DNA from: a bacterium
Lineage (GTDB): Bacteria > UBA8248
Assembly: GCA_022828125.1 (NCBI GenBank)
Contig: JAJEJD010000027.1
Span: forward strand, 1 to 56,116
DNA length: 56,116 nucleotides
Direction of reading: 5' to 3'
Every line of letters begins with the position of its first letter. Position 1 is the stretch's first letter. The translations under genes were made by a program, and so were the position numbers. Below, in pieces: positions 1-56,116 of the stretch. The notes beneath the pieces were generated by a model. That model saw nothing but the letters and a program-made list of their open reading frames with translations, was not told the origin of the DNA and did not search any database.

Positions 1-1
1 T

Positions 2-112
2 GCGGCGTGGGGCCGGGCGGCCGAGGCAGCGGGAACGGACGCCGACGTTGCGCGCGCAGCGGCGCAGCGTACGGCGGCCTTTTACACGGGCGACACGGTC
101 GCGCCGGATTGA
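2..112 (+). CDS. C-terminal fragment of an unidentified protein, cut by the window edge
   Basis: An open frame enters from the left edge and stops at TGA 110-112, giving 36 residues rich in Ala and Arg that end TGDTVAPD. The composition looks like the tail of an alpha-helical protein. It is too short to assign to a family, and no start is inside the window. It lies just left of an integrase relic on the opposite strand, so it could be either a host gene end or part of a decayed mobile element. Confidence 0.25.
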   Translation, partial: AAWGRAAEAAGTDADVARAAAQRTAAFYTGDTVAPD

Positions 113-168
113 TGCACGCTTTCGACGTGCTCCGCGACCCGTAGCGCTGCGGTGCTGTTGTCGATGCG

Positions 169-303
169 TTATCGCTCGTGGGCCAAGCTGCGCGCACCGG
201 TAGGGAAGACGCGCAGAAACAGGCCGGGGATTACATCGTCGCGGATGTCGTAACGCTTCCCGCGTGGCTTGACGGCGCGGACGCGCCGGACGAAGGTAGA
301 CTT
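169..303 (-). pseudogene. N-terminal remnant of a tyrosine recombinase (P4-type integrase, DUF4102 arm-binding domain)
   Basis: On the minus strand about 44 codons read VKPRGKRYDI, then RDDVIPGLFLRV, then PTGARS before a TGA stop. This matches the usual opening of P4-type phage integrases: a basic stretch, Y-D-(I/V)-x-D, PGL-x-LRV, and P-x-G-x-(R/K)-S/T. The core-binding and catalytic domains (R-H-R-Y) are absent in any frame to its left, and no good start codon precedes it in frame. I infer a decayed integrase, a scar of a past integration. The match is from memory of the family profile, not from a search. Confidence 0.5.
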
Positions 304-420
304 AGGATTGTCGCTGATGGCTTGCGGCGCCTTCTTTGGGCCGCGCGACCGGGCGGAAGAGGGCGGCGGCGGCGGGGCTGGTATTCTGCCCGTGGTTGCG
401 CACCCGTTTGGAGGGGCGAG

Positions 421-1002
421 TTGAGAATTCATCTGAAGAGGTTCCTGAAGCTTCTTCACACGATTGCCGCTTGTGGCCTCATCGGCGGTCTGTTGACCAT
501 TGTCAGCGCAGAGGCCGGTGCCGCTGCCGAGCAGCATCTGCGCCTCATCGACCGTCTCGACCGGCCGCGGGACGGCTATTGCATCGACATTCCGGGCACC
601 CCCGGCAATCTGCGCACGGATATCCCGCTGTTCGCCCACAATTGTAAGGTCGGGCTGCCGCCGGACGCGGCCGTCGTGTTTACACCGGAAGGCTATATCC
701 GGTTTCCGGCGCCCAACAAGTGCGTGACCATTGCCGGCGTGAATCGGGGCGCCCTGCCGGGCGCCGCCGCGATGCTCGCCGATTGCGGCACCTCGTCCAT
801 CTTCTTCAGCGCCGCCAATTTTCAGCGTTTCGAGTTGAAAGCCGACGGCAAGCTGGTCCTCAAGAATTCCAACCTGTGTCTCGCGGTCGGTGCCGTCTCC
901 GCCGCCACCTACTCAAGCGCCGACCGCTGGCGAACCCTGTTTGTGGACGATTGCGATAGGGCGGATCCCAAGCTTTCCCGCTGGGAGTTCATTACGCCGT
1001 AA
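421..1002 (+). CDS. Secreted protein with a ricin-type beta-trefoil-like domain
   Basis: A protein of 193 residues starting at TTG 421. The start is chosen because GGAGG lies 6 nt upstream and because the N-terminus then forms a signal peptide: a basic run, a hydrophobic stretch about residues 9-29, and small residues before the mature part. The mature protein has paired cysteines spaced like ricin-B lectin repeats (NKCVTIAG, MLADC, QRFELKADGKLVLKNSNLCL, LFVDDCD, then SRWEF near the end). That pattern of C-x-D/G, Q-x-F/W and repeated GKLVL turns suggests a beta-trefoil carbohydrate-binding module. There is no visible enzymatic domain, so it could be a small lectin or envelope protein. It sits beside an integrase relic and is convergent with the tct operon. 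Confidence 0.6.
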   Translation: MRIHLKRFLKLLHTIAACGLIGGLLTIVSAEAGAAAEQHLRLIDRLDRPRDGYCIDIPGTPGNLRTDIPLFAHNCKVGLPPDAAVVFTPEGYIRFPAPNKCVTIAGVNRGALPGAAAMLADCGTSSIFFSAANFQRFELKADGKLVLKNSNLCLAVGAVSAATYSSADRWRTLFVDDCDRADPKLSRWEFITP

Positions 1003-1009
1003 GGTGGCT

Positions 1010-1031
1010 TGCCGCCCGAAAGCGGGCGGCA
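1010..1031. terminator. GC hairpin between convergent genes
   Basis: A perfect 9-bp stem TGCCGCCCG / CGGGCGGCA with an AAAG loop lies 8 nt after the beta-trefoil gene stop and before the end of tctA, which converges on it. There is no T-run on either side, so it may end transcription weakly or protect mRNA 3' ends rather than act as a classical intrinsic terminator. Confidence 0.45.
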
Positions 1032-1076
1032 GCCGGAAGCGCATCAGCGATGCGTGGGGTGTGAAACCTCACCCGA

Positions 1077-2603
1077 TCAGGCCGAGGTGCCCGACCGGGA
1101 AACCCTGAATCTGAAGATCATCGGAATAAGCGGCAGGATGAACAAGACGGCGGAAACCATCATCAGGGCGGCCGCGATGGGGTGGCCTGCGAAGTCGAAG
1201 AAGATGCCCGGACTCCCGTGGCTCATGATCATGCTCTGGCGGAAGGTGCGCTCGGTGAGACCCCCCAGGACCAGGGCCAGCACCATCGGGGCGAGGGGAT
1301 AGTCGAGCTTGCGGAATATGTAGCCCACCGCGCCGAATATGAACATCAGATACACGTCGAACATATCCTGCGTCGGTGAGAACCCGCCCACCGCGCAGAC
1401 GACCAGGATGATCGGCGCCAGAATGGTCATGGGCATCCGGAGCATCCAGATGAAGATGGGGACGGCGAAGATGGCGACGATGACCGCCATCGTGTTCGCG
1501 ATGTAGAGGCTCCCGGTCAGTCCCCAGACGAACTCCGCGTTTTCGACGAACAGCCGGGGACCCGGCACGAGCCCCCACACGAACAGGGCGCCGAGCATCA
1601 CCGCCGTGGTCGGCGAACCCGGGATTCCCAGCGTCAGCATGGGGAGCATGGAGCCCGTGCTCGCCGCGTTGTTGGCGCACTCGGGCGCGGCCACCCCTTC
1701 GAGGGCGCCCTTGCCGAATTCCTCCGGGTTTTTCGCGAACCGCTTCGCGATGCTGTAGCTCATGAAACTCGCGGGCGTGGCGCCCGCGGCGGGCAGCATT
1801 CCCACGAAAAACCCGAGCAGGGAGCCTCTCGCGATGGTGGGGGTGCATTTCGTGAGGTTCTTGAGCGTCGAGACGATCTCCTGGACGCCGAGTTTCGCCT
1901 GGTATCTCTCTTTCGTCTTGAACCCTTCTTCGAGGGTATAGAAAATCTCCCCGACGCCGTAGATGCCGATGGCAAGCACGAGGAAATTGATGCCGTGGTA
2001 GAAGCCCGTGATGCCCCCGAATATCAGGCGCGGGGAGCCGCTCACGATGTCGGTGCCCACGGTGGACATGAGCAGGCCCAGCATGGTGGCGATGATGGTC
2101 TTGAGGGGGCTTTCCCCGCCCAGCCCCGCGAAGGTGGCGTACGCCAGCAGCACGACGGCGAACTCCTCGGGCGGGCCGAAGCGCAGGGCGAATTCGGCGA
2201 GGGGCGGGGCGAAGAAGGTAAAGAGTACGATGGATAAAGTCCCGCCGATGAAACTCGCCACCGCGGCCGTCACAAGGGCATCCGCGGCTTTCCCCTTTCT
2301 CGCCAGCGGGTAGCCGTCGAACGTCGTTGCGACGGCCGTGGACGCGCCGGGGATGTTCAGCGTGATCGAGCTGATGGCGCCGCCGTACATGGCGCCGTAA
2401 TAGATGGCCGCCAGGAAGATGATGGCGCTCGTGGGCGGAACGGCGAACGTGATGGGTAGGAGGATGGCGACGCCGTTCACGGATCCCAGGCCCGGCATCG
2501 CGCCGATGGCGACGCCCAGGACGACGCCGAACAGCGCCATCAAGAGATTTTGCGGCGAGAGCGCAATACCCAGCCCGTAGAATAGATTTCCAAGAATCTC
2601 CAA
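1077..2603 (-). CDS. tctA: Tripartite tricarboxylate transporter, large membrane subunit TctA
   Basis: A protein of 508 residues, the usual length for TctA, the 12-helix permease of TTT carriers that import citrate-like or other carboxylic acids using the ion gradient. The N-terminus carries the family signature GAMPGLGSVNGVAILLP (residues 35-50), and a second copy GMLPAAGATP lies near residue 268, as expected from the internal duplication of the family. Hydrophobic segments run through the whole chain. It is the last gene of tctC-tctB-tctA and lies about 80 bp after tctB. The substrate cannot be read from sequence. Confidence 0.95.
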   Translation of the reverse strand: MEILGNLFYGLGIALSPQNLLMALFGVVLGVAIGAMPGLGSVNGVAILLPITFAVPPTSAIIFLAAIYYGAMYGGAISSITLNIPGASTAVATTFDGYPLARKGKAADALVTAAVASFIGGTLSIVLFTFFAPPLAEFALRFGPPEEFAVVLLAYATFAGLGGESPLKTIIATMLGLLMSTVGTDIVSGSPRLIFGGITGFYHGINFLVLAIGIYGVGEIFYTLEEGFKTKERYQAKLGVQEIVSTLKNLTKCTPTIARGSLLGFFVGMLPAAGATPASFMSYSIAKRFAKNPEEFGKGALEGVAAPECANNAASTGSMLPMLTLGIPGSPTTAVMLGALFVWGLVPGPRLFVENAEFVWGLTGSLYIANTMAVIVAIFAVPIFIWMLRMPMTILAPIILVVCAVGGFSPTQDMFDVYLMFIFGAVGYIFRKLDYPLAPMVLALVLGGLTERTFRQSMIMSHGSPGIFFDFAGHPIAAALMMVSAVLFILPLIPMIFRFRVSRSGTSA

Positions 2604-2683
2604 TTTACCCGGTCCTTAGGACAAACCTTGCCCCACGATTACAGAACTTTCCTGACTGATGGGCAAAGGAAACGGTGAAATAA

Positions 2684-3175
2684 TCAGTTCCAGTAAAACA
2701 AAAACTCCGCATACCCCTTCGGCAGGGGGATAATCAGGAATTTTTCGAAAATGTAATACACCACGACGGGCACGCCTATCGACACGCCGAGGCTCGTTTT
2801 GAGGTTGTGCCCCCCGACCAGAAACAGGCAATAAAAAATGAAAAGGGCCGCCGAGAAATAGACCGAGATAACGCCGATCAGGAGAATCATGATCATTCCG
2901 GGCAGGCCGACGCGCATCAGGTCGCCCAGGCCTTCCCGGCTCATGAAGACGCCCGCGCCGGCGGTATCGGATTCGTCCCGCCGCGCAGAAAGCAGCGACT
3001 GGATCAACACCATCAGCGCCACGGCGGCGATTCCCAAAGAAAGCCAGAAGGGGAGGAAACCCCCTCCTGGCCCTTCTTTGGGAAGAATGCCGACGGGTAG
3101 TTCCGTAGCTTTCCAGGCGACGCCGAGGGACACGAAAATCAGCCCGATGGCGACTATCCTATCCGCCCGTTGCAT
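2684..3175 (-). CDS. tctB: Tripartite tricarboxylate transporter, small membrane subunit TctB
   Basis: A protein of 163 residues with four hydrophobic segments, matching the TctB/DUF1468 size and layout (first helix DRIVAIGLIFVSLGVAW; a Gly/Pro loop with FLPFWL; two C-terminal helices). It anchors with TctA in the inner membrane. A longer frame starts at 3193, but GGAGAA lies 8 nt before the ATG at 3175, so I prefer that start. The gene begins within about 20 bp of the end of tctC, so the two are co-transcribed. Confidence 0.9.
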   Translation of the reverse strand: MQRADRIVAIGLIFVSLGVAWKATELPVGILPKEGPGGGFLPFWLSLGIAAVALMVLIQSLLSARRDESDTAGAGVFMSREGLGDLMRVGLPGMIMILLIGVISVYFSAALFIFYCLFLVGGHNLKTSLGVSIGVPVVVYYIFEKFLIIPLPKGYAEFLFYWN

Positions 3176-3194
3176 CTGGATTCTTCTCCACAAA

Positions 3195-4199
3195 CTAATT
3201 CTTCAGCAATCCCATACCCATGAGCAGCTTCTTGTGCTTCACGTCCTCATCGGCGAAGAACTTGCCCAGCGGCGCGCCGCTCAGGCAGGCGCGGTTCAGC
3301 GCCTTGCTGGACGTATAATCCTTCCACTCCTTGGAATTGCAGAGCTTGTTGAACAGGTCCGTATACCACGCCAGGGCGTCCTTGGGGATGCCGCCGGGCG
3401 CGTTGATGCTGCGCTGCATGAAGTACACGAGCTGCGGCTGGCCCAGTTCCTTGAACGTGGGGACATCCTTGAACGCAGGGATGCGCTCGGGCGTCAGCGC
3501 GGCGATCGGCTTCATCTTGCCGGGATAGTGCGGCAGACCCTCGGAGGGGTTGTTCACCGTCGAATCGACGTGGCCGCCGGCGAGGTTTTTCGCCACGGTG
3601 CCGCCGCCCCGGAAGGGCACGTAGGTGATCATGCCCTTGAGGCCGTAGGCCTGCATGAGCATGTTCGTGACGAGCTGGTCCTCCTGCATCTTGCCCGTGC
3701 CGCCCATCGTCCATTTCCCTTTCTTGGCTTTCACGGCCTTCACGAAATCATCCATGTTCTTGATTCCCGATTTCGTGTTGACCCAGAGCAGGAACGTGTC
3801 CATCGCCAGGCGGTAGACCGGCGTGAGCTTCGTGTAGTTCACCGGCAGCTTCCGCAGGGCAGGGGTCGTGAAGAAGCTGTTCAGCGTCACGAGGATAACG
3901 TGCGGGTTCCCTTTTTTCGATAGCAGATAGAGCATCGCTTCGGCGCCCGAGCCGCCTTTCTTGTTGATTGGAACCAGGGGCTGCGGCGACCACTTGTTCT
4001 GCGTGACGATCTTCTGCATGAGGCGGGCGATGCGGTCCGCGCCGCCGCCCTTGCCCGCCATGATGACGAATTCAATCGGGCGCGTGGGCTTCCATGCAGC
4101 AAGAGCCTGTGTGGTCCCCAGCGCAACGACGATGAGCAAACTCAGCGCAAGGGTGAGGAACGGAATAGCGCGTTTCGATGGTTTCAGCGATTTCATCAT
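3195..4199 (-). CDS. tctC: Tripartite tricarboxylate transporter periplasmic binding protein TctC (Bug family)
   Basis: A protein of 334 residues with a clear signal peptide (basic KSLKPSKR, hydrophobic about residues 14-30, cleavage after ALA). The mature part opens with WKPTRPIEFVIMAGKGGGADRIARLM, the carboxylate-binding loop of Bug proteins with its Gly-rich turn. Later landmarks are GGSGAEAMLYL and VPFRGGGTVAKNLAGGHVD. It captures the substrate in the periplasm and passes it to TctA/TctB. It is first in the operon. AGGAGG lies just before tandem ATG codons at 4199 and 4196. Linkage to its own tctBA is worth noting because many Bug proteins are orphans. Confidence 0.93.
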   Translation of the reverse strand: MMKSLKPSKRAIPFLTLALSLLIVVALGTTQALAAWKPTRPIEFVIMAGKGGGADRIARLMQKIVTQNKWSPQPLVPINKKGGSGAEAMLYLLSKKGNPHVILVTLNSFFTTPALRKLPVNYTKLTPVYRLAMDTFLLWVNTKSGIKNMDDFVKAVKAKKGKWTMGGTGKMQEDQLVTNMLMQAYGLKGMITYVPFRGGGTVAKNLAGGHVDSTVNNPSEGLPHYPGKMKPIAALTPERIPAFKDVPTFKELGQPQLVYFMQRSINAPGGIPKDALAWYTDLFNKLCNSKEWKDYTSSKALNRACLSGAPLGKFFADEDVKHKKLLMGMGLLKN

Positions 4200-4465
4200 A
4201 TTCCCTCCTGTTTATGCTGCAGAATGCTGTGCCTGCTACAGCGAAAATGATCCCACGACTGGTTTATGATTTGAAGATGACGACTGTCCCCCCACTCTCG
4301 TCAAAGCCGGAACTTCCGAAAAGCAATCTTGCAATACAGCGGTTATGAACCCCTGAATTTTACCATGAAGCGGCGCGCTTCTCAACGATGCGATTTTCGC
4401 CTATGGGCCGGAAATTGGTCGTATTTGCATTATCCGGGGCGTTTGAAGCGTCAAATCGCCTGCGT

Positions 4466-4909
4466 TTACGTTTCCTCGATATCTTCTCTCGACTCGAACG
4501 CCCTGACGGCGCGGCGGATGTAGGCAGGCACGCGGACGGGCTTTTGCGAATCCTTGTCGATGATGACGTAGGCCGTCTGCGACCTGGCGACGAAGCGCTC
4601 CGATTCCGCCTCGTAGATCTCATAGTCCATCCTGATGCTCGAGTTTCCGATGTCATGGATGCGCGCGTAGACGTGGAGCACCTCGTCGAAACGGGCGGGC
4701 GCCAGAAACTGGACCGAGGCGTCGACGATGACGATGTCGTACCCCCGCTCGAGCATGTCGAAGTAGGGGACGCCGATGGTGCGCAGGTAATCCATCTGCG
4801 CGGTGTCGACGTAGAGGAGGTAGTTGGCGTTGAACACCACGCCTTGCAAGTCGGTCTCGCCGAAGCGCACGCGCATTTCACTCTTGTAGCTGTACTGGTC
4901 CTTTGGCAT
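4466..4909 (-). CDS. Acyl-CoA thioesterase of the hotdog fold (4HBT/YbgC-FadM type)
   Basis: A protein of 147 residues, the normal size for a single-domain hotdog thioesterase. It starts with VRFGETDLQGVVFNANYL, where the Asp/Glu-T-D and G-V-x-x-x-x-Y pattern forms the active site of 4-hydroxybenzoyl-CoA thioesterase relatives. Further family features are YDIVIVDASVQFLAPARFDE and the strand SIRMDYEIY. It hydrolyses acyl-CoA esters, but the chain length or aryl preference is not readable. It stands alone, divergent from moeA. The 266 bp between it and tctC hold nothing I recognise. Confidence 0.88.
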   Translation of the reverse strand: MPKDQYSYKSEMRVRFGETDLQGVVFNANYLLYVDTAQMDYLRTIGVPYFDMLERGYDIVIVDASVQFLAPARFDEVLHVYARIHDIGNSSIRMDYEIYEAESERFVARSQTAYVIIDKDSQKPVRVPAYIRRAVRAFESREDIEET

Positions 4910-4976
4910 AGGGCATTTCTAATGAAAACGCCCGGAATTCGCAAACCAGTGTTCTCCTCTTGAAGCGGCCTTCGGC

Positions 4977-5004
4977 TTGTTCCCTCATTTGCGTCGGTTA
5001 TAAT
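4977..5004 (+). promoter_or_regulatory. Candidate sigma-70 promoter of the moeA operon
   Basis: TTGTTC (4977-4982) and a perfect TATAAT (4999-5004) are separated by 16 nt, and lie 48 nt upstream of moeA in the gap shared with the divergent thioesterase gene. A GC-rich dyad GCGACCGG / CCGGTCGC follows at about 5007-5031 in the leader. Confidence 0.5.
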
Positions 5005-5051
5005 AGCGGCGACCGGGATGGGGCCGGTCGCTTTTCAGACAGACGGAGTCG

Positions 5052-6323
5052 ATGATGATCAGTGTGGAAGAGGCTCGTAATTCGATACTGGAGATGATAC
5101 GCCCGATGGGGCGCGAGCGGGTGGGCCTGCTCGATTGTCCGGGCAGGGTGCTGGCCGAGGATGTGAGGTCTTCACGCCCCGTTCCGCCCTGGAACAACTC
5201 GGCGATGGACGGCTACGCCCTGCGCGCGGAAGACATAAAGGGCGCGAGCCGCGAGACGCCCAGGACGCTGAAAGTGGTCGAGGAGATTCAGGCCGGCGTC
5301 GTGTCGACCCGCACCCTCGGCCCGGGTGAGACCATCAAGATCATGACGGGTGCGCCCATCCCGGACGGGGCGGACGCCGTCGTGCTTGTCGAGGAGACCG
5401 AGAGAATCTCTGACGATGAGGTTCATATCTTCCTCGCCGTGCGCGCAGGTGAAGCCATCCGCCTGGCAGGGGAAGACGTCCAGCCCGGCGAGACGGTTCT
5501 CTCGCAAGGAACCCGCCTCGGCGCGGCATCCGCGGGCATGCTGGCGAACATCGGCCGAGCGAGGGTGTACGTGTACCAGAAACCGAAGGTGGCCATCCTG
5601 GCGACGGGCGAGGAACTCGTCGACTTAGGCGACGCCCCCGGCGTGGGGCAGATATTCAACTCCAACTCTTACGCTCTCGCCGCGCAGGTGCTCGAAGCCG
5701 GCGGCGAGCCGATTCTCCTGGGCATCGCCCGCGACAACGCAGAAGACCTGACGCGCCACATCAACGACGGCCTGGCCGCGGATCTCCTGATCACCAGCGG
5801 CGGCGTGTCGGTGGGGGATTTCGATCTCGTGAAATCCACGCTGGGCGGCCTCGGGAACGACATGCGCTTCTGGCGCGTGCGCATGAAGCCGGGCAAGCCG
5901 ATGGCCTTCGGCGTATTGAACGGCAAGCCCGTGTTCGGCCTGCCGGGGAACCCCGTCTCCACTATGGTGAGCTTCGAGCTCTTCGTGCGGCCGTCGCTGC
6001 TCAAGATGCAGGGCTTTGAGAACCTCTTCCGTCCGAGCGTGGAGGCGCGTCTCCTGCATCCTCTCACGAAATCCCCCGAGCGGCGCCACTACGTCCGCTC
6101 GATCGTCTACCGGGACGGGGAGGAGTGGACCGTTCAGGCCATCGAGGCGCAGGGCTCCAACATCCTGCATTCCATGGTGCGGGCGAACGCCCTGGTCGTA
6201 TTCCCCGAGTATGAGACCGAACTCGCCGCCGGGAGCCGCGTGCAGGTGATCCTGCTGGATGAGATGCCCTCTCAAAAGCCCGAGCAGGTCGAAGCCGCCA
6301 CCCCCGAACGGGTGCACTCCTGA
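5052..6323 (+). CDS. moeA: Molybdopterin molybdenumtransferase MoeA
   Basis: A protein of 423 residues, the usual MoeA length. It inserts molybdate into adenylated molybdopterin, the last step of molybdenum-cofactor synthesis. All the landmarks are present in order: PPWNNSAMDGYALR near residue 40, IMTGAPIPDGADAVV near 98, ATGEELVDLG near 183, TSGGVSVGDFD near 250, MKPGKPMAFG near 278 and GLPGNPVS near 298, followed by the C-terminal domain IV. Tandem ATG codons (5052, 5055) follow GGAG. It is first in moeA-mobA-ridA, with mobA 43 bp downstream, so cofactor maturation is encoded as a unit. Confidence 0.96.
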   Translation: MMISVEEARNSILEMIRPMGRERVGLLDCPGRVLAEDVRSSRPVPPWNNSAMDGYALRAEDIKGASRETPRTLKVVEEIQAGVVSTRTLGPGETIKIMTGAPIPDGADAVVLVEETERISDDEVHIFLAVRAGEAIRLAGEDVQPGETVLSQGTRLGAASAGMLANIGRARVYVYQKPKVAILATGEELVDLGDAPGVGQIFNSNSYALAAQVLEAGGEPILLGIARDNAEDLTRHINDGLAADLLITSGGVSVGDFDLVKSTLGGLGNDMRFWRVRMKPGKPMAFGVLNGKPVFGLPGNPVSTMVSFELFVRPSLLKMQGFENLFRPSVEARLLHPLTKSPERRHYVRSIVYRDGEEWTVQAIEAQGSNILHSMVRANALVVFPEYETELAAGSRVQVILLDEMPSQKPEQVEAATPERVHS

Positions 6324-6366
6324 ATCAATTGTTTCCGGCTCATCGCCTCCTCCTGGAGCGTCCTGC

Positions 6367-6990
6367 ATGAACGCAGAATCAACGCCCAGGTTGCCGTTTT
6401 CCGCCGCCATTTTGGCGGGCGGCCGGAGCCGCCGGATGGGCCGGGACAAATCCATGATGGAGATTGGCGGCATTCCCATAATCAGGCGCATCGCGGACAC
6501 TTTGGGCGGGATGTTCGCCGAGGTGTTCGTCGTCGCGAACGAAAAAGATGAATACGAGCGAATGGGTCTCGCCGTGGTGGGAGACATTCATCCCGGCAAC
6601 GACTCGCTGGGCGGCCTCCACACGGCTGTCGTGAGAGCGGGGTGCTCGCACGTTTTCGTGGCGGGATGCGACATGCCGCTCTTACGACCCGCGCTCATCC
6701 GCGGCCTCGCCTCTTTGGTGGAGGACTGGGACGTGGTGATTCCGGTAAAGGACGACTACCCCGAGCCGCTTTGCGCGCTCTACGGAAAGAATTGTGCGCC
6801 CCATATCGAGGAGTCGATTTCGAGGGGGCGCCTTAAGATGATAGGGTTTCACGAACACGCCCGCGTGAGGCGTGTGGAAGAGGCGGTCTGGAGAGAGTGG
6901 GATGCCGAAGGAGCCTCTTTTCTGAACGCGAACACGCCCGAGGAATTCGAAAAAATCAAAACCATCTCGATGAGGGGAGAGCCGAAATGA
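6367..6990 (+). CDS. mobA: Molybdenum cofactor guanylyltransferase MobA
   Basis: A protein of 207 residues that transfers GMP from GTP to Mo-molybdopterin to form the MGD cofactor. The start at 6367 has GGAG 8 nt upstream and places the nucleotide-binding motif AAILAGGRSRRMGRDKS near the N-terminus, as in MobA. The metal and substrate site CDMPLL lies near residue 100, followed by PVKDDYPEPLCALY. The stop overlaps the start of ridA by four bases (ATGA), showing translational coupling. Its pairing with moeA implies that the organism uses MGD-type molybdoenzymes encoded elsewhere. Confidence 0.93.
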   Translation: MNAESTPRLPFSAAILAGGRSRRMGRDKSMMEIGGIPIIRRIADTLGGMFAEVFVVANEKDEYERMGLAVVGDIHPGNDSLGGLHTAVVRAGCSHVFVAGCDMPLLRPALIRGLASLVEDWDVVIPVKDDYPEPLCALYGKNCAPHIEESISRGRLKMIGFHEHARVRRVEEAVWREWDAEGASFLNANTPEEFEKIKTISMRGEPK

Positions 6991-7445
6991 GCGTCGCCGA
7001 GCGAATGAACGAACTGGGAATCGAACTGCCCGATGCGCCCGCGCCGGTCGGGGCGTATGTGCCGTACGTCATCTCCGGGTCCTTGATGTTCATCTCGGGC
7101 CAGATTCCCATCAGGGACGGCAAAATGATTCATGAGGGAAAAGTGCCGCTCGACGTCACGGTCGAGCAGGGCCAGGAATGCGCGGCGCTCTGTTTCCTGA
7201 ACGCCATCGCGCAGGCGAAAGCGGCCCTGGGCGATCTGGAGCGCGTGGAGCGGATCGTGCGGATGAGCGGCTACGTGGCCGTTGCGCCGGATTTCACCGC
7301 CCAGCCCCTCGTCGTGAACGGAGCGTCCAATCTGGCCGCCGAGATTTTCGGAGACAAGGGCTTGCACGCCAGGGTGGCGGTGGGCGTGGCGGAACTCCCT
7401 CTGGGAGCGCCCGTGGAACTTGAAGTGATACTTGAGGTTAAGTGA
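6987..7445 (+). CDS. ridA: RidA/YjgF-family reactive intermediate deaminase
   Basis: A protein of 152 residues of the Rid family (trimeric enamine/imine deaminases). It belongs to the longer subgroup that begins ERMNELGIELPDAPAPVGAYVP. Family landmarks are FISGQIPIRDG, the central helix QECAALCFLNAIAQAKAALG, and the C-terminal HARVAVGVAELPLGAPVELEV, where the Arg of HAR is the expected substrate-carboxylate contact. The ATG overlaps the mobA stop. The family removes reactive 2-aminoacrylate-type products of PLP enzymes; why it is coupled to molybdenum-cofactor genes is not evident. Confidence 0.88.
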   Translation: MSVAERMNELGIELPDAPAPVGAYVPYVISGSLMFISGQIPIRDGKMIHEGKVPLDVTVEQGQECAALCFLNAIAQAKAALGDLERVERIVRMSGYVAVAPDFTAQPLVVNGASNLAAEIFGDKGLHARVAVGVAELPLGAPVELEVILEVK

Positions 7446-7540
7446 ATCATATTTGCTCGTATTAAGGGGATAGCACCGATTTAGGAGTCATAAAAAAGAC
7501 ACCAATTTCGGGGGCAGCAGGGACGCCCCTCCTGACTGAA

Positions 7541-7663
7541 AAAGCAACCCCCCCTACCCCCCCTTAACAGGGGGGTATAAAAAGGCGATGCGCTCCCGCC
7601 GGGATGAGGGAGGTTTTGTTTTTTCTTGCCCCCCTGACAAGGGGGGGTAGGGGGGGTTGCTTT
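7541..7663. repeat. MITE-like palindromic element, copy A
   Basis: The element begins AAAGCAACCCCCCC and ends with the inverse GGGGGGGTTGCTTT. The terminal inverted repeats contain CCCCCCCT, ACCCCCCC and a CTTGTCAGGGGGG-like inner arm (here CTTAACAGGGGGG on the left). The core is TATAAAAAGGCGATGCGC, a CCCGCCGGG-type centre and a TTTTG-TTTTTTCTTG stretch. It is non-coding and occupies most of the 334-bp gap between ridA and the HtrA-like gene. Four more copies occur in this window. Confidence 0.85.
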
Positions 7664-7779
7664 ATGGGGTTTCCCTCTCTACTCGGTTAGGTTTAACCCC
7701 GACGCTTTCAAAGAGCGGGCATCCCTGTATAATCTTGCAGGATAACGAGTCGCTGGTGATACAAAATAGTGGGGGTTCC

Positions 7780-9201
7780 ATGATTCATCGCTTTATCCCG
7801 TCGATACTTTTGATTTTGTCCATGAGTTTCGCTGCGCCTGCGCAGGCGAACCCGGGCATCGACTACATGCGAAAGATCGAAGGGGCGTTCACCCGGATCG
7901 CGCAGAGCGTAAAGCCGACGGTAGTGAGCATACAAGGGGAGAGAATCAAGGGAGCGGCGCAACAGGCGCCCCAATCCCCCCACCCGAACATACCGACCTT
8001 CTCTTCGGGCTCGGGCGTCATTATCGATCCGGCGGGATACATCCTCACGAACAACCACGTGGTCAGCAATACGCGCAGGCTGCGCGTGCGCCTTTGGGAT
8101 GAGTCCGCCCATTGGGCGAAAATCGTCGGCACGGATCGTTATACCGATCTCGCGCTCATCAAAATCGAGCCGCACCGCAAGCTCCCCGTGGCGACGTTCG
8201 GAGACTCCGACAAGGTGAAGGTGGGGCAGTGGTCGATAGCCGTGGGCGATCCGTTCGGCATCACGAGGACGTTCACGGTGGGCGTGGTGAGCGGCATCGG
8301 GCGCAGCGGCGTCGGCGTCGCGCGCTATGAGTATTTCATCCAGACGGACGCCGCCATCAACCGGGGCAACAGCGGCGGGCCTCTGGTGAACATCGACGGC
8401 CAGGTCATCGGCATCAACACGGCGATCCCGGCGCCCGGCAGCGGCATCGGGTTCGCCATTCCCGTCAACATGGCGAAAGACGTCATCAAATACTTAAGAC
8501 GGAGCGGGAACTTCCCGCGCGGCTATCTGGGCGTGACCATCCAGCCGGTCAGCCAGGATATGGCCTACCTGCTGGGGCTCCCGAAAGCCAGGGGCGCGCT
8601 CGTGGGGGCGCTTCTCAAGGACGGGCCTGCCGAAGGAGCGGGCATCAGGATGGGGGACGTCATCGTCCGCCTCGGCGGTACGAGCGTCGTGGATACGAGC
8701 CACCTGCAAAGGCTCGTGGGCTGGACGCCGCCGGGAGACGACGTGGCCGTCGAAGTCGTGCGAAACGCCCGGAAAAAGAAATTCAAGGTCAAGCTGGTCC
8801 GCCTGCCCGAGCCGGAATCGACAAGTACTCTGGCGGGGAACACCAAGGTCGATGAGCCCGAGACCAGAAAAAGCTACGGCGTGGCGCTCGAGAACCTGAC
8901 CGATGATTTGAGAGAGAAAAACAACCTGACAACCGACGGCGGCGTATATATCAGCAGTGTGGAGGAGGGCAGCAGGGCCTATTACGACGGCTTGCGCGAG
9001 GGTATGGTGATACGCGGGCTGACGTATCGGCTGCCCGGAAACGGGAAAACGCCCGTCCGCGTCTCGATCGAAAAACTCGAAGACGTCGAAGCGTTGCTGA
9101 AAAAAATCCCGGCGGGAACGAACGTCCTGGGCCAGGTCGTGCGCGGGACGGACCGCGGGGAGCGGACTTTTTTCACCGTGCTTCATGGTTTCAAACGCTA
9201 A
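7780..9201 (+). CDS. HtrA/DegP-like periplasmic serine protease with two PDZ domains
   Basis: A protein of 473 residues starting at ATG 7780, which has GGGGG upstream and gives a clean signal peptide (hydrophobic residues 5-19, cleavage after AQA). The chymotrypsin-fold domain carries the full triad: His93 in TNNHVV, Asp123 in YTDLALIK and Ser198 in GNSGGPL. A first PDZ domain follows from about residue 240 (GYLGVTIQPVSQD) and a second from about 360 (GVALENLTDDLRE). It degrades or refolds damaged envelope proteins. An adjacent DUF3179 gene starts 30 bp downstream, so the two may share a transcript. Confidence 0.93.
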   Translation: MIHRFIPSILLILSMSFAAPAQANPGIDYMRKIEGAFTRIAQSVKPTVVSIQGERIKGAAQQAPQSPHPNIPTFSSGSGVIIDPAGYILTNNHVVSNTRRLRVRLWDESAHWAKIVGTDRYTDLALIKIEPHRKLPVATFGDSDKVKVGQWSIAVGDPFGITRTFTVGVVSGIGRSGVGVARYEYFIQTDAAINRGNSGGPLVNIDGQVIGINTAIPAPGSGIGFAIPVNMAKDVIKYLRRSGNFPRGYLGVTIQPVSQDMAYLLGLPKARGALVGALLKDGPAEGAGIRMGDVIVRLGGTSVVDTSHLQRLVGWTPPGDDVAVEVVRNARKKKFKVKLVRLPEPESTSTLAGNTKVDEPETRKSYGVALENLTDDLREKNNLTTDGGVYISSVEEGSRAYYDGLREGMVIRGLTYRLPGNGKTPVRVSIEKLEDVEALLKKIPAGTNVLGQVVRGTDRGERTFFTVLHGFKR

Positions 9202-9231
9202 CGGTTCAGGCCGCCTGGGGAGAGCATTCTT

Positions 9232-10314
9232 ATGCCGCGGATGAACAGCTTTCTTTTCGCCCTGATTGTACTTGCCTTTCCGGCTCTTTCGGGCGCGAGT
9301 CCCGAAACCGAGATCCGCACCCTGCTGCCCAAAGACGCCATCCCCGCCATCGACGCGCCCGAATACGTCGGCGCGAAGGATGCGGACGGCTTCATGCGAC
9401 CCGACGAGATGGTCATCGGGATCAACATCAAGGGAGACAAGCGGGCCTATTCCGTCCCCCTGCTCAGTTCGCACGAGATCGTGAACGACGTCGTGGGCGG
9501 GAGCGCCGTCTCCGTCACCTGGTGACCGCTCTGCTACACGGCCATCGTGTATGACCGTAACCTGGGGGACAAGAAACTCTCTTTCGGCGTTTCGGGGAAA
9601 CTCTGGAAAAACGTGCTCATCATGTACGACCGCCAGACGGACACGCTCTGGAGCCACCTGACGGGGGAGGGCCTCATCGGACCGCTGAAGGGGGAGCGCC
9701 TGGGGACGTTCCCCGCCGCCATGATGCGCTATTCCGAATGGAAGCAGCTCTATCCCGACACCCTGGTGCTGAAAAAAAAGCTGAAAGGCATGGGGGGCGC
9801 CTTCCGAAGCCCCTCGCGCGATCCGTATGAGGGCTATTACTACAGCGCCCAGACCGGCGTGATCCCCGAGAAATACCGGGACAAGCGCTTGCACCCCAAA
9901 ACCCTGCTGGTCGGCCTTGCGCTCGATTCCCCGAAAGAGAAGGGCGAGCAGGTCGCCAAGGTCTATCCCTTCGCCGACCTGAACCGCGCGGGCGTCGTGA
10001 ACGACCGCTTCGCCGGGCGCGACGTTCTCGTCACCTACTGCGAGGGCGCGGGCACGGGCGTCGTTTTCGATCGCGTCCTGAAGGGCGAGGCGCTTGAGTT
10101 CGAGCTCATCACGAGCAAGGGCGCAAAGGGCGCCGCGGCCTGCAGGTTCATGAAGGACAAGAAAACGGGTTCGCGCTGGCAGCGCCTGACCGGCCTGGCC
10201 GTGGACGGGCCGCTTGCGGGCGCGAGGTTGAACCAGCTATCCACGACGCTCGCGTTCTGGTTCGGCTGGAAGGATTATTTTCCCAAAAGCGTGATCTACC
10301 GCCACCCGAAATAA
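9232..10314 (+). CDS. DUF3179 protein with an in-frame TGA at a conserved Cys position (candidate selenoprotein)
   Basis: Read through one TGA (9523-9525), this frame gives 360 residues of a secreted DUF3179 protein. It has a signal peptide (residues 5-22), AIPAIDAPEYV, VIGINIKGDKRAYSV, then VTW-[TGA]-PLCYTAIVYDR, FGVSGKLWKNVLIMYDRQT and TLWSHLTGEGLIGPLKG. The family normally has VT(W/Y)CPLC here, so TGA at codon 98 replaces the first Cys of a C-P-L-C motif, giving U-P-L-C. The frame continues intact for 262 codons with normal family sequence. Either the TGA encodes selenocysteine or the gene suffered a single TGC-to-TGA nonsense change. Sequence quality across the rest of the gene argues against general decay. 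Biochemical function of DUF3179 is unknown to me. GGGGAGAG precedes the ATG. Confidence 0.75.
9523..9551 (+). promoter_or_regulatory. Candidate bacterial SECIS element after the in-frame TGA
   Basis: After TGA (9523-9525) and 9 nt, TACACG (9535-9540) pairs perfectly with CGTGTA (9546-9551) around a 5-nt loop GCCAT. Bacterial SECIS hairpins typically have a short stem, a small apical loop with G in the first or second position, and a loop roughly 16-37 nt after UGA. Here the loop begins with G and lies 15 nt after the TGA, at the near edge of that range. The hairpin lies inside coding sequence, as expected for bacteria. Confidence 0.5.
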
Positions 10315-10383
10315 GCGGATGGATTTGAGTCTATCAATTGGAATCTTGGGGGGTTGTTGAAAAAGCCCTCCTCCTCAGGGGAT

Positions 10384-10577
10384 AAAGGCAACCCCCCCTA
10401 CCCCCCCTTGTCAGGGGGGTATAAAAAGGCGAAGCCCGCCGCCGATAGAGGGGTTTTTGTTTGTTTTTTCTTGCTCCTCTTGTCAGGGGGGTAAAAAAGG
10501 CGATGCGCCCCCGACGGGCCGAGAGGTTTTGCTTTTTCTTGCCCCCCTGACAAGGGGGGGTAGGGGGGGTTGCCTTT
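10384..10577. repeat. MITE-like palindromic element, copy B (composite)
   Basis: The same terminal repeats as copy A (AAAGGCAACCCCCCC ... GGGGGGGTTGCCTTT) bound a longer 194-bp element. The interior contains the GTCAGGGGGGTA-AAAAAGGCGA block twice (about 10420-10431 and 10482-10503) and two TTTTTCTTG arms. It therefore looks like one and a half copies, or one copy inserted in another. It fills most of the 435-bp gap before lgt. The rest of that gap holds a GTTGTTGAAAAAGCC boundary motif (about 10353) and a palindromic stretch TAGGTCGGACATATATGTCC (about 10689). Confidence 0.8.
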
Positions 10578-10749
10578 GATTTGTGTAGGGGTCGCATACA
10601 TGCGACCCTCCCCGGCCGGAACACGGGGCGTCCGTATCCCCCGCGGTCGACGGTGCAGCCCATGTCGGCGGAAAGACCGGGTCGCATGTAGGTCGGACAT
10701 ATATGTCCGACCTACACACTCCACCTTCGTCTGGTAAGGAATCGAGAAT

Positions 10750-11520
10750 TTGAGCCCCGTCATATTCGAAATCGGCCCCTTCGCGCTGCGCTGGTACGGA
10801 CTCATGTACGTCGCCGCCGTGCTGGGGGGTGTCTGGCTGGTGCGGAGGGAAGCCGCGCGCAAGGGAATGCCCATCACGCCCGATGAGGTGATGAACTTCG
10901 GCCTCCTCGTCATGTTCGCCGGCATCCTGGGCGGGAGAGCCTATTACGTTCTCTTCAACTGGGAGTTTTACCGGACCGCCTTGTGGGAGGTCTTCGCCGT
11001 CTGGAAAGGGGGCCTCGCCATACACGGCGGCCTCGTCGGCGGCGTGCTGGCCGGTTATCTCTACCTGAGAAACCACGCCGTATCCACCTGGGAGTTCGCA
11101 GACGCGGTGGCGCCCGCCCTCATGCTCGGGCAGGTGTTCGGCCGCTTCGGCAACTTCATGAACGGCGATGCCCACGGCGTGCCGACCTCGATGCCCTGGG
11201 GCGTCGAGTTTCCGATGACATCCATCGCGGGCCGGGAGTTTCCCGGACAGGCGACGCACCCCGTGATGATCTACGAGCTTCTCCTGAACCTCCTCTGGTT
11301 CTTCATCTTAAGACGCTTGCGGCTCACGAACCACAAGCCGGGCTTCATCTTCTGCCTCTACTTCGTTCTCTATTCCCTGGGACGCGCCGCCGTGAGCGGC
11401 TTCCGCGCGGACAGTCTCTGGTTCGGCCCGGTACGGGCCGCCTATCTCGCCAGCGCGGTGCTCGTCCTGGTGTTCGGGGCGATCATCGTAAGGTGGCGGA
11501 TGTGGGAGCGGGAGGGGTAG
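10750..11520 (+). CDS. lgt: Phosphatidylglycerol-prolipoprotein diacylglyceryl transferase Lgt
   Basis: A protein of 256 residues with about seven membrane segments. It transfers a diacylglyceryl group from phosphatidylglycerol to the lipobox Cys of prolipoproteins, the first step of lipoprotein maturation at the inner membrane. The start is a TTG with AAGGA about 10 nt upstream and gives the usual opening (IGPFALRWYGLMYVAAVLGG). Key motifs are GGRAYYV, WKGGLAIHGGLVGGVLAG (about residues 82-99) and the Lgt signature GRFGNFMNGDAHG (about 133-145) with essential Arg, Asn and His. A substrate encoded nearby is the NlpD-like lipoprotein at the right end of the window. Confidence 0.95.
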   Translation: MSPVIFEIGPFALRWYGLMYVAAVLGGVWLVRREAARKGMPITPDEVMNFGLLVMFAGILGGRAYYVLFNWEFYRTALWEVFAVWKGGLAIHGGLVGGVLAGYLYLRNHAVSTWEFADAVAPALMLGQVFGRFGNFMNGDAHGVPTSMPWGVEFPMTSIAGREFPGQATHPVMIYELLLNLLWFFILRRLRLTNHKPGFIFCLYFVLYSLGRAAVSGFRADSLWFGPVRAAYLASAVLVLVFGAIIVRWRMWEREG

Positions 11521-11567
11521 GGGTTTTGGGAAATTGTTCGGTATATCGCCCACGTCGAATCGTCCGG

Positions 11568-11750
11568 TTGCAGCAGGCCGTGCACCGCATCAATCGACTT
11601 GATGAGAGGCTCGATAAAATAGACGAGCGACTATGCGCCGTCGAAAACAAGATCAGCAAAGCCATGGGCTGGGGAACGGCAATGTTTGTCTTGTTGGTTG
11701 TGATTCAAATTGTATTGAAATTCGCCAACATCTCAATTTCTATCGGCTAA
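11568..11750 (+). CDS. Small coiled-coil membrane protein, hypothetical
   Basis: About 60 residues: an amphipathic coiled coil with heptad Leu/Ile (INRLDERLDKIDERLCAVENKI) followed by one membrane helix (TAMFVLLVVIQIVLKFA). This is a common layout for tiny inner-membrane proteins. The frame is open upstream and overlaps lgt in another phase, so the start is uncertain: TTG at 11568 or at 11526, neither with a strong ribosome site. Physical features argue that it is real, but function is unknown. Confidence 0.4.
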   Translation: MQQAVHRINRLDERLDKIDERLCAVENKISKAMGWGTAMFVLLVVIQIVLKFANISISIG

Positions 11751-11868
11751 ACCGCAATTTCTGCCGAGCATATTCGAGGCATTCCCTGAGAAAGCCGGAT
11801 TCGCCGGCAAATGGATAAAAATTTTCAGGTCCGGGCAAGATTCCTGCGGGATGAAAGATTCTCGAACC

Positions 11869-12403
11869 GTAGGGACAACCCTCCGTGGTTGTCCTTTTTC
11901 AGGATGAATACAACCAGGACTGGCGCGGGGGTCTGCGCCTATGGGACCCAATCCCCTCGCCCCCTCATCCTTCGATACGGCGCTTGCGCGCCTACTCAGG
12001 ATGAGGCTTTGTGGCCGTCTACACCTCCGCCCGGTTTCAGGTTTTGGCCGTCATTCCGGCGAAAGCCGGAATCCATTTTCGCCTTTGCCTTTTCGCCTCC
12101 TCGTTCGGACGTCTTTACTCCCGGGCGGGGAGAATCAGAATCGAACACAAAAACGAAAGGCGAATTCTCTGAATTCTGCATCTGGACGCCGCGCAACAAC
12201 AAGGTCGTGCCCCCTGCCGGTGAAAAGTCAAAATGGATTCCGGCTTTCGCCGGAATGACGGCGGTGGTCAGTTCCGACCAAGGATGACTTTTCAACAACC
12301 TCCTCAAGGGGGGAGTGAAAGAACCTCGTAAATTGGGTAGGGACAACCCCCTGTGGTTGTCCTTGTTCAGCAATCAGGACAGGCACAGGGGCCTGTCCCT
12401 GCG
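11869..12403. repeat. Mosaic of three short palindromic repeat families between lgt and the cyclase gene
   Basis: This stretch of the 790-bp gap contains: GTAGGGACAACCCTCCGTGG-TTGTCC (11869-11896) and a double version at 12337-12403; a CTCATCCTTCGATACGGCGC ... CTACTCAGGATGAG unit (11964-12005); and CATTCCGGCGAAAGCCGGAATCC (12052-12074) with its reverse complement (12235-12257), so those two bracket an inner segment. CTTTTCAACAACC, a recurring boundary motif, is at 12288. No gene is supported here. Confidence 0.75.
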
Positions 12404-12537
12404 AAGTTCGGCAAATCCCGCTTCAAAATGGAAATTTTTCACCTAGTCCCGGGAGATTTATCGAACATTTTTGGGTAAGATTCCGCAAATTTCCCTTTTT
12501 CAACCCATCACCCGAGTCACGAATGGAGAGCAAAGAC

Positions 12538-13254
12538 ATGGCAATTCGCATCGTGGATTTATCGCAGGAGATTTATGACGGCATGCCCGTATACCCCGGC
12601 CACCAGCGGACGGGGGTTTTCCCCAACAAGACGCACGCGGAGACGGCCAAGGCGTATGCGAATTCGCCCTCGGGCCATACCTCGACGACGAACTGCCTCG
12701 TCATGAGCGACCACGGCCCCACGCACGTGGACGCCTTCTACCACATCGACAAGGACGGGGAGACCATCGAAGAACTCGGCCTCGAGTGGTTCTACAACGA
12801 GGCGATTTGCCTGGATCTCTCGAAATTCTGCAACACCGAGGACTGGATGGAGCCTGCCGACCTGGAAGAGGCGTGTGCGAAGGCGGACCTGGAAGTGCCG
12901 GACAAGGGAACCGTGCTCATCTGGACGGGCCACTACGAGGCGAACTACGGCGGCGATTTTCATGACTGGCTTCACGTCTACCCGGGCCTCTCCGAGGCCG
13001 CGATGAACTGGCTCGCGGACCGAGGCTGCATCAACGTGGGTATCGATTCGCCGAGCGTCGATTCCTCCCAGGCCTTCCGCGACAAGGGCTACTGGGCGCA
13101 TAAAGTCTGCCGGGAGCGCAAGGTGCTGAACGTGGAGAATCTGGGGAACCTGAAAGAGGTGGTGAACACGAGGTTCTTCTTCTCGTGCCTGCCGCTCAAG
13201 ATTCGAGGCGGCACCGGCTCTCCCGTGCGCGCCGTGGCGATTTATCACGAGTAG
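12538..13254 (+). CDS. Cyclase-family metal-dependent hydrolase (kynurenine formamidase-like)
   Basis: A protein of 238 residues starting at ATG 12538, which has GGAG 9 nt upstream; an in-frame ATG at 12523 lacks this. The family metal site is clear: DLSQEIYDGMPVYPG at the N-terminus, then MSDHGPTHVDAFYH (the H-G-x-x-H-x-D-x-x-x-H motif) near residue 60, and later WTGHYEANYGG and the paired aspartate region GIDSPSVDSS. Members hydrolyse amides, lactones or cyclic substrates with Zn or Mn. The exact substrate is not readable. It lies upstream of the catabolic operon but is separated from it by 858 bp of repeats. Confidence 0.85.
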   Translation: MAIRIVDLSQEIYDGMPVYPGHQRTGVFPNKTHAETAKAYANSPSGHTSTTNCLVMSDHGPTHVDAFYHIDKDGETIEELGLEWFYNEAICLDLSKFCNTEDWMEPADLEEACAKADLEVPDKGTVLIWTGHYEANYGGDFHDWLHVYPGLSEAAMNWLADRGCINVGIDSPSVDSSQAFRDKGYWAHKVCRERKVLNVENLGNLKEVVNTRFFFSCLPLKIRGGTGSPVRAVAIYHE

Positions 13255-13328
13255 GGGAAATCCAGGCTGGAGGGGGGCCGTTGAAAAAGCCCCGTCTACG
13301 CCCCCCGCAAACCGCCAACGCCTTTTTC

Positions 13329-13443
13329 CTCACCCTGAGTAGTCGCCGAAGGCGACGTATCGAAGGGCGAGAGGAGTCGAACGCCTCGCGCCGGGCAAAA
13401 GGGCATCCTTCGATACGCGGCTCCGCCGCTACTCAGGATGAGG
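13329..13443. repeat. Inverted pair of CTCACCCTGAGTAG / CTACTCAGGATGAG repeat units
   Basis: One unit CACCCTGAGTAGTCGCCGAA-GGCGACGTATCGAAGGG (13329-13366) faces a second CATCCTTCGATACGCGGCTC-CGCCGCTACTCAGGATGAG (13404-13442). Each has an inner small palindrome, and the two are inverted. The same family recurs at 11964, 40605, 50397 and 53433. It is an intergenic repeat of the kind spread in many proteobacterial genomes. Confidence 0.75.
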
Positions 13444-13559
13444 CGGAGAGAGGTTTTTCAACGGCCCTTGTCAGGGGGGTAGAGGCGATGTCCCCCTGCG
13501 AGGTTTTTACAACAAGCCCTCATCAGCCAGATTTGACCCCACGAATCGGAGCGAACCGC

Positions 13560-13910
13560 GCATTTCCCCGCATTTGAGAGGATTCTACCACTGCGGCGCT
13601 GCGCTATCCTCCGGGCGCGCGTCGGTGAAGCGGAAGCGGCGGGCAGGGAATTTTCAGGAGGCGTTTCGGGATGGAGAAAGGCGCTCAGGAGATGAAATCC
13701 CCTCATCCGGCCGCGGAATCGCCGGATTTTGCAATACTGAATAATTCGATAAATATCGATAAATTTCCGAAAATGTTTGAGGGTGAAACTAACTCAACAT
13801 TGCAAAATATAACATATCCTAATGGGCATAATTTAATGTAATACATTAGATAATTATAGAAATTTATCGAATTAAAAAAGTTTTCCGGACCACGCATTTC
13901 CCCGCATTTG
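13560..13910. repeat. AT-rich segment framed by GCATTTCCCCGCATTTG repeats
   Basis: Two identical copies of GCATTTCCCCGCATTTG (13560-13576 and 13894-13910) frame a block whose centre (about 13735-13880) is strikingly AT-rich. It contains CGATAAATATCGATAAAT (about 13750) and an AATTTATCGAATT arm (about 13861). A related arrangement occurs at 40070-40250. No convincing gene is present: the only open frame here is low-complexity. I see no DnaA boxes. Confidence 0.6.
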
Positions 13911-14112
13911 GGCGCATCCAAAGCCTCCCCCCTCAGCGCATCCACTCTCCGTCTCGGCGGGTTGTCTCCCGCAGAACATCAACCACGATTCCCGATTGCG
14001 CCCGCAGGTGCGAGGGGATAATATCAGGCGCGAAACGATACCTTGAACGGCGACTTGGCGCGGGCGCAGCGGCGCATGGCGGGCGGCCCGGCTCACCAGA
14101 CAGAGGACGAAA

Positions 14113-15288
14113 ATGGACTTCACACTCACTCCCGAACAGGTTGAACTCCAGAAGAGGGCGCACGACTTCGCCGCGCAGGAAATCCGCCCCGTCGCGGCGG
14201 CTCTGGATAAAGAACCCGACCCGATGAAGCGCTTTCCCTGGGACGTGCTGGAGAAGGGGAGTAAACTGGGTTTAAGGACACTCGCGCTTCCAGAAGAGTT
14301 GGGGGGCGGGGGCTGCGACATCCTCACGCTTTGCCTCGTGGGCGAGGAACTCGCCTGGGGCGATCTGGGCACGGCGGTCACCTTCGATCAGACCTGGAAG
14401 ATTTCTCACCTGTTCGAAAAGCTCACGAATCAAGCCCAGAAAGAGCGTTACCTGAAAGCATTTCTGGAGGACCACCACTTCCACCTGGCCGTCGGTATGA
14501 CGGAGGAAACCGGCGGAACGGACAACATCATCCCCTACGACAGCCCCGACGCCGGCGTTCGGACGACCGCCGTGCGCGACGGAGACCACTGGATAGCCAA
14601 CGGCAAGAAGCGATACATCAGCAACGGCGGGATCGCCAAGCTCTGCATCGTAGCCATGAGAACCGATACGACGAAGGGTGTATCCGAAGGAATGACGTAT
14701 TTCATCATCACGCCGGACATGGAAGGTTTTCGCTACGGGAAGATTCACGACAAGATGGGACAGCGGCTCTCACTGAACGCGGAGTTGATTTTCGAGAATT
14801 GCAGGGTTCCGGAAGAAAACCGCGTTTCGGAAGTGAACCGCGCCACGGAAGCGCGCCGCATGTTCGTTCCGGGCTCGAACATCGAAGCCGCCGCCACCGT
14901 TCTCGGCACCGCCAGAGCGGCCTATGAGGACGCCCTGGCGCACGCCCGGAGCCGGATTCAGGGGGGAAAGCCGATCATCGAGCATCAGGCGGTAGGCTTC
15001 ATGCTGGCGGATTGTTTCGCCGAGTATGAAGCGAGCAGGCGGTTGCTTCACTACGCCGCCTGGACGGCGGGTCAAAAGGACCTGTATGACCCCAAAATGG
15101 GTTTCATGACCAAGTGTTTCGTGTCCGAATCTTCATACCGAATCGCTACGCACGCACTGGAAGTATGGGGCGGCACCGGTTACATGACGGATGCGCCGAT
15201 GGAGAAATACCTGAGAGATGTGACCAGCTTCTTGCACTCCGACGGAACGAACCAGGCCATGCGTATTCGCTCGATGAAATTTTTATAA
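14113..15288 (+). CDS. Acyl-CoA dehydrogenase family protein
   Basis: A protein of 391 residues with the three-domain acyl-CoA dehydrogenase layout: an N-terminal helical domain (LTPEQVELQKRAHDFAAQEI), a middle FAD-contacting strand region (AVGMTEETGGTDN near residue 122; ANGKKRYISNGGIA near 160) and a C-terminal helical domain (RIQGGKPIIEHQAVGFMLAD; EVWGGTGYMTDAPMEKYLRD). It oxidises an acyl-CoA at C2-C3 and passes electrons to ETF. At the position where many members have the catalytic Glu in Y-E-G-T, this one has S-D-G-T near the C-terminus. It is first in a five-gene operon, with the next gene 12 bp downstream. Confidence 0.9.
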   Translation: MDFTLTPEQVELQKRAHDFAAQEIRPVAAALDKEPDPMKRFPWDVLEKGSKLGLRTLALPEELGGGGCDILTLCLVGEELAWGDLGTAVTFDQTWKISHLFEKLTNQAQKERYLKAFLEDHHFHLAVGMTEETGGTDNIIPYDSPDAGVRTTAVRDGDHWIANGKKRYISNGGIAKLCIVAMRTDTTKGVSEGMTYFIITPDMEGFRYGKIHDKMGQRLSLNAELIFENCRVPEENRVSEVNRATEARRMFVPGSNIEAAATVLGTARAAYEDALAHARSRIQGGKPIIEHQAVGFMLADCFAEYEASRRLLHYAAWTAGQKDLYDPKMGFMTKCFVSESSYRIATHALEVWGGTGYMTDAPMEKYLRDVTSFLHSDGTNQAMRIRSMKFL

Positions 15289-15300
15289 GCGAGAGATGAA

Positions 15301-16389
15301 ATGCCAAAATTGAAAATACGCTCACTCGAGGTGCTTCCCCTCAAGGTTCCCCTCAAAAAAACATTTCAGAGCTCGCTCGGCGTCTATACGCATCTCGACG
15401 TCGTCGTGGTGCACCTGCATACCGAAGGCGGCCCGAGCGGCACGGGCTTCACGATGGGCCTGGGAGGCGAGGGTGGCGCCGCCATGCTGCTGTACATCGA
15501 AAATGAATTGGCTCCATTGGTGACAGGGCAGGACGCCCTGGCCCCGGAGGCGCTTTGGAACCGCATGTGGGCGCCGAACAAGGCGAGAATGCGCGGCGGG
15601 TTGGGTTTATATTCTCTCTCTGCAGTGGACATCGCCTGCTGGGACATCGTGGCGAAAACAGCCGGCCTCCCGCTCAATCGCCTGCTGGGTGGGTTCCGCC
15701 AGAAAATGCCGGTTTACGGCAGCGGCGGCTGGCACACACTCCCGGATTCGGAACTGCTCGAAGAAGCCCAGGAGGCCGCCTCGCTCGGCATGAGCGGCTA
15801 CAAACTCAAAATCGGCACGCCGCGCGACGCCGAGCGGCTCGAATACCTCCGGAAGAATATGGGAGAGGATTTCATTCTCTTTTGCGATGCGAACCAGAAC
15901 TACAACGTGCGCGAGGCGGTGGAGGTTTCCGCAATGCTGGCGGAATACGGCGTTGCATGGTTCGAAGAACCCGTGCTGGCCGATTGCGTCGATGACCTCG
16001 CGGAAGTGGCGGAGAAGAGCATGGTGCCCACTGCGGCGGGCGAGAACGCTTACATGCGCTGGGGATTCCGGGAGATATGCGAACGCCGGGCGGTCGGATT
16101 TTTGCAGCCCGATGTTTGCCGCTGCGGCGGAGTGACGGAATTCATCAAAATTGCGCATCTGGCCGATGCTTTCAACATTTCCCTGAGCAGCCATCTGGCG
16201 CACGAACTATCGGTCAGCCTCGTGGGCGCAACACCCAGAGGCTATATGGTCGAATACATGGAGTTTTTCTCTCCCGATGATTTCACGCAAGATTTTTCGG
16301 TGCGCGATGGACACATCGATGTCCCCGAAGTACCCGGTCACGGCGTGGAATTCACAACGGATGCGCTTGAACGCTACAAGGTTTCCTGA
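15301..16389 (+). CDS. Enolase-superfamily acid-sugar dehydratase or racemase (mandelate racemase/MLE type)
   Basis: A protein of 362 residues with an N-terminal capping domain and a TIM barrel. The active site is complete: K168-x-K170 at the end of strand 2, metal ligands Asp196, Glu222 and Glu248, and the Asp271/His298 dyad (SSHLAHE). A KxK plus His-Asp dyad is the mandelate-racemase-subgroup pattern, used by acid-sugar dehydratases and racemases, which abstract a proton next to a carboxylate. Neighbouring FAH and SDR genes make a dehydratase for a sugar acid or similar hydroxy-acid the likeliest role, but the substrate is inference. Confidence 0.9.
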   Translation: MPKLKIRSLEVLPLKVPLKKTFQSSLGVYTHLDVVVVHLHTEGGPSGTGFTMGLGGEGGAAMLLYIENELAPLVTGQDALAPEALWNRMWAPNKARMRGGLGLYSLSAVDIACWDIVAKTAGLPLNRLLGGFRQKMPVYGSGGWHTLPDSELLEEAQEAASLGMSGYKLKIGTPRDAERLEYLRKNMGEDFILFCDANQNYNVREAVEVSAMLAEYGVAWFEEPVLADCVDDLAEVAEKSMVPTAAGENAYMRWGFREICERRAVGFLQPDVCRCGGVTEFIKIAHLADAFNISLSSHLAHELSVSLVGATPRGYMVEYMEFFSPDDFTQDFSVRDGHIDVPEVPGHGVEFTTDALERYKVS

Positions 16390-16423
16390 GTTTCCGAGAA
16401 TCATTCATGGCTAGGAGATGCGA

Positions 16424-17350
16424 ATGAAACTATTGTCATACAATTACAGAGGTCTTGAGAGGGTCGGCGTTTATGTGGGCAATAGAATCGCTCACTTATC
16501 GCGTCTGGCCGGAATTTTGGGCAAGAGAGAACTCGCGTTCGGCAGTATGATTGAACTCATCAATTCCTGGGAAACACATGGACCTGCGCTTCATGAGTTG
16601 ATCGCCCATGCGGAGGCGAATGAGGAAGATTTGGCTCCCATCCTCATGGCGCCCGAGGATGTTCACCACATATCCCCGATTCCTCATCCACCCAAGCACG
16701 TTCTTTGCATGGGTCTCAACTACCAGGACCATGTGAACGAGGGCCTACAAGCAAGGGATGTGCAGACGACAAAGGTTGAACTCGACCATCCGATCTTTTT
16801 CACTAAAGCCCAGAGCACCCTTATAGGGCACAATGAGGGCATACCCGCGCACCGGGTGACGGAAAAGCTCGATTACGAAGCTGAGATCGCCGTCATCATC
16901 GGCAAAAAAGGAAAAAATATCCCCAAGGGTGAAGTTTATGAGCACGTTTTCGGCTATTGCTGCGCCAACGACATCTCCGCAAGAGATATTCAAAGGCGTC
17001 ACAAGCAGATTTTCAAGGGCAAGACCCTTGATGGCACATGCCCGCTTGGACCATACATCGTTCCCAAAGAGGACTATGGCGACCCGATGAACCAAACCGT
17101 AAAAAGCTGGGTGAATGGCGAAGCACGCCAGGATTCGAACACGAACATGATGATCCACGATATTCCGTCGATGCTCTCGGTACTTTCAGAAGGTTTCACC
17201 CTGGAGCCGGGCGACATTTTTTTGACGGGTACGCCTTCGGGTGTGGGCTACGCTCGAGAAACGCCCTCGTTTCTAACGCCGGGTGATGTGGTCGAAGTGG
17301 AAATCGGTGGACTCGGCCGATTGCGCAACGTAATTATAGAAGCTGACTAG
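16424..17350 (+). CDS. Fumarylacetoacetate hydrolase (FAH)-family protein
   Basis: A protein of 308 residues. The start at 16424 is chosen because AGGAG lies 7 nt upstream; an ATG 6 bases earlier overlaps that site. The FAH fold is marked by PPKHVLCMGLNYQDHVNE (about residue 86), KAQSTLIG, the metal site DYEAEIAVIIGKKG (Glu, Glu, Asp ligands about residues 145-160), YCCANDISARDIQ and the C-terminal LEPGDIFLTGTPSGVGYA. Such enzymes cleave acylpyruvates or decarboxylate or hydrate 2-oxo acids. With the upstream dehydratase and downstream SDR it fits a diketo-acid cleavage step. Confidence 0.92.
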   Translation: MKLLSYNYRGLERVGVYVGNRIAHLSRLAGILGKRELAFGSMIELINSWETHGPALHELIAHAEANEEDLAPILMAPEDVHHISPIPHPPKHVLCMGLNYQDHVNEGLQARDVQTTKVELDHPIFFTKAQSTLIGHNEGIPAHRVTEKLDYEAEIAVIIGKKGKNIPKGEVYEHVFGYCCANDISARDIQRRHKQIFKGKTLDGTCPLGPYIVPKEDYGDPMNQTVKSWVNGEARQDSNTNMMIHDIPSMLSVLSEGFTLEPGDIFLTGTPSGVGYARETPSFLTPGDVVEVEIGGLGRLRNVIIEAD

Positions 17351-17384
17351 TGGATTGTGACGTTATACCTGGGGAGAACGATTG

Positions 17385-17780
17385 ATGACCGAAGAATTTT
17401 ATCCGCCGGCGATTCGACGCGGGGATACGCAATATGGAGAAGGATACACAGAAAAACTGTTTGGCCGGCTGAATAAGCTCGACCCTGATTTCTCCATGCT
17501 GTTCCAGCGGTTCGTTCACGGGGGGCTTTACGACCGCGATGTTCTTCCTCACAAAACGAGAGAATTTTGCGCATTGGCAGCACTGTGCGTTACGGGCCGA
17601 TTCAACCAGATGCGCTCTCATTTCACTGCTGCGCGAAGCTACGGTGCGACGGACAAGGAAATCATGGAGGTGATTTTTCAGATGTCGCCATACAGCGGAG
17701 TCCCCGCCGTTTTAGAGAGCCTTCAGGTATTTGAGGATTGGCTGGAAGCAGGAGGGGCTATGACGGGGTATGGAAAATAG
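17385..17780 (+). CDS. Carboxymuconolactone decarboxylase (CMD)-family protein
   Basis: A protein of 131 residues starting at ATG 17385 behind GGGGAGA. It has the all-helical CMD layout: LPHKTREFCALAALCVTGR then FNQMRSHFTAARSYGATDKEIMEVIFQM and SGVPAVLESLQVFEDW. The redox C-x-x-C of AhpD is absent, so a peroxidase role is unlikely; it resembles the decarboxylase or accessory branch with the conserved H in RSHF. It lies 34 bp after the FAH gene and 3 bp before the SDR gene. Confidence 0.85.
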   Translation: MTEEFYPPAIRRGDTQYGEGYTEKLFGRLNKLDPDFSMLFQRFVHGGLYDRDVLPHKTREFCALAALCVTGRFNQMRSHFTAARSYGATDKEIMEVIFQMSPYSGVPAVLESLQVFEDWLEAGGAMTGYGK

Positions 17781-17783
17781 GCG

Positions 17784-18614
17784 ATGTCTTCCCCACCGGC
17801 AAGAGAACGCGGTCTTAAAGGCAAGGTGGCGCTCATCACCGGCGCTGGTGGTGGAATAGGTCGCGGCATCGCGCGGTGCCTGGCGGAAGAGGGTGTCCAT
17901 TTGGCATTGGCCGACATCTCGAAATCCGGTGCCGAGGCGGCCGCGGAAGAAATGGGAAAATTCGATATTAACGCCATTCCCTATACGCTCGATGTGACGG
18001 ACAAGAGTCAATGCGAAGACGTCGCAGATGCGATCAACAAGAAATTCAGCAGTTTGGACATTGTCGTCAACAATGCCGGCGTCATTGGCGGAGCGGATTT
18101 CAAGCTGGGTATGCCTCTATCCGACATCAATGAAGATGATTGGGACGACACGTATAACGTCAACGTAAAAGGTGTTTTTCTCTTGTGCCAGGCCTCGCTT
18201 GAAAAGATGAAGGGGAAAGGTTGGGGGCGCATCATCAACATTTCCTCACGCGCCGGACGCGACGGCCGCGAAACCATACCCCATTACAGCGCGAGCAAAG
18301 CGGCGGTAATTATTTTCACCCAGGCGCTTGCACGTGAAGTAGCGCGAGAAGGCATTACGGTGAACGCAGTTTGCCCGGGTCTAATCTGGAGCGCTATGTG
18401 GGAACAGTTGGCCACTCAGTTCAGAAAAAAATTCCCAAACTTCAAAGGGAAAACAACGAGAGAGATTTTCGATTATTTTGTCGAACAAACTCCGTTAGGA
18501 GTCGAGCAATCGACCGAAGATATCGGGCGAGTGGTCGCCTTTTTAGCGAGCGATGATGCGAAAACTATCACAGGTCAAGCCATCCTGGTCGACTCAGGAG
18601 CTGTAATGCACTAA
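17784..18614 (+). CDS. Short-chain dehydrogenase/reductase (SDR)
   Basis: A protein of 276 residues with a classical Rossmann SDR core: the cofactor motif TGAGGGIGRG near residue 20, DIVVNNAGVIGG near 90, the catalytic Ser in INISSRAG near 155 and Y-S-A-S-K near 170, then VCPGLIWSAM. The acidic residue after strand 2 (LALADISKS) predicts NAD rather than NADP. It starts 3 bp after the CMD gene and ends the operon. In sugar-acid pathways such an enzyme oxidises a 2-keto-3-deoxy acid to a diketo acid for FAH cleavage; here that is inference. Confidence 0.92.
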   Translation: MSSPPARERGLKGKVALITGAGGGIGRGIARCLAEEGVHLALADISKSGAEAAAEEMGKFDINAIPYTLDVTDKSQCEDVADAINKKFSSLDIVVNNAGVIGGADFKLGMPLSDINEDDWDDTYNVNVKGVFLLCQASLEKMKGKGWGRIINISSRAGRDGRETIPHYSASKAAVIIFTQALAREVAREGITVNAVCPGLIWSAMWEQLATQFRKKFPNFKGKTTREIFDYFVEQTPLGVEQSTEDIGRVVAFLASDDAKTITGQAILVDSGAVMH

Positions 18615-18775
18615 TTGAATTAACGTGAATCAAGTGGCGTTGTCGTTAGTAATATTAGTTTGACTTGTCTCTCCAGCCTTGATAATTTGTTGTATCTATT
18701 ATAGGTGAGTGACTGGGAAACACTTGCTTCCATTTGTGAAATAAACATTTTAGCAAGTTTCCGGAAGGTGTACCC

Positions 18776-19681
18776 ATGGGTAAAAAGTACACCATCGTGA
18801 TGATACCGAGCAACTCTAGCGGCACCCGCCGCTTTAGTATCACCAGGGGAATGCTAAGCCTGTTGCTTTTCGGTTTTTGCTCTATCATCGGAACGACGCT
18901 TTACCTGACACAAGAGAGAATTTCACTAAAGAAGCATTTGGCCAAACTCTCCCCCCTGAAACAACAAAACCAGACACAAAGAGAACTTATCGAAAAATTT
19001 ACCGCCAAGCTTCAATCCTTGGATAACAACCTGATACAGCTCAAACAACTTGAAGACCAACTTCGAATCATGGCCTCGCTGAAACCGGGCAAACAAAAAG
19101 ACGACCTGGGTGTAGGAGGTGTCTCAAAAGACGCGCTGCATGAAGACCTGGAGAAACTCACCCCGTCTGAACAAAGGTTCATTCGAAGACTGAATCGTCA
19201 ATTCCAGGACATCGAAAAGCGCGCCACCGAGCAGGGAAGCGCGTTCAAAGACCTATTGAGAGCGTTCCGCGACAAAAGCGTATTGCTCGCTCACACACCC
19301 TCTATATGGCCTGTCAAGGGTTGGCTCTCCTCCAGCTTCGGTTACAGACGCTCCCCGTTTACGAATCAGCGAGAATTTCATGCTGGAATCGATGTTGTCG
19401 CGAGGGTAGGAACCCCTATATTCGCCCCGGCGGATGGTGTCGTCATTAGCACCAGGAGAATAGGAGGATTCGGGAAAACTGTTCGAATCCAGCACATGCA
19501 GGGCATTGTTACTACATATGCTCATAATAGTGTGAATATGGTGAAAGTCGGTCAGCGTGTAAGACGAGGTGACATTATTGCCAAAGTCGGTTCCACAGGC
19601 AGATCCACCGGCCCCCATCTTCACTATGAAGTCAGGATAAACGGAGTCGCCGTCAATCCCCGGCTGTATATCGTAGAGTAA
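18776..19681 (+). CDS. M23 (LytM-type) metallopeptidase with membrane anchor and coiled coil
   Basis: A protein of 301 residues: a short cytoplasmic tail, one membrane helix (about residues 26-45), a Gln/Leu-rich coiled coil (about 46-160) and a C-terminal M23 domain. The zinc site is intact: H-A-G-I-D (His and Asp ligands) near residue 206 and HLHYEVR near 281, with GSTGRSTGPHLHYE between. It should cut peptide cross-links of peptidoglycan. It is 108 bp upstream of secA in the same direction, an arrangement I have seen for such genes in several Gram-negative lineages. AAGGTG precedes the ATG. Confidence 0.92.
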   Translation: MGKKYTIVMIPSNSSGTRRFSITRGMLSLLLFGFCSIIGTTLYLTQERISLKKHLAKLSPLKQQNQTQRELIEKFTAKLQSLDNNLIQLKQLEDQLRIMASLKPGKQKDDLGVGGVSKDALHEDLEKLTPSEQRFIRRLNRQFQDIEKRATEQGSAFKDLLRAFRDKSVLLAHTPSIWPVKGWLSSSFGYRRSPFTNQREFHAGIDVVARVGTPIFAPADGVVISTRRIGGFGKTVRIQHMQGIVTTYAHNSVNMVKVGQRVRRGDIIAKVGSTGRSTGPHLHYEVRINGVAVNPRLYIVE

Positions 19682-19789
19682 AAACTACCACCGCCCGCCT
19701 GACATATTTGCTTTTTCTCCTTAAAACACCATGATAGTCTATATTTGCGCTGCAGGTGATTCGTACGCATGAACCGCATGGAGAATTGA

Positions 19790-22612
19790 ATGATAGGCTC
19801 GGTTTTTGAATCAAGCAAATCGATGTTCAAATCAGTGTTCGGCACGGCGAATGACCGAATGCTTAAACAGGTGGCCCCGATAATCACGGAGATTAATTCT
19901 CATGAATCTCGCATGAAAGAGATGACCGATTTAGAGATGCGTGAGGAAACAGAACGCTTCAAAGAGCGGCTCGCCGCCGGCGAAACCCTGGAGAACATTT
20001 TACCGGAAGTGTTCGCTTTGGTGCGAGAAGCAGGCTGGCGTCACCTCCAAATGCGTCACTTTGATGTTCAACTCATCGGAGGCACGATTCTCCACAGCGG
20101 AAAAATCGCCGAGATGAAAACCGGGGAAGGCAAAACCCTCGTCGCTACTCTTGCAGCTTATTTGAATGCCTTAGAAGGCAAGGGTGTGCACATCGTTACC
20201 GTGAACGATTATCTCGCGAGCCGTGATTCCGAATGGATGGGGCGACTCTTTAGAGCACTCGGCCTCACTGTCGGGTGCATCCAGCACGGCATGGATGACG
20301 ATGCGCGTCGGCGTGCATATGCCTGCGACATCACGTATGGCACCAATAACGAATTCGGGTTCGACTATTTGAGAGACAACATGAAATTCGAACCCGGCAG
20401 TCGCGTCATGCGCGAATTGAATTACGCGATTGTGGATGAAGTCGATAGCATATTGATTGATGAAGCCAGGACTCCTCTCATCATCAGTGGGCCGGCGGAT
20501 GAAGCCACGCGGCTGTATGGCGTTATTAACCGCGTCATACGCCCTCTGCTCAAAGAACAACAAGGTGTTGTCGAGTCAGATATCGAGGAAGAAGATGATG
20601 GTTATGTCGAAGGCGGCAAGGATATTATCAGCAAGAAAAAATACGAATATCTGATTGTCGATGAAAAAAGCCGAACGGTGAACCTGAAAGAATCGGGCGG
20701 GCATGAGGCCGAAAAACTTCTCCGCCGCTCCGGCATCATGGCGAATGACCAAAGTTTGTATGATATGAACAGCATCACGGTGCTTCATCATGTGGAGCAG
20801 GCTCTAAAAGCGCACGTCTTGTTTACAAAAGACATTGATTATGTCGTGAAAGACAACGAGGTTGTTATTGTCGATGAGTTCACAGGGCGCATGATGCCCG
20901 GCAGGCGTTTCAGCGACGGTCTGCACCAAGCGCTGGAGGCGAAAGAAGGCGTCAAGATTCAGGAAGAAAATGTGACTTTGGCGACCATCACGTTCCAGAA
21001 TTATTTCAGGCTCTACAACAAATTGGCCGGCATGACCGGCACGGCGGATACCGAAGCAGCAGAATTCAATTCCACCTACAAAATAGATGTAGCTGTAGTG
21101 CCGACGAATCGCGAACTGATTCGAACCGAATTTCCCGACGTGGTGTATCGCTCTGAGCGGGAAAAGATAGATGCCGTTGTGGATGAGATACTTGAATGCC
21201 ACAAGAACGGGCAACCGGTACTTGTAGGCACAATAAACATAGAAAAAAGCGAAAGACTCGCCTCGATTCTCAAAAGAAGACGTATTCCACATCACGTGCT
21301 CAATGCCAAAAACCACGGCAAAGAAGCAGAGATCATCGCACAGGCAGGACGCAAGGGAGCTGTCACCATTTCCACGAATATGGCTGGTCGTGGAACGGAT
21401 ATCCTCCTTGGCGGCAATCCAGAGTTTCTCGCTTCTTCCAAAACGAATACGAATGAAGGTCCAGAGTATGAAGAGGCTTTGAAGGATTTTCGGGCATCTT
21501 GCCAAGCTGAGCATGACGAAGTGGTCAGGCAAGGGGGTCTTCATGTGCTGGGCACCGAGCGCCATGAAAGCCGTCGCATCGACAACCAGCTCCGCGGTCG
21601 CTCGGGCAGGCAAGGAGACCCGGGGAGTTCGAGGTTCTTTCTTTCTCTGGAAGACGACCTGTTGCGCATTTTCGGCTCCGACAGAATCAAGGGCTTGATG
21701 GAAAAGCTAGGGATGGAAGAGGGAGTGCCTATCGAAGCCAAAATGGTGACACGCGCCATCGAGAATGCCCAGAAACGTGTAGAGGCGCATCATTTCGAGA
21801 TGAGAAAGCATCTTCTGGAATACGATGACGTGATGAATAAGCAACGCGAGGTTATCTATTCGATGAGGCAGGAAATTCTGGAAGCTACAGATGGCCTCGA
21901 CCAAATCAAAGAGATGGCGTCTACGATACTCGATTCCGTCATCGACTTGCATTTACCCGAGTCGGAACACTTTGAGGATTGGGATATAGAAGCATTCGCG
22001 GGCGCCGTTGAAAGCCAATATGGCATCCCCGCAACCATAGAGGGGCAAAAAATAATTTTTTCGGCTTCTGAACCAATGGTGGTGGATATAGAAGAAGAAC
22101 CAAGAGACGAGCTTGCCCAAAGGGTTCACCATCTCATACAGAGTGTTTTGGATGAAAAATATCGTGACTTCGAGCCTGAAAGCATTTTAGAACTCGGTAA
22201 ACTCATTTATATCCAAATCCTAGATACGCAATGGAAGGATCACCTGACAAACATAGAACAACTGAAGGAGGGAATCGGGCTCAGGGGCTATGCGCAGGTG
22301 AACCCGCTGAATGAATATAAAAAAGAAGCATTCGATATGTTCGGAATGATGACGCAAAAAATTGAAGCAGAAACGGTTCTCTATATGTACCGGCTTGATA
22401 TCTCGGATCAGGATATCGCACTGGAAGAATCGCGCCATGAACAAGAAATGGTATTTTCCCATGCGGACGCGTCGGGATTTGGAGATGCTCCCGCTGGAGA
22501 TGCAATACAGACATCCACCCCCGTAAAGCGCACCACCCCCAAGGTTGGCCGTAATGAACCATGTCCCTGCGGCAGCGGCAAAAAATACAAGTTTTGCTGC
22601 GGAAGATCGTAA
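19790..22612 (+). CDS. secA: Preprotein translocase ATPase SecA
   Basis: A protein of 940 residues, full length for SecA. It drives secretory proteins through SecYEG using ATP. Walker [14 protein letters not shown] lies near residue 107, Walker B/DEVDS near 217, the preprotein cross-linking domain from about 230, and the second nucleotide domain with [10 protein letters not shown] and [15 protein letters not shown]. The C-terminus carries the zinc-binding SecB/lipid tail [13 protein letters not shown]. An insertion rich in Glu/Asp (about residues 260-280) interrupts the first ATPase region. Start at ATG 19790 has GGAG upstream. Confidence 0.97.
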
Positions 22613-22722
22613 CACCATATTCTTCTGAGATGACGTTCTGAAAACATTCTGATTCGGGCAATTGTGCGTTACCTTGCCTCAACTCAAAATGAAATGTTCC
22701 CCCTTATCAGGAAGGAATGAAA

Positions 22723-23739
22723 ATGCAATTCGGCATCATGCTTAGAGGTCAATTCACCCTGGATGATGATATGCAGTCTCGTTTCCGTGAATTGATGGAA
22801 CAAGCCAGAAGGGCGCAGGACTTAGGGTTCGTATCAATCACCAAAGGAAACCACTATAGCGCATATCCACTTCAAGATTTCCAGCAATTGCCTTTTCTCG
22901 CTCGTATCAACGCTGAAGCGCCAAAACTGCGTCTCAACGCCGGCATCGTCCTGTTGTCGCTTCACAAACCAATGGATATGGCTGAGCAACTGGCTACGAT
23001 TGACGTAATTTCCGGGGGGAAACTTATATTCGGCGCCGGACTCGGCTACCGGGAGGTGGAATTCAGGGGATTCGGCACAACCCAGAAGGAAAGAGTCAAG
23101 CGACTCGAGGAGAACCTGGAGGCTATCAAACGACTTTGGTCGGAAGAAAAAGTATCGATGAAAGGCTCCCACTTTGAGTTGATCGAGGCATCGTGTCCCC
23201 TGAAGCCCATTCAGAACCCACACCCTCCAATCTGGATCGGGGCAAACAGTGACCCCGGAATACGCCGCGCAGCCAGGCTGGGAGATTGTTATTACGTAAA
23301 CCCTCACAATCGCCTTGACACGACAAAGCGCCAGATCGAGTTGTATCGCCGGACACTCGATGAACTCGGCAAACCCTTTCCTGAGGAATTCCCGATGCGC
23401 CGGGAGGTGTTCGTTGCTAAAGATCGTTCTGAAGCCATTCGGCTCAGCAGACCATTCCTCGAGATAAAATACCGTGAATACCACCGTTGGGGCCAGGACA
23501 AAGCCATGCCGACAGGAGATGACGATCTGGGGCAGCAGTTCGATGATTTATTGAAGGACAGGTTCATCCTCGGCTCGCCGGACGAAGTGGCGGCAAGCAT
23601 ATTGGAACTGGCGGATCTCGGCATAAATCACCTCATCATGAGCATCCAATGGCCGGGGATGCCTCAATCCCTCGTTTTGGAAACGATGCAGATGATGGCC
23701 GAGGAGGTGTTTCCAAAAGTTCTGCAAGGAGTGAAGTGA
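22723..23739 (+). CDS. LLM-class flavin-dependent oxidoreductase
   Basis: A protein of 338 residues of the luciferase-like monooxygenase fold (TIM barrel binding FMN or F420). Landmarks are the N-terminal GIMLRGQF, ITKGNHYSAYPLQDFQ, DVISGGKLIFGAGLGYREVEFRGFG, and PHPPIWIGANSDPGIRRAARLGD. Of two ATG codons, 22723 is favoured because AGGAAGGA ends 6 nt before it. It oxidises an organic substrate that cannot be named. It is 1 bp upstream of the MmgE/PrpD gene and certainly co-transcribed with it. Confidence 0.9.
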   Translation: MQFGIMLRGQFTLDDDMQSRFRELMEQARRAQDLGFVSITKGNHYSAYPLQDFQQLPFLARINAEAPKLRLNAGIVLLSLHKPMDMAEQLATIDVISGGKLIFGAGLGYREVEFRGFGTTQKERVKRLEENLEAIKRLWSEEKVSMKGSHFELIEASCPLKPIQNPHPPIWIGANSDPGIRRAARLGDCYYVNPHNRLDTTKRQIELYRRTLDELGKPFPEEFPMRREVFVAKDRSEAIRLSRPFLEIKYREYHRWGQDKAMPTGDDDLGQQFDDLLKDRFILGSPDEVAASILELADLGINHLIMSIQWPGMPQSLVLETMQMMAEEVFPKVLQGVK

Positions 23740-23740
23740 C

Positions 23741-25177
23741 GTGTTATCGACGCCTAATGAAGCAATGTGTCAATTTTCCCGTGATCTGGAATTTGCCGAC
23801 ATCCCTCCCGAAGTGGTTCACCAGGCAAAACTATTGATACTTGATTTTTGGGGGATTGCCCTGGCAGCTTGCTCCACGGAAATTGACAAGCCCTTGCGGG
23901 TTATGATGAACGCTGTCACCGGGAAAATTCCGGGCCCCAAAAAGACCTCTTATGAATTAGGGCCTTGCAGCGCAATCGCAGAAAAAAATCGAATGCCCGC
24001 GCCTAACGCTGCTTTTTTGAACGGTGCGCTGGGTCATTCCCTCGATTTTGACGACACGCACGCGAAGTCGATCATTCACACTGCGGCGCCCGTCGTGCCG
24101 GCGGCTTTCGCAGGAGCGGAAGCGTTCCAGAAAACAGGACCAGATATGATTCGGGCCTGCGTGGCCGGGTTCGAATCTGAAATCAGAATCGGGTTGGCCG
24201 CTCCCGGCAAATTCCACGCCCGGGGTTTCCACATGACCGCCATAGCCGGCACTTTCGGCGCCGCCATAGCCTATGCGCTTCAAAGCGGTTTGGGCGCCGA
24301 AAGAATGAATTGGGCTCTAGGCATTTGCGGAAGCATGGCTGCCGGGCTCTTTGAATATCTGGAAAACGGGAGCCCCGTAAAAGCGCTCCATCCCGGTTGG
24401 GCGGCTCATGGCGGTATTTGTTCGACAATTCTTGCAGATAATGATTTCGCTGGTCCACAAACAGTATTTGAGGGCAGATTCGGCTTGCTCAAGAGCCATC
24501 TTGGCGATGATGAATTCGAGGCCGAAGCACTCACACGGGGCTTGGGTGAAACTTGGGAAACCCTGGCTATTGGTTTCAAGCCCTATCCTTGCGGCCATGT
24601 AATTCATGCGTTTTTAGATGCCGGACTACGCCTCAAGGAACGTGAGAAAATACCGCACACCAAAATCAAAAGCATTGTTTGCCATGCTGCCAAGGGAGCA
24701 ATCGACCTGGTGCTCGACCCGATCGAAGTAAAGCGAAAGCCCAGGGGTGAATACGATGCGAAATTCTCTTTGCCGTATTGTCTGGCCAGTATTTTCGTGA
24801 AGGGCAAGTGTGGGGTAGATGATTTCGAAAAAAGCGCTATAGAAGACTCCAGGGTCCTGGCCCTGGCGGATAAAGTCTCTTACGTCCAGGACGACTCACA
24901 GGATTTTCCGCGCTACTTCCCTGGAGTCGTTGAAGTTCGGCTCGATGATGGAAGCGCTTTTATCGAGGAGGAAAAACATCAGAGAGGGTGCGCTGAAAAT
25001 CCATTCACGGATGAAGATGTCTTTGAGAAATTCAAGGATAACGCCCGGCGCAGTCTGTCGCCTGGAGAGGCAGAAGATTTGATGGTAATGGTGATGGCTC
25101 TTGAGGGTTTGGAAAACGTGAACGCTATAGGGGAAATCCTACGAAGCGCAGCTAGTCATCGAGTGGATCCTCAATAA
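23741..25177 (+). CDS. MmgE/PrpD-family protein
   Basis: A protein of 478 residues starting with GTG behind AAGGAG. The family includes 2-methylcitrate dehydratase, aconitate decarboxylase and iminodisuccinate epimerase. Seen here: LLILDFWGIALAA, NAAFLNGALGHSLDFDDTHAKSIIHTAAPVVPAAFA (active-site loop near residues 90-120), GFHMTAIAGTFGAAIAYA and LHPGWAAHGG. It pairs with the LLM gene, so the two may act on one carboxylic acid. The end of the gene overlaps by 26 bp the end of fbpC, which comes from the opposite direction. Confidence 0.88.
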   Translation: MLSTPNEAMCQFSRDLEFADIPPEVVHQAKLLILDFWGIALAACSTEIDKPLRVMMNAVTGKIPGPKKTSYELGPCSAIAEKNRMPAPNAAFLNGALGHSLDFDDTHAKSIIHTAAPVVPAAFAGAEAFQKTGPDMIRACVAGFESEIRIGLAAPGKFHARGFHMTAIAGTFGAAIAYALQSGLGAERMNWALGICGSMAAGLFEYLENGSPVKALHPGWAAHGGICSTILADNDFAGPQTVFEGRFGLLKSHLGDDEFEAEALTRGLGETWETLAIGFKPYPCGHVIHAFLDAGLRLKEREKIPHTKIKSIVCHAAKGAIDLVLDPIEVKRKPRGEYDAKFSLPYCLASIFVKGKCGVDDFEKSAIEDSRVLALADKVSYVQDDSQDFPRYFPGVVEVRLDDGSAFIEEEKHQRGCAENPFTDEDVFEKFKDNARRSLSPGEAEDLMVMVMALEGLENVNAIGEILRSAASHRVDPQ

Positions 25178-26225
25178 CCGTCACAAAATCCGGCATAATA
25201 CGGAATCTGATCTCTTCTCCTTCATCCACCCTCAAATTTGGGTGCACGCGCATTTTCAAGCGATGCCCCTTGCCGATTTCATCGATGATTTCGACTTCCA
25301 GCAGGATCGATTGTCCCACATAGCGAATGGTGCAAATCTTTGCCCCGAAGGGGCCGTTCGGGTCGATTTCAAAACTCTCAGGCCTCACGGAGATAAAAGC
25401 GTCCGTGCCGAATTCAAGGTCACGCATGGAGAGGCATGGCACTGGCCCGATGCTCGTCATCACCTCATCATAACCAGTCGATAAAACAATGCCTTGTAAA
25501 ATATTTGTCTGTCCGACAAAACGAGCAGCGAATTCCGTGGCGGGGAATTGATAAATTTCACGGGGCGACCCGCCTTGTTCAACTTTTCCGTTTCTCATGA
25601 TCAAAATATGGTCGGCCATATACATCGCTTCCTGCGGGTCGTGCGTAACCATCAGCGTGGTAACGCCCATTTGCTTGATCAACCTCAGCGTATCTTCGCG
25701 CACTTGAGCTCGCAGGCTGATGTCAAGACCGGTAAATGGTTCATCCAAAAGCAGAAGCCGGGGGAGAGGCGCCAACGCCCGGAGCAGGGCAACGCGCTGC
25801 TGCTGGCCGCCTGACAAAGTGTGTGGGTAAGCATCCGTCAATTCCACGATGTCCATCTGGATCATGGCTCTTTGTATTTCAGCCAGTTTTTCCGGTGAAG
25901 GATCATGGAGTCCGAAAGTGATGTTCTGCAAAACATCCAGGTGAGGGAACAGGGCATAATCCTGGAACATGAACCCCACATTCCTCTTTTCCGTCGGTGT
26001 TTCAATTCCACTTACAGGTTCGGAAAGGATCTTTTCGTCAAGACGAATCCTCCCTGACTGCAGTGAAGTCAGTCCTGCCACCAAACGCAACAGTGTCGTC
26101 TTCCCGCATCCGGAAGGCCCCAACAGACATGCAACTTGACCCTCTTCGACCGTCAAGGACAAATTCTCGATGACTTCTTTGGTTCCATATGCATGCGAGA
26201 TATTTTCGATATCGAGCTTGGCCAT
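25152..26225 (-). CDS. fbpC: Ferric iron ABC transporter ATPase FbpC
   Basis: A protein of 357 residues. Walker A LLGPSGCGKTT (residues 35-44), Q-loop MFQDYALFPH, signature LSGGQQQRVALLRAL, Walker B LLLLDEPF and the switch His in VTHDPQEA are intact. The C-terminal part forms the TOBE-type regulatory domain typical of the iron/molybdate/sugar subfamily. It energises import of Fe3+ delivered by FbpA through FbpB. It lies 14 bp downstream of fbpB. Confidence 0.92.
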   Translation of the reverse strand: MAKLDIENISHAYGTKEVIENLSLTVEEGQVACLLGPSGCGKTTLLRLVAGLTSLQSGRIRLDEKILSEPVSGIETPTEKRNVGFMFQDYALFPHLDVLQNITFGLHDPSPEKLAEIQRAMIQMDIVELTDAYPHTLSGGQQQRVALLRALAPLPRLLLLDEPFTGLDISLRAQVREDTLRLIKQMGVTTLMVTHDPQEAMYMADHILIMRNGKVEQGGSPREIYQFPATEFAARFVGQTNILQGIVLSTGYDEVMTSIGPVPCLSMRDLEFGTDAFISVRPESFEIDPNGPFGAKICTIRYVGQSILLEVEIIDEIGKGHRLKMRVHPNLRVDEGEEIRFRIMPDFVTVIEDPLDD

Positions 26226-26239
26226 TTAGAGCGTGGTCC

Positions 26240-27934
26240 TCATTTTTCTGCTCCGGGGCGTGCCCCCCGGATGGTGCGGCTCAAATAAATGACGGGCAAC
26301 AATCCTGCCGCCGCAATACTCAAAGAACCAAGCGCACTTTCTTCCAAAAGTTCATCCGAAGCCAGTTGGTGAACATGTGTGGCCAGAGTTTCAAAATTGA
26401 ACGGACGCAATATGATTGTCATGGGAAGTTCTTTCATCGTATCCACAAACACCAGTATCGCTGCCGCCAGGATACCGCCACGAATCATAGGCAAATGAAT
26501 GCGCTTGAGGGTTCTGCCAGGACCCAGACCAAGCGTCCGAGCGGCGCCATCCATGTTTGGCGTAATTCTCAGTAGGCTGGCTTCCATCGTGCCATAGGAA
26601 AGCGCCAGGAACCGAGACAGATATCCATAGGTAACAGCCGCGATTGTGCCGCTGAAGAACAGACCTGTGGAGATGCCAAAAACATTATTGAGAAATCCCT
26701 GGATGAAGACATCCACCTTGCCCATAGGAATCAGCACGCCGACGGCGAGAACCGCACCGGGTACGGCGTATCCGATACTGGCAAACCTGGCCGTCGATTT
26801 GAGCAATGTGTTTTCCTTCAGGCGTACGCCATATGCCAGAAAAATGCCCGCCAACACGGATAGGGTTGCGCTCAGGGATGACAAAACCAGACTATTTGAA
26901 AGATTGGAATAAAAATTATGTGAAATGCTTTCCTCGTAAAAGCCCCAAGCGTAATAACCCAAAACACACGATGGCAGAATGAAGCCGAATCCAATAGGCA
27001 AAAGACACGAGATCGTTGCGCCCAACAACCTTACGCCTCGTAATTGATAACTCGGGAGGGCTTGATATCTAGTAGAAGTATTAAAATACCTCTGATTGGT
27101 GCGCGATTTTCTCTCCGCCCACAAAAGAAGCAAGACAAAACAAAGAGCGACAACGGCAAGTTGGGCAGCGCCTGACAGATTGTTCATGTTGAGCCACACG
27201 TCAAAGATTCCAGCCGTGAGCGTTTCCACAGCAAAGAAATCAACAGTTCCAAAATCATTGAGCGCTTCCATCAGAACCAGACTCACTCCGATGATGAGCG
27301 ATGGACGTGCCGAGGGCAGGGCGATGGAAATAAAACTCTGCCACGCGGTTTTACCCAAAGTTCTGCTCACCTCCAAAATGCAAACCGATTGCTGCACAAA
27401 TGCGACTCGCGCAAGCAGGTAAACATATGGATAAAGAGTAAGCGTCATAACGAAAATTGCGCCGCCGAGAGAACGTATCTCCGGAAACCAGTACTCTCGA
27501 CTTGATTCCCATCCAAAGATATCGCGCAATAACGTCTGTACTGGACCTGCAAATTCAAAAACGTCGGTATACACATAGGCTACGACATACGCAGGCATCG
27601 CCAGCGGCAAGAGCAGCGCCCATTCAAAAATCCGTCGTCCCGGGAATTGGCATAGAGTCACCAGCCAAGCGGTGCATGTGCCGATGACTAACGTGCCCAC
27701 GCCTACTCCCAGCATCAGGCCGATAGTCGTCAGTACATAGCGTGACAATACGGTGGTGATCAGGTGATGCCATATATCACCACTTGGCTGAAGGGCGAAA
27801 AAACCTACTGACAGGAGAGGAAGCGCTATAAAAAATGCGAGCAGAAGGGCTCCGCCCGTCCAAAAATCCAATTGAAGCCATTTAGACGTCAGCCGCGGAG
27901 AGGCTTCTATGTGGAATCCGGCACCTGCGCTCAT
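26240..27934 (-). CDS. fbpB: Ferric iron ABC transporter permease FbpB (two fused permease domains)
   Basis: About 564 residues with some 12 membrane segments: two tandem binding-protein-dependent permease modules, as in FbpB/AfuB/SfuB. Each half carries an EAA-type loop contacting the ATPase (EVSRTLGKTAWQSFISIALPSARPSLI near the middle; DGAARTLGLGPGRTLKRIHLPMIRGG in the second half). A longer frame starts at 27985, but that start lies inside the right arm of a strong hairpin, so ATG 27934 is preferred. Lies between fbpA and fbpC on the minus strand. Confidence 0.9.
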   Translation of the reverse strand: MSAGAGFHIEASPRLTSKWLQLDFWTGGALLLAFFIALPLLSVGFFALQPSGDIWHHLITTVLSRYVLTTIGLMLGVGVGTLVIGTCTAWLVTLCQFPGRRIFEWALLLPLAMPAYVVAYVYTDVFEFAGPVQTLLRDIFGWESSREYWFPEIRSLGGAIFVMTLTLYPYVYLLARVAFVQQSVCILEVSRTLGKTAWQSFISIALPSARPSLIIGVSLVLMEALNDFGTVDFFAVETLTAGIFDVWLNMNNLSGAAQLAVVALCFVLLLLWAERKSRTNQRYFNTSTRYQALPSYQLRGVRLLGATISCLLPIGFGFILPSCVLGYYAWGFYEESISHNFYSNLSNSLVLSSLSATLSVLAGIFLAYGVRLKENTLLKSTARFASIGYAVPGAVLAVGVLIPMGKVDVFIQGFLNNVFGISTGLFFSGTIAAVTYGYLSRFLALSYGTMEASLLRITPNMDGAARTLGLGPGRTLKRIHLPMIRGGILAAAILVFVDTMKELPMTIILRPFNFETLATHVHQLASDELLEESALGSLSIAAAGLLPVIYLSRTIRGARPGAEK

Positions 27935-27974
27935 GCCATACCAATTGCAAAAGTTAGAATCTTTTTCAAAACAC

Positions 27975-28029
27975 CAAGACCCCAAAAGCCAATATCCAGA
28001 ATGAGAATATTAAGGCTTTTGGGGTCTTG
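27975..28029 (-). terminator. Long perfect hairpin between fbpA and fbpB (attenuator or processing site)
   Basis: CAAGACCCCAAAAGCC (27975-27990) pairs perfectly over 16 bp with GGCTTTTGGGGTCTTG (28014-28029). An inner AATAT/ATATT pairing extends the stem. It lies just after the fbpA stop, in the direction of transcription, and the U-rich arm is part of the stem. Such hairpins commonly let the binding-protein transcript accumulate above the permease and ATPase message. Confidence 0.75.
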
Positions 28030-28039
28030 ATACTAGCTT

Positions 28040-29110
28040 CTAATTGCTGGGCCTGAAGTTATTGTAATCTACCTGGTCTACCAACTTGGAAGCGGTTGCA
28101 CGCTGATTCGCCACTTCGGCCAGATTGATGGTATCGGCCTTGAATTTTCCCCAAGACGCGACTAACGGATGGATTGTCACGCCCGTTTTCAATGGGTATT
28201 CATAATTCTGGTCGGCGTACAATTTTTGAGCATATTCCCCACTCAAGAACTCGATGAGGCGGACAGCGTTTTTCCGGTTTTTCGCATGCTTTGCAACGGC
28301 GGCGCCGCTGATGTTGACGTGCGTGCCCCTGTCCTTTTGATTTGGGAAAACGATATATACCGCTTTCGCCCATTCTCTTTGAACTTTCTTTTTCTTGTTG
28401 GTTGCCATTTTCGCCATGTAATACGTATTGGCCAAAGCGAGATCGCATTCTCCTGCGTGAATGGCTTTCGCTTGCGCACGGTCGTTGCCACCGGGCTTAC
28501 GGGCGAGGTTGGACTTGAGACCCATCAACCATTTCTTGGCTTTCGCTTCGCCTGAATGCGCCACTATGGAAGCGAACAGAGATACGTTGTAGACATGTTT
28601 CCCCGAACGTGTACAAATTTTGCCTTTCCATTTTGGATCCGCCAGATCCTCATAACGGGTAATTCCACCCGGATTCACGCGCTTTTTACTAGCGAATATG
28701 ATTCGCGCACGCATAGTAAGGCCAAACCAATGACCTTTGGGGTGGCGATAGGCTGAGGGGATATTTTGCTCTAATGCATTTGAGTTTATCGGCTGAAGCA
28801 CCCCAGCCGCATCCATGTCGTGCAAACGACCGACATCCGAAGTCAACACAGCATCTGCTGCCCCTGGCGTCGCCTTGATTTTTTCCAACATACCTTTTTT
28901 CGCAAAAACGACGTTGGTCTTGATGCCTGTTTTTTCAGTGAAGGCCTTCAAGATCGGTTTAATGAGAAAAGGCTGTCGGTAGGAATAGAGATTTACAACC
29001 TCCCCGGCGATGGCCGTGGTCTTGTCCATGGCAAACATGGCCAGAATGAGAAACATGGAAATTCCAAAGAATCGCTTTGTGCATTTTGCTCCATTGAGTG
29101 CAGCAAACAT
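28040..29110 (-). CDS. fbpA: Ferric iron ABC transporter substrate-binding protein FbpA
   Basis: A protein of 356 residues with a signal peptide (hydrophobic residues 14-28; cleavage near AIAG). The mature start VVNLYSYRQPFLIKPIL and the paired tyrosines of ALANTYY (Tyr230, Tyr231) are typical of periplasmic Fe3+-binding proteins, in which tyrosinates hold the metal. It is first of fbpA-fbpB-fbpC; the dtxR-type regulator gene lies 89 bp upstream in the same direction. AGGAG precedes the ATG. A palindrome in the upstream gap is a candidate iron-responsive operator. Confidence 0.92.
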   Translation of the reverse strand: MFAALNGAKCTKRFFGISMFLILAMFAMDKTTAIAGEVVNLYSYRQPFLIKPILKAFTEKTGIKTNVVFAKKGMLEKIKATPGAADAVLTSDVGRLHDMDAAGVLQPINSNALEQNIPSAYRHPKGHWFGLTMRARIIFASKKRVNPGGITRYEDLADPKWKGKICTRSGKHVYNVSLFASIVAHSGEAKAKKWLMGLKSNLARKPGGNDRAQAKAIHAGECDLALANTYYMAKMATNKKKKVQREWAKAVYIVFPNQKDRGTHVNISGAAVAKHAKNRKNAVRLIEFLSGEYAQKLYADQNYEYPLKTGVTIHPLVASWGKFKADTINLAEVANQRATASKLVDQVDYNNFRPSN

Positions 29111-29186
29111 AAATTTTATCTCCTGTTCAGAATATCGACCATTTGACCGTGTTATTTGAAGCCGGCTTCAGGCAAGCCAGGGATAA

Positions 29187-29200
29187 ATTTGTTAACAAAT
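29187..29200. promoter_or_regulatory. Perfect palindrome upstream of fbpA, candidate metal-regulator operator
   Basis: ATTTGTTAACAAAT is a perfect 14-bp palindrome 77-90 nt upstream of the fbpA start, touching the last base of the regulator gene. It shares the TGTTAA/TTAACA half-site with the palindrome in front of the regulator gene itself. Confidence 0.5.
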
Positions 29201-29754
29201 CAAACTCGCCGTTTTGATTGTTTTATTTTTTTAGACATATCGTCGAAGTCGATGACGCTGATATCGCAATGGTAAGAACATGTCGGGCAAGTATCGACGC
29301 TCTCGCATGAGCGACGAAATTGATGGAACTTCTCCAGGATTTCCTGATTGCCCGGTTCCTCGAAAAAGCGCAACAGATCAAGAAACCGATCGATGGAGTT
29401 GCCGCTCACGTAATGCTCCATAACGCAGGCGTCGACAAAGGCTTGCTCTTCTTCTACTCCTAAAACGTCTGTCAGGAAGTGCATCAAAATAGAAAATTTG
29501 CCCGACACGCCCTTGGCCCTTTTAGCGCCCTCTTCTGTCAAGAGAATGCTTTCGTAGACGCGATGGGAAACCAATCCATTAGAGCGGAGTGTTTTCACTG
29601 CAGCTGAGACAGCCGGCTTCGCTACGCCCAACATGGAGGCGATGTCCGTTACGCGCGCGTAACCCTTGTTTTCCTGAAGATCAAATATGGCGCGAAGATA
29701 ATGTTCCAGGCTGGGTGAAAGGGAGCCGCGTGAGTGGTGTGGCTGTGGAGTCAT
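29200..29754 (-). CDS. DtxR/MntR-family metal-dependent transcriptional regulator
   Basis: A protein of 184 residues. The N-terminal winged helix is clear (LSPSLEHYLRAIFDL then ARVTDIASMLGVAKPAVSAAVKTLRSNGLV, residues 12-62), followed by the metal-binding dimerisation domain with DACVMEH (Cys110, Glu113, His114), matching the primary site of DtxR. Compared by eye with DtxR, the three ancillary-site ligands appear as Phe87, Met91 and Phe106. The C-terminus adds a Cys cluster (Cys150, 156, 159, 163) instead of an SH3-like domain. Its position directly upstream of fbpABC makes it the probable iron-uptake regulator. Confidence 0.9.
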   Translation of the reverse strand: MTPQPHHSRGSLSPSLEHYLRAIFDLQENKGYARVTDIASMLGVAKPAVSAAVKTLRSNGLVSHRVYESILLTEEGAKRAKGVSGKFSILMHFLTDVLGVEEEQAFVDACVMEHYVSGNSIDRFLDLLRFFEEPGNQEILEKFHQFRRSCESVDTCPTCSYHCDISVIDFDDMSKKIKQSKRRV

Positions 29755-29795
29755 AGCATGAATCCCTTTTTTGAAATTGAAGGGGTTTTTGTTAA

Positions 29796-29827
29796 AGGTA
29801 ACCTAATAATGTTAAATTTATTTAACA
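29796..29827. promoter_or_regulatory. Candidate operator region of the DtxR-family gene
   Basis: TGTTAAAT-TT-ATTTAACA (29810-29827) is an 18-bp inverted repeat 56-73 nt upstream of the regulator start. AGGT-A-ACCT (29796-29804), resembling half of a DtxR box, lies beside it. On the minus strand TTGACA (29855-29850) could be the -35 hexamer, although I see no strong -10. The layout suggests autoregulation. The rest of the 243-bp gap up to the ROK gene is AT-rich with nothing else recognised. Confidence 0.5.
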
Positions 29828-29997
29828 ATGTTTCTTATAATTTCACATTTGTCAAGAGCAAAATCGAAAAATTGTTGAGCCATACCCGAGCGGGATGATT
29901 AGGGAAGCAGCCAGGTTGAGAAATTTACTTTCAGGAAAATGCTATACACAGTTGTTTCAAGTAATTCTGACTTTGATCGAATTTGATAATGAGAAAA

Positions 29998-30936
29998 TCA
30001 TTTCACTACGAAAGGTTGAATAGCGCCCCGAACACCTGCCCATTCACCTAATTTCCCCAAGAGAACTTTCGAAGAGTTGTGGGCTTGCTCGAAAGAATTC
30101 GCCTCCCAGGCTCTTTGGGCAGTTGCCAGGAAATGTTCCTTGGCATTCATTAGCCCTCCCACGAGGACGATGCTCGCTGGATTCAACAAATTCATGATGT
30201 TGGCGATTCCAACGCCAAGCGCATGACCGCCGTTTTCCCAAATTGCTCTTACCGCATGGTCTCCAGAAACAGCGAGTTCCGCCAAGAAAATCGGGGATAT
30301 TTCATCGCTCGACCCAATAGGGGAATCTGGGTGTTGCTCCGCATGAGTTTTGGCATCTCTTGCAAGGGCCCAACTCGAAAAATAAGCTTCCAGACACCCG
30401 TTAGAACCACAGGTACACGGCTTGCCGTTTTTTTCGATGACCATATGGCCAATTTCTCCCGCCATTCCGGATACGCCCTGCAAAATCTCTCCATTTTGCA
30501 CGAAACTTCCACCGATGCCCGTTCCCAGCGTGAGGATGAACATACTCTCATGTCCTTCGCCCGCGCCGGCGAAATATTCCCCGAATGCAGCGGCATTCGC
30601 ATCGTTCATCATATGAATCGGAGTAGGGGGGAAGGAATCTTTCAACATCTCCAAGAGGGGAACTCCACAAAGAATGGGCAGGTTGGGAGAATCGACGACT
30701 TTACCGGCATCAAGATCCAGAATGCCTGCGACGGCGACCCCAATCCCTTTGAGGTGTTTTGTTGAAGAAAGTGAATTTGCAGCTTCACTGAACAAATTGA
30801 GGTAGTCTTCCACTCTTAGACACTTTTGCGTATCAATCGAGCAACGCTCTTGTAATTCTCCATCCAGGCTGAAAGACGATGCCTTGAGGGAAGAGCCCCC
30901 GAGATCAAAACCAACATAGACTTCGCTGCCGGGCAA
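29998..30936 (-). CDS. ROK-family sugar kinase
   Basis: A protein of 312 residues. It has the ATP-binding DLGGSSLK near residue 10, the catalytic-Asp region MMNDANAAAFGEY near 110, the phosphate loop LTLGTGIGGS near 137 and the ROK zinc signature C-T-C-G-S-N-G-C-L-E near 180. No N-terminal helix-turn-helix is present, so it is a kinase and not a ROK repressor. Likely substrates are glucose or N-acetyl-hexosamines, which sequence alone does not decide. The start is TTG behind GAGG. It lies about 95 bp downstream of the DUF3047 gene on the same strand. Confidence 0.88.
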   Translation of the reverse strand: MPGSEVYVGFDLGGSSLKASSFSLDGELQERCSIDTQKCLRVEDYLNLFSEAANSLSSTKHLKGIGVAVAGILDLDAGKVVDSPNLPILCGVPLLEMLKDSFPPTPIHMMNDANAAAFGEYFAGAGEGHESMFILTLGTGIGGSFVQNGEILQGVSGMAGEIGHMVIEKNGKPCTCGSNGCLEAYFSSWALARDAKTHAEQHPDSPIGSSDEISPIFLAELAVSGDHAVRAIWENGGHALGVGIANIMNLLNPASIVLVGGLMNAKEHFLATAQRAWEANSFEQAHNSSKVLLGKLGEWAGVRGAIQPFVVK

Positions 30937-31030
30937 TTGTCAAAACCTCGGTATAGTCGAGTCCGTTCCCTTGTTGATTTGCTGAGCAAGAATGTTTTGT
31001 AAGCGGAATGAAAACCGAATCCGCCTCTAA

Positions 31031-31801
31031 TCATTCATATGTCCAAGCGATGGGGTCGGCTGCTTTAGCGAAATGAACATAGTCCTCGGCAACAGAAACC
31101 CTGGGTGCATCGCCTTTGAATTCGACGCTTGCGAAATAGCTCTCTGCATTTGTAAGCGTATCGTCCGTGTCGATCATCAACGCAATGCCACCGACTTTTG
31201 GCGCTTCAGAACCAAAAACCTTTCGATAATCATCCATTACATTGCGTTTTTCGGTAATCCATTTTTCGAGATTGTCAACGCCGCTTCTGACAACGATGTA
31301 ATGGACCATCGGATTCTTGCGGCTTCTCAAAATCGTGCCCTCAGGCACGCTTGTCTCCCAGACGTAGCCAATAAGCTGACTGTTGATAAAACTGGGAAAC
31401 CGGGGAAAGACGACGTAAATACCAGCCGCTTGGTCATCGGACTCAACATTTCTCGCATCCGCGCCTTTTGGAAGTTTCGTCACTTTCCATTTCCATGAAA
31501 GCACCGGGAATTTCTTGGGGTCGATTTTCACTTCCCGGTAAATGGAAACGGACGCTTTTTCGCTTCGCATTCTAAGTACTTTCGCATGCCTGTTTTCATC
31601 CTGGATGAGTTGAACATCAGCCCTTCCATGCCATACCTTAAGCGCCCATCCATTTGGTAATTGTTTGGAGTTTTTCTGAGCAGAATTCAAGGCGAAGTCC
31701 GTCACAACTATTTTTTCCGCCTGGGCGGACGCAGAACCAAGTAGCAGGATGGCCGCAAAGATCGCCGCGACGGCGAAAATGGCCGGAGGGAAATACTTCA
31801 T
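31031..31801 (-). CDS. Secreted DUF3047 protein
   Basis: A protein of 256 residues with a signal peptide (hydrophobic residues 5-25, cleavage after AQA). The mature part matches the DUF3047 pattern: VLRMRSEKASVSIYREV, VLSWKWKVTKLPKGAD, DDQAAGIYVVFPRFP, YVWETSVPEGT and GGIALMIDTDDTLTNAESYFASVEF. The family is probably a beta-sandwich envelope protein; no function is established to my knowledge. It sits between the glycerate kinase and ROK genes on the same strand, with gaps of 71 and 94 bp. Confidence 0.85.
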   Translation of the reverse strand: MKYFPPAIFAVAAIFAAILLLGSASAQAEKIVVTDFALNSAQKNSKQLPNGWALKVWHGRADVQLIQDENRHAKVLRMRSEKASVSIYREVKIDPKKFPVLSWKWKVTKLPKGADARNVESDDQAAGIYVVFPRFPSFINSQLIGYVWETSVPEGTILRSRKNPMVHYIVVRSGVDNLEKWITEKRNVMDDYRKVFGSEAPKVGGIALMIDTDDTLTNAESYFASVEFKGDAPRVSVAEDYVHFAKAADPIAWTYE

Positions 31802-31872
31802 GAGTATGTCCTATGGAATTCTCAACGATTGGGCGAACCGCGAGATCACGGATAACCGCTGAGAGCTAGGCA

Positions 31873-33240
31873 CTAATAATTATTCACCAACAAAATGACC
31901 AAATCCATTACGTTGGTTCCGCTCGGCCCAGTGTATACACAAGAACTAAGCCTGCGGAGAAAATCGTGACTGTTATTATCACGCAAATGGGCATTCGGGT
32001 CAAGCCCTTGATTTTGCGCCGTTTTTGCTGTTCCCCCATCGACAATCCCACCTGCGGCTTCGGTGGGACCGTCTCTACCGTCGGTACCTGCAGCGAGAAG
32101 ACAGATGTTCTCGTGGCCACGAATTTCAATGGCGAAAGACAGAGCGAGTTCCTGGCATCTGCCACCAACACCATTTCCCAACACCTTTACTGTTGTTTCG
32201 CCACCATACAGAAGGCATTGAGGTGAGTGTTTTTTTCGGGAATTTCCTAAAATCCTCTTGGCGTCTTTCGCGATGAATTTACCTGCTTCACTGGCTTCGC
32301 CGCTGAGAGTATGAGTTTGTGCCTTAACATTGTAACCCATTGATTTTGCTTTCTCATATGCGGCTCGAAGGGCAATCTTGCTGTTCGCCACGACATGATG
32401 ACTTACACGTTTAAATATCTTGTCTCCAGGAGCAGGGGTATCCGGAATCTCATTCCTGCAGCCGGCTTCAATCCTTTCTTTGATCGCTTTGGGCATTTCC
32501 TGGAATACTCTATAGCGCTCCAAATGCGCCTTTGCCTCAAGGAATGTAGTCGGATCACCGATAGCAGGACCTGAGGCAATCACATCGAGGGGGTCGCCGA
32601 TCACGTCAGAGACCAGAAGAACGCTCATACGGGCTGGAAAAACTTTCCGGGCCAGATTCCCGCCTTTTAGCTCGGAGAGGTGCTTTCGCACACAATTGAG
32701 AACTTCTATGGGGGCGCCTGCTCGCAGGAGCGAATTCGTGGCGGATTGTTTATGCTCGAGAGAAATTCCAGGCGCGGGTGCGGGCATCAGAGCCGAGCCT
32801 CCGCCGGAGAGCAGGAGTATCACCAGATCTTCTTTCCGGGCGTCAGCAGCCAACTTTACTATTTTTCGGGAGGCTTCCAGCCCCGAGACGTCGGGAACGG
32901 GGTGCGAGGCTTCGAAAATTCCAATGTGCCGGCATTTTTCCGCATAACCGTATTGAGTGACGACGGCGCCGGCATCAATTCGATCTCCAAGACGCCGCTC
33001 AACCGCACGCGCCATCTGAGAGCTCGCTTTCCCCGCTCCTAAAACGAGGATTCTCTCCGTTTCATCGAGAGATATTCTTTGTTTGCCGCAAACGAGAAAT
33101 TCCCGGCTTTTTTCCTTTTCGATTTTCATATATCGATAAACAGCTTCACCGGCATGAACGGCATTTAGTCCGGCGCGGAAGATAGCGCGCGCATCTCTTT
33201 TAAGAGATTTTCGGCGTTTTGGTTTCATATTGCGAGTCAT
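31873..33240 (-). CDS. Glycerate 2-kinase (MOFRL/GckA family)
   Basis: A protein of 455 residues, the usual size. The first domain has ILVLGAGKASSQMARAVE (near 65), SHPVPD, VILLLSGGGSALMPAPAPGISLE (near 140) and the conserved VLNCVRKHLSELKGG (near 178). The MOFRL domain follows with LLYGGETTVKVLGNGVGGRCQELALS and LLAAGTDGRDGPTEAAGG. It phosphorylates D-glycerate to 2-phosphoglycerate, feeding C3 acids into lower glycolysis. It is divergent from the NAD-kinase-like gene (116 bp gap) and may lead a minus-strand unit with DUF3047 and ROK genes. Confidence 0.92.
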   Translation of the reverse strand: MTRNMKPKRRKSLKRDARAIFRAGLNAVHAGEAVYRYMKIEKEKSREFLVCGKQRISLDETERILVLGAGKASSQMARAVERRLGDRIDAGAVVTQYGYAEKCRHIGIFEASHPVPDVSGLEASRKIVKLAADARKEDLVILLLSGGGSALMPAPAPGISLEHKQSATNSLLRAGAPIEVLNCVRKHLSELKGGNLARKVFPARMSVLLVSDVIGDPLDVIASGPAIGDPTTFLEAKAHLERYRVFQEMPKAIKERIEAGCRNEIPDTPAPGDKIFKRVSHHVVANSKIALRAAYEKAKSMGYNVKAQTHTLSGEASEAGKFIAKDAKRILGNSRKKHSPQCLLYGGETTVKVLGNGVGGRCQELALSFAIEIRGHENICLLAAGTDGRDGPTEAAGGIVDGGTAKTAQNQGLDPNAHLRDNNSHDFLRRLSSCVYTGPSGTNVMDLVILLVNNY

Positions 33241-33356
33241 TTCATTGAGCGGAAACAGAACCTGAGTGATGCTTCGCCCTTTGTGCAGATTCGATGTAAT
33301 CTTGATTCTACAGGAATCCAGAAATTCTTTCTTGGTAAAAAAGCAAAGGAGAAGAG

Positions 33357-34361
33357 GTGGCGAGTGTCGGAATTATAGCCAACCCGCAATCAGGCAAGGA
33401 CATCCGAAGGTTGGTGGCGCTGGCAAGTTCTTTCAGCAACAACGAAAAGGTTTTGGTGCTTCGCCGCGTGATGGCTGGTCTTGTTGCAATGGGGCTGGAT
33501 AATATCCTGATTTTCAACGATCTCGGTTCTTTGGGCGCAGTAGCTGTGGATGGCTTTCGTCATGAGAACAAGAACTCGAACGTAAACCTCTTTGAAGTGG
33601 ACGCCAGGGGAGAGACGGCCGATTCGACCAAAGCGGCTCGCAAACTCGATGAACTGGGCGTTCGGTGCATTATTGTTCTCGGAGGCGATGGCACCTGCCG
33701 CGCTGTCTCCAAAGGATGCGGTAGAATTCCCCTGATCCCCTTATCGACTGGAACGAACAATGCCTTCCCCTTTTCCTGGGAAGGGACTGTGGCCGGTATG
33801 GCTGCGGCTTTATATGCACTCCATCCAAGTGTTTATAGAAGCGAGAAAAAGGTGTCGAAACAGCTCCATGTAAACCTCGATGGCGATTTCGAAAGCGCCT
33901 TGATAGATATCGCCATTATCAAGGAATCGTTCTACGGGGCGCGTGCAATCTGGGATGTAGGTCGAGTGGATTCGCTGGCGCTGACGAGAAGTGAGCCTGG
34001 GCGATTGGGACTTTCTTCATTAGGTGCGAGTTTGCGTCCGATAGATGCAAACGAAGCCGTGGGGCTGTGGCTGAAGTTGGGGGCGAAGAGCAAATCCAAT
34101 CACCGCGTCATTTCGCCGATCGGGCCTGGGCAGATTGCTTCCGCCCCGGTGATGGAACACGAGGTCGTCAAACCAGGGGAAAGCGTTTACTATCGAGCAT
34201 CTGGCGATCGGGTACTGGCCTTCGATGGGGAGAGGGAGTGCCTGTTGAGCAAAGGAGAAGATATAGAAATATCGCTTAGACTCGATGGGCCGTGGATACT
34301 GAATGTTCCCGCTATTTTGAAGAAAGCGGCCTTGCGAGGCGATTTGCAAATGAGAAATTGA
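33357..34361 (+). CDS. ATP-NAD kinase/AcoX-family protein
   Basis: A protein of 334 residues starting at GTG behind AAAGGAG. The N-terminus SVGIIANPQSGKDIRRLVA and IIVLGGDGTCRAV (G-G-D-G-T at 109-113) are the nucleotide-binding motifs of the NAD/diacylglycerol kinase fold; LIPLSTGTNNAFP follows, the second conserved loop. The sequence lacks the length and C-terminal pattern of housekeeping NadK and matches the AcoX-like branch, whose substrate is not known. It faces away from glycerate kinase. The following 273 bp hold no supported gene. Confidence 0.82.
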   Translation: MASVGIIANPQSGKDIRRLVALASSFSNNEKVLVLRRVMAGLVAMGLDNILIFNDLGSLGAVAVDGFRHENKNSNVNLFEVDARGETADSTKAARKLDELGVRCIIVLGGDGTCRAVSKGCGRIPLIPLSTGTNNAFPFSWEGTVAGMAAALYALHPSVYRSEKKVSKQLHVNLDGDFESALIDIAIIKESFYGARAIWDVGRVDSLALTRSEPGRLGLSSLGASLRPIDANEAVGLWLKLGAKSKSNHRVISPIGPGQIASAPVMEHEVVKPGESVYYRASGDRVLAFDGERECLLSKGEDIEISLRLDGPWILNVPAILKKAALRGDLQMRN

Positions 34362-34634
34362 TGGGGATGGCATCCCCGTAATTCGTACGAGGAGCAGAAA
34401 TATATTCGAATATGGTTGACAAAAGGAGGCCAAGCGATTATTTTATCTTAGCACTCAAGATAGTCGAGTGCCAATGTATTGATAATAAAGAATTTAATGG
34501 ATTTTCCTGTTCACCTCAGAAGTTTTCGGGATGTTTTAATCACACAAATGAATCGCTCAAATTGATAAGAGAAAAGCAGAACGGCTTGGATGCCGGCGAA
34601 TAATTTTGCATAGATTTTTTGGGGGAGTTCTTCG

Positions 34635-35600
34635 TTGATACGGGTTGAAAACCTCACCAAGTATTATGGCAACCTGCGTGGTGTGGAAGATATATCCTTC
34701 CGGGTCGAAGAAGGTGAGGTGCTTGGGTTTCTTGGGCCCAACGGTGCCGGGAAATCCACGACTATGCGCATTCTGACGGGGTATATGCCGCCAAACTCCG
34801 GTTCCGCCTGGGTGGCGGACATCAACGTCTCGGAATCACCGCTGGATGCCCAGAAAAACCTCGGATACCTCCCGGAAAACAACCCGTTGTACAGAGAGAT
34901 GACGGTAAGGGCTTATTTGAATTTTGTGGCCTCTATGAAAGGCATGAGCGGTTCGGAAAAAGATGCCGGCATCCAACGGGTAGTCGGCAGTTGCGGACTC
35001 GAGGATGTCGCAAACCGCCTCATCGGCAATCTATCGAAAGGATACCGCCAACGCGTCGGTTTGGCGCAGGCGATGGTGAACGACCCGCCCGTGTTGATTC
35101 TTGATGAACCCACGTCAGGGCTCGACCCGGCGCAGATTGTGGAGATCCGGAATTTAATTTCGGAACTCAAAGGCAACCGAACCCTCATTCTGAGTACGCA
35201 CATTCTTCCTGAAGTGAATATGGTGTGTGACCGCGTTGTAATTATTCATCGGGGAAGAGTAGCGGCCGAAGGTGCTCTCGACGCCTTGGCAGCGAACATG
35301 CAAGCGGATTTCACCATACGCCTTTCGGCGACCGGGGTTGCCGATGCGCTATCCGATAAACTGAAAACTGTATCAGGGGTTGCGCGCGTAGAACTACTCG
35401 GCACGTCCACAGGGGAAGAATCGCATTTCGAAGTGCACGCAAAAGGCGATGATGACATTCGTTCCGACCTGGTAGCCGCTGTATACGCGGCGGAGGGAAA
35501 GCTCACGGAAATTCGCCAGATTAGACTAACACTGGAGGACCTTTTTGTACGTATCGTGAGCGGGGAGCAAGAACACGATGAGGAAACTGTAAATGCATAA
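34635..35600 (+). CDS. ABC transporter ATPase of the GldA/drug-exporter type
   Basis: A protein of 321 residues starting at TTG with GGGGGAG 7-8 nt upstream. Walker A GPNGAGKST (34-42), signature LSKGYRQRVGLAQAM, Walker B PVLILDEPTSGLD and the switch His in STHILPEV are intact. The C-terminal 100 residues form the extension typical of CcmA/GldA ATPases. It works with the permease overlapping it by 8 bp and with the GldG protein after that. In Bacteroidetes this trio is tied to gliding and secretion; elsewhere the exported substrate is unknown. Confidence 0.9.
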   Translation: MIRVENLTKYYGNLRGVEDISFRVEEGEVLGFLGPNGAGKSTTMRILTGYMPPNSGSAWVADINVSESPLDAQKNLGYLPENNPLYREMTVRAYLNFVASMKGMSGSEKDAGIQRVVGSCGLEDVANRLIGNLSKGYRQRVGLAQAMVNDPPVLILDEPTSGLDPAQIVEIRNLISELKGNRTLILSTHILPEVNMVCDRVVIIHRGRVAAEGALDALAANMQADFTIRLSATGVADALSDKLKTVSGVARVELLGTSTGEESHFEVHAKGDDDIRSDLVAAVYAAEGKLTEIRQIRLTLEDLFVRIVSGEQEHDEETVNA

Positions 35601-36369
35601 CACCTTTTTTATATGCCGACGCGAACTCGCCTCATTTTTCTTCTCGCCTATCGCTTATGTGATCCTCGCTGCTTGGACAGTATTGATGGGTTTTTTCTAT
35701 TCCGGCGCTTTTCTCTCCTATGCCACCTTTTCAATGCAATTGGCCAGAAACCCCCAGGCAGCCGCACAGTACAACATCACGCCAACTTCAGCTGTTCTGG
35801 AACCGGTTTTTTCCAGCGTCACTGTGATTCTCTTGTTCGTCGCTCCGTTGCTTTCAATGCGCCTGTTCAGTGAAGAGAAAAAGCAGGGCACCCTAGAGTT
35901 GATGCTCACCCTCCCGCTGCGCAACGGACAGTTATTCGCCGGTAAATACCTCTCCATTTTGTTCATTTATTTGATAATGCTGGCGATTACTATCGTTTAT
36001 CCGATTATTCTCAGTGCTTTCGTCAAGGTGGATTGGACCATCGTGTCCTCTGCCTATCTGGGAACGGTATTGACGGGTATGGCATTCCTTTCGGTTGGCC
36101 TTTTGGCCAGTTCATGGACTTCGAACCAGATTGTCGCAGCCATGATTGCATTCATGATACTTCTCGCAACTTTCCTGGTGGAAGCTCTTGCGATAGCAGC
36201 CAGCGAGCCCTTGTCTTCGATTCTCAGGCATCTTTCGTTGGGCGTGCACTTGCGAAACTTCATTCGGGGCATCATTGACACGCGCGACATTATTTATCTC
36301 GTTAACATAAACCTCCTATGTGGTTTCCTCGTGCTAAGATCGCTTGAATACTATAGGTGGAGAGGTTAG
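35593..36369 (+). CDS. ABC-2 type permease (GldF-like)
   Basis: A protein of 258 residues with about six membrane helices: ELASFFFSPIAYVILAAWTVLMGFFY, VTVILLFVAPLLSMRLFSEEKKQGTLELMLTLPLRNGQLFAGKYLS (the ABC-2 amphipathic signature), LIMLAITIVYPIIL, GMAFLSVGLLASSWT and the terminal helix INLLCGFLVLRSLEYY. Gene start overlaps the ATPase end, indicating coupling. It forms the channel for the GldA-like ATPase. Confidence 0.9.
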   Translation: MHNTFFICRRELASFFFSPIAYVILAAWTVLMGFFYSGAFLSYATFSMQLARNPQAAAQYNITPTSAVLEPVFSSVTVILLFVAPLLSMRLFSEEKKQGTLELMLTLPLRNGQLFAGKYLSILFIYLIMLAITIVYPIILSAFVKVDWTIVSSAYLGTVLTGMAFLSVGLLASSWTSNQIVAAMIAFMILLATFLVEALAIAASEPLSSILRHLSLGVHLRNFIRGIIDTRDIIYLVNINLLCGFLVLRSLEYYRWRG

Positions 36370-36373
36370 GAAC

Positions 36374-38062
36374 ATGGAAAACAGAAATCTTTACTTGTTC
36401 ATCGCCTCAGCCGCCTTATTGCTGATTGGCATATCCGGCTGGGCCGGACATGACCAGTTTTCCGAACCTCCCCGATGGGCGTACGCCACTATTGCTCTGG
36501 GAATTGTTTGTTTCGCATATACGGTGTGGATATCACGACGCGAACTCCAAGGCGGCATACGGCTCCGCTCGACCAGGACGGGCATACAGGTCGCGCTCAT
36601 GGTCATTGTGGTGACAGCCATTTTGGTCGTCGTTGAATTAGTGAGCGTGAAACACTACAAGCGTTGGGACGTCACGCCTGGGAATTTTCACACCTTGTCC
36701 ACGAAAACCATCAATCTGCTGAACAAACTCGAAAGAGAAAATAAGCGGATCGAAATCATCGCCTTCACCCGCAAACTTGAAGAACCTGCGGTAACGGAGA
36801 TTTTGGAGAAATATACTCGGGCGTCGAAACAAGTCTCTTTCCGGTTTCTGAACGTCGACGCCTCCCCGCGAACCGCCAAGAAATATGACGTAGACGCCTA
36901 TGGCACATTGGTCGTAATTCACCATTTCAGCAAAGAAGAAACCGAGGAACAGAACAAATCGAATTCCGCCGAACAGGAGAAGAAACCGACCTTCCGATCG
37001 GAAAAGATATTTGACCTTACCGAAAACGCGATCGCCAATGCGATATTGAAAACCATCCAATCAGAGCAAAAGCGCGTTTACTACCTCACGGGCCATGGGG
37101 AACGCCTATTCACAGGGCAGGGCCGCGAAGCAATGAGGGCGCTGGCCATCGGCATGCGGGATGACAACTACCAGGTCGATGAACTCCTGCTGCTTAGAAA
37201 AAAGGGTGTGCCGGAAAACACCAGCATGTTGATTATCGCGGCCCCACAAAAAGAGCTGGAAGAAATCGAAATCAAGTATATCGACGATTACATCAAAACC
37301 GGTGGAAGACTTCTCGTATTCCTGGAACCCGATATGAAGCCGGGTCGTTTGACTGCGCTTCTGGAAAGATATAGCTTCGGAATTCCCCAATCTTTCGTCG
37401 TCGACCCAGAATCCGTTCGCTTTGAGTTGGCGGGCGGAAATATAGTCACACCGTTCGCCGTTGACTACGGACTGCACGACATCACGAAGCAATTACAGGG
37501 CTTGGCGACGGTATTTCCAACGGTGAGGAAGATATCCGCCAAGGGTATGCCCAAGGCGGGGCTGCACTCCGAAGAGCTGGTCAAAACAGGTGCCGGGAGC
37601 TTTACTGTCGAGAGCGTCGGCCTCCAAAACGGTCAACTTCACTTCGACCCGAAAACCAGGAAAGATGGCCCCGTGCCGATTGGAGCCGCCGTCACCGTCA
37701 CGCTCGATCTTTACAAGCTTGCGCAGGGCCAGGCCTCTCCCGATGATTCGAGAACACCTCCCTCCAATAAGAAAACCAACGATAAGAACGAAGCCCGGAT
37801 TGTCGTGTTCGGGGATGCCGATTTTGCAAGCGATGCCTTCATCGGCGCTCAAGGCAATGCAAATCTCGTGCTCAACACCGTGAACTGGCTCGGCGGCGAG
37901 AAAGACCTGATAAGCATTCGTCCCAAAAGCCGTACTGGCGAGCCTCTCGTATTGGCCGGCGGGGAAGGGCGGTTCGTTCACTTGTTCACCGTCTGGGTCA
38001 TGCCGTTGTTCATCATCCTCATCGGAGCCGCCGTCTATGTCAGGAGAAGGCAACTGCGGTGA
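36374..38062 (+). CDS. GldG-family ABC-associated protein (ABC-type uncharacterised transport domain)
   Basis: A protein of 562 residues. ATG 36374 is preferred over an upstream TTG because AGGA sits just before it. The N-terminus has three membrane segments (about residues 6-23, 36-50, 72-94), then a large periplasmic part with KRWDVTPGNFHTLSTKTINLLNKLE, the GldG hallmark, and VYYLTGHGERLF near 240, LLVFLEPDMKPG near 315, VVFGDADFASDAF near 475. A last helix (about 540-555) is followed by a basic tail RRRQLR. It is anchored in the inner membrane and partners the ABC pair. Confidence 0.9.
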   Translation: MENRNLYLFIASAALLLIGISGWAGHDQFSEPPRWAYATIALGIVCFAYTVWISRRELQGGIRLRSTRTGIQVALMVIVVTAILVVVELVSVKHYKRWDVTPGNFHTLSTKTINLLNKLERENKRIEIIAFTRKLEEPAVTEILEKYTRASKQVSFRFLNVDASPRTAKKYDVDAYGTLVVIHHFSKEETEEQNKSNSAEQEKKPTFRSEKIFDLTENAIANAILKTIQSEQKRVYYLTGHGERLFTGQGREAMRALAIGMRDDNYQVDELLLLRKKGVPENTSMLIIAAPQKELEEIEIKYIDDYIKTGGRLLVFLEPDMKPGRLTALLERYSFGIPQSFVVDPESVRFELAGGNIVTPFAVDYGLHDITKQLQGLATVFPTVRKISAKGMPKAGLHSEELVKTGAGSFTVESVGLQNGQLHFDPKTRKDGPVPIGAAVTVTLDLYKLAQGQASPDDSRTPPSNKKTNDKNEARIVVFGDADFASDAFIGAQGNANLVLNTVNWLGGEKDLISIRPKSRTGEPLVLAGGEGRFVHLFTVWVMPLFIILIGAAVYVRRRQLR

Positions 38063-39921
38063 ACCCCAAGAAAAATCTCATATTATTACTTGTTTTGCTG
38101 GTCCTGGGTGGCGCGTACTACGTCTACGACGTGAAATGGGCGGCCGAGGAGCGCGCCGCCGAGGAGCGTAAGGTCAAACTCCTCAAGGGAATTGACGAAA
38201 AGGCGCTCATCAGGATTGACGTAACGAGAGAAGAAGAACCATACCAAATCATCCGCACGGAGAAAGGGTGGCGTTTCGTTAAGCCCGTTGACGCTGCCGT
38301 CGATGCGGATGAGGTTGAGAAACTCCTCGATGCGGCGACGAAACTCCGCGAACGTAAACGCATTGGAAACGTAAAAGACAGAACAGAGTTTGGCATGGAC
38401 AAGCCCAGGATGAAAATTACGTTTGGGCTGAAAGATAAAGACGATATTACCGTCGAGATTGGCGATAGAACTCCCACGCGCGAGTTCCGCTATGCCGCTA
38501 TGGCGAAGGTCCCTGAAATCTTTACCCTCCAGCTTTCCGACATCGCCAAATTCGACAAAACAGTTTTCAGCATTCGGGACAGATCGATCGTTCCCGTAAT
38601 GCCCGAAAGCGCGCAAAAGGTGATTGTCGAGCCTCAAGACGGCGGCGATTTCACCGTCGTCCGCAAGAGCAAAGACGAGTGGGCGCTGGTCAAGCCCATC
38701 GAGGACAGGGCCGATGCCATTGATTCGGAGGGCATCGTATCTACCCTCAGATGGGACAAGGTGCAGAAATTCATTGAGGAAAAACCAAAGGATCTCGCCC
38801 CTTACGGTTTGGATAAGCCAAGACTCACTGTGCGTATTTTCACCGAGGACAAGCAAAAACCTGCAGACGGCGTCATCCTGGGCGACAGAAAAGTTGAGGC
38901 GCCCGGGCCGAAGAGCGGCCAGAAAAAACCAAAAGCATATTATTACGCCAGGAGGCTCTCCGGCGGCCCCGTAATGCTCATCAATGAAAAAACAGTGAAG
39001 GATCTGCCGAAATCCGTATTGTCCCTACGGCACAAAACCGTCATCGATTACGATGTCGACCACGTCAAGCGTATCCTGATTGAATCGGACGCTCAAAAAC
39101 TCGACATCGTCCGAAAGGCGAAAAAGGAGTGGGACCTCCACGTCAGGGGGGCGGACGGGAAGGAGGAAAAACTCATCGGACGCCACAAGCACGTGGATGA
39201 CCTCATGTGGGACATCAAGTGGACCAATTCGATTGACTATGTGGATGCCCCGGGGGATGACTTGTCGAAATACGGCCTCGTGCGGGCGGACGGGGAGGGC
39301 GCGCCGCTTCGTTTCACACTCTGGCTGCGGAAGAAAGAAGATGGGCCTCTGGAGGATAAGTCCTTGATTATCGGGCGCTTCCTCAAGGAAGAGAAGAGGG
39401 CGTACGGCCGGATCCGGGGAGAAAAACGCATATTCGCCATCAAGAAAGAAGATTATGACAAGATTACGAAGACGCCCTATTTCCTGAGCGAGCGGCGCTT
39501 GCTCCGGTACGCGAAAGACACTGAAATTACGGAGGTTACGGCGCGCTTCCCCGATAAATCCTTCATGAAGCTCGAGCGCTTCGGCGAAGCCTGGCGATTC
39601 GTCTCTCCCCAGGGGATGGAGGCGGAGTCCGGCAACGTGGAAGATCTCGTCAGCGCACTCAGGGATTTCGAGCGGGAAGGAGAGGCAAAACCCGGCGAAG
39701 CGCCTGATTTCAAAGACTTTATCGTCGAGCTCTCGGGCAGGGACATCCGCCACGGAAGATGGGGGCCCTATCGCTTCGCGGAGAAGGAAGGCTCTGCGTT
39801 CTTCTACCTGAGGGAAGGCGGGAAGGTCTACCGAATCACGAGGAAATGGAATGAAGACAAGCTGCCCAAGTCATTGAAAGACTGGGAGAAAGAGAAACAA
39901 GCCGAAGAGGGGACTTCATAG
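38059..39921 (+). CDS. DUF4340 protein of the Gld-type ABC operon
   Basis: A protein of 620 residues starting at GTG that overlaps the gldG stop (GTGA). One N-terminal membrane helix (residues 6-22) precedes a long exported region with repeated DUF4340 units: IDVTREEEPYQIIRTEKGWRFVKPVDAAVD, FGLKDKDDITVEIGDRTP, then VIVEPQDGGDFTVVRKSKDEWALVKP and a third copy near residue 350. DUF4340 proteins commonly follow GldG genes. The repeats suggest a multi-domain beta-rich envelope protein. No enzymatic motif is seen. Confidence 0.88.
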   Translation: MNPKKNLILLLVLLVLGGAYYVYDVKWAAEERAAEERKVKLLKGIDEKALIRIDVTREEEPYQIIRTEKGWRFVKPVDAAVDADEVEKLLDAATKLRERKRIGNVKDRTEFGMDKPRMKITFGLKDKDDITVEIGDRTPTREFRYAAMAKVPEIFTLQLSDIAKFDKTVFSIRDRSIVPVMPESAQKVIVEPQDGGDFTVVRKSKDEWALVKPIEDRADAIDSEGIVSTLRWDKVQKFIEEKPKDLAPYGLDKPRLTVRIFTEDKQKPADGVILGDRKVEAPGPKSGQKKPKAYYYARRLSGGPVMLINEKTVKDLPKSVLSLRHKTVIDYDVDHVKRILIESDAQKLDIVRKAKKEWDLHVRGADGKEEKLIGRHKHVDDLMWDIKWTNSIDYVDAPGDDLSKYGLVRADGEGAPLRFTLWLRKKEDGPLEDKSLIIGRFLKEEKRAYGRIRGEKRIFAIKKEDYDKITKTPYFLSERRLLRYAKDTEITEVTARFPDKSFMKLERFGEAWRFVSPQGMEAESGNVEDLVSALRDFEREGEAKPGEAPDFKDFIVELSGRDIRHGRWGPYRFAEKEGSAFFYLREGGKVYRITRKWNEDKLPKSLKDWEKEKQAEEGTS

Positions 39922-40069
39922 GGTTCACCCTCTCGCCGCGCGCCCGGACCTAAAAATCCTCTTCACACGCATTTCCCTTCCGAATATCATACATAAACAT
40001 TATATTTCAATTGTTTAGACTTTGAAACCCAGAATCCGCATCAGATAAAATCCCGCAAGGTTCGCGCGC

Positions 40070-40262
40070 GCATTTCCCCGCATTTGCCGTTGCGTGGGCG
40101 CCTCCCGGAGCGTGGTATCCTCACGGTGTTCCTGCGGGCGGGAGATTTTCACCCCCGCATTTCCCCGCAGCACCCCGCATTTCCCTTCGAAAATTTATCG
40201 GTTATTTATCGAAAAACCCCGTGAATTTATCGATATTTATCGAATTTTTCGGAAATTCCATA
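40070..40262. repeat. GCATTTCCCCGCATTTG repeats and AT-rich TTTATCGATATTTATCGA block
   Basis: GCATTTCCCCGCATTTG (40070-40086), a shorter GCATTTCCCCGCA (40157-40169) and CCGCATTTCCC (about 40174) are followed by tandem ATTTATCG units (40192-40245), including ATTTATCGATATTTATCGA. The same two motif types occur at 13560-13910. The 918-bp gap between the DUF4340 gene and the amidase also holds a degenerate open frame on the minus strand (40202-40435, about 77 codons, Cys- and Arg-rich) that I do not recognise and would not call a gene. Confidence 0.6.
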
Positions 40263-40604
40263 TTCTTGAGCGAAGCGACCGGCTTCGCCACCATACAGAA
40301 ATCCCCTCGCCTGCGAGTCTCGCAAATACGGGCAAATGCGCAGGGCATCGCCGCCCGAGGCTCGAGGATCACTTCCGCCTGGGCATGGGTTTCTCGCAAC
40401 CTTTCGTCGCTTGCCAATCGCTCCGCATTGATCACGATTGGCCCTCTCGAATTGAACGGGTTTACCCCGTAGGGGCTGCATAGATGCGGCCCTGCTTTTC
40501 ATCGACAAAAGACGGTGGTCGCAGGTATGGGCTGTTGAAATACCCCTCGAAAGTGAAATGACGGCACCGCATTTGCCGCCCCTGCGCGCAAGCGCCCCGA
40601 CACC

Positions 40605-40716
40605 CTCATCCTGAGTAGGCGCGTCAGCGCCGTATCGAAGGAGGAGGGACGAACATCTCCCGGCGAGTGCGGGGCTTCGCCCTTCGATACGCGGCTTTGC
40701 CGCTACTCAGGGTGAG
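40605..40716. repeat. Inverted pair of CTCATCCTGAGTAG / CTACTCAGGGTGAG units
   Basis: A unit CTCATCCTGAGTAGGCGCG-TCAGCGCCGTATCGAAGG faces CCTTCGATACGCGGCTTTGC-CGCTACTCAGGGTGAG with about 35 bp between. It is the same family as at 13329-13443. TTTTCAACAAACCC at about 40749 is the recurring boundary motif. Confidence 0.7.
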
Positions 40717-40839
40717 ACGAACGGGGCCGCTGCTCGGGGCGGAGGGGCTTTTCAACAAACCCTCAGGGGAGCAGGGAGGTTGCTTTTCGAGGCGCAGGCG
40801 CCCCGCCGTCAACGCATCAGGGGATGCGCTTAAGACGAA

Positions 40840-42240
40840 TCAAAACGACTCGAACGCCGGCGACCTGGTCCACCCCCCGCGTTCTTCTTCCAGGGCGTGG
40901 GCGATTCTGTAGAGCGCGGCTTCGCTGAAATCAGGCCCGACCAGCTGGACCGCGAGCGGCAGTCCGTCGCCCGAAAACCCCCAGGGCAGGGATATCGCGG
41001 GCGCGCCCAGGGTGTTGACCCAGCGCGTGAAGCGCGTGAGGGAGGCGATCAGCCCCTCGGCTTCTGCGCGCGCCTGCGCGTGCGAGGGCGCGGGGGCGGG
41101 CGTCGTCGGGCCGGCCAGTACGTCCACGGCGGAGAACACCTCGCGCCCGTAATATCGAATCAACTCCTCGCGCCTCGCGAGCGCGGCGCGGTATTCGGCC
41201 GACTGAACCCCGCGTCCGGCTTCCAGGCGCGCCAAAATTTCCGGCGTTACCTTATCCGCGTATTTCTCCAGACGCTCGCCGTGTATCATCAGCGCCTCGT
41301 ACTTGAAGATCGTGTTGGCGAGTTCTTCGAGCTCTTCCGCATGGGGAGGCGGCATCGGGGCGAGACGCGCGCCCATGCGTTCGAGCGCATCACATACTTC
41401 CGCATAAGTCGTCCGTACCTCCTTCGAAACGCCGCTCAACGCCTCGCTTTCGAGAACACCCACGCGAGTGCCCGATATGCTCTCGCCGAGCGCTTGTGTG
41501 TAATCGGGCACGGGCTGCGTGCTCGCGCTCGCGTCCTGCGGGTCCGCGCCCGCGACGGCGGAGAGCGTAAGCGCGTTGTCCGCCACCGTTCGCGTGAGCG
41601 GGCCGAAGGTGTCGAGCGTCCAGGAGAGCGGCATCCCCCCGTGGCGGCTCACGCGGCCGTTCGTGGGCTTCAGGCCGACCACGCCGCAAAACGCCGCCGG
41701 CAGCCGGATGGAGCCGCCCGTGTCCGTGCCGATGGCGGCCAGCGCCATCCCCCCGGCCACCGCGCACCCCGACCCGCTGCTCGAACCGCCCGTAACGTAG
41801 CCCTGTTTCCAGGGGTTCTGCGGGTCGCCGAAATGCTTGTTGCGCCCTGTCGGCCCCATGGCGAGTTCCGCCATGTTGAGCTTCCCCATGTTGACGGTAC
41901 CGGCCTCGTCGAGGCGCTTCCAGACGCTCGATACCGCATCGGGGAGCGGGTCGTCCTTGAACATCACGCTTCCGCAGGTCGTGGGTGTTTCCGGGATTTG
42001 GCAGAGGTCCTTGTAGGCCACGGGAACCCCGTCGAGGGGCCCGAGTTCATCGCCGAAGCGGAACCTTCGCTCCGATTCCCGCGCCGCCCTGCGCATCTCC
42101 CTTTCGCTGACGTGCAGGAAAGCCCTCAGCTTGAGATTCCGTTCTTTGATGAGGGCGAGGGCGTCGTCGACGACTTCGACCGGCGAGAGCTCACCGGCGC
42201 GGTAAGCGTCCCGCAGCGTCGTTATCGTCCAGTCGCTCAT
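40840..42240 (-). CDS. Amidase (amidase-signature family)
   Basis: A protein of 466 residues with the amidase-signature core: VAYKDLCQIPETPTTCGS holding the first catalytic Lys (near 77), then GGSSSGSGCAVAGGMALAAIGTDTGGSIRLPAAFCGVVGLKPTNGRVS with the cis-Ser and nucleophile Ser (near 152-176). The C-terminal WVNTLGAPAISLPWGFSGDGLPLAVQLVG is typical of Glu-tRNA-amidotransferase-A-like amidases. Absence of gatB/gatC nearby argues for a stand-alone hydrolase rather than GatA. It lies 34 bp downstream of the DinB-like gene on the same strand. Confidence 0.9.
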   Translation of the reverse strand: MSDWTITTLRDAYRAGELSPVEVVDDALALIKERNLKLRAFLHVSEREMRRAARESERRFRFGDELGPLDGVPVAYKDLCQIPETPTTCGSVMFKDDPLPDAVSSVWKRLDEAGTVNMGKLNMAELAMGPTGRNKHFGDPQNPWKQGYVTGGSSSGSGCAVAGGMALAAIGTDTGGSIRLPAAFCGVVGLKPTNGRVSRHGGMPLSWTLDTFGPLTRTVADNALTLSAVAGADPQDASASTQPVPDYTQALGESISGTRVGVLESEALSGVSKEVRTTYAEVCDALERMGARLAPMPPPHAEELEELANTIFKYEALMIHGERLEKYADKVTPEILARLEAGRGVQSAEYRAALARREELIRYYGREVFSAVDVLAGPTTPAPAPSHAQARAEAEGLIASLTRFTRWVNTLGAPAISLPWGFSGDGLPLAVQLVGPDFSEAALYRIAHALEEERGGWTRSPAFESF

Positions 42241-42274
42241 CGGCGGGTTCCGGGGGATGTGGAAGGCGGGCGTA

Positions 42275-42829
42275 TCATCCGCTTCCCGGGTAGGCCGGCG
42301 CCTTCAGGACGCGCGTCATCTGGTCCTGATGGAGATAGTCGTGCGTGCCCGAGTAGACGATGCGGTCGTAGATGTTGAGGTCGCCGTAGCGGAAATGCTC
42401 ATGCATGTAGCGGCTCATGTCGGTGCTCCGGTAAGGGAGCATCATCTGGTGAACCGCCTCCCGGTTGGGGGTGAGGCGGGTGATCATCTCGCGGAAGTCC
42501 CCTTCGCCCTTGGGAAGGAGAAAATCGGGCGCCGGAACCCGGCCCTGCTCCCTGCGTCTTAACGCCTCCCGGCTCATCTTCTCGGGGTTCTCAGGCGCCG
42601 TATCCCACGAGCCGGACTCCACGGCTTCGGCGAGCCTCTTCTCGATGAAGCGCGCGTAATATGCGTCGGTCAAAAGGATGTGCTCGAGATTCTGGTGCAG
42701 GGACCATTCGCCGTCGGGAGGTTGCCAGTACACGTGGGAGGTGTCGATTCCCTCCAGAAAGGCGATCAGGTTTTTTCTGTCCTCGAAAGCCGAGGCGAAA
42801 GCCTCGTCGAACATCTCTTCCGGCGTCAT
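42275..42829 (-). CDS. DinB-like four-helix metalloprotein
   Basis: A protein of 184 residues from ATG 42829, chosen because AAGGA lies 8 nt upstream; the longer frame from 42877 has no such site. The DinB/YfiT fold is suggested by WSLHQNLEHILLTDAYYARFIEKRL (first His in NLEH) and by HDYLHQDQMTRVL at the C-terminus, giving a three-His metal site. The family contains thiol transferases and stress proteins. A GEWS motif before the first His is typical. Role unknown; it may be co-transcribed with the amidase. Confidence 0.78.
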   Translation of the reverse strand: MTPEEMFDEAFASAFEDRKNLIAFLEGIDTSHVYWQPPDGEWSLHQNLEHILLTDAYYARFIEKRLAEAVESGSWDTAPENPEKMSREALRRREQGRVPAPDFLLPKGEGDFREMITRLTPNREAVHQMMLPYRSTDMSRYMHEHFRYGDLNIYDRIVYSGTHDYLHQDQMTRVLKAPAYPGSG

Positions 42830-43126
42830 TTTATCGTCCTTCTCGTTGCGGCGGGCGACAGATTTGCGTCTCGTCAAATTCCCCCGCAGTTATGTTTTCA
42901 AGAAACCAAAATACAATATGTGGTGAGTTTGCGCCATGACTGCGGAGCCGCGGTGTCTCGGGCTGCTTCATCAAATGTATCATTACGAATCTGCGAGGTT
43001 GTCGGGAAATCCCCTGTTTCGTGACTCGGCAAATGGAGCCTCCAAGGGAGGAGGAAGAATACAGCATGCCCCCTCTGTGGAGCACTTAACAACCGAGGGG
43101 CTCTTGAAAAAGCCCTCCTCAAAGGA

Positions 43127-43266
43127 GCAACCCCCCCTACCCCCCCTTGTCAGGGGGAAAAAAGGCAAACCCTCCACTGGTGGAGCGGAGTTTTGCTTCT
43201 TCTTGCCGCTGACAAAGGGTTTTGGTTCTTCTTACCCCCCTGACAAGGGGGGGTAGGGGGGGTTGG
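43127..43266. repeat. MITE-like palindromic element, copy C
   Basis: Ends AACCCCCCCTACCCCCCC and GGGGGGGTAGGGGGGGTT with inner CTTGTCAGGGGG / CCCCCCTGACAAG arms, as in the other copies. The core AAAAAAGGCAAACCCTCCAC-TGGTGGAG is diverged, and an extra CTTGCCGCTGACAAAGGG arm suggests a partial duplication. TTGAAAAAGCCC precedes it and TTTTCAACAA follows. The 300 bp between it and the DinB-like gene hold nothing recognisable. Confidence 0.8.
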
Positions 43267-43315
43267 TTTTCAACAAATGAGAGGGCAATCGAACCGACCG
43301 AGGAGGCGCCGCCCC

Positions 43316-43410
43316 GTAGGGACAGGCCTCCGTGCCTGTCCTGATTCGAACCATCCTGCAAAAGGACAACCACGGAGGGCAGGACAACCCCCAAGGGTTG
43401 TCCCTGCTAC
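43316..43410. repeat. Paired GTAGGGACAGGC / GCCTGTCC and GGACAACC / GGTTGTCC repeat units
   Basis: GTAGGGACAGGCCTCCGTGC-CTGTCC is followed by AAAGGACAACCACGGAGGG and GGACAACCCCCAAGGGTTGTCC. Each unit folds on itself. The same family is at 11869, 12337, 48051 and 50304, only between genes. Confidence 0.7.
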
Positions 43411-43583
43411 AACCGCAACACGGACTGAGGTGGCCTTCTTCAACAGCCCCCTCAAGGGGGGAGCGAACTTCAAAAGCGTGCGCTCAACCAAAATCGCTCC
43501 ACAGGACTTTTTTAGTAGACCTTCAAGGGGGACAGGGGGGCTCCTTTAAGGAGGGCTTTCTCGACAACCCCTTGCGGCGGATT

Positions 43584-44492
43584 TCAGGAACCCCGCCCTG
43601 TGCCGGGAGAGCGCACCTCGATGTCCAGCCACTCCTCCCAGAGCTTGATGAGCGAGGCGTATTCTTCGGCCCCGTATCCTTTTTGAATCGCCATTTCATA
43701 GACGTGATGAGTAGCACTGGCGATGAAGGTGGGGACGCGAAGCTCGCGGGCCAGTTCGAGACAGAGGTCGGAATCTTTCGTCGCGAGGTCGGTCGTCATC
43801 CCGGGCGTGAACTCCCCCGGCAGGATGTGCTTCCTGAGCCTGTCCTCCACCTGGCGGCTGCGGCCCGAACTGACGGCGATGACGTCGCACAGCAAATCGG
43901 GGTCGGCGCCCGCCGCGACGCCCAGCGCCATGGCCTCGGTCAGCGCCGCGAGGTTCACGTGCGAGAGCATGTTGTTGACGACCTTGAACAACATGCCCAT
44001 GCCGGACGCGCCGCAATGAAAGATGTTTTTTCCGAAATGCGAGAGAAGGGGCCTGAGTCTCTCGAAGCCCTCCTCGCCGCCGCCCACCATCAGCGTGAGG
44101 GTGCCCGCCTTGGCCCCCTGCACGCCGCCGCTCACGGCGGCGTCCATCAACTCGGCCCCTTGCGCTTTCACCACCGGGGCCAGTTCCTGGATGAGGGAAG
44201 GGGAGACGGTGCTCGTCTCCGCCAGGAGCGCGCCGTCCCGCGCGCCCGCCAGAATTCCCTCCTCGCCCAGAATCACCTCGCGCGATATGTTCGGGTGCGG
44301 CAAGGACGTGAAAACGATCTCGGAGCGCGAAGCCACGTCCGCCGGGCTGCGTCCCGGGCGGGCGCCCTTGTTCCCGGCTTCCAGCGTGGCTTCTTCCCGG
44401 ACGTCGTAAGCGGTTACCTCATGACCGGCGCGAATGAGGTGGGCGCAAATCTCGCTGCCCATCCTTCCCAGGCCGATGAAACCAAGCTCCAC
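43584..44492 (-). CDS. 3-hydroxyisobutyrate dehydrogenase-family (beta-hydroxyacid) NAD(P)-dependent dehydrogenase
   Basis: About 302 residues starting at GTG 44492, which has GGAGG 6 nt upstream. The Rossmann motif ELGFIGLGRMGSEICAHL opens the protein. The substrate loop MDAAVSGGVQGAKAGTLTLMVGG (near 115-140) and the catalytic Lys region GMGMLFKVVNNML (Lys near 168) are the family signatures. It oxidises a beta-hydroxyacid such as 3-hydroxyisobutyrate, tartronate semialdehyde partners or a related compound. It stands between repeat-rich DNA and tRNA-Pro(GGG). Confidence 0.9.
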   Translation of the reverse strand: MELGFIGLGRMGSEICAHLIRAGHEVTAYDVREEATLEAGNKGARPGRSPADVASRSEIVFTSLPHPNISREVILGEEGILAGARDGALLAETSTVSPSLIQELAPVVKAQGAELMDAAVSGGVQGAKAGTLTLMVGGGEEGFERLRPLLSHFGKNIFHCGASGMGMLFKVVNNMLSHVNLAALTEAMALGVAAGADPDLLCDVIAVSSGRSRQVEDRLRKHILPGEFTPGMTTDLATKDSDLCLELARELRVPTFIASATHHVYEMAIQKGYGAEEYASLIKLWEEWLDIEVRSPGTGRGS

Positions 44493-44542
44493 CTCTCGCC
44501 TCCTCACGGATGCGCCATCCGATCATCGGTGATGGATAAAAA

Positions 44543-44619
<77 letters not shown>

Positions 44620-44739
44620 ACCGAAAGAAATGCTCCGCGCAAGAGGCCCGGGCGCGACAGGGCGGTGGGCCGAACCGCGCCGGGTTTCCGGCGAAAGAAA
44701 TATCACAGGCTATTTAGTAAGGCTTAAGCGTGGTGCGCG

Positions 44740-45423
44740 TCAAGGGCTTCGCGTTATCGAGGCCGGGGAAATGAATTTGTCACGATAACGGCGTTTTGAA
44801 GGAGCGGGGGAAATTCCGGGAAGGGGAAGGGGGGAGAAGAGGCTGGGAATACGGTCGCCTTTGTATATCGTGGCGACCCGGTGGCCTCCCGTTTTCGAAA
44901 CCGTCGTGCGCGTCATCTCGCGCAGAGCGACGGCCTGGCCGCCGACCAGCAGGCGCATTCGTCCTTTCTTGAGTATCACGGTGGTGAAGTGTCTATAGGC
45001 TCTCACGGCGAATTCCACTCCCTTACCGCGCAGCATTCCCGCAGGCGTCGTCACGTTCAGGCTCAGCCCGCAGGAAGCTTCAAAGCACTTCACCGTGCCC
45101 CTGTTCAGTCTCGCCGAATACGCGCCGCCCCGCTTCATGCCGATCAACTCGAAGGAAGTGTTCGGCTCCACCACGAGCCGGCAACCCGGGCGGCGCCGAA
45201 AATGGACGAGCGCCCGCGAACTCGCGCTCGTGACGATGTGATCGCCCGGGAGCATTGCCCGTTTGCCTCTCAGGTAAACTTTTTTTCCGCGGGGGAATAC
45301 GATGTGGGGGAAACCGGATATCGCTCTCATTTCGACGAGAAATCTATCGTCTGCGGAAGCGGATGAAACCATGCACAGGGGAATCAGATGTATCCCGAGA
45401 ATCAGGATTTTGAGTCTGTTCAT
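44740..45423 (-). CDS. Secreted FecR-domain protein
   Basis: A protein of 227 residues with a signal peptide (hydrophobic residues 6-20, cleavage after SASA). The body follows the periplasmic FecR beta-helix pattern: [76 protein letters not shown] and [24 protein letters not shown]. No sigma factor or TonB receptor gene is near, so it is a stand-alone FecR-type protein of the LPXTG/beta-helix class rather than an anti-sigma. The C-terminus is proline-rich and basic. Confidence 0.8.
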
Positions 45424-45670
45424 GTCATCCCCGTGGAGAAGCGGCTAAGCGGCAGACCTCTCAGTTTTTTGTAAAAGATTTTTGGGGGATTTGCAAGTTG
45501 CTAACTAACGGAAAAGTAATCACATCCCGATGTTCAGGCTATGGGGGTTGTTGAGAGAGCCTGGAACACTGGATTTGTCGTATGTAATTGATCGACAAGA
45601 GAGAAAAATTCACTCCCCCTTTGAGGGAGTTGTTGAAAAAGTCCTCGTCGATCGGAATTGCCACCGCCGT

Positions 45671-45693
45671 CATTCCGGCGAAAGCCGGAATCC
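45671..45693 (+). repeat. CATTCCGGCGAAAGCCGGAATCC repeat
   Basis: A 23-nt palindromic unit identical to those at 12052 and (inverted) 12235; a partial copy is at 49942-49961. Here it is preceded by GTTGTTGAAAAAG (about 45628), another boundary motif, within the 507-bp gap after the FecR gene. Confidence 0.75.
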
Positions 45694-45755
45694 ATTTTCG
45701 CTTTTGCCTTTTCGTTTTCTCGCTCGATTTGATTACCCTCTCACCTGCATGAAAG

Positions 45756-45871
45756 GCAACCCCCCCTACCCCCCCTTGTCAGGGGGGTATAAAAAGGCGA
45801 TGCGCCCCCTCCGGGCCGAAGGGGTTTTGCTTTTTCTTACCCCCCTGACAAGGGGGGGTAGGGGGGGTTGG
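45756..45871. repeat. MITE-like palindromic element, copy D
   Basis: A compact copy of 116 bp: AACCCCCCCTACCCCCCC, CTTGTCAGGGGGGTATAAAA-AGGCGATGCGCCCCCTCCGG-GCCGAAGGGG, TTTTGCTTTTTCTTAC, CCCCCTGACAAG and the closing G-tract repeat. TTTTTCAACAACCCC lies just after it (about 45911). Nearly the same length and core as copies A and E. Confidence 0.85.
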
Positions 45872-45930
45872 TTTTCAGGGCGAGAGGGACGCTCCCTCTA
45901 CCCCTCACAAGAGGTCTTTTTCAACAACCC

Positions 45931-46410
45931 CTAAATGAGCGGGTCTCGCCGCGTCGTGATGACGCCGGTCCTCATGCCCGCCGTGTGCAAACCACCCCTC
46001 AGGCGGCCGTGTTCTATCTTCATGCACCTGTCCATGACGACGAGAAGGCCCGCTGCCTGCGCGCGGGCGGCCTCGGCCTCGTTCACCACTTCGAATTGCA
46101 GCCACAGCGATTTCGCGCCGACCGCAATCGCCTCGTCGACCACCTCCGCTATTTCATCCGGCCTGCGAAACACGTCCACCACGTCGGGCGCCTCGGGTAT
46201 CGATGAGACGTCGGGGTAGGATTTCCGGCCCAGTATCCGCTCGTACCTCGGGTTCACCGGGATTACCTCGTAGCCCATTCTCTGGAGGTAATACCCGACG
46301 AAATAGCTGGGTCTCGATTCGTTCGCCGAAAGTCCCACCATCGCTACGCGGCGGTGGTTCCGCAGGATGCGGCGAATCGTGCGCGGGTTCTGGTATGCGG
46401 GAAATTTCAT
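45931..46410 (-). CDS. CoA-binding domain protein (YccU-like)
   Basis: A protein of 159 residues starting at ATG 46410, whose first base is the last base of the preceding stop (TGATG), so it is translationally coupled to metY. The Rossmann CoA-binding pattern is clear: RVAMVGLSANESRPSYFVGYYLQRMGYEVIPVNPRYERILGRKSYPDVSSIPEAPDVVDVFRRPDEIAEVVDEAI and GAKSLWLQFEVVNEAEAARAQAAGL, then VVMDRCMKIEH. Such proteins often sit beside O-acetylhomoserine sulfhydrylase; their role is not settled. Confidence 0.88.
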   Translation of the reverse strand: MKFPAYQNPRTIRRILRNHRRVAMVGLSANESRPSYFVGYYLQRMGYEVIPVNPRYERILGRKSYPDVSSIPEAPDVVDVFRRPDEIAEVVDEAIAVGAKSLWLQFEVVNEAEAARAQAAGLLVVMDRCMKIEHGRLRGGLHTAGMRTGVITTRRDPLI

Positions 46411-47729
46411 CACGCGCTCTTCGTCGCCGCATCGAGGGCCTGGTCGAGGTCCCACAGAATGTCGTCGATGTGTTCGAGGCCCACCGAAATCCGGATGAGG
46501 TCGGGCGTGATGTTCCCCGCCTTCAGGTCCTCCTCGCTCAACTGTGCGTGCGTCGTGGAGGCCGGGTGGATGATGAGGCTTTTGGCGTCGCCGACGTTCG
46601 CCAGGTGACTGTGCAGCTGAAGGGCGTTGATGAAGCGGACGGCCGGGTCGAATCCGCCCCGGACGCCGAAGGCGAAAACGGCGCCCTGTCCGTTCGGCAG
46701 GTACTTTTGCGCTCTTTCGTATTCGGGGCTGTCCGGCAGTCCGGGATAGCTCACGAAGCTGATGCGTGAATCCCGCGCGAGAAACTCGGCCACCTTCTGC
46801 GCGTTCGAGCAGTGGCGCTCCATGCGCAGGGGCAGGGTCTCCAGGCCCTGGGCGAACAGGAAACCGTTCAGCGGGCCCAGGCACGACCCGATGTCGCGCA
46901 GGCTCTCCGCGCGCGCCTTCATGAGGAAGCCCAATTCCCCGAAAGTCTCGAAAAACCGCAGCCCGTGATAGCCCGGCGAGGGGTCGACCATGCCGGGGAA
47001 CTTTCCGTTCGCCCAGTCGAAGCGCCCCGAATCCACCATGACGCCGCCGATGCTCGTGCCGTGCCCGTCGATGAATTTCGTGGCCGAATGCAAAACGATG
47101 TCCGCCCCCCATTCGATGGGGCGGCAGAGGTAGGGCGTGGCGAAGGTGTTGTCCACGACGAGGGGAACGCCCGCATCTTCCGCGATTTCCGCGAGGGCCT
47201 CCAGGTCGGCGATGTTGGTGGCCGGATTCCCTATCGTCTCGCAGTAGATCACGCGCGTCTTCTCCGTCACGGCGGCCCGGAAGTCCTCCGGCCGCGTCGG
47301 GTCGACGAAAGTCGTGTGGATGCCGAGTTTTCTGAGCGTGATGTCGAACTGCGTGTAGGTGCCCCCGTAAAGGGCGGCGGAGGAAACGATTTCATCCCCC
47401 GGATTCGTCAGCGTGAACAGCGCGACGAACTGGGCGGCCTGGCCCGAGGCCGTCGCCAGCCCGCCGACGCCTCCCTCCAGCGCGGCGATGCGCTCCTCGA
47501 ATACGCTCGTAGTGGGGTTTCCGATGCGCGTGTAGATGTATCCGTAATCCTGCAGGGCGAAAAGACCCGCGGCGTGTTCGTCGTCGTCGAAAACGAAGCC
47601 GGTGGACTGGTAGATGGGCACCGCACGCGCGCCGGTGGCGGGGTCGGGCCGTGCGCCCGCGTGGAGGGCGTTGGTTTCGAAATGAAACGCTCTCGGGGCC
47701 GTTTCCTCGGGCCGGGATTCCTCGTTCAT
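46410..47729 (-). CDS. metY: O-acetylhomoserine sulfhydrylase, first copy
   Basis: A protein of 439 residues of the PLP-dependent Cys/Met metabolism family, making homocysteine from O-acetylhomoserine and sulfide. The PLP Lys is in [16 protein letters not shown] (near 207); further marks are [24 protein letters not shown] (near 65), [11 protein letters not shown] (near 155) and [24 protein letters not shown] (near 375). The presence of YTRIxNPT and length over 420 point to sulfhydrylase rather than cystathionine synthase. Coupled to the CoA-binding gene. A diverged second copy is 4 kb to the right. Confidence 0.92.
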
Positions 47730-47853
47730 GTGCGCTCCTCGATAATGGCGTGGTTCGGATTTTGTAATCTCTGGGATCCATTAAAGCAAGCGACGGCCCC
47801 GAAGGGAAGGCCCTTATAAGGGAGTTGTTGAAAAAACCTTTTCAGGGGATAAA

Positions 47854-47970
47854 GGCAACCCCCCCTACCCCCCCTTGTCAGGGGGGTATAAAAAGGCGAT
47901 GCACCTCCTCCAGGGCGAGGGGGTTTTGTTTTTTCTTGCCCCCCTGACAAGGGGGGGTAGGGGGGGTTGG
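47854..47970. repeat. MITE-like palindromic element, copy E
   Basis: A 117-bp copy, nearly superimposable on copy D, with core TATAAAAAGGCGATGCACCT and TTTTGTTTTTTCTTGCC arm. GTTGTTGAAAAAACC lies 30 bp before it. The rest of the 505-bp gap before surE holds a partial CATTCCGGC unit (about 48018) and a GGACAGGTCGCGACCTGTCC palindrome (about 48053). Confidence 0.85.
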
Positions 47971-48234
47971 TTTTCAAGGCGAGAGCCTGCGATTCTGCCC
48001 GGTTTCGGATTTTGGCCGTCATTCCGGCTAACAAAACCGCACCGTCACATCAGGACAGGTCGCGACCTGTCCCTACAGACCCTTCCTCGGTTGCTTTCAT
48101 TCGCCGAACCACGAAATTAGAGCTTCCCCCTTCTCATAGACGAAACCCCCGGCGGGGCGTTGATCTCATGCCCCCGGCTGCACCATAATCCTTTACTGTA
48201 ATATTGCGACCGTCCCGAACACCTATGAAAAGCC

Positions 48235-48990
48235 ATGGCCCGAATACTTCTCTGCAACGATGACGGCATCGACTCGGAAGGATTAAAGGCCCTCTACGCG
48301 GCGCTCGCCCCGCTGGGGGAGTTGATCGTCGTGGCGCCGGACAGGGAGCAGAGCGCGGCGGGGCATTCCCTGAGCCTGCATCGCCCGCTGCGCATCACCG
48401 AGACGGAGCATAACTGGTTCGCCGTGGACGGCACCCCCACCGATTGCGTGAATCTCGCCCTGAACGGCCTGATCAAAAACGAACGCCCCGACATCCTCGT
48501 CTCCGGAATCAACAAGGGTGGAAACCTGGGAGAGGACATCACCTATTCGGGAACCGTGGCCGCCGCGATGGAGGCCACGCTGCTCGGGCTTCCGGCGATA
48601 GCGGTCTCTCTCGCCCACGAGGATGACGAGAAGCTCATCTACGATTTGGCGCAAAAAGTTGCGCGCGCCGGCGCGAGGGAAGTATTATCCCGGGGACTGG
48701 CGCCGGGCGTTCTTTTGAACATCAACGTCCCGAACGTTCCTCCGCAAAAGTGCCGGGGAGAGAAAGTCACCCGCCAGGGCAAGCGGATCTACGAAGAGGC
48801 CATCGTCGAGAAAATCGACCCGCGCGGGCGTGAGTATTACTGGATAGGGGGAGGCAGCCTCAGGTGGGAGGATGAGCCCGATACCGACTTCGAGGCGGTG
48901 TCGAACCGCCAGGTCTCCATCACACCCCTGCGGCTCGACCTGACGGACTACGACGCGATGAAAGGGCTGGAATCTTGGCGTTTTCATTAA
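48235..48990 (+). CDS. surE: 5'/3'-nucleotidase SurE
   Basis: A protein of 251 residues, the usual length. It dephosphorylates nucleoside monophosphates with a divalent metal. The N-terminal ILLCNDDGIDSEGL carries the two metal-binding Asp residues, VAPDREQSAAGHSLSLHRPL the phosphate site (near 35), DGTPTDCVNLAL (near 65) and SGINKGGNLGEDITYSGTVAAAMEA (near 90) the rest of the active site. pcm starts 16 bases before its end, a classic surE-pcm pair. Confidence 0.95.
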   Translation: MARILLCNDDGIDSEGLKALYAALAPLGELIVVAPDREQSAAGHSLSLHRPLRITETEHNWFAVDGTPTDCVNLALNGLIKNERPDILVSGINKGGNLGEDITYSGTVAAAMEATLLGLPAIAVSLAHEDDEKLIYDLAQKVARAGAREVLSRGLAPGVLLNINVPNVPPQKCRGEKVTRQGKRIYEEAIVEKIDPRGREYYWIGGGSLRWEDEPDTDFEAVSNRQVSITPLRLDLTDYDAMKGLESWRFH

Positions 48991-49655
48991 ACGGAAGAGG
49001 GGAGGATCGCCGGCGCCGCGCGCGCGAGCAGATGGTGGAGGGGCAGATCATCGCCCGCGGAATCGCGGACGCCCGCGTCATCGAGGCCTTGCGCGAAGTG
49101 CCGAGGCACCATTTCGCGCCCGATATCTTTCTGGATACCGCCTACGCCGACAAGGCGCTGCCCATCGGGCACGGGCAGACGATCTCACAGCCCTATATGG
49201 TGGCCGCCACGCTAGAGGCCCTGGAGCTCCGGGGCCGGGAGAAGGTGCTTGAGATCGGAGCGGGCTCGGGGTACCTTACCGCGCTTTTGGGGAGGCTCGC
49301 GGGTTCCGTCCGCGCCATCGAGCGGGTGCCCGAACTGGCGGTGAGAGCCCGGGAGCGGCTTGATTCTTTCGGCCTGACGAATTATATGCTCTGGACGGCG
49401 GACGGCACCTACGGCTGGCCGGAAGAGGCGCCCTTCGACGTCATCGTGAGCGCGGCGTCGGCGCCGCGGGTTCCGGATCCCTGGAAGCGGCAGATCGCGC
49501 CAGGCGGGCGCATTGTCATGCCGCTGGGCGAGGGGGAGAAGCAGACCCTCGTGAGATACCGCGTCTCGGAGTCGGGCCGAATGCTCGCGCCCGAGGAGTT
49601 GGTGAACTGCGTTTTTGTGAAGCTGGTGGGAAAATACGGCTGGGAGAAACCATAG
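48975..49655 (+). CDS. pcm: Protein-L-isoaspartate O-methyltransferase
   Basis: A protein of 226 residues that methylates isoaspartyl residues to start repair of aged proteins. It has the PIMT opening [31 protein letters not shown], the substrate loop [13 protein letters not shown] (near 55) and the SAM-binding [16 protein letters not shown] (near 88). The start is uncertain: TTG 48975 overlaps surE, and an in-frame ATG at 49032 would give a 207-residue protein closer to the family norm. Overlap with surE shows coupled expression. Confidence 0.92.
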
Positions 49656-49689
49656 GCGGGCGTCGAACCCGCCGTCTCGCGGCTTGTGT

Positions 49690-49766
<77 letters not shown>

Positions 49767-50033
49767 TTTTATATTGCGCGGCATCAATAGCTTCCCGGGC
49801 TTTGTTGCGCTTTGTCCCCGACCAAGCCTGCCCGGGATGATCGTGCCCCGAAATACCTCATAAAATACTTTAAATCATTATTTTTTTGTTCATTCTTTCG
49901 GTTAGTTATATGAAATACTTGATAATTCACTTTATATTAGATTTCGGCTTTCGCCGGAATGAGGGTGAGTAATCTCGGAGGTCGGCAATCACTTCTAGTT
50001 GCGGGTTTTTACCATCAAAGGAGCAGGAACAAT

Positions 50034-50206
50034 CAACTCCCCCTTGAGGGTCGGTCTTTCCCCTCGGGAAGACCGACGGCAAGACGAGGGCGAAGCCCGA
50101 AGTCGCGCCGGTGGGGGGAGCTTTTCTCTGTGGCATGTCCCCCCACCGATTCAGCCTTCGCAAAAAACGCTCGGCTTCATCGACTCCCCCTCAAGGGGGG
50201 AGTGAA
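50034..50206. repeat. Second inverted-repeat element type, copy 1
   Basis: Outer arms ACTCCCCCTTGAGGG ... CCCTCAAGGGGGGAGT enclose inner arms CGCCGGTGGGGGGA / TCCCCCCACCGATTCAGCC and a TCGCAAAAAACGCTCGGCTT stretch shared word for word with copy 2 at the right end of the window. Non-coding. The 860-bp gap between tRNA-Pro(CGG) and the second metY is otherwise made of other repeats and AT-rich sequence (49855-49940). Confidence 0.7.
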
Positions 50207-50303
50207 TTCTTTCACTTTGGCAGGAGGTGATAACCCCTCGCTGGGAGCATCGCTTTTGTCGCCCTGAGAAAGGGGGGGGAATCCCGATCATCGTATTGTT
50301 CCC

Positions 50304-50484
50304 CGTAGGGACACAGGCCTCCGTGCCTGTCCGACAACCCGAAAAAGGACAACCACGGAGGGTTGTCCCTACGCTACATCAAACCAGAAACTCTCCTTCA
50401 TCCCGAGTAGGCGCGCCTGCGCGCCGTATCGAGGGACGGACATGCGCCCTTCGATACGCGGCTTCGCCGCTACTCAGGGTGAGG
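50304..50484. repeat. Cluster of GTAGGGACA and TACTCAGGGTGAG repeat units
   Basis: GTAGGGACACAGGCCTCCGT-GCCTGTCC and AAAGGACAACCACGGAGGG-TTGTCCCTACG (50304-50373) abut an inverted pair TTCATCCCGAGTAGGCGCG ... CGCTACTCAGGGTGAGG (50397-50484). TTTTTCAACAGCCCCC (about 50494) follows, again the boundary motif. Confidence 0.7.
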
Positions 50485-50571
50485 GGGAGGGGTTTTTCAA
50501 CAGCCCCCCAAGGGAGAATAAGAAATCACAAGTAAAAAAGAAGCCGCCAACTGAAGCAAATAATTCCCCAC

Positions 50572-50604
50572 AAAAAAGAGGCGCCTCTCTCGGGACGCCT
50601 CCTT
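50572..50604 (-). terminator. Intrinsic terminator of the second metY gene
   Basis: On the minus strand AGGAGGCG pairs with CGCCTCTT around a 12-nt loop and is followed by TTTTTT. It starts 22 nt after the stop of the gene at 50627. This is the clearest rho-independent terminator in the window. Confidence 0.75.
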
Positions 50605-50626
50605 TTCGTTTCTCACTTGCGGTGCG

Positions 50627-51931
50627 CTATGCGGCGTCCAGGGCCTGTTCGAGATCGGCGATGATGTCGTCGATGTGCTCGATGCCGATGGAAAGCCGCA
50701 CGTAGCCCGGCGTCACGCCCGTCTGTTCCTGCTCCTCGGGGCTGAGCTGGGAGTGCGTGGTGCTGGCCGGGTGAATGGCGAGGCTCCTCGCGTCGCCGAT
50801 GTTCGCCACGTGATAGAACATCTTGAGCGCGTTGATGAAGTTCTGGCCCGCGTCGTATCCGCCGGTGAGGTCGATTCCGACCAGGCCGCCGTAGCCGCCC
50901 TTGAGATACGTGTCGGCGCGCTGCCTGAACTCCCCGTTCATGAGGCCCGGGTAAATCGTGGTGTTCACCTTGGGATGCGCATTCAGGTAGTCCGCCACGG
51001 CGGCGGCGTTTTCGCAGTGACGCTCCATCCGCAGGGGCAGGGTCTCGAGGCCTTGTAAGAACAGGAAGGTGTTGAAGGGGCTCATCGCCTGGCCGGAGTC
51101 GCGCAGGAGCGTGACGCGCGCCTTGATGATGTAGGCGATGGGGCCGAGCGGCTTGACGGCCTGGCTCCACACGGCGCCGTGGTAGCTCGGGTCGGGCTGG
51201 TTCAAGTAGGGCTGCCTTTCGGGGTGCGCCTCCCAGTCGAAGTTCCCGGCGTCGATGATGATGCCGCCGATGGAGTTGCCGTGCCCGCCGATGTATTTCG
51301 TGCACGAGGAGGCGATGACGGCCGCGCCGTGCTCGAAGGGTTTGCAGAGGCCATGGGCCGCCGTGTTGTCCACGATGAGGGGAATCCCCAGCTCACGCCC
51401 GAGGTCGGACACTTCCTGGATCGGGAAGACGTGGAGTTTGGGATTCGGCAGCGTCTCGGCGTAGTAGGCGCGCGTCTTATCGTCCGTCGCCCGGACGAAA
51501 TTCTCCGGGTCTTCGGGATCCACGAAACGGCACTCGATGCCGATGTCGTCCAGCTGGTTGGCGAAGAGGTTCCACGTGCCGCCGTAGAGGTCGGTCGAGC
51601 TCACGATGTTGTCGCCTGCGCGCGCCACGTTCATCACGGCCATCATCGAGGCCGACTGTCCCGAGGAGACGGCGAGGCCGCCGACGCCGCCCTCGAGAGC
51701 CGCCAGGCGTTTCTCGAGCACGTCGTTCGTGGGGTTCATGATGCGCGTGTAGATGTTGCCGAGCTCCTTCAGCGCGAAAAGATCGGCCGCGTGGTCCGTG
51801 CTGTCGAACTGGTAGGAGGACGTCTGGTAGATCGGTACGGCCACGGCGTTCGTGACGGGGTCCTTGCGGTATCCGGCGTGCAGGACGATTGATTCGTTGT
51901 TGCTGAGTTCCAACTCTGTTTCCACTGTCAT
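50627..51931 (-). CDS. metY: O-acetylhomoserine sulfhydrylase-like PLP enzyme, second copy
   Basis: A protein of 434 residues from ATG 51931 (a TTG 6 bases earlier is less likely). PLP Lys is in CTKYIGGHGNSIGG; also present are YTRIMNPTNDVLEKRLAALEGG, DNTAAHGLCKPFEHGAA and [24 protein letters not shown]. It is clearly homologous to the first copy but diverged throughout (different active-site flanks, YAETLPNPKLHVFP in place of [11 protein letters not shown]), so it is not a recent duplicate and may use another substrate. It is monocistronic, with a terminator behind it. Confidence 0.9.
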   Translation of the reverse strand: MTVETELELSNNESIVLHAGYRKDPVTNAVAVPIYQTSSYQFDSTDHAADLFALKELGNIYTRIMNPTNDVLEKRLAALEGGVGGLAVSSGQSASMMAVMNVARAGDNIVSSTDLYGGTWNLFANQLDDIGIECRFVDPEDPENFVRATDDKTRAYYAETLPNPKLHVFPIQEVSDLGRELGIPLIVDNTAAHGLCKPFEHGAAVIASSCTKYIGGHGNSIGGIIIDAGNFDWEAHPERQPYLNQPDPSYHGAVWSQAVKPLGPIAYIIKARVTLLRDSGQAMSPFNTFLFLQGLETLPLRMERHCENAAAVADYLNAHPKVNTTIYPGLMNGEFRQRADTYLKGGYGGLVGIDLTGGYDAGQNFINALKMFYHVANIGDARSLAIHPASTTHSQLSPEEQEQTGVTPGYVRLSIGIEHIDDIIADLEQALDAA

Positions 51932-52223
51932 TTCCAAAACCCTCTTTCGTAACGAGAAAAAGATATGCAGAAAAGGCGATGACTCCCGCCGGGCGTCGGT
52001 TCCCGGCGCCTCTCTGGAAACACAAAGCGCCGAATCTACACAAAATCAATGGATTCGGCAAATACAATCGCGAAAATTATCACTTTATCGGAGATCGCCT
52101 GAAGCGGTTGACCCGGCGAGGCTCATGGCCCGAAGATAGCCCGCTGAATCCGGCGTCATATCTGCTTGAAAGCGGCGGGAAAAAACCCGCCCCATCACCC
52201 ATACGAAAGGAGAAGGTAGCGGC

Positions 52224-53411
52224 ATGAGAAGACAGGCGTCACGCGCGAACCAGAACTGGATTTTCGACAATTTCCTCAAACTCTCCGACAACGAGGACGT
52301 CCTCCACCCCGGCATCATGGGCACGCGCTATGAGCGGGGTTTCAGGCACCAGGACCTCGAAGCCGTCTACTCGAAAGTATCGGGCAGGCGCTCCATCCCG
52401 CTCCTGTGGGGCAAGCAGGCCGCGCTGCAGGAAAGCAAGGCGAAAGCGGCCGAGGAGGCGGGCAACCGCGTGACCGCCGCCATGCACTACAACCGCGCGG
52501 GCCTTTGCTACGGACGCGGCCAGCACCTCATCCCCGTGGACGGCCATCCCCGCAAGAAGGAATACTACGCGGGCGTCTCGCGCTGCTTCGAGAAGATGCG
52601 CGAGATGAGGGGCGGCGACATCCAGAAACACCAGGTGGAGTTCGAGCCCGGCAAGAACGCGTATTTCTATTACTGGCCCCAGGAGGGTGGCGAGCCCAAA
52701 CCGACCGTGCTGCTCATCCCCGGGATGGACATGATCAAGGAAGACGGCTTATTGCCCTACAACAACTGGTTCCATGCGCGCGGCATGAACTTCGCCATCA
52801 TGGACGGACCGGGGCAGGGCGAGTGCAACATCAACGGGGTGTGGGTGGACCACCACAACTACGCGCGCGCGGGGAGCAAGGTCGTCGACTGGCTCGCCGA
52901 ACGCGATGAGGTGGATTCCTCTAAAATCGGCATCATGGGCATGAGCATGGGCAGCCGCTGGACGGTGGAGATCGCCGCCCAGGACGAGCGCGTCAACACC
53001 GTGGTCGGCCAGATGGCGAACGTGGGGCCGTCTGACATCATCTTCGACCAGGCCCAGCCCAACTTCAAGCGCATCTACATGTACATGACGAACATCCTCG
53101 ATGAGGACGCGTTCGACGAGTTCGTCGAGGAGCGCGACAGCATCTGGCTGCCCCTGGTGGGCAAGATGAAGTCGAACTACCTGCTCGTGGCGGGTGACAT
53201 GGACGAGCTCTGCACGCCGGACGACATCGACGTGTTCTTCGATCACCTGACGTGCCCGCGCGAACTCTGGATGTATGAGGGCGTCTTCCACCCCATGGGC
53301 GAGGTCGCGGCGGACATGTACCCCGCCATCGCGGACTGGATGCTGCACGCGCTCAATAACGGCCTGCCGGCGGATCACAACAAGCGGGTGATCGTTCCCG
53401 AGGGGGGATAG
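52224..53411 (+). CDS. Alpha/beta hydrolase of the FrsA/dihydropseudooxynicotine-hydrolase type
   Basis: A protein of 395 residues with an N-terminal helical cap (residues 1-135) and a C-terminal hydrolase core. The nucleophile elbow is GMS241MG, the oxyanion region VLLIPGMDMIKED (near 162) and DGPGQGEC (near 194); an acid in GDMDELCTPDD and His in YEGVFHPMGE complete the triad. The cap with AAEEAGNRVTAAMHYNRAGLCY resembles C-C-bond or polyketide-ring hydrolases of this class. The substrate is unknown. It starts behind AAAGGAGAAGG, 290 bp from the divergent metY. Confidence 0.87.
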   Translation: MRRQASRANQNWIFDNFLKLSDNEDVLHPGIMGTRYERGFRHQDLEAVYSKVSGRRSIPLLWGKQAALQESKAKAAEEAGNRVTAAMHYNRAGLCYGRGQHLIPVDGHPRKKEYYAGVSRCFEKMREMRGGDIQKHQVEFEPGKNAYFYYWPQEGGEPKPTVLLIPGMDMIKEDGLLPYNNWFHARGMNFAIMDGPGQGECNINGVWVDHHNYARAGSKVVDWLAERDEVDSSKIGIMGMSMGSRWTVEIAAQDERVNTVVGQMANVGPSDIIFDQAQPNFKRIYMYMTNILDEDAFDEFVEERDSIWLPLVGKMKSNYLLVAGDMDELCTPDDIDVFFDHLTCPRELWMYEGVFHPMGEVAADMYPAIADWMLHALNNGLPADHNKRVIVPEGG

Positions 53412-53432
53412 GCGGACGCGAAAGCTCCCAAC

Positions 53433-53602
53433 TCTCATCCTGAGTAGGCGCGTCAGCGCCGTATCGAAGGTCAGTTCCGACTGATAAAGGAGGAACTGCA
53501 TTCCGGCGCCTTTTGACCCTCCCTTCCCGGTCGGGTCAAACCTTCGATACAAACGCTCTTTTCTCAGTCGCGTTTGACCTTCGGCGGCTACTCAGGGTGA
53601 GG
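53433..53602. repeat. Inverted pair of CTCATCCTGAGTAG / GGCTACTCAGGGTGAGG units, diverged spacer
   Basis: CTCATCCTGAGTAGGCGCGT-CAGCGCCGTATCGAAGG (53433-53470) faces a broken second unit whose GATAC and GGCTACTCAGGGTGAGG parts are separated by about 38 unrelated bases (53542-53602). It fills most of the 313-bp gap between the hydrolase and LOG-family genes. Confidence 0.65.
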
Positions 53603-53724
53603 AAGGTAGGGGCGGAGCTTGTCCCGAGCGAGCTGTTTCGAGTCGGCACCGGCGCATCGCCACTTGACGGGAGCCGCGCGCCCGATAAAATCAGAAAATA
53701 TAAATTCCGCCCCGGGATTTTCTG

Positions 53725-54174
53725 ATGCAGACCATCATCGGCGTCATCGGCGATTCCGATCCGGCTCCTGAAACGGCCGCTCTGGCCGAAGAAGCGGGCG
53801 TGGAGATCGCGCGCGCGGGGGCCGTGCTCGTGTGCGGGGGTCTGGGCGGCGTCATGCAGGCCGCGGCAAAGGGAGCGAAAGAAGCGGGCGGCCTTACGGT
53901 GGGCGTCCTGCCCACCTATGATGCAAAGTCCGCTAACCCGTTCATCGACATTCCCGTCGTCACGGGCATGGGCCACGCCCGGAACGTCGTCATCGCGGCG
54001 ACGGCCCACGCGCTCATCGCCATGCCGGGCGCGCACGGCACCCTCTCCGAGATCGCCATCGGCCTCAAACTCGGCAAGCGGGTCGTCTCCCTGGGACGCG
54101 AGGCAAGCCCTGCGGGAGTCGTCCCGGCATCGAGCGCGCGCGAGGCCGTGCGAATGGCATTGGACGGCTCATGA
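53725..54174 (+). CDS. LOG-family protein (TIGR00725-like, Rossmann nucleotide-binding)
   Basis: A protein of 149 residues with a DprA/LOG-type Rossmann fold: IIGVIGDSDPAPE, VLVCGGLGGVMQAAAKGAKEAGGLTVGVLP (near 35) and IAMPGAHGTLSEIAIGLKLGKRVVSLG (near 95), where P-G-x-x-G-T is the family signature. The catalytic R of GGGxxGLMG-type cytokinin phosphoribohydrolases is not obvious, so the activity is uncertain. Its stop overlaps the start of the NlpD-like gene (ATGA). Confidence 0.85.
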   Translation: MQTIIGVIGDSDPAPETAALAEEAGVEIARAGAVLVCGGLGGVMQAAAKGAKEAGGLTVGVLPTYDAKSANPFIDIPVVTGMGHARNVVIAATAHALIAMPGAHGTLSEIAIGLKLGKRVVSLGREASPAGVVPASSAREAVRMALDGS

Positions 54175-55040
54175 GAGACGGCATGGATTTGCCCATATCA
54201 AAGGATTCATCCGCATCCGGGGCCTGGAGATGGTGCGCGGTGCGGCGCAGGGGCTGTCTCCTGTTTCTCTGTCTGCTCACAGGCTGCGCGCTCGTAGCGC
54301 CCCCCCTGCCGGCGCCCAAGCGAACATACCGCGATGCGGGCGGAGTCCATCACACCGTAAAGCGCGGCGAGAACCTCTGGCGCATCGGGCGCGCGTATGG
54401 GGTGGGAGTCGAGCAAATCGCCGTCCTGAACGGCATCGCCAATCCCGACCGCCTGGAAGTCGGCCAGCGGCTCTTCATACCGGGCGCCAGGGCGACGCGC
54501 CTCATCCGGAAAAGCGTCAGCGCCAAACCGCCCGAACGCCGCCCGCGCTGGGCGGCGCCGCCGCGCCGGAAGGCTTCCGTAGAGACGACCCGGAAACCGA
54601 AAAGCGCCGCCCGGACGCAGCGCGTGAGCAAGAGGAAAACGACGTACCGAAAGTCGTACGGCAAGGGACCCCGGTTCTCCTGGCCCCTGCGCGGGCGCGT
54701 GATTCGCCGCTTCGGCAAGCGCGGCGGCAAGAAGGCGGACGGCATCCTCATCGCCGCCCGCGAGCGCGCCCGGGTCCGCGCCGCCGCCCCCGGCCGCGTC
54801 ATCTATTCCGATATCGGCCCCGGCAACCTGGGGCGCCTCATCATCCTGCGCCACCACGGGGGCGAGTACCACTCCATCTACGCCAACGTCGCCGAGAATC
54901 TCGTGCGCAAGGGGCAGAGCGTCTCGCGCGGTACGCCCATCGCCCGCGCGGGCCGAACGCCGCGCTTCAAGACCGCGCGCCTTCATTTCGAGATCCGCCA
55001 TCGCACGCGGCCGAAGAACCCGCTGTCCTACCTGCCGTAG
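54171..55040 (+). CDS. nlpD: NlpD-like lipoprotein with LysM and degenerate LytM (M23) domains
   Basis: A protein of 289 residues. LLFLCLLTGC is a lipobox, so it is lipid-modified by Lgt and anchored in the envelope. A LysM domain follows (HTVKRGENLWRIGRAYGVGVEQIAVLNGI, residues 60-105), then a basic Pro/Lys/Arg linker, then an M23 fold (PLRGRVIRRFGKRGGKKADGILIAA ... ARLHFEIR ... NPLSYLP). The zinc ligands of M23 (H-x-x-x-D and the first H of H-x-H) are replaced, as in NlpD and EnvC, which activate amidases rather than cut peptidoglycan. The surE-pcm pair 5 kb upstream echoes the surE-pcm-nlpD order of enterobacteria. Confidence 0.88.
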   Translation: MRDGMDLPISKDSSASGAWRWCAVRRRGCLLFLCLLTGCALVAPPLPAPKRTYRDAGGVHHTVKRGENLWRIGRAYGVGVEQIAVLNGIANPDRLEVGQRLFIPGARATRLIRKSVSAKPPERRPRWAAPPRRKASVETTRKPKSAARTQRVSKRKTTYRKSYGKGPRFSWPLRGRVIRRFGKRGGKKADGILIAARERARVRAAAPGRVIYSDIGPGNLGRLIILRHHGGEYHSIYANVAENLVRKGQSVSRGTPIARAGRTPRFKTARLHFEIRHRTRPKNPLSYLP

Positions 55041-55194
55041 GATTCATGAGGGCATCGTGATGACATGCCGGGAAGAGGGTGCTATGTAAGGTTCTCTCGT
55101 CCGCCGGATGAGAAACCGGCGCCGGGGCCGCGGCGAACCCGGCAGCGAACACCATGAGGCGATCAAAACCCATTCATCCACGAGAGGTAGATTC

Positions 55195-55722
55195 ATGTCC
55201 GACATCAGCCGTCTTCTGGCGCACATTCGCGACGTGCCCGATTTCCCCAAAGAGGGGATTCTCTTCAAGGACATCACGCCCATGTTCCAGAACCCCGAAG
55301 CCTTCCAGGCGGCGGTGGATTTGGCCGCGGAGCCTTTGGTGGGCGAGGGCATCGACGTCGTCCTGGGCGTCGAGGCGCGCGGCTTCATCATCGGAGCGCC
55401 CATCGCCTACAAGCTCGGCGCGGGCTTCGCCCTGGTGCGAAAAGCGGGGAAACTCCCCTGGGAGAAGACCCAGGCGACTTACGACCTCGAATACGGAACG
55501 GACACGCTCGAAATCCACAAGGACGCCGTAGCGCCCGGCGCGAAGGTGCTCATCGCCGACGACGTGCTCGCCACCGGCGGCACCGCCTCCGCCTGCGTAT
55601 CGCTCGTGGAATCCCTGGGCGGGAGCATTTACGGCTTTTCTTTCCTCATCGAACTCGCGTTCCTGAACGGGCGCGAGCGCCTCGCTCCACACGCCGTGCG
55701 CTCTTTGATAACATACGACTGA
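55195..55722 (+). CDS. apt: Adenine phosphoribosyltransferase
   Basis: A protein of 175 residues, standard for Apt, salvaging adenine to AMP with PRPP. The start at 55195 has GAGAGG 8 nt upstream; a longer frame from 55108 has no such site and would add an unusual Arg-rich leader. Motifs are [22 protein letters not shown] (near 10), [21 protein letters not shown] (near 60), RKAGKLPW and the PRPP loop [16 protein letters not shown] (near 125). tRNA-Arg follows by 27 bp. Confidence 0.95.
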
Positions 55723-55749
55723 AGCGTATTCGCCGCTGACGATTCACAT

Positions 55750-55826
55750 GCCCCCGTAGCTCAGCAGGATAGAGCGCCGGATTCCTAATCCGTAGGCCGC
55801 AGGTTCGATTCCTGCCGGGGGTACCA
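55750..55826 (+). tRNA. tRNA-Arg, anticodon CCU
   Basis: A 77-nt cloverleaf: acceptor GCCCCCG/CGGGGGT (first pair G-U), A discriminator, encoded CCA; D-arm GCTC...GAGC; anticodon loop TTCCTAA (CCT); T-arm GCAGG-TTCGATT-CCTGC. It decodes AGG. The outermost anticodon-stem pair appears mismatched (C/T). Short downstream of apt on the same strand. Confidence 0.92.
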
Positions 55827-55923
55827 AACTGCAAAACTGTCCGTATGAAGATCGTTCCCCACCGAGAAGAATTCCAAAATCACTCTCCTTGAGGGTTTGT
55901 CACCTTCTGCAGAAGTGAAAGGA

Positions 55924-56112
55924 TTCACTCCCCCCTTGAGGGGGAGTCGAAGAGCTGAGGGCGTAAGCCCGAAAGCGATTCGGTGGGGGGTATAATTCGG
56001 ACTGACAATAAAACGCATTTTACCCCCCACCGATTCAGCCTTCGCAAAAAACGCTCGGCTTCCTCGTCGGGCATTCCCCTCGGGATGCTCGACCCTCAAG
56101 GGGGAAGTGAAT
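55924..56112. repeat. Second inverted-repeat element type, copy 2, near the window edge
   Basis: TTCACTCCCCCCTTGAGGGG ... CCCTCAAGGGGGAAGTGAA form outer arms; GATTCGGTGGGGGGTA / TACCCCCCACCGATTCAGCC inner arms pair around a short TATAATTCGG-GACTG centre. The TCGCAAAAAACGCTCGGCTT block is identical to copy 1 at about 50158. Non-coding. Confidence 0.75.
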
Positions 56113-56116
56113 ATCC

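Follow-up and report, generated by a model that had tools for sequence, protein, structure and literature searches.

A DUF3179 gene of a Nitrospinota-type bacterium with an in-frame TGA that very probably encodes selenocysteine

The window, i.e., the whole stretch of 56,116 nucleotides that was analyzed, is contig C8 of a genome of 3.9 Mb, which is 97% complete. A gene of the DUF3179 family is located on its plus strand, and the following features were assigned in and around it:

7657..9201, plus strand: HtrA/DegP-like protease (trypsin-like and PDZ domains), 30 nt upstream of the DUF3179 gene
9232..10314, plus strand: gene of a Sec-containing DUF3179 protein, 360 aa with TGA98 very probably read as Sec (Pfam match, orthologues)
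9232..9300, plus strand: N-terminal hydrophobic stretch (residues 1-23), a probable export signal peptide without lipobox Cys (sequence reading)
9397..9777, plus strand: first DUF3179 repeat domain (about residues 56-182) with Sec98-x-x-Cys101, His81, Glu82, Met131, and Trp140
9523..9525, plus strand: in-frame TGA, very probably the Sec codon 98 of a U-P-L-C motif (TGA in 14/14 orthologue-bearing genomes)
9532..9534, plus strand: Cys101, the Cys of the UxxC pair, found in 20/20 aligned homologues (alignment)
9535..9551, plus strand: overlapping alternative to the next hairpin, UACACG(GCCAU)CGUGUA, with poorer conservation in the orthologues
9539..9557, plus strand: proposed bacterial SECIS hairpin CGG-C-CAU(CGUGU)AUG-A-CCG (RNAalifold, 13 orthologues)
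9895..10311, plus strand: second repeat domain (about residues 222-360), in which Cys270 is aligned to Sec98 and Cys304 co-occurs with Cys270
10750..11520, plus strand: prolipoprotein diacylglyceryl transferase (Lgt)

The 97 aa open frame that stops at the TGA (9232-9525) and the continuation down to the TAA at 10312-10314 share one frame. When the TGA, which is the only interruption, is read through, a product of 360 residues is obtained with codon 98 in the context VTW-U-PLCYTAIVYDR, exactly at the position of the first Cys of the CPLC motif of the family. The read-through product matches PF11376 (DUF3179) in Pfam with 3.1e-88 and 296.4 bits, compared to a gathering cut-off of 27, and in a genome-wide scan the DUF3179 match was reported as containing '1 TGA'. 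Frame and Pfam match thus agree with an earlier note on this DNA, which had described a single frame of 360 residues split by TGA at the first Cys of the motif. Standard gene calling would cut the gene down to 97 residues. An open frame on the minus strand (8494-9894) has no Pfam match and was taken as a shadow frame.

In a first-order Markov model built on the sequence 3' of the TGA, 37 of 20,000 trials stayed open over the 262 codons, which estimates how often this would happen by chance. In addition, a codon periodicity like that of coding sequence (high GC3) extends to both sides of this TGA, which is true of no other TGA in the window. A stop inside a conserved domain is also the usual look of a pseudogene, with the TGA as a nonsense mutation and a decaying sequence behind it, and the source assemblies are metagenome-assembled, which leaves room for a TGC that was misread as TGA. 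Both explanations were weighed by comparing the gene with its relatives.

Eighteen genomes of the family were sampled, and the same 18 make up the whole phylum sample. Orthologues with the VTWxPLC motif were found in 14 genomes, namely 13 in the family and the genome holding the divergent orthologue L062. Their identity to the window protein ranges from 91% down to about 50%. The alignment of homologues at the TGA codon, which the earlier note had suggested as a check, shows TGA at codon 98 in all 14 orthologue-bearing genomes, spanning at least five genera, and we regard this as stronger evidence than the chance openness of the downstream frame. Apart from this codon the aligned orthologue frames contain no further stop. 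Downstream of the TGA, dN within the genus is 0.035-0.062 and dS 0.31-0.47, i.e., dN/dS is about 0.1-0.2; because dN is low compared to dS, the sequence 3' of the TGA is under purifying selection and thus translated and constrained. All three observations speak against a decaying pseudogene, which we consider highly improbable. An error in sequencing or assembly is less probable still: independent assemblies from different projects carry the same TGA, so that a wrong base call is ruled out in practice, and the Cys paralogues in a related genome do show TGC or TGT. Public contigs matching the gene are named in their titles as Nitrospinota/Nitrospinae and Tectomicrobia MAGs. The matching contig of bin107 is derived from a study of the sponge Aplysina aerophoba (PMC5649159), in which SelA and SelB were found in most symbiont bins (PMC5649159). 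The searches returned neither phage nor viral homologues.

The open frame by itself does not reveal the identity of the inserted residue, and suppression or a code change might place a standard amino acid (Trp, Cys or another near-cognate) at the TGA. However, TGA is the ordinary stop of other genes in the window (MoeA, MobA, YjgF, MR_MLE, and a luciferase-like gene), which argues against genome-wide recoding, and homologues carry Cys at position 98. Moreover, the host has complete Sec machinery. Searches of its genome gave SelA with 576 bits, SelB with 384 bits, and SelD with 335 bits, SelA being located about 1 kb from SelB on contig C30. One tRNA-Sec scores above the Rfam cut-off (75.9 bits), and ARAGORN also calls a tRNA-SeC(tca). 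Absence of selA, selB or tRNA-Sec had been named beforehand as a finding that would speak against selenocysteine; all of them, and selD, were found in the host. Within the family tRNA-Sec was detected in 16 of the 18 genomes, including every one that has the Sec gene. The gene of SelD itself (L019, G000:C30:4116-5078, minus strand) has an in-frame TGA in the motif GGUGSK, followed by a strong predicted stem, and since both are present SelD, too, is probably a selenoprotein, the second one in this genome. Together with the constraint 3' of the codon, which resembles that of a SECIS element, these observations make insertion of a standard residue very unlikely.

The earlier note had mentioned a following hairpin in general terms. 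Such a hairpin does exist, and its best-conserved form is located at 9539-9557. The overlapping hairpin at 9535-9551, which was considered first, is broken in several orthologues and was replaced by this one. In the published bSECIS model (PMC13188914) the loop has 3-9 nt with a G in the first two positions and the stem 4-16 bp; further limits are a spacing of 16-37 nt and an MFE of at most -7.5 kcal/mol (PMC13188914). The proposed hairpin, just 3' of the TGA, fits this model as judged from its predicted structure: the loop CGUGU (9546-9550) has 5 nt with G in second position followed by U, and the stem of 6 bp plus one mismatch and the UGA-to-loop spacing of 20 nt are both within the limits. 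The stretch from the UGA to +45 folds with -7.6 to -18.5 kcal/mol in the 13 orthologues and with -9.1 kcal/mol in the window sequence. For two orthologues (L029, L031) the MFE structure is a different hairpin.

Conservation of the element was analyzed in the same 13 orthologues. The hairpin is kept in 13/13 sequences, with one pair broken in a single sequence, and the six pairs are intact in 98.7% of cells. When the pairing partners were slid as a control, whole-structure pairing dropped from 98% to at most 46%. Synonymous conservation, calculated as the mean codon identity among sequence pairs with the same residue in 8-codon windows (n=347), is highest at codons 101-108, with 0.94 against 0.59 gene-wide (rank 1 of 347), and the first freely varying base 3' of the hairpin is 9558. 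As the columns of the hairpin are invariant, no base pair has changes on both sides and hence no covariation is visible. The folding stability of the window stretch shows no excess over shuffled sequences (z 0.36), and the Rfam scan of the SECIS region gave no match. A second conserved hairpin is located in the gene at 10253-10273, and can be explained by conserved Trp/Phe codons.

As all 14 related genomes that bear the gene keep the TGA and the host has the Sec machinery, the TGA is very probably a Sec codon. We are highly confident that 9232-10314 is an intact selenoprotein gene, in which the TGA is not a stop. The UGA would be decoded as Sec by SelA, SelB, SelD, and tRNA-Sec of the host, with the hairpin at 9539-9557 as the element that would direct the insertion. 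The selenocysteine reading put forward in the earlier note has thus held up, since the machinery is present, homologues share the TGA, and the contrary findings that were looked for did not turn up; the novelty of the family did not. The note knew of no established DUF3179 selenoprotein, but the family is listed as a selenoprotein family with the motif UxxC/T in two reviews, with MBW1804167.1 (PMC9312934) and MDJ0986319.1 (PMC13188914), respectively. In both, the DUF3179 selenoprotein is traced to Zhang & Gladyshev 2007 and an Olavius algarvensis symbiont (PMC9312934; PMC13188914). The listed proteins share the Pfam family and the kind of Sec motif with the window protein and, in a comparison by description only, differ from it in lineage, the latter being of Nitrospinota type and found partly in sponge-associated MAGs. 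At NCBI, a haloarchaeal Cys homologue bears the name 'DUF3179 domain-containing (seleno)protein'.

Two further types of DUF3179 proteins were compared with the window protein. The Cys-type proteins (paralogues L027, L050, and L053, L099 from Thiothrix, and the haloarchaeal L098) have CPLC, CPIC or CPFC, share about 31-38% identity with it and have TGC or TGT where the window gene has TGA, as is the case for the paralogues and distant homologues. A second Sec paralogue, which occurs in two genomes of the family (L030, L052), has TGA at the same codon as the window gene, but its motif is A-Y-U-T-L-C, it has a long N-terminal extension and its identity is about 32%. The gene of L099 is located on a plasmid of Thiothrix subterranea (NZ_CP133216.1, 2804-11511) in a redox-rich neighborhood with a GDCCVxC (seleno)protein, a thioredoxin-domain protein, and a cytochrome c peroxidase.

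The two halves of the window protein are homologous (29% identity, E 3e-18 in a repeat-to-repeat BLAST). AlphaFold2 predicts, with confidence, two beta-rich domains for the full protein (pLDDT 85, pTM 0.84; residues 1-20 are a low-confidence region) and the single domain is modeled with pLDDT 95 and pTM 0.90. This duplicated beta-rich domain contradicts a thioredoxin-like fold. Position 98, as Cys or Sec, is as invariant as Cys101 in the 20 homologues. Of the 13 aligned Sec orthologues, 12 have both Cys270 and Cys304, a pair seen in no other aligned sequence: both are missing in L062, in the UTLC-type Sec paralogue, and in the Cys-type paralogues and archaeal homologues of the alignment. The N-terminus makes export of the product probable. 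In several related genera the genes of the HtrA-like protease, DUF3179, and Lgt follow each other in the same order, which suggests an envelope setting.

The window also carries a palindrome-like repeat, CCCCCTTGTCAGGGGGG, with sites at 7629-7645, 10403-10419, 10542-10558, 43235-43251, 45771-45856, and 47870-47955. It is often found as two inverted copies spaced about 69 nt, and 358 sites with at most 1 mismatch were counted in the genome, while a control search with the reversed pattern gave 0. The repeat resembles a REP/MITE-like element that is dispersed over intergenic regions.

Foldseek against the PDB gave no significant match for the DUF3179 models, the PDB sequence search found no relative of the protein, and no NCBIfam model matches it. 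The recurring top plausible Foldseek neighbors of both models are Rieske-type [2Fe-2S] domains, with probabilities up to 0.95 and, for single-domain targets, TM-scores (normalized by target length) that reach about 0.5-0.6, but with insignificant E-values of 0.16 and worse. Kinship with Rieske domains is not supported by the hhalign profile comparison (0.3-3.7% probability), and the ligand pattern CxH..CxxH, invariant in the Rieske alignment, is absent from that of DUF3179. The resemblance seen in the models may serve as a weak lead. It would be a long shot, and in our view improbable, that DUF3179 goes back to a Rieske-like fold, duplicated and free of the cluster, with the Sec/Cys pair in place of the iron-sulfur chemistry and coupled to the Cys270/Cys304 dithiol that only the Sec orthologues have. 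If true, the exported protein would be a redox enzyme whose fold is not known for UxxC chemistry.

For the function of the pair, two proposals compete. The UxxC pair might form, with His81, Glu82, and Met131, a metal (e.g., copper) or cofactor site instead of a catalytic dithiol/selenolate. This proposal is compatible with a selenoprotein and competes with redox catalysis only. In Sec and Cys forms alike, all these residues are fully or almost fully conserved, position 98 being Cys in the latter, and the weak structural likeness to Rieske-type domains points in the same direction. However, neither the Rieske ligand pattern nor the profile-profile comparison bears this likeness out, and a CxxC motif in which Sec has replaced a Cys is more often a sign of redox catalysis. 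A metal or cofactor site is hence unlikely in our estimation, and we favor a selenol/thiol redox role; the thiol-redox role that the earlier note had proposed is plausible. Most likely, the product is exported and acts as a selenol/thiol redox protein.

The catalytic mechanism can be outlined with modest confidence. In the first of the two homologous beta-rich domains, into which the product is predicted to fold, Sec98 of Sec98-Pro-Leu-Cys101 would be the reactive nucleophile and would form a selenenylsulfide with Cys101 in each redox cycle. The pair Cys270/Cys304 of the second domain, which is specific for the Sec type, may relay electrons to or from Sec98-Cys101. Because of the neighboring HtrA and Lgt genes, envelope proteins are a possible substrate.

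The window gene is a well-supported new example of the DUF3179 selenoproteins and not a new kind. It provides a clean multi-genome case for a selenoprotein family that is listed but little described, and adds the Nitrospinota-type, partly sponge-associated occurrence, a mapped candidate SECIS element, the internal domain duplication, and the Cys pair specific for the Sec form. In the literature searched, no selenoprotein report was found for this lineage. With the conserved Sec position, the duplication, and the Cys pair of the Sec form, there are now defined residues at which the function of this uncharacterized family can be probed.
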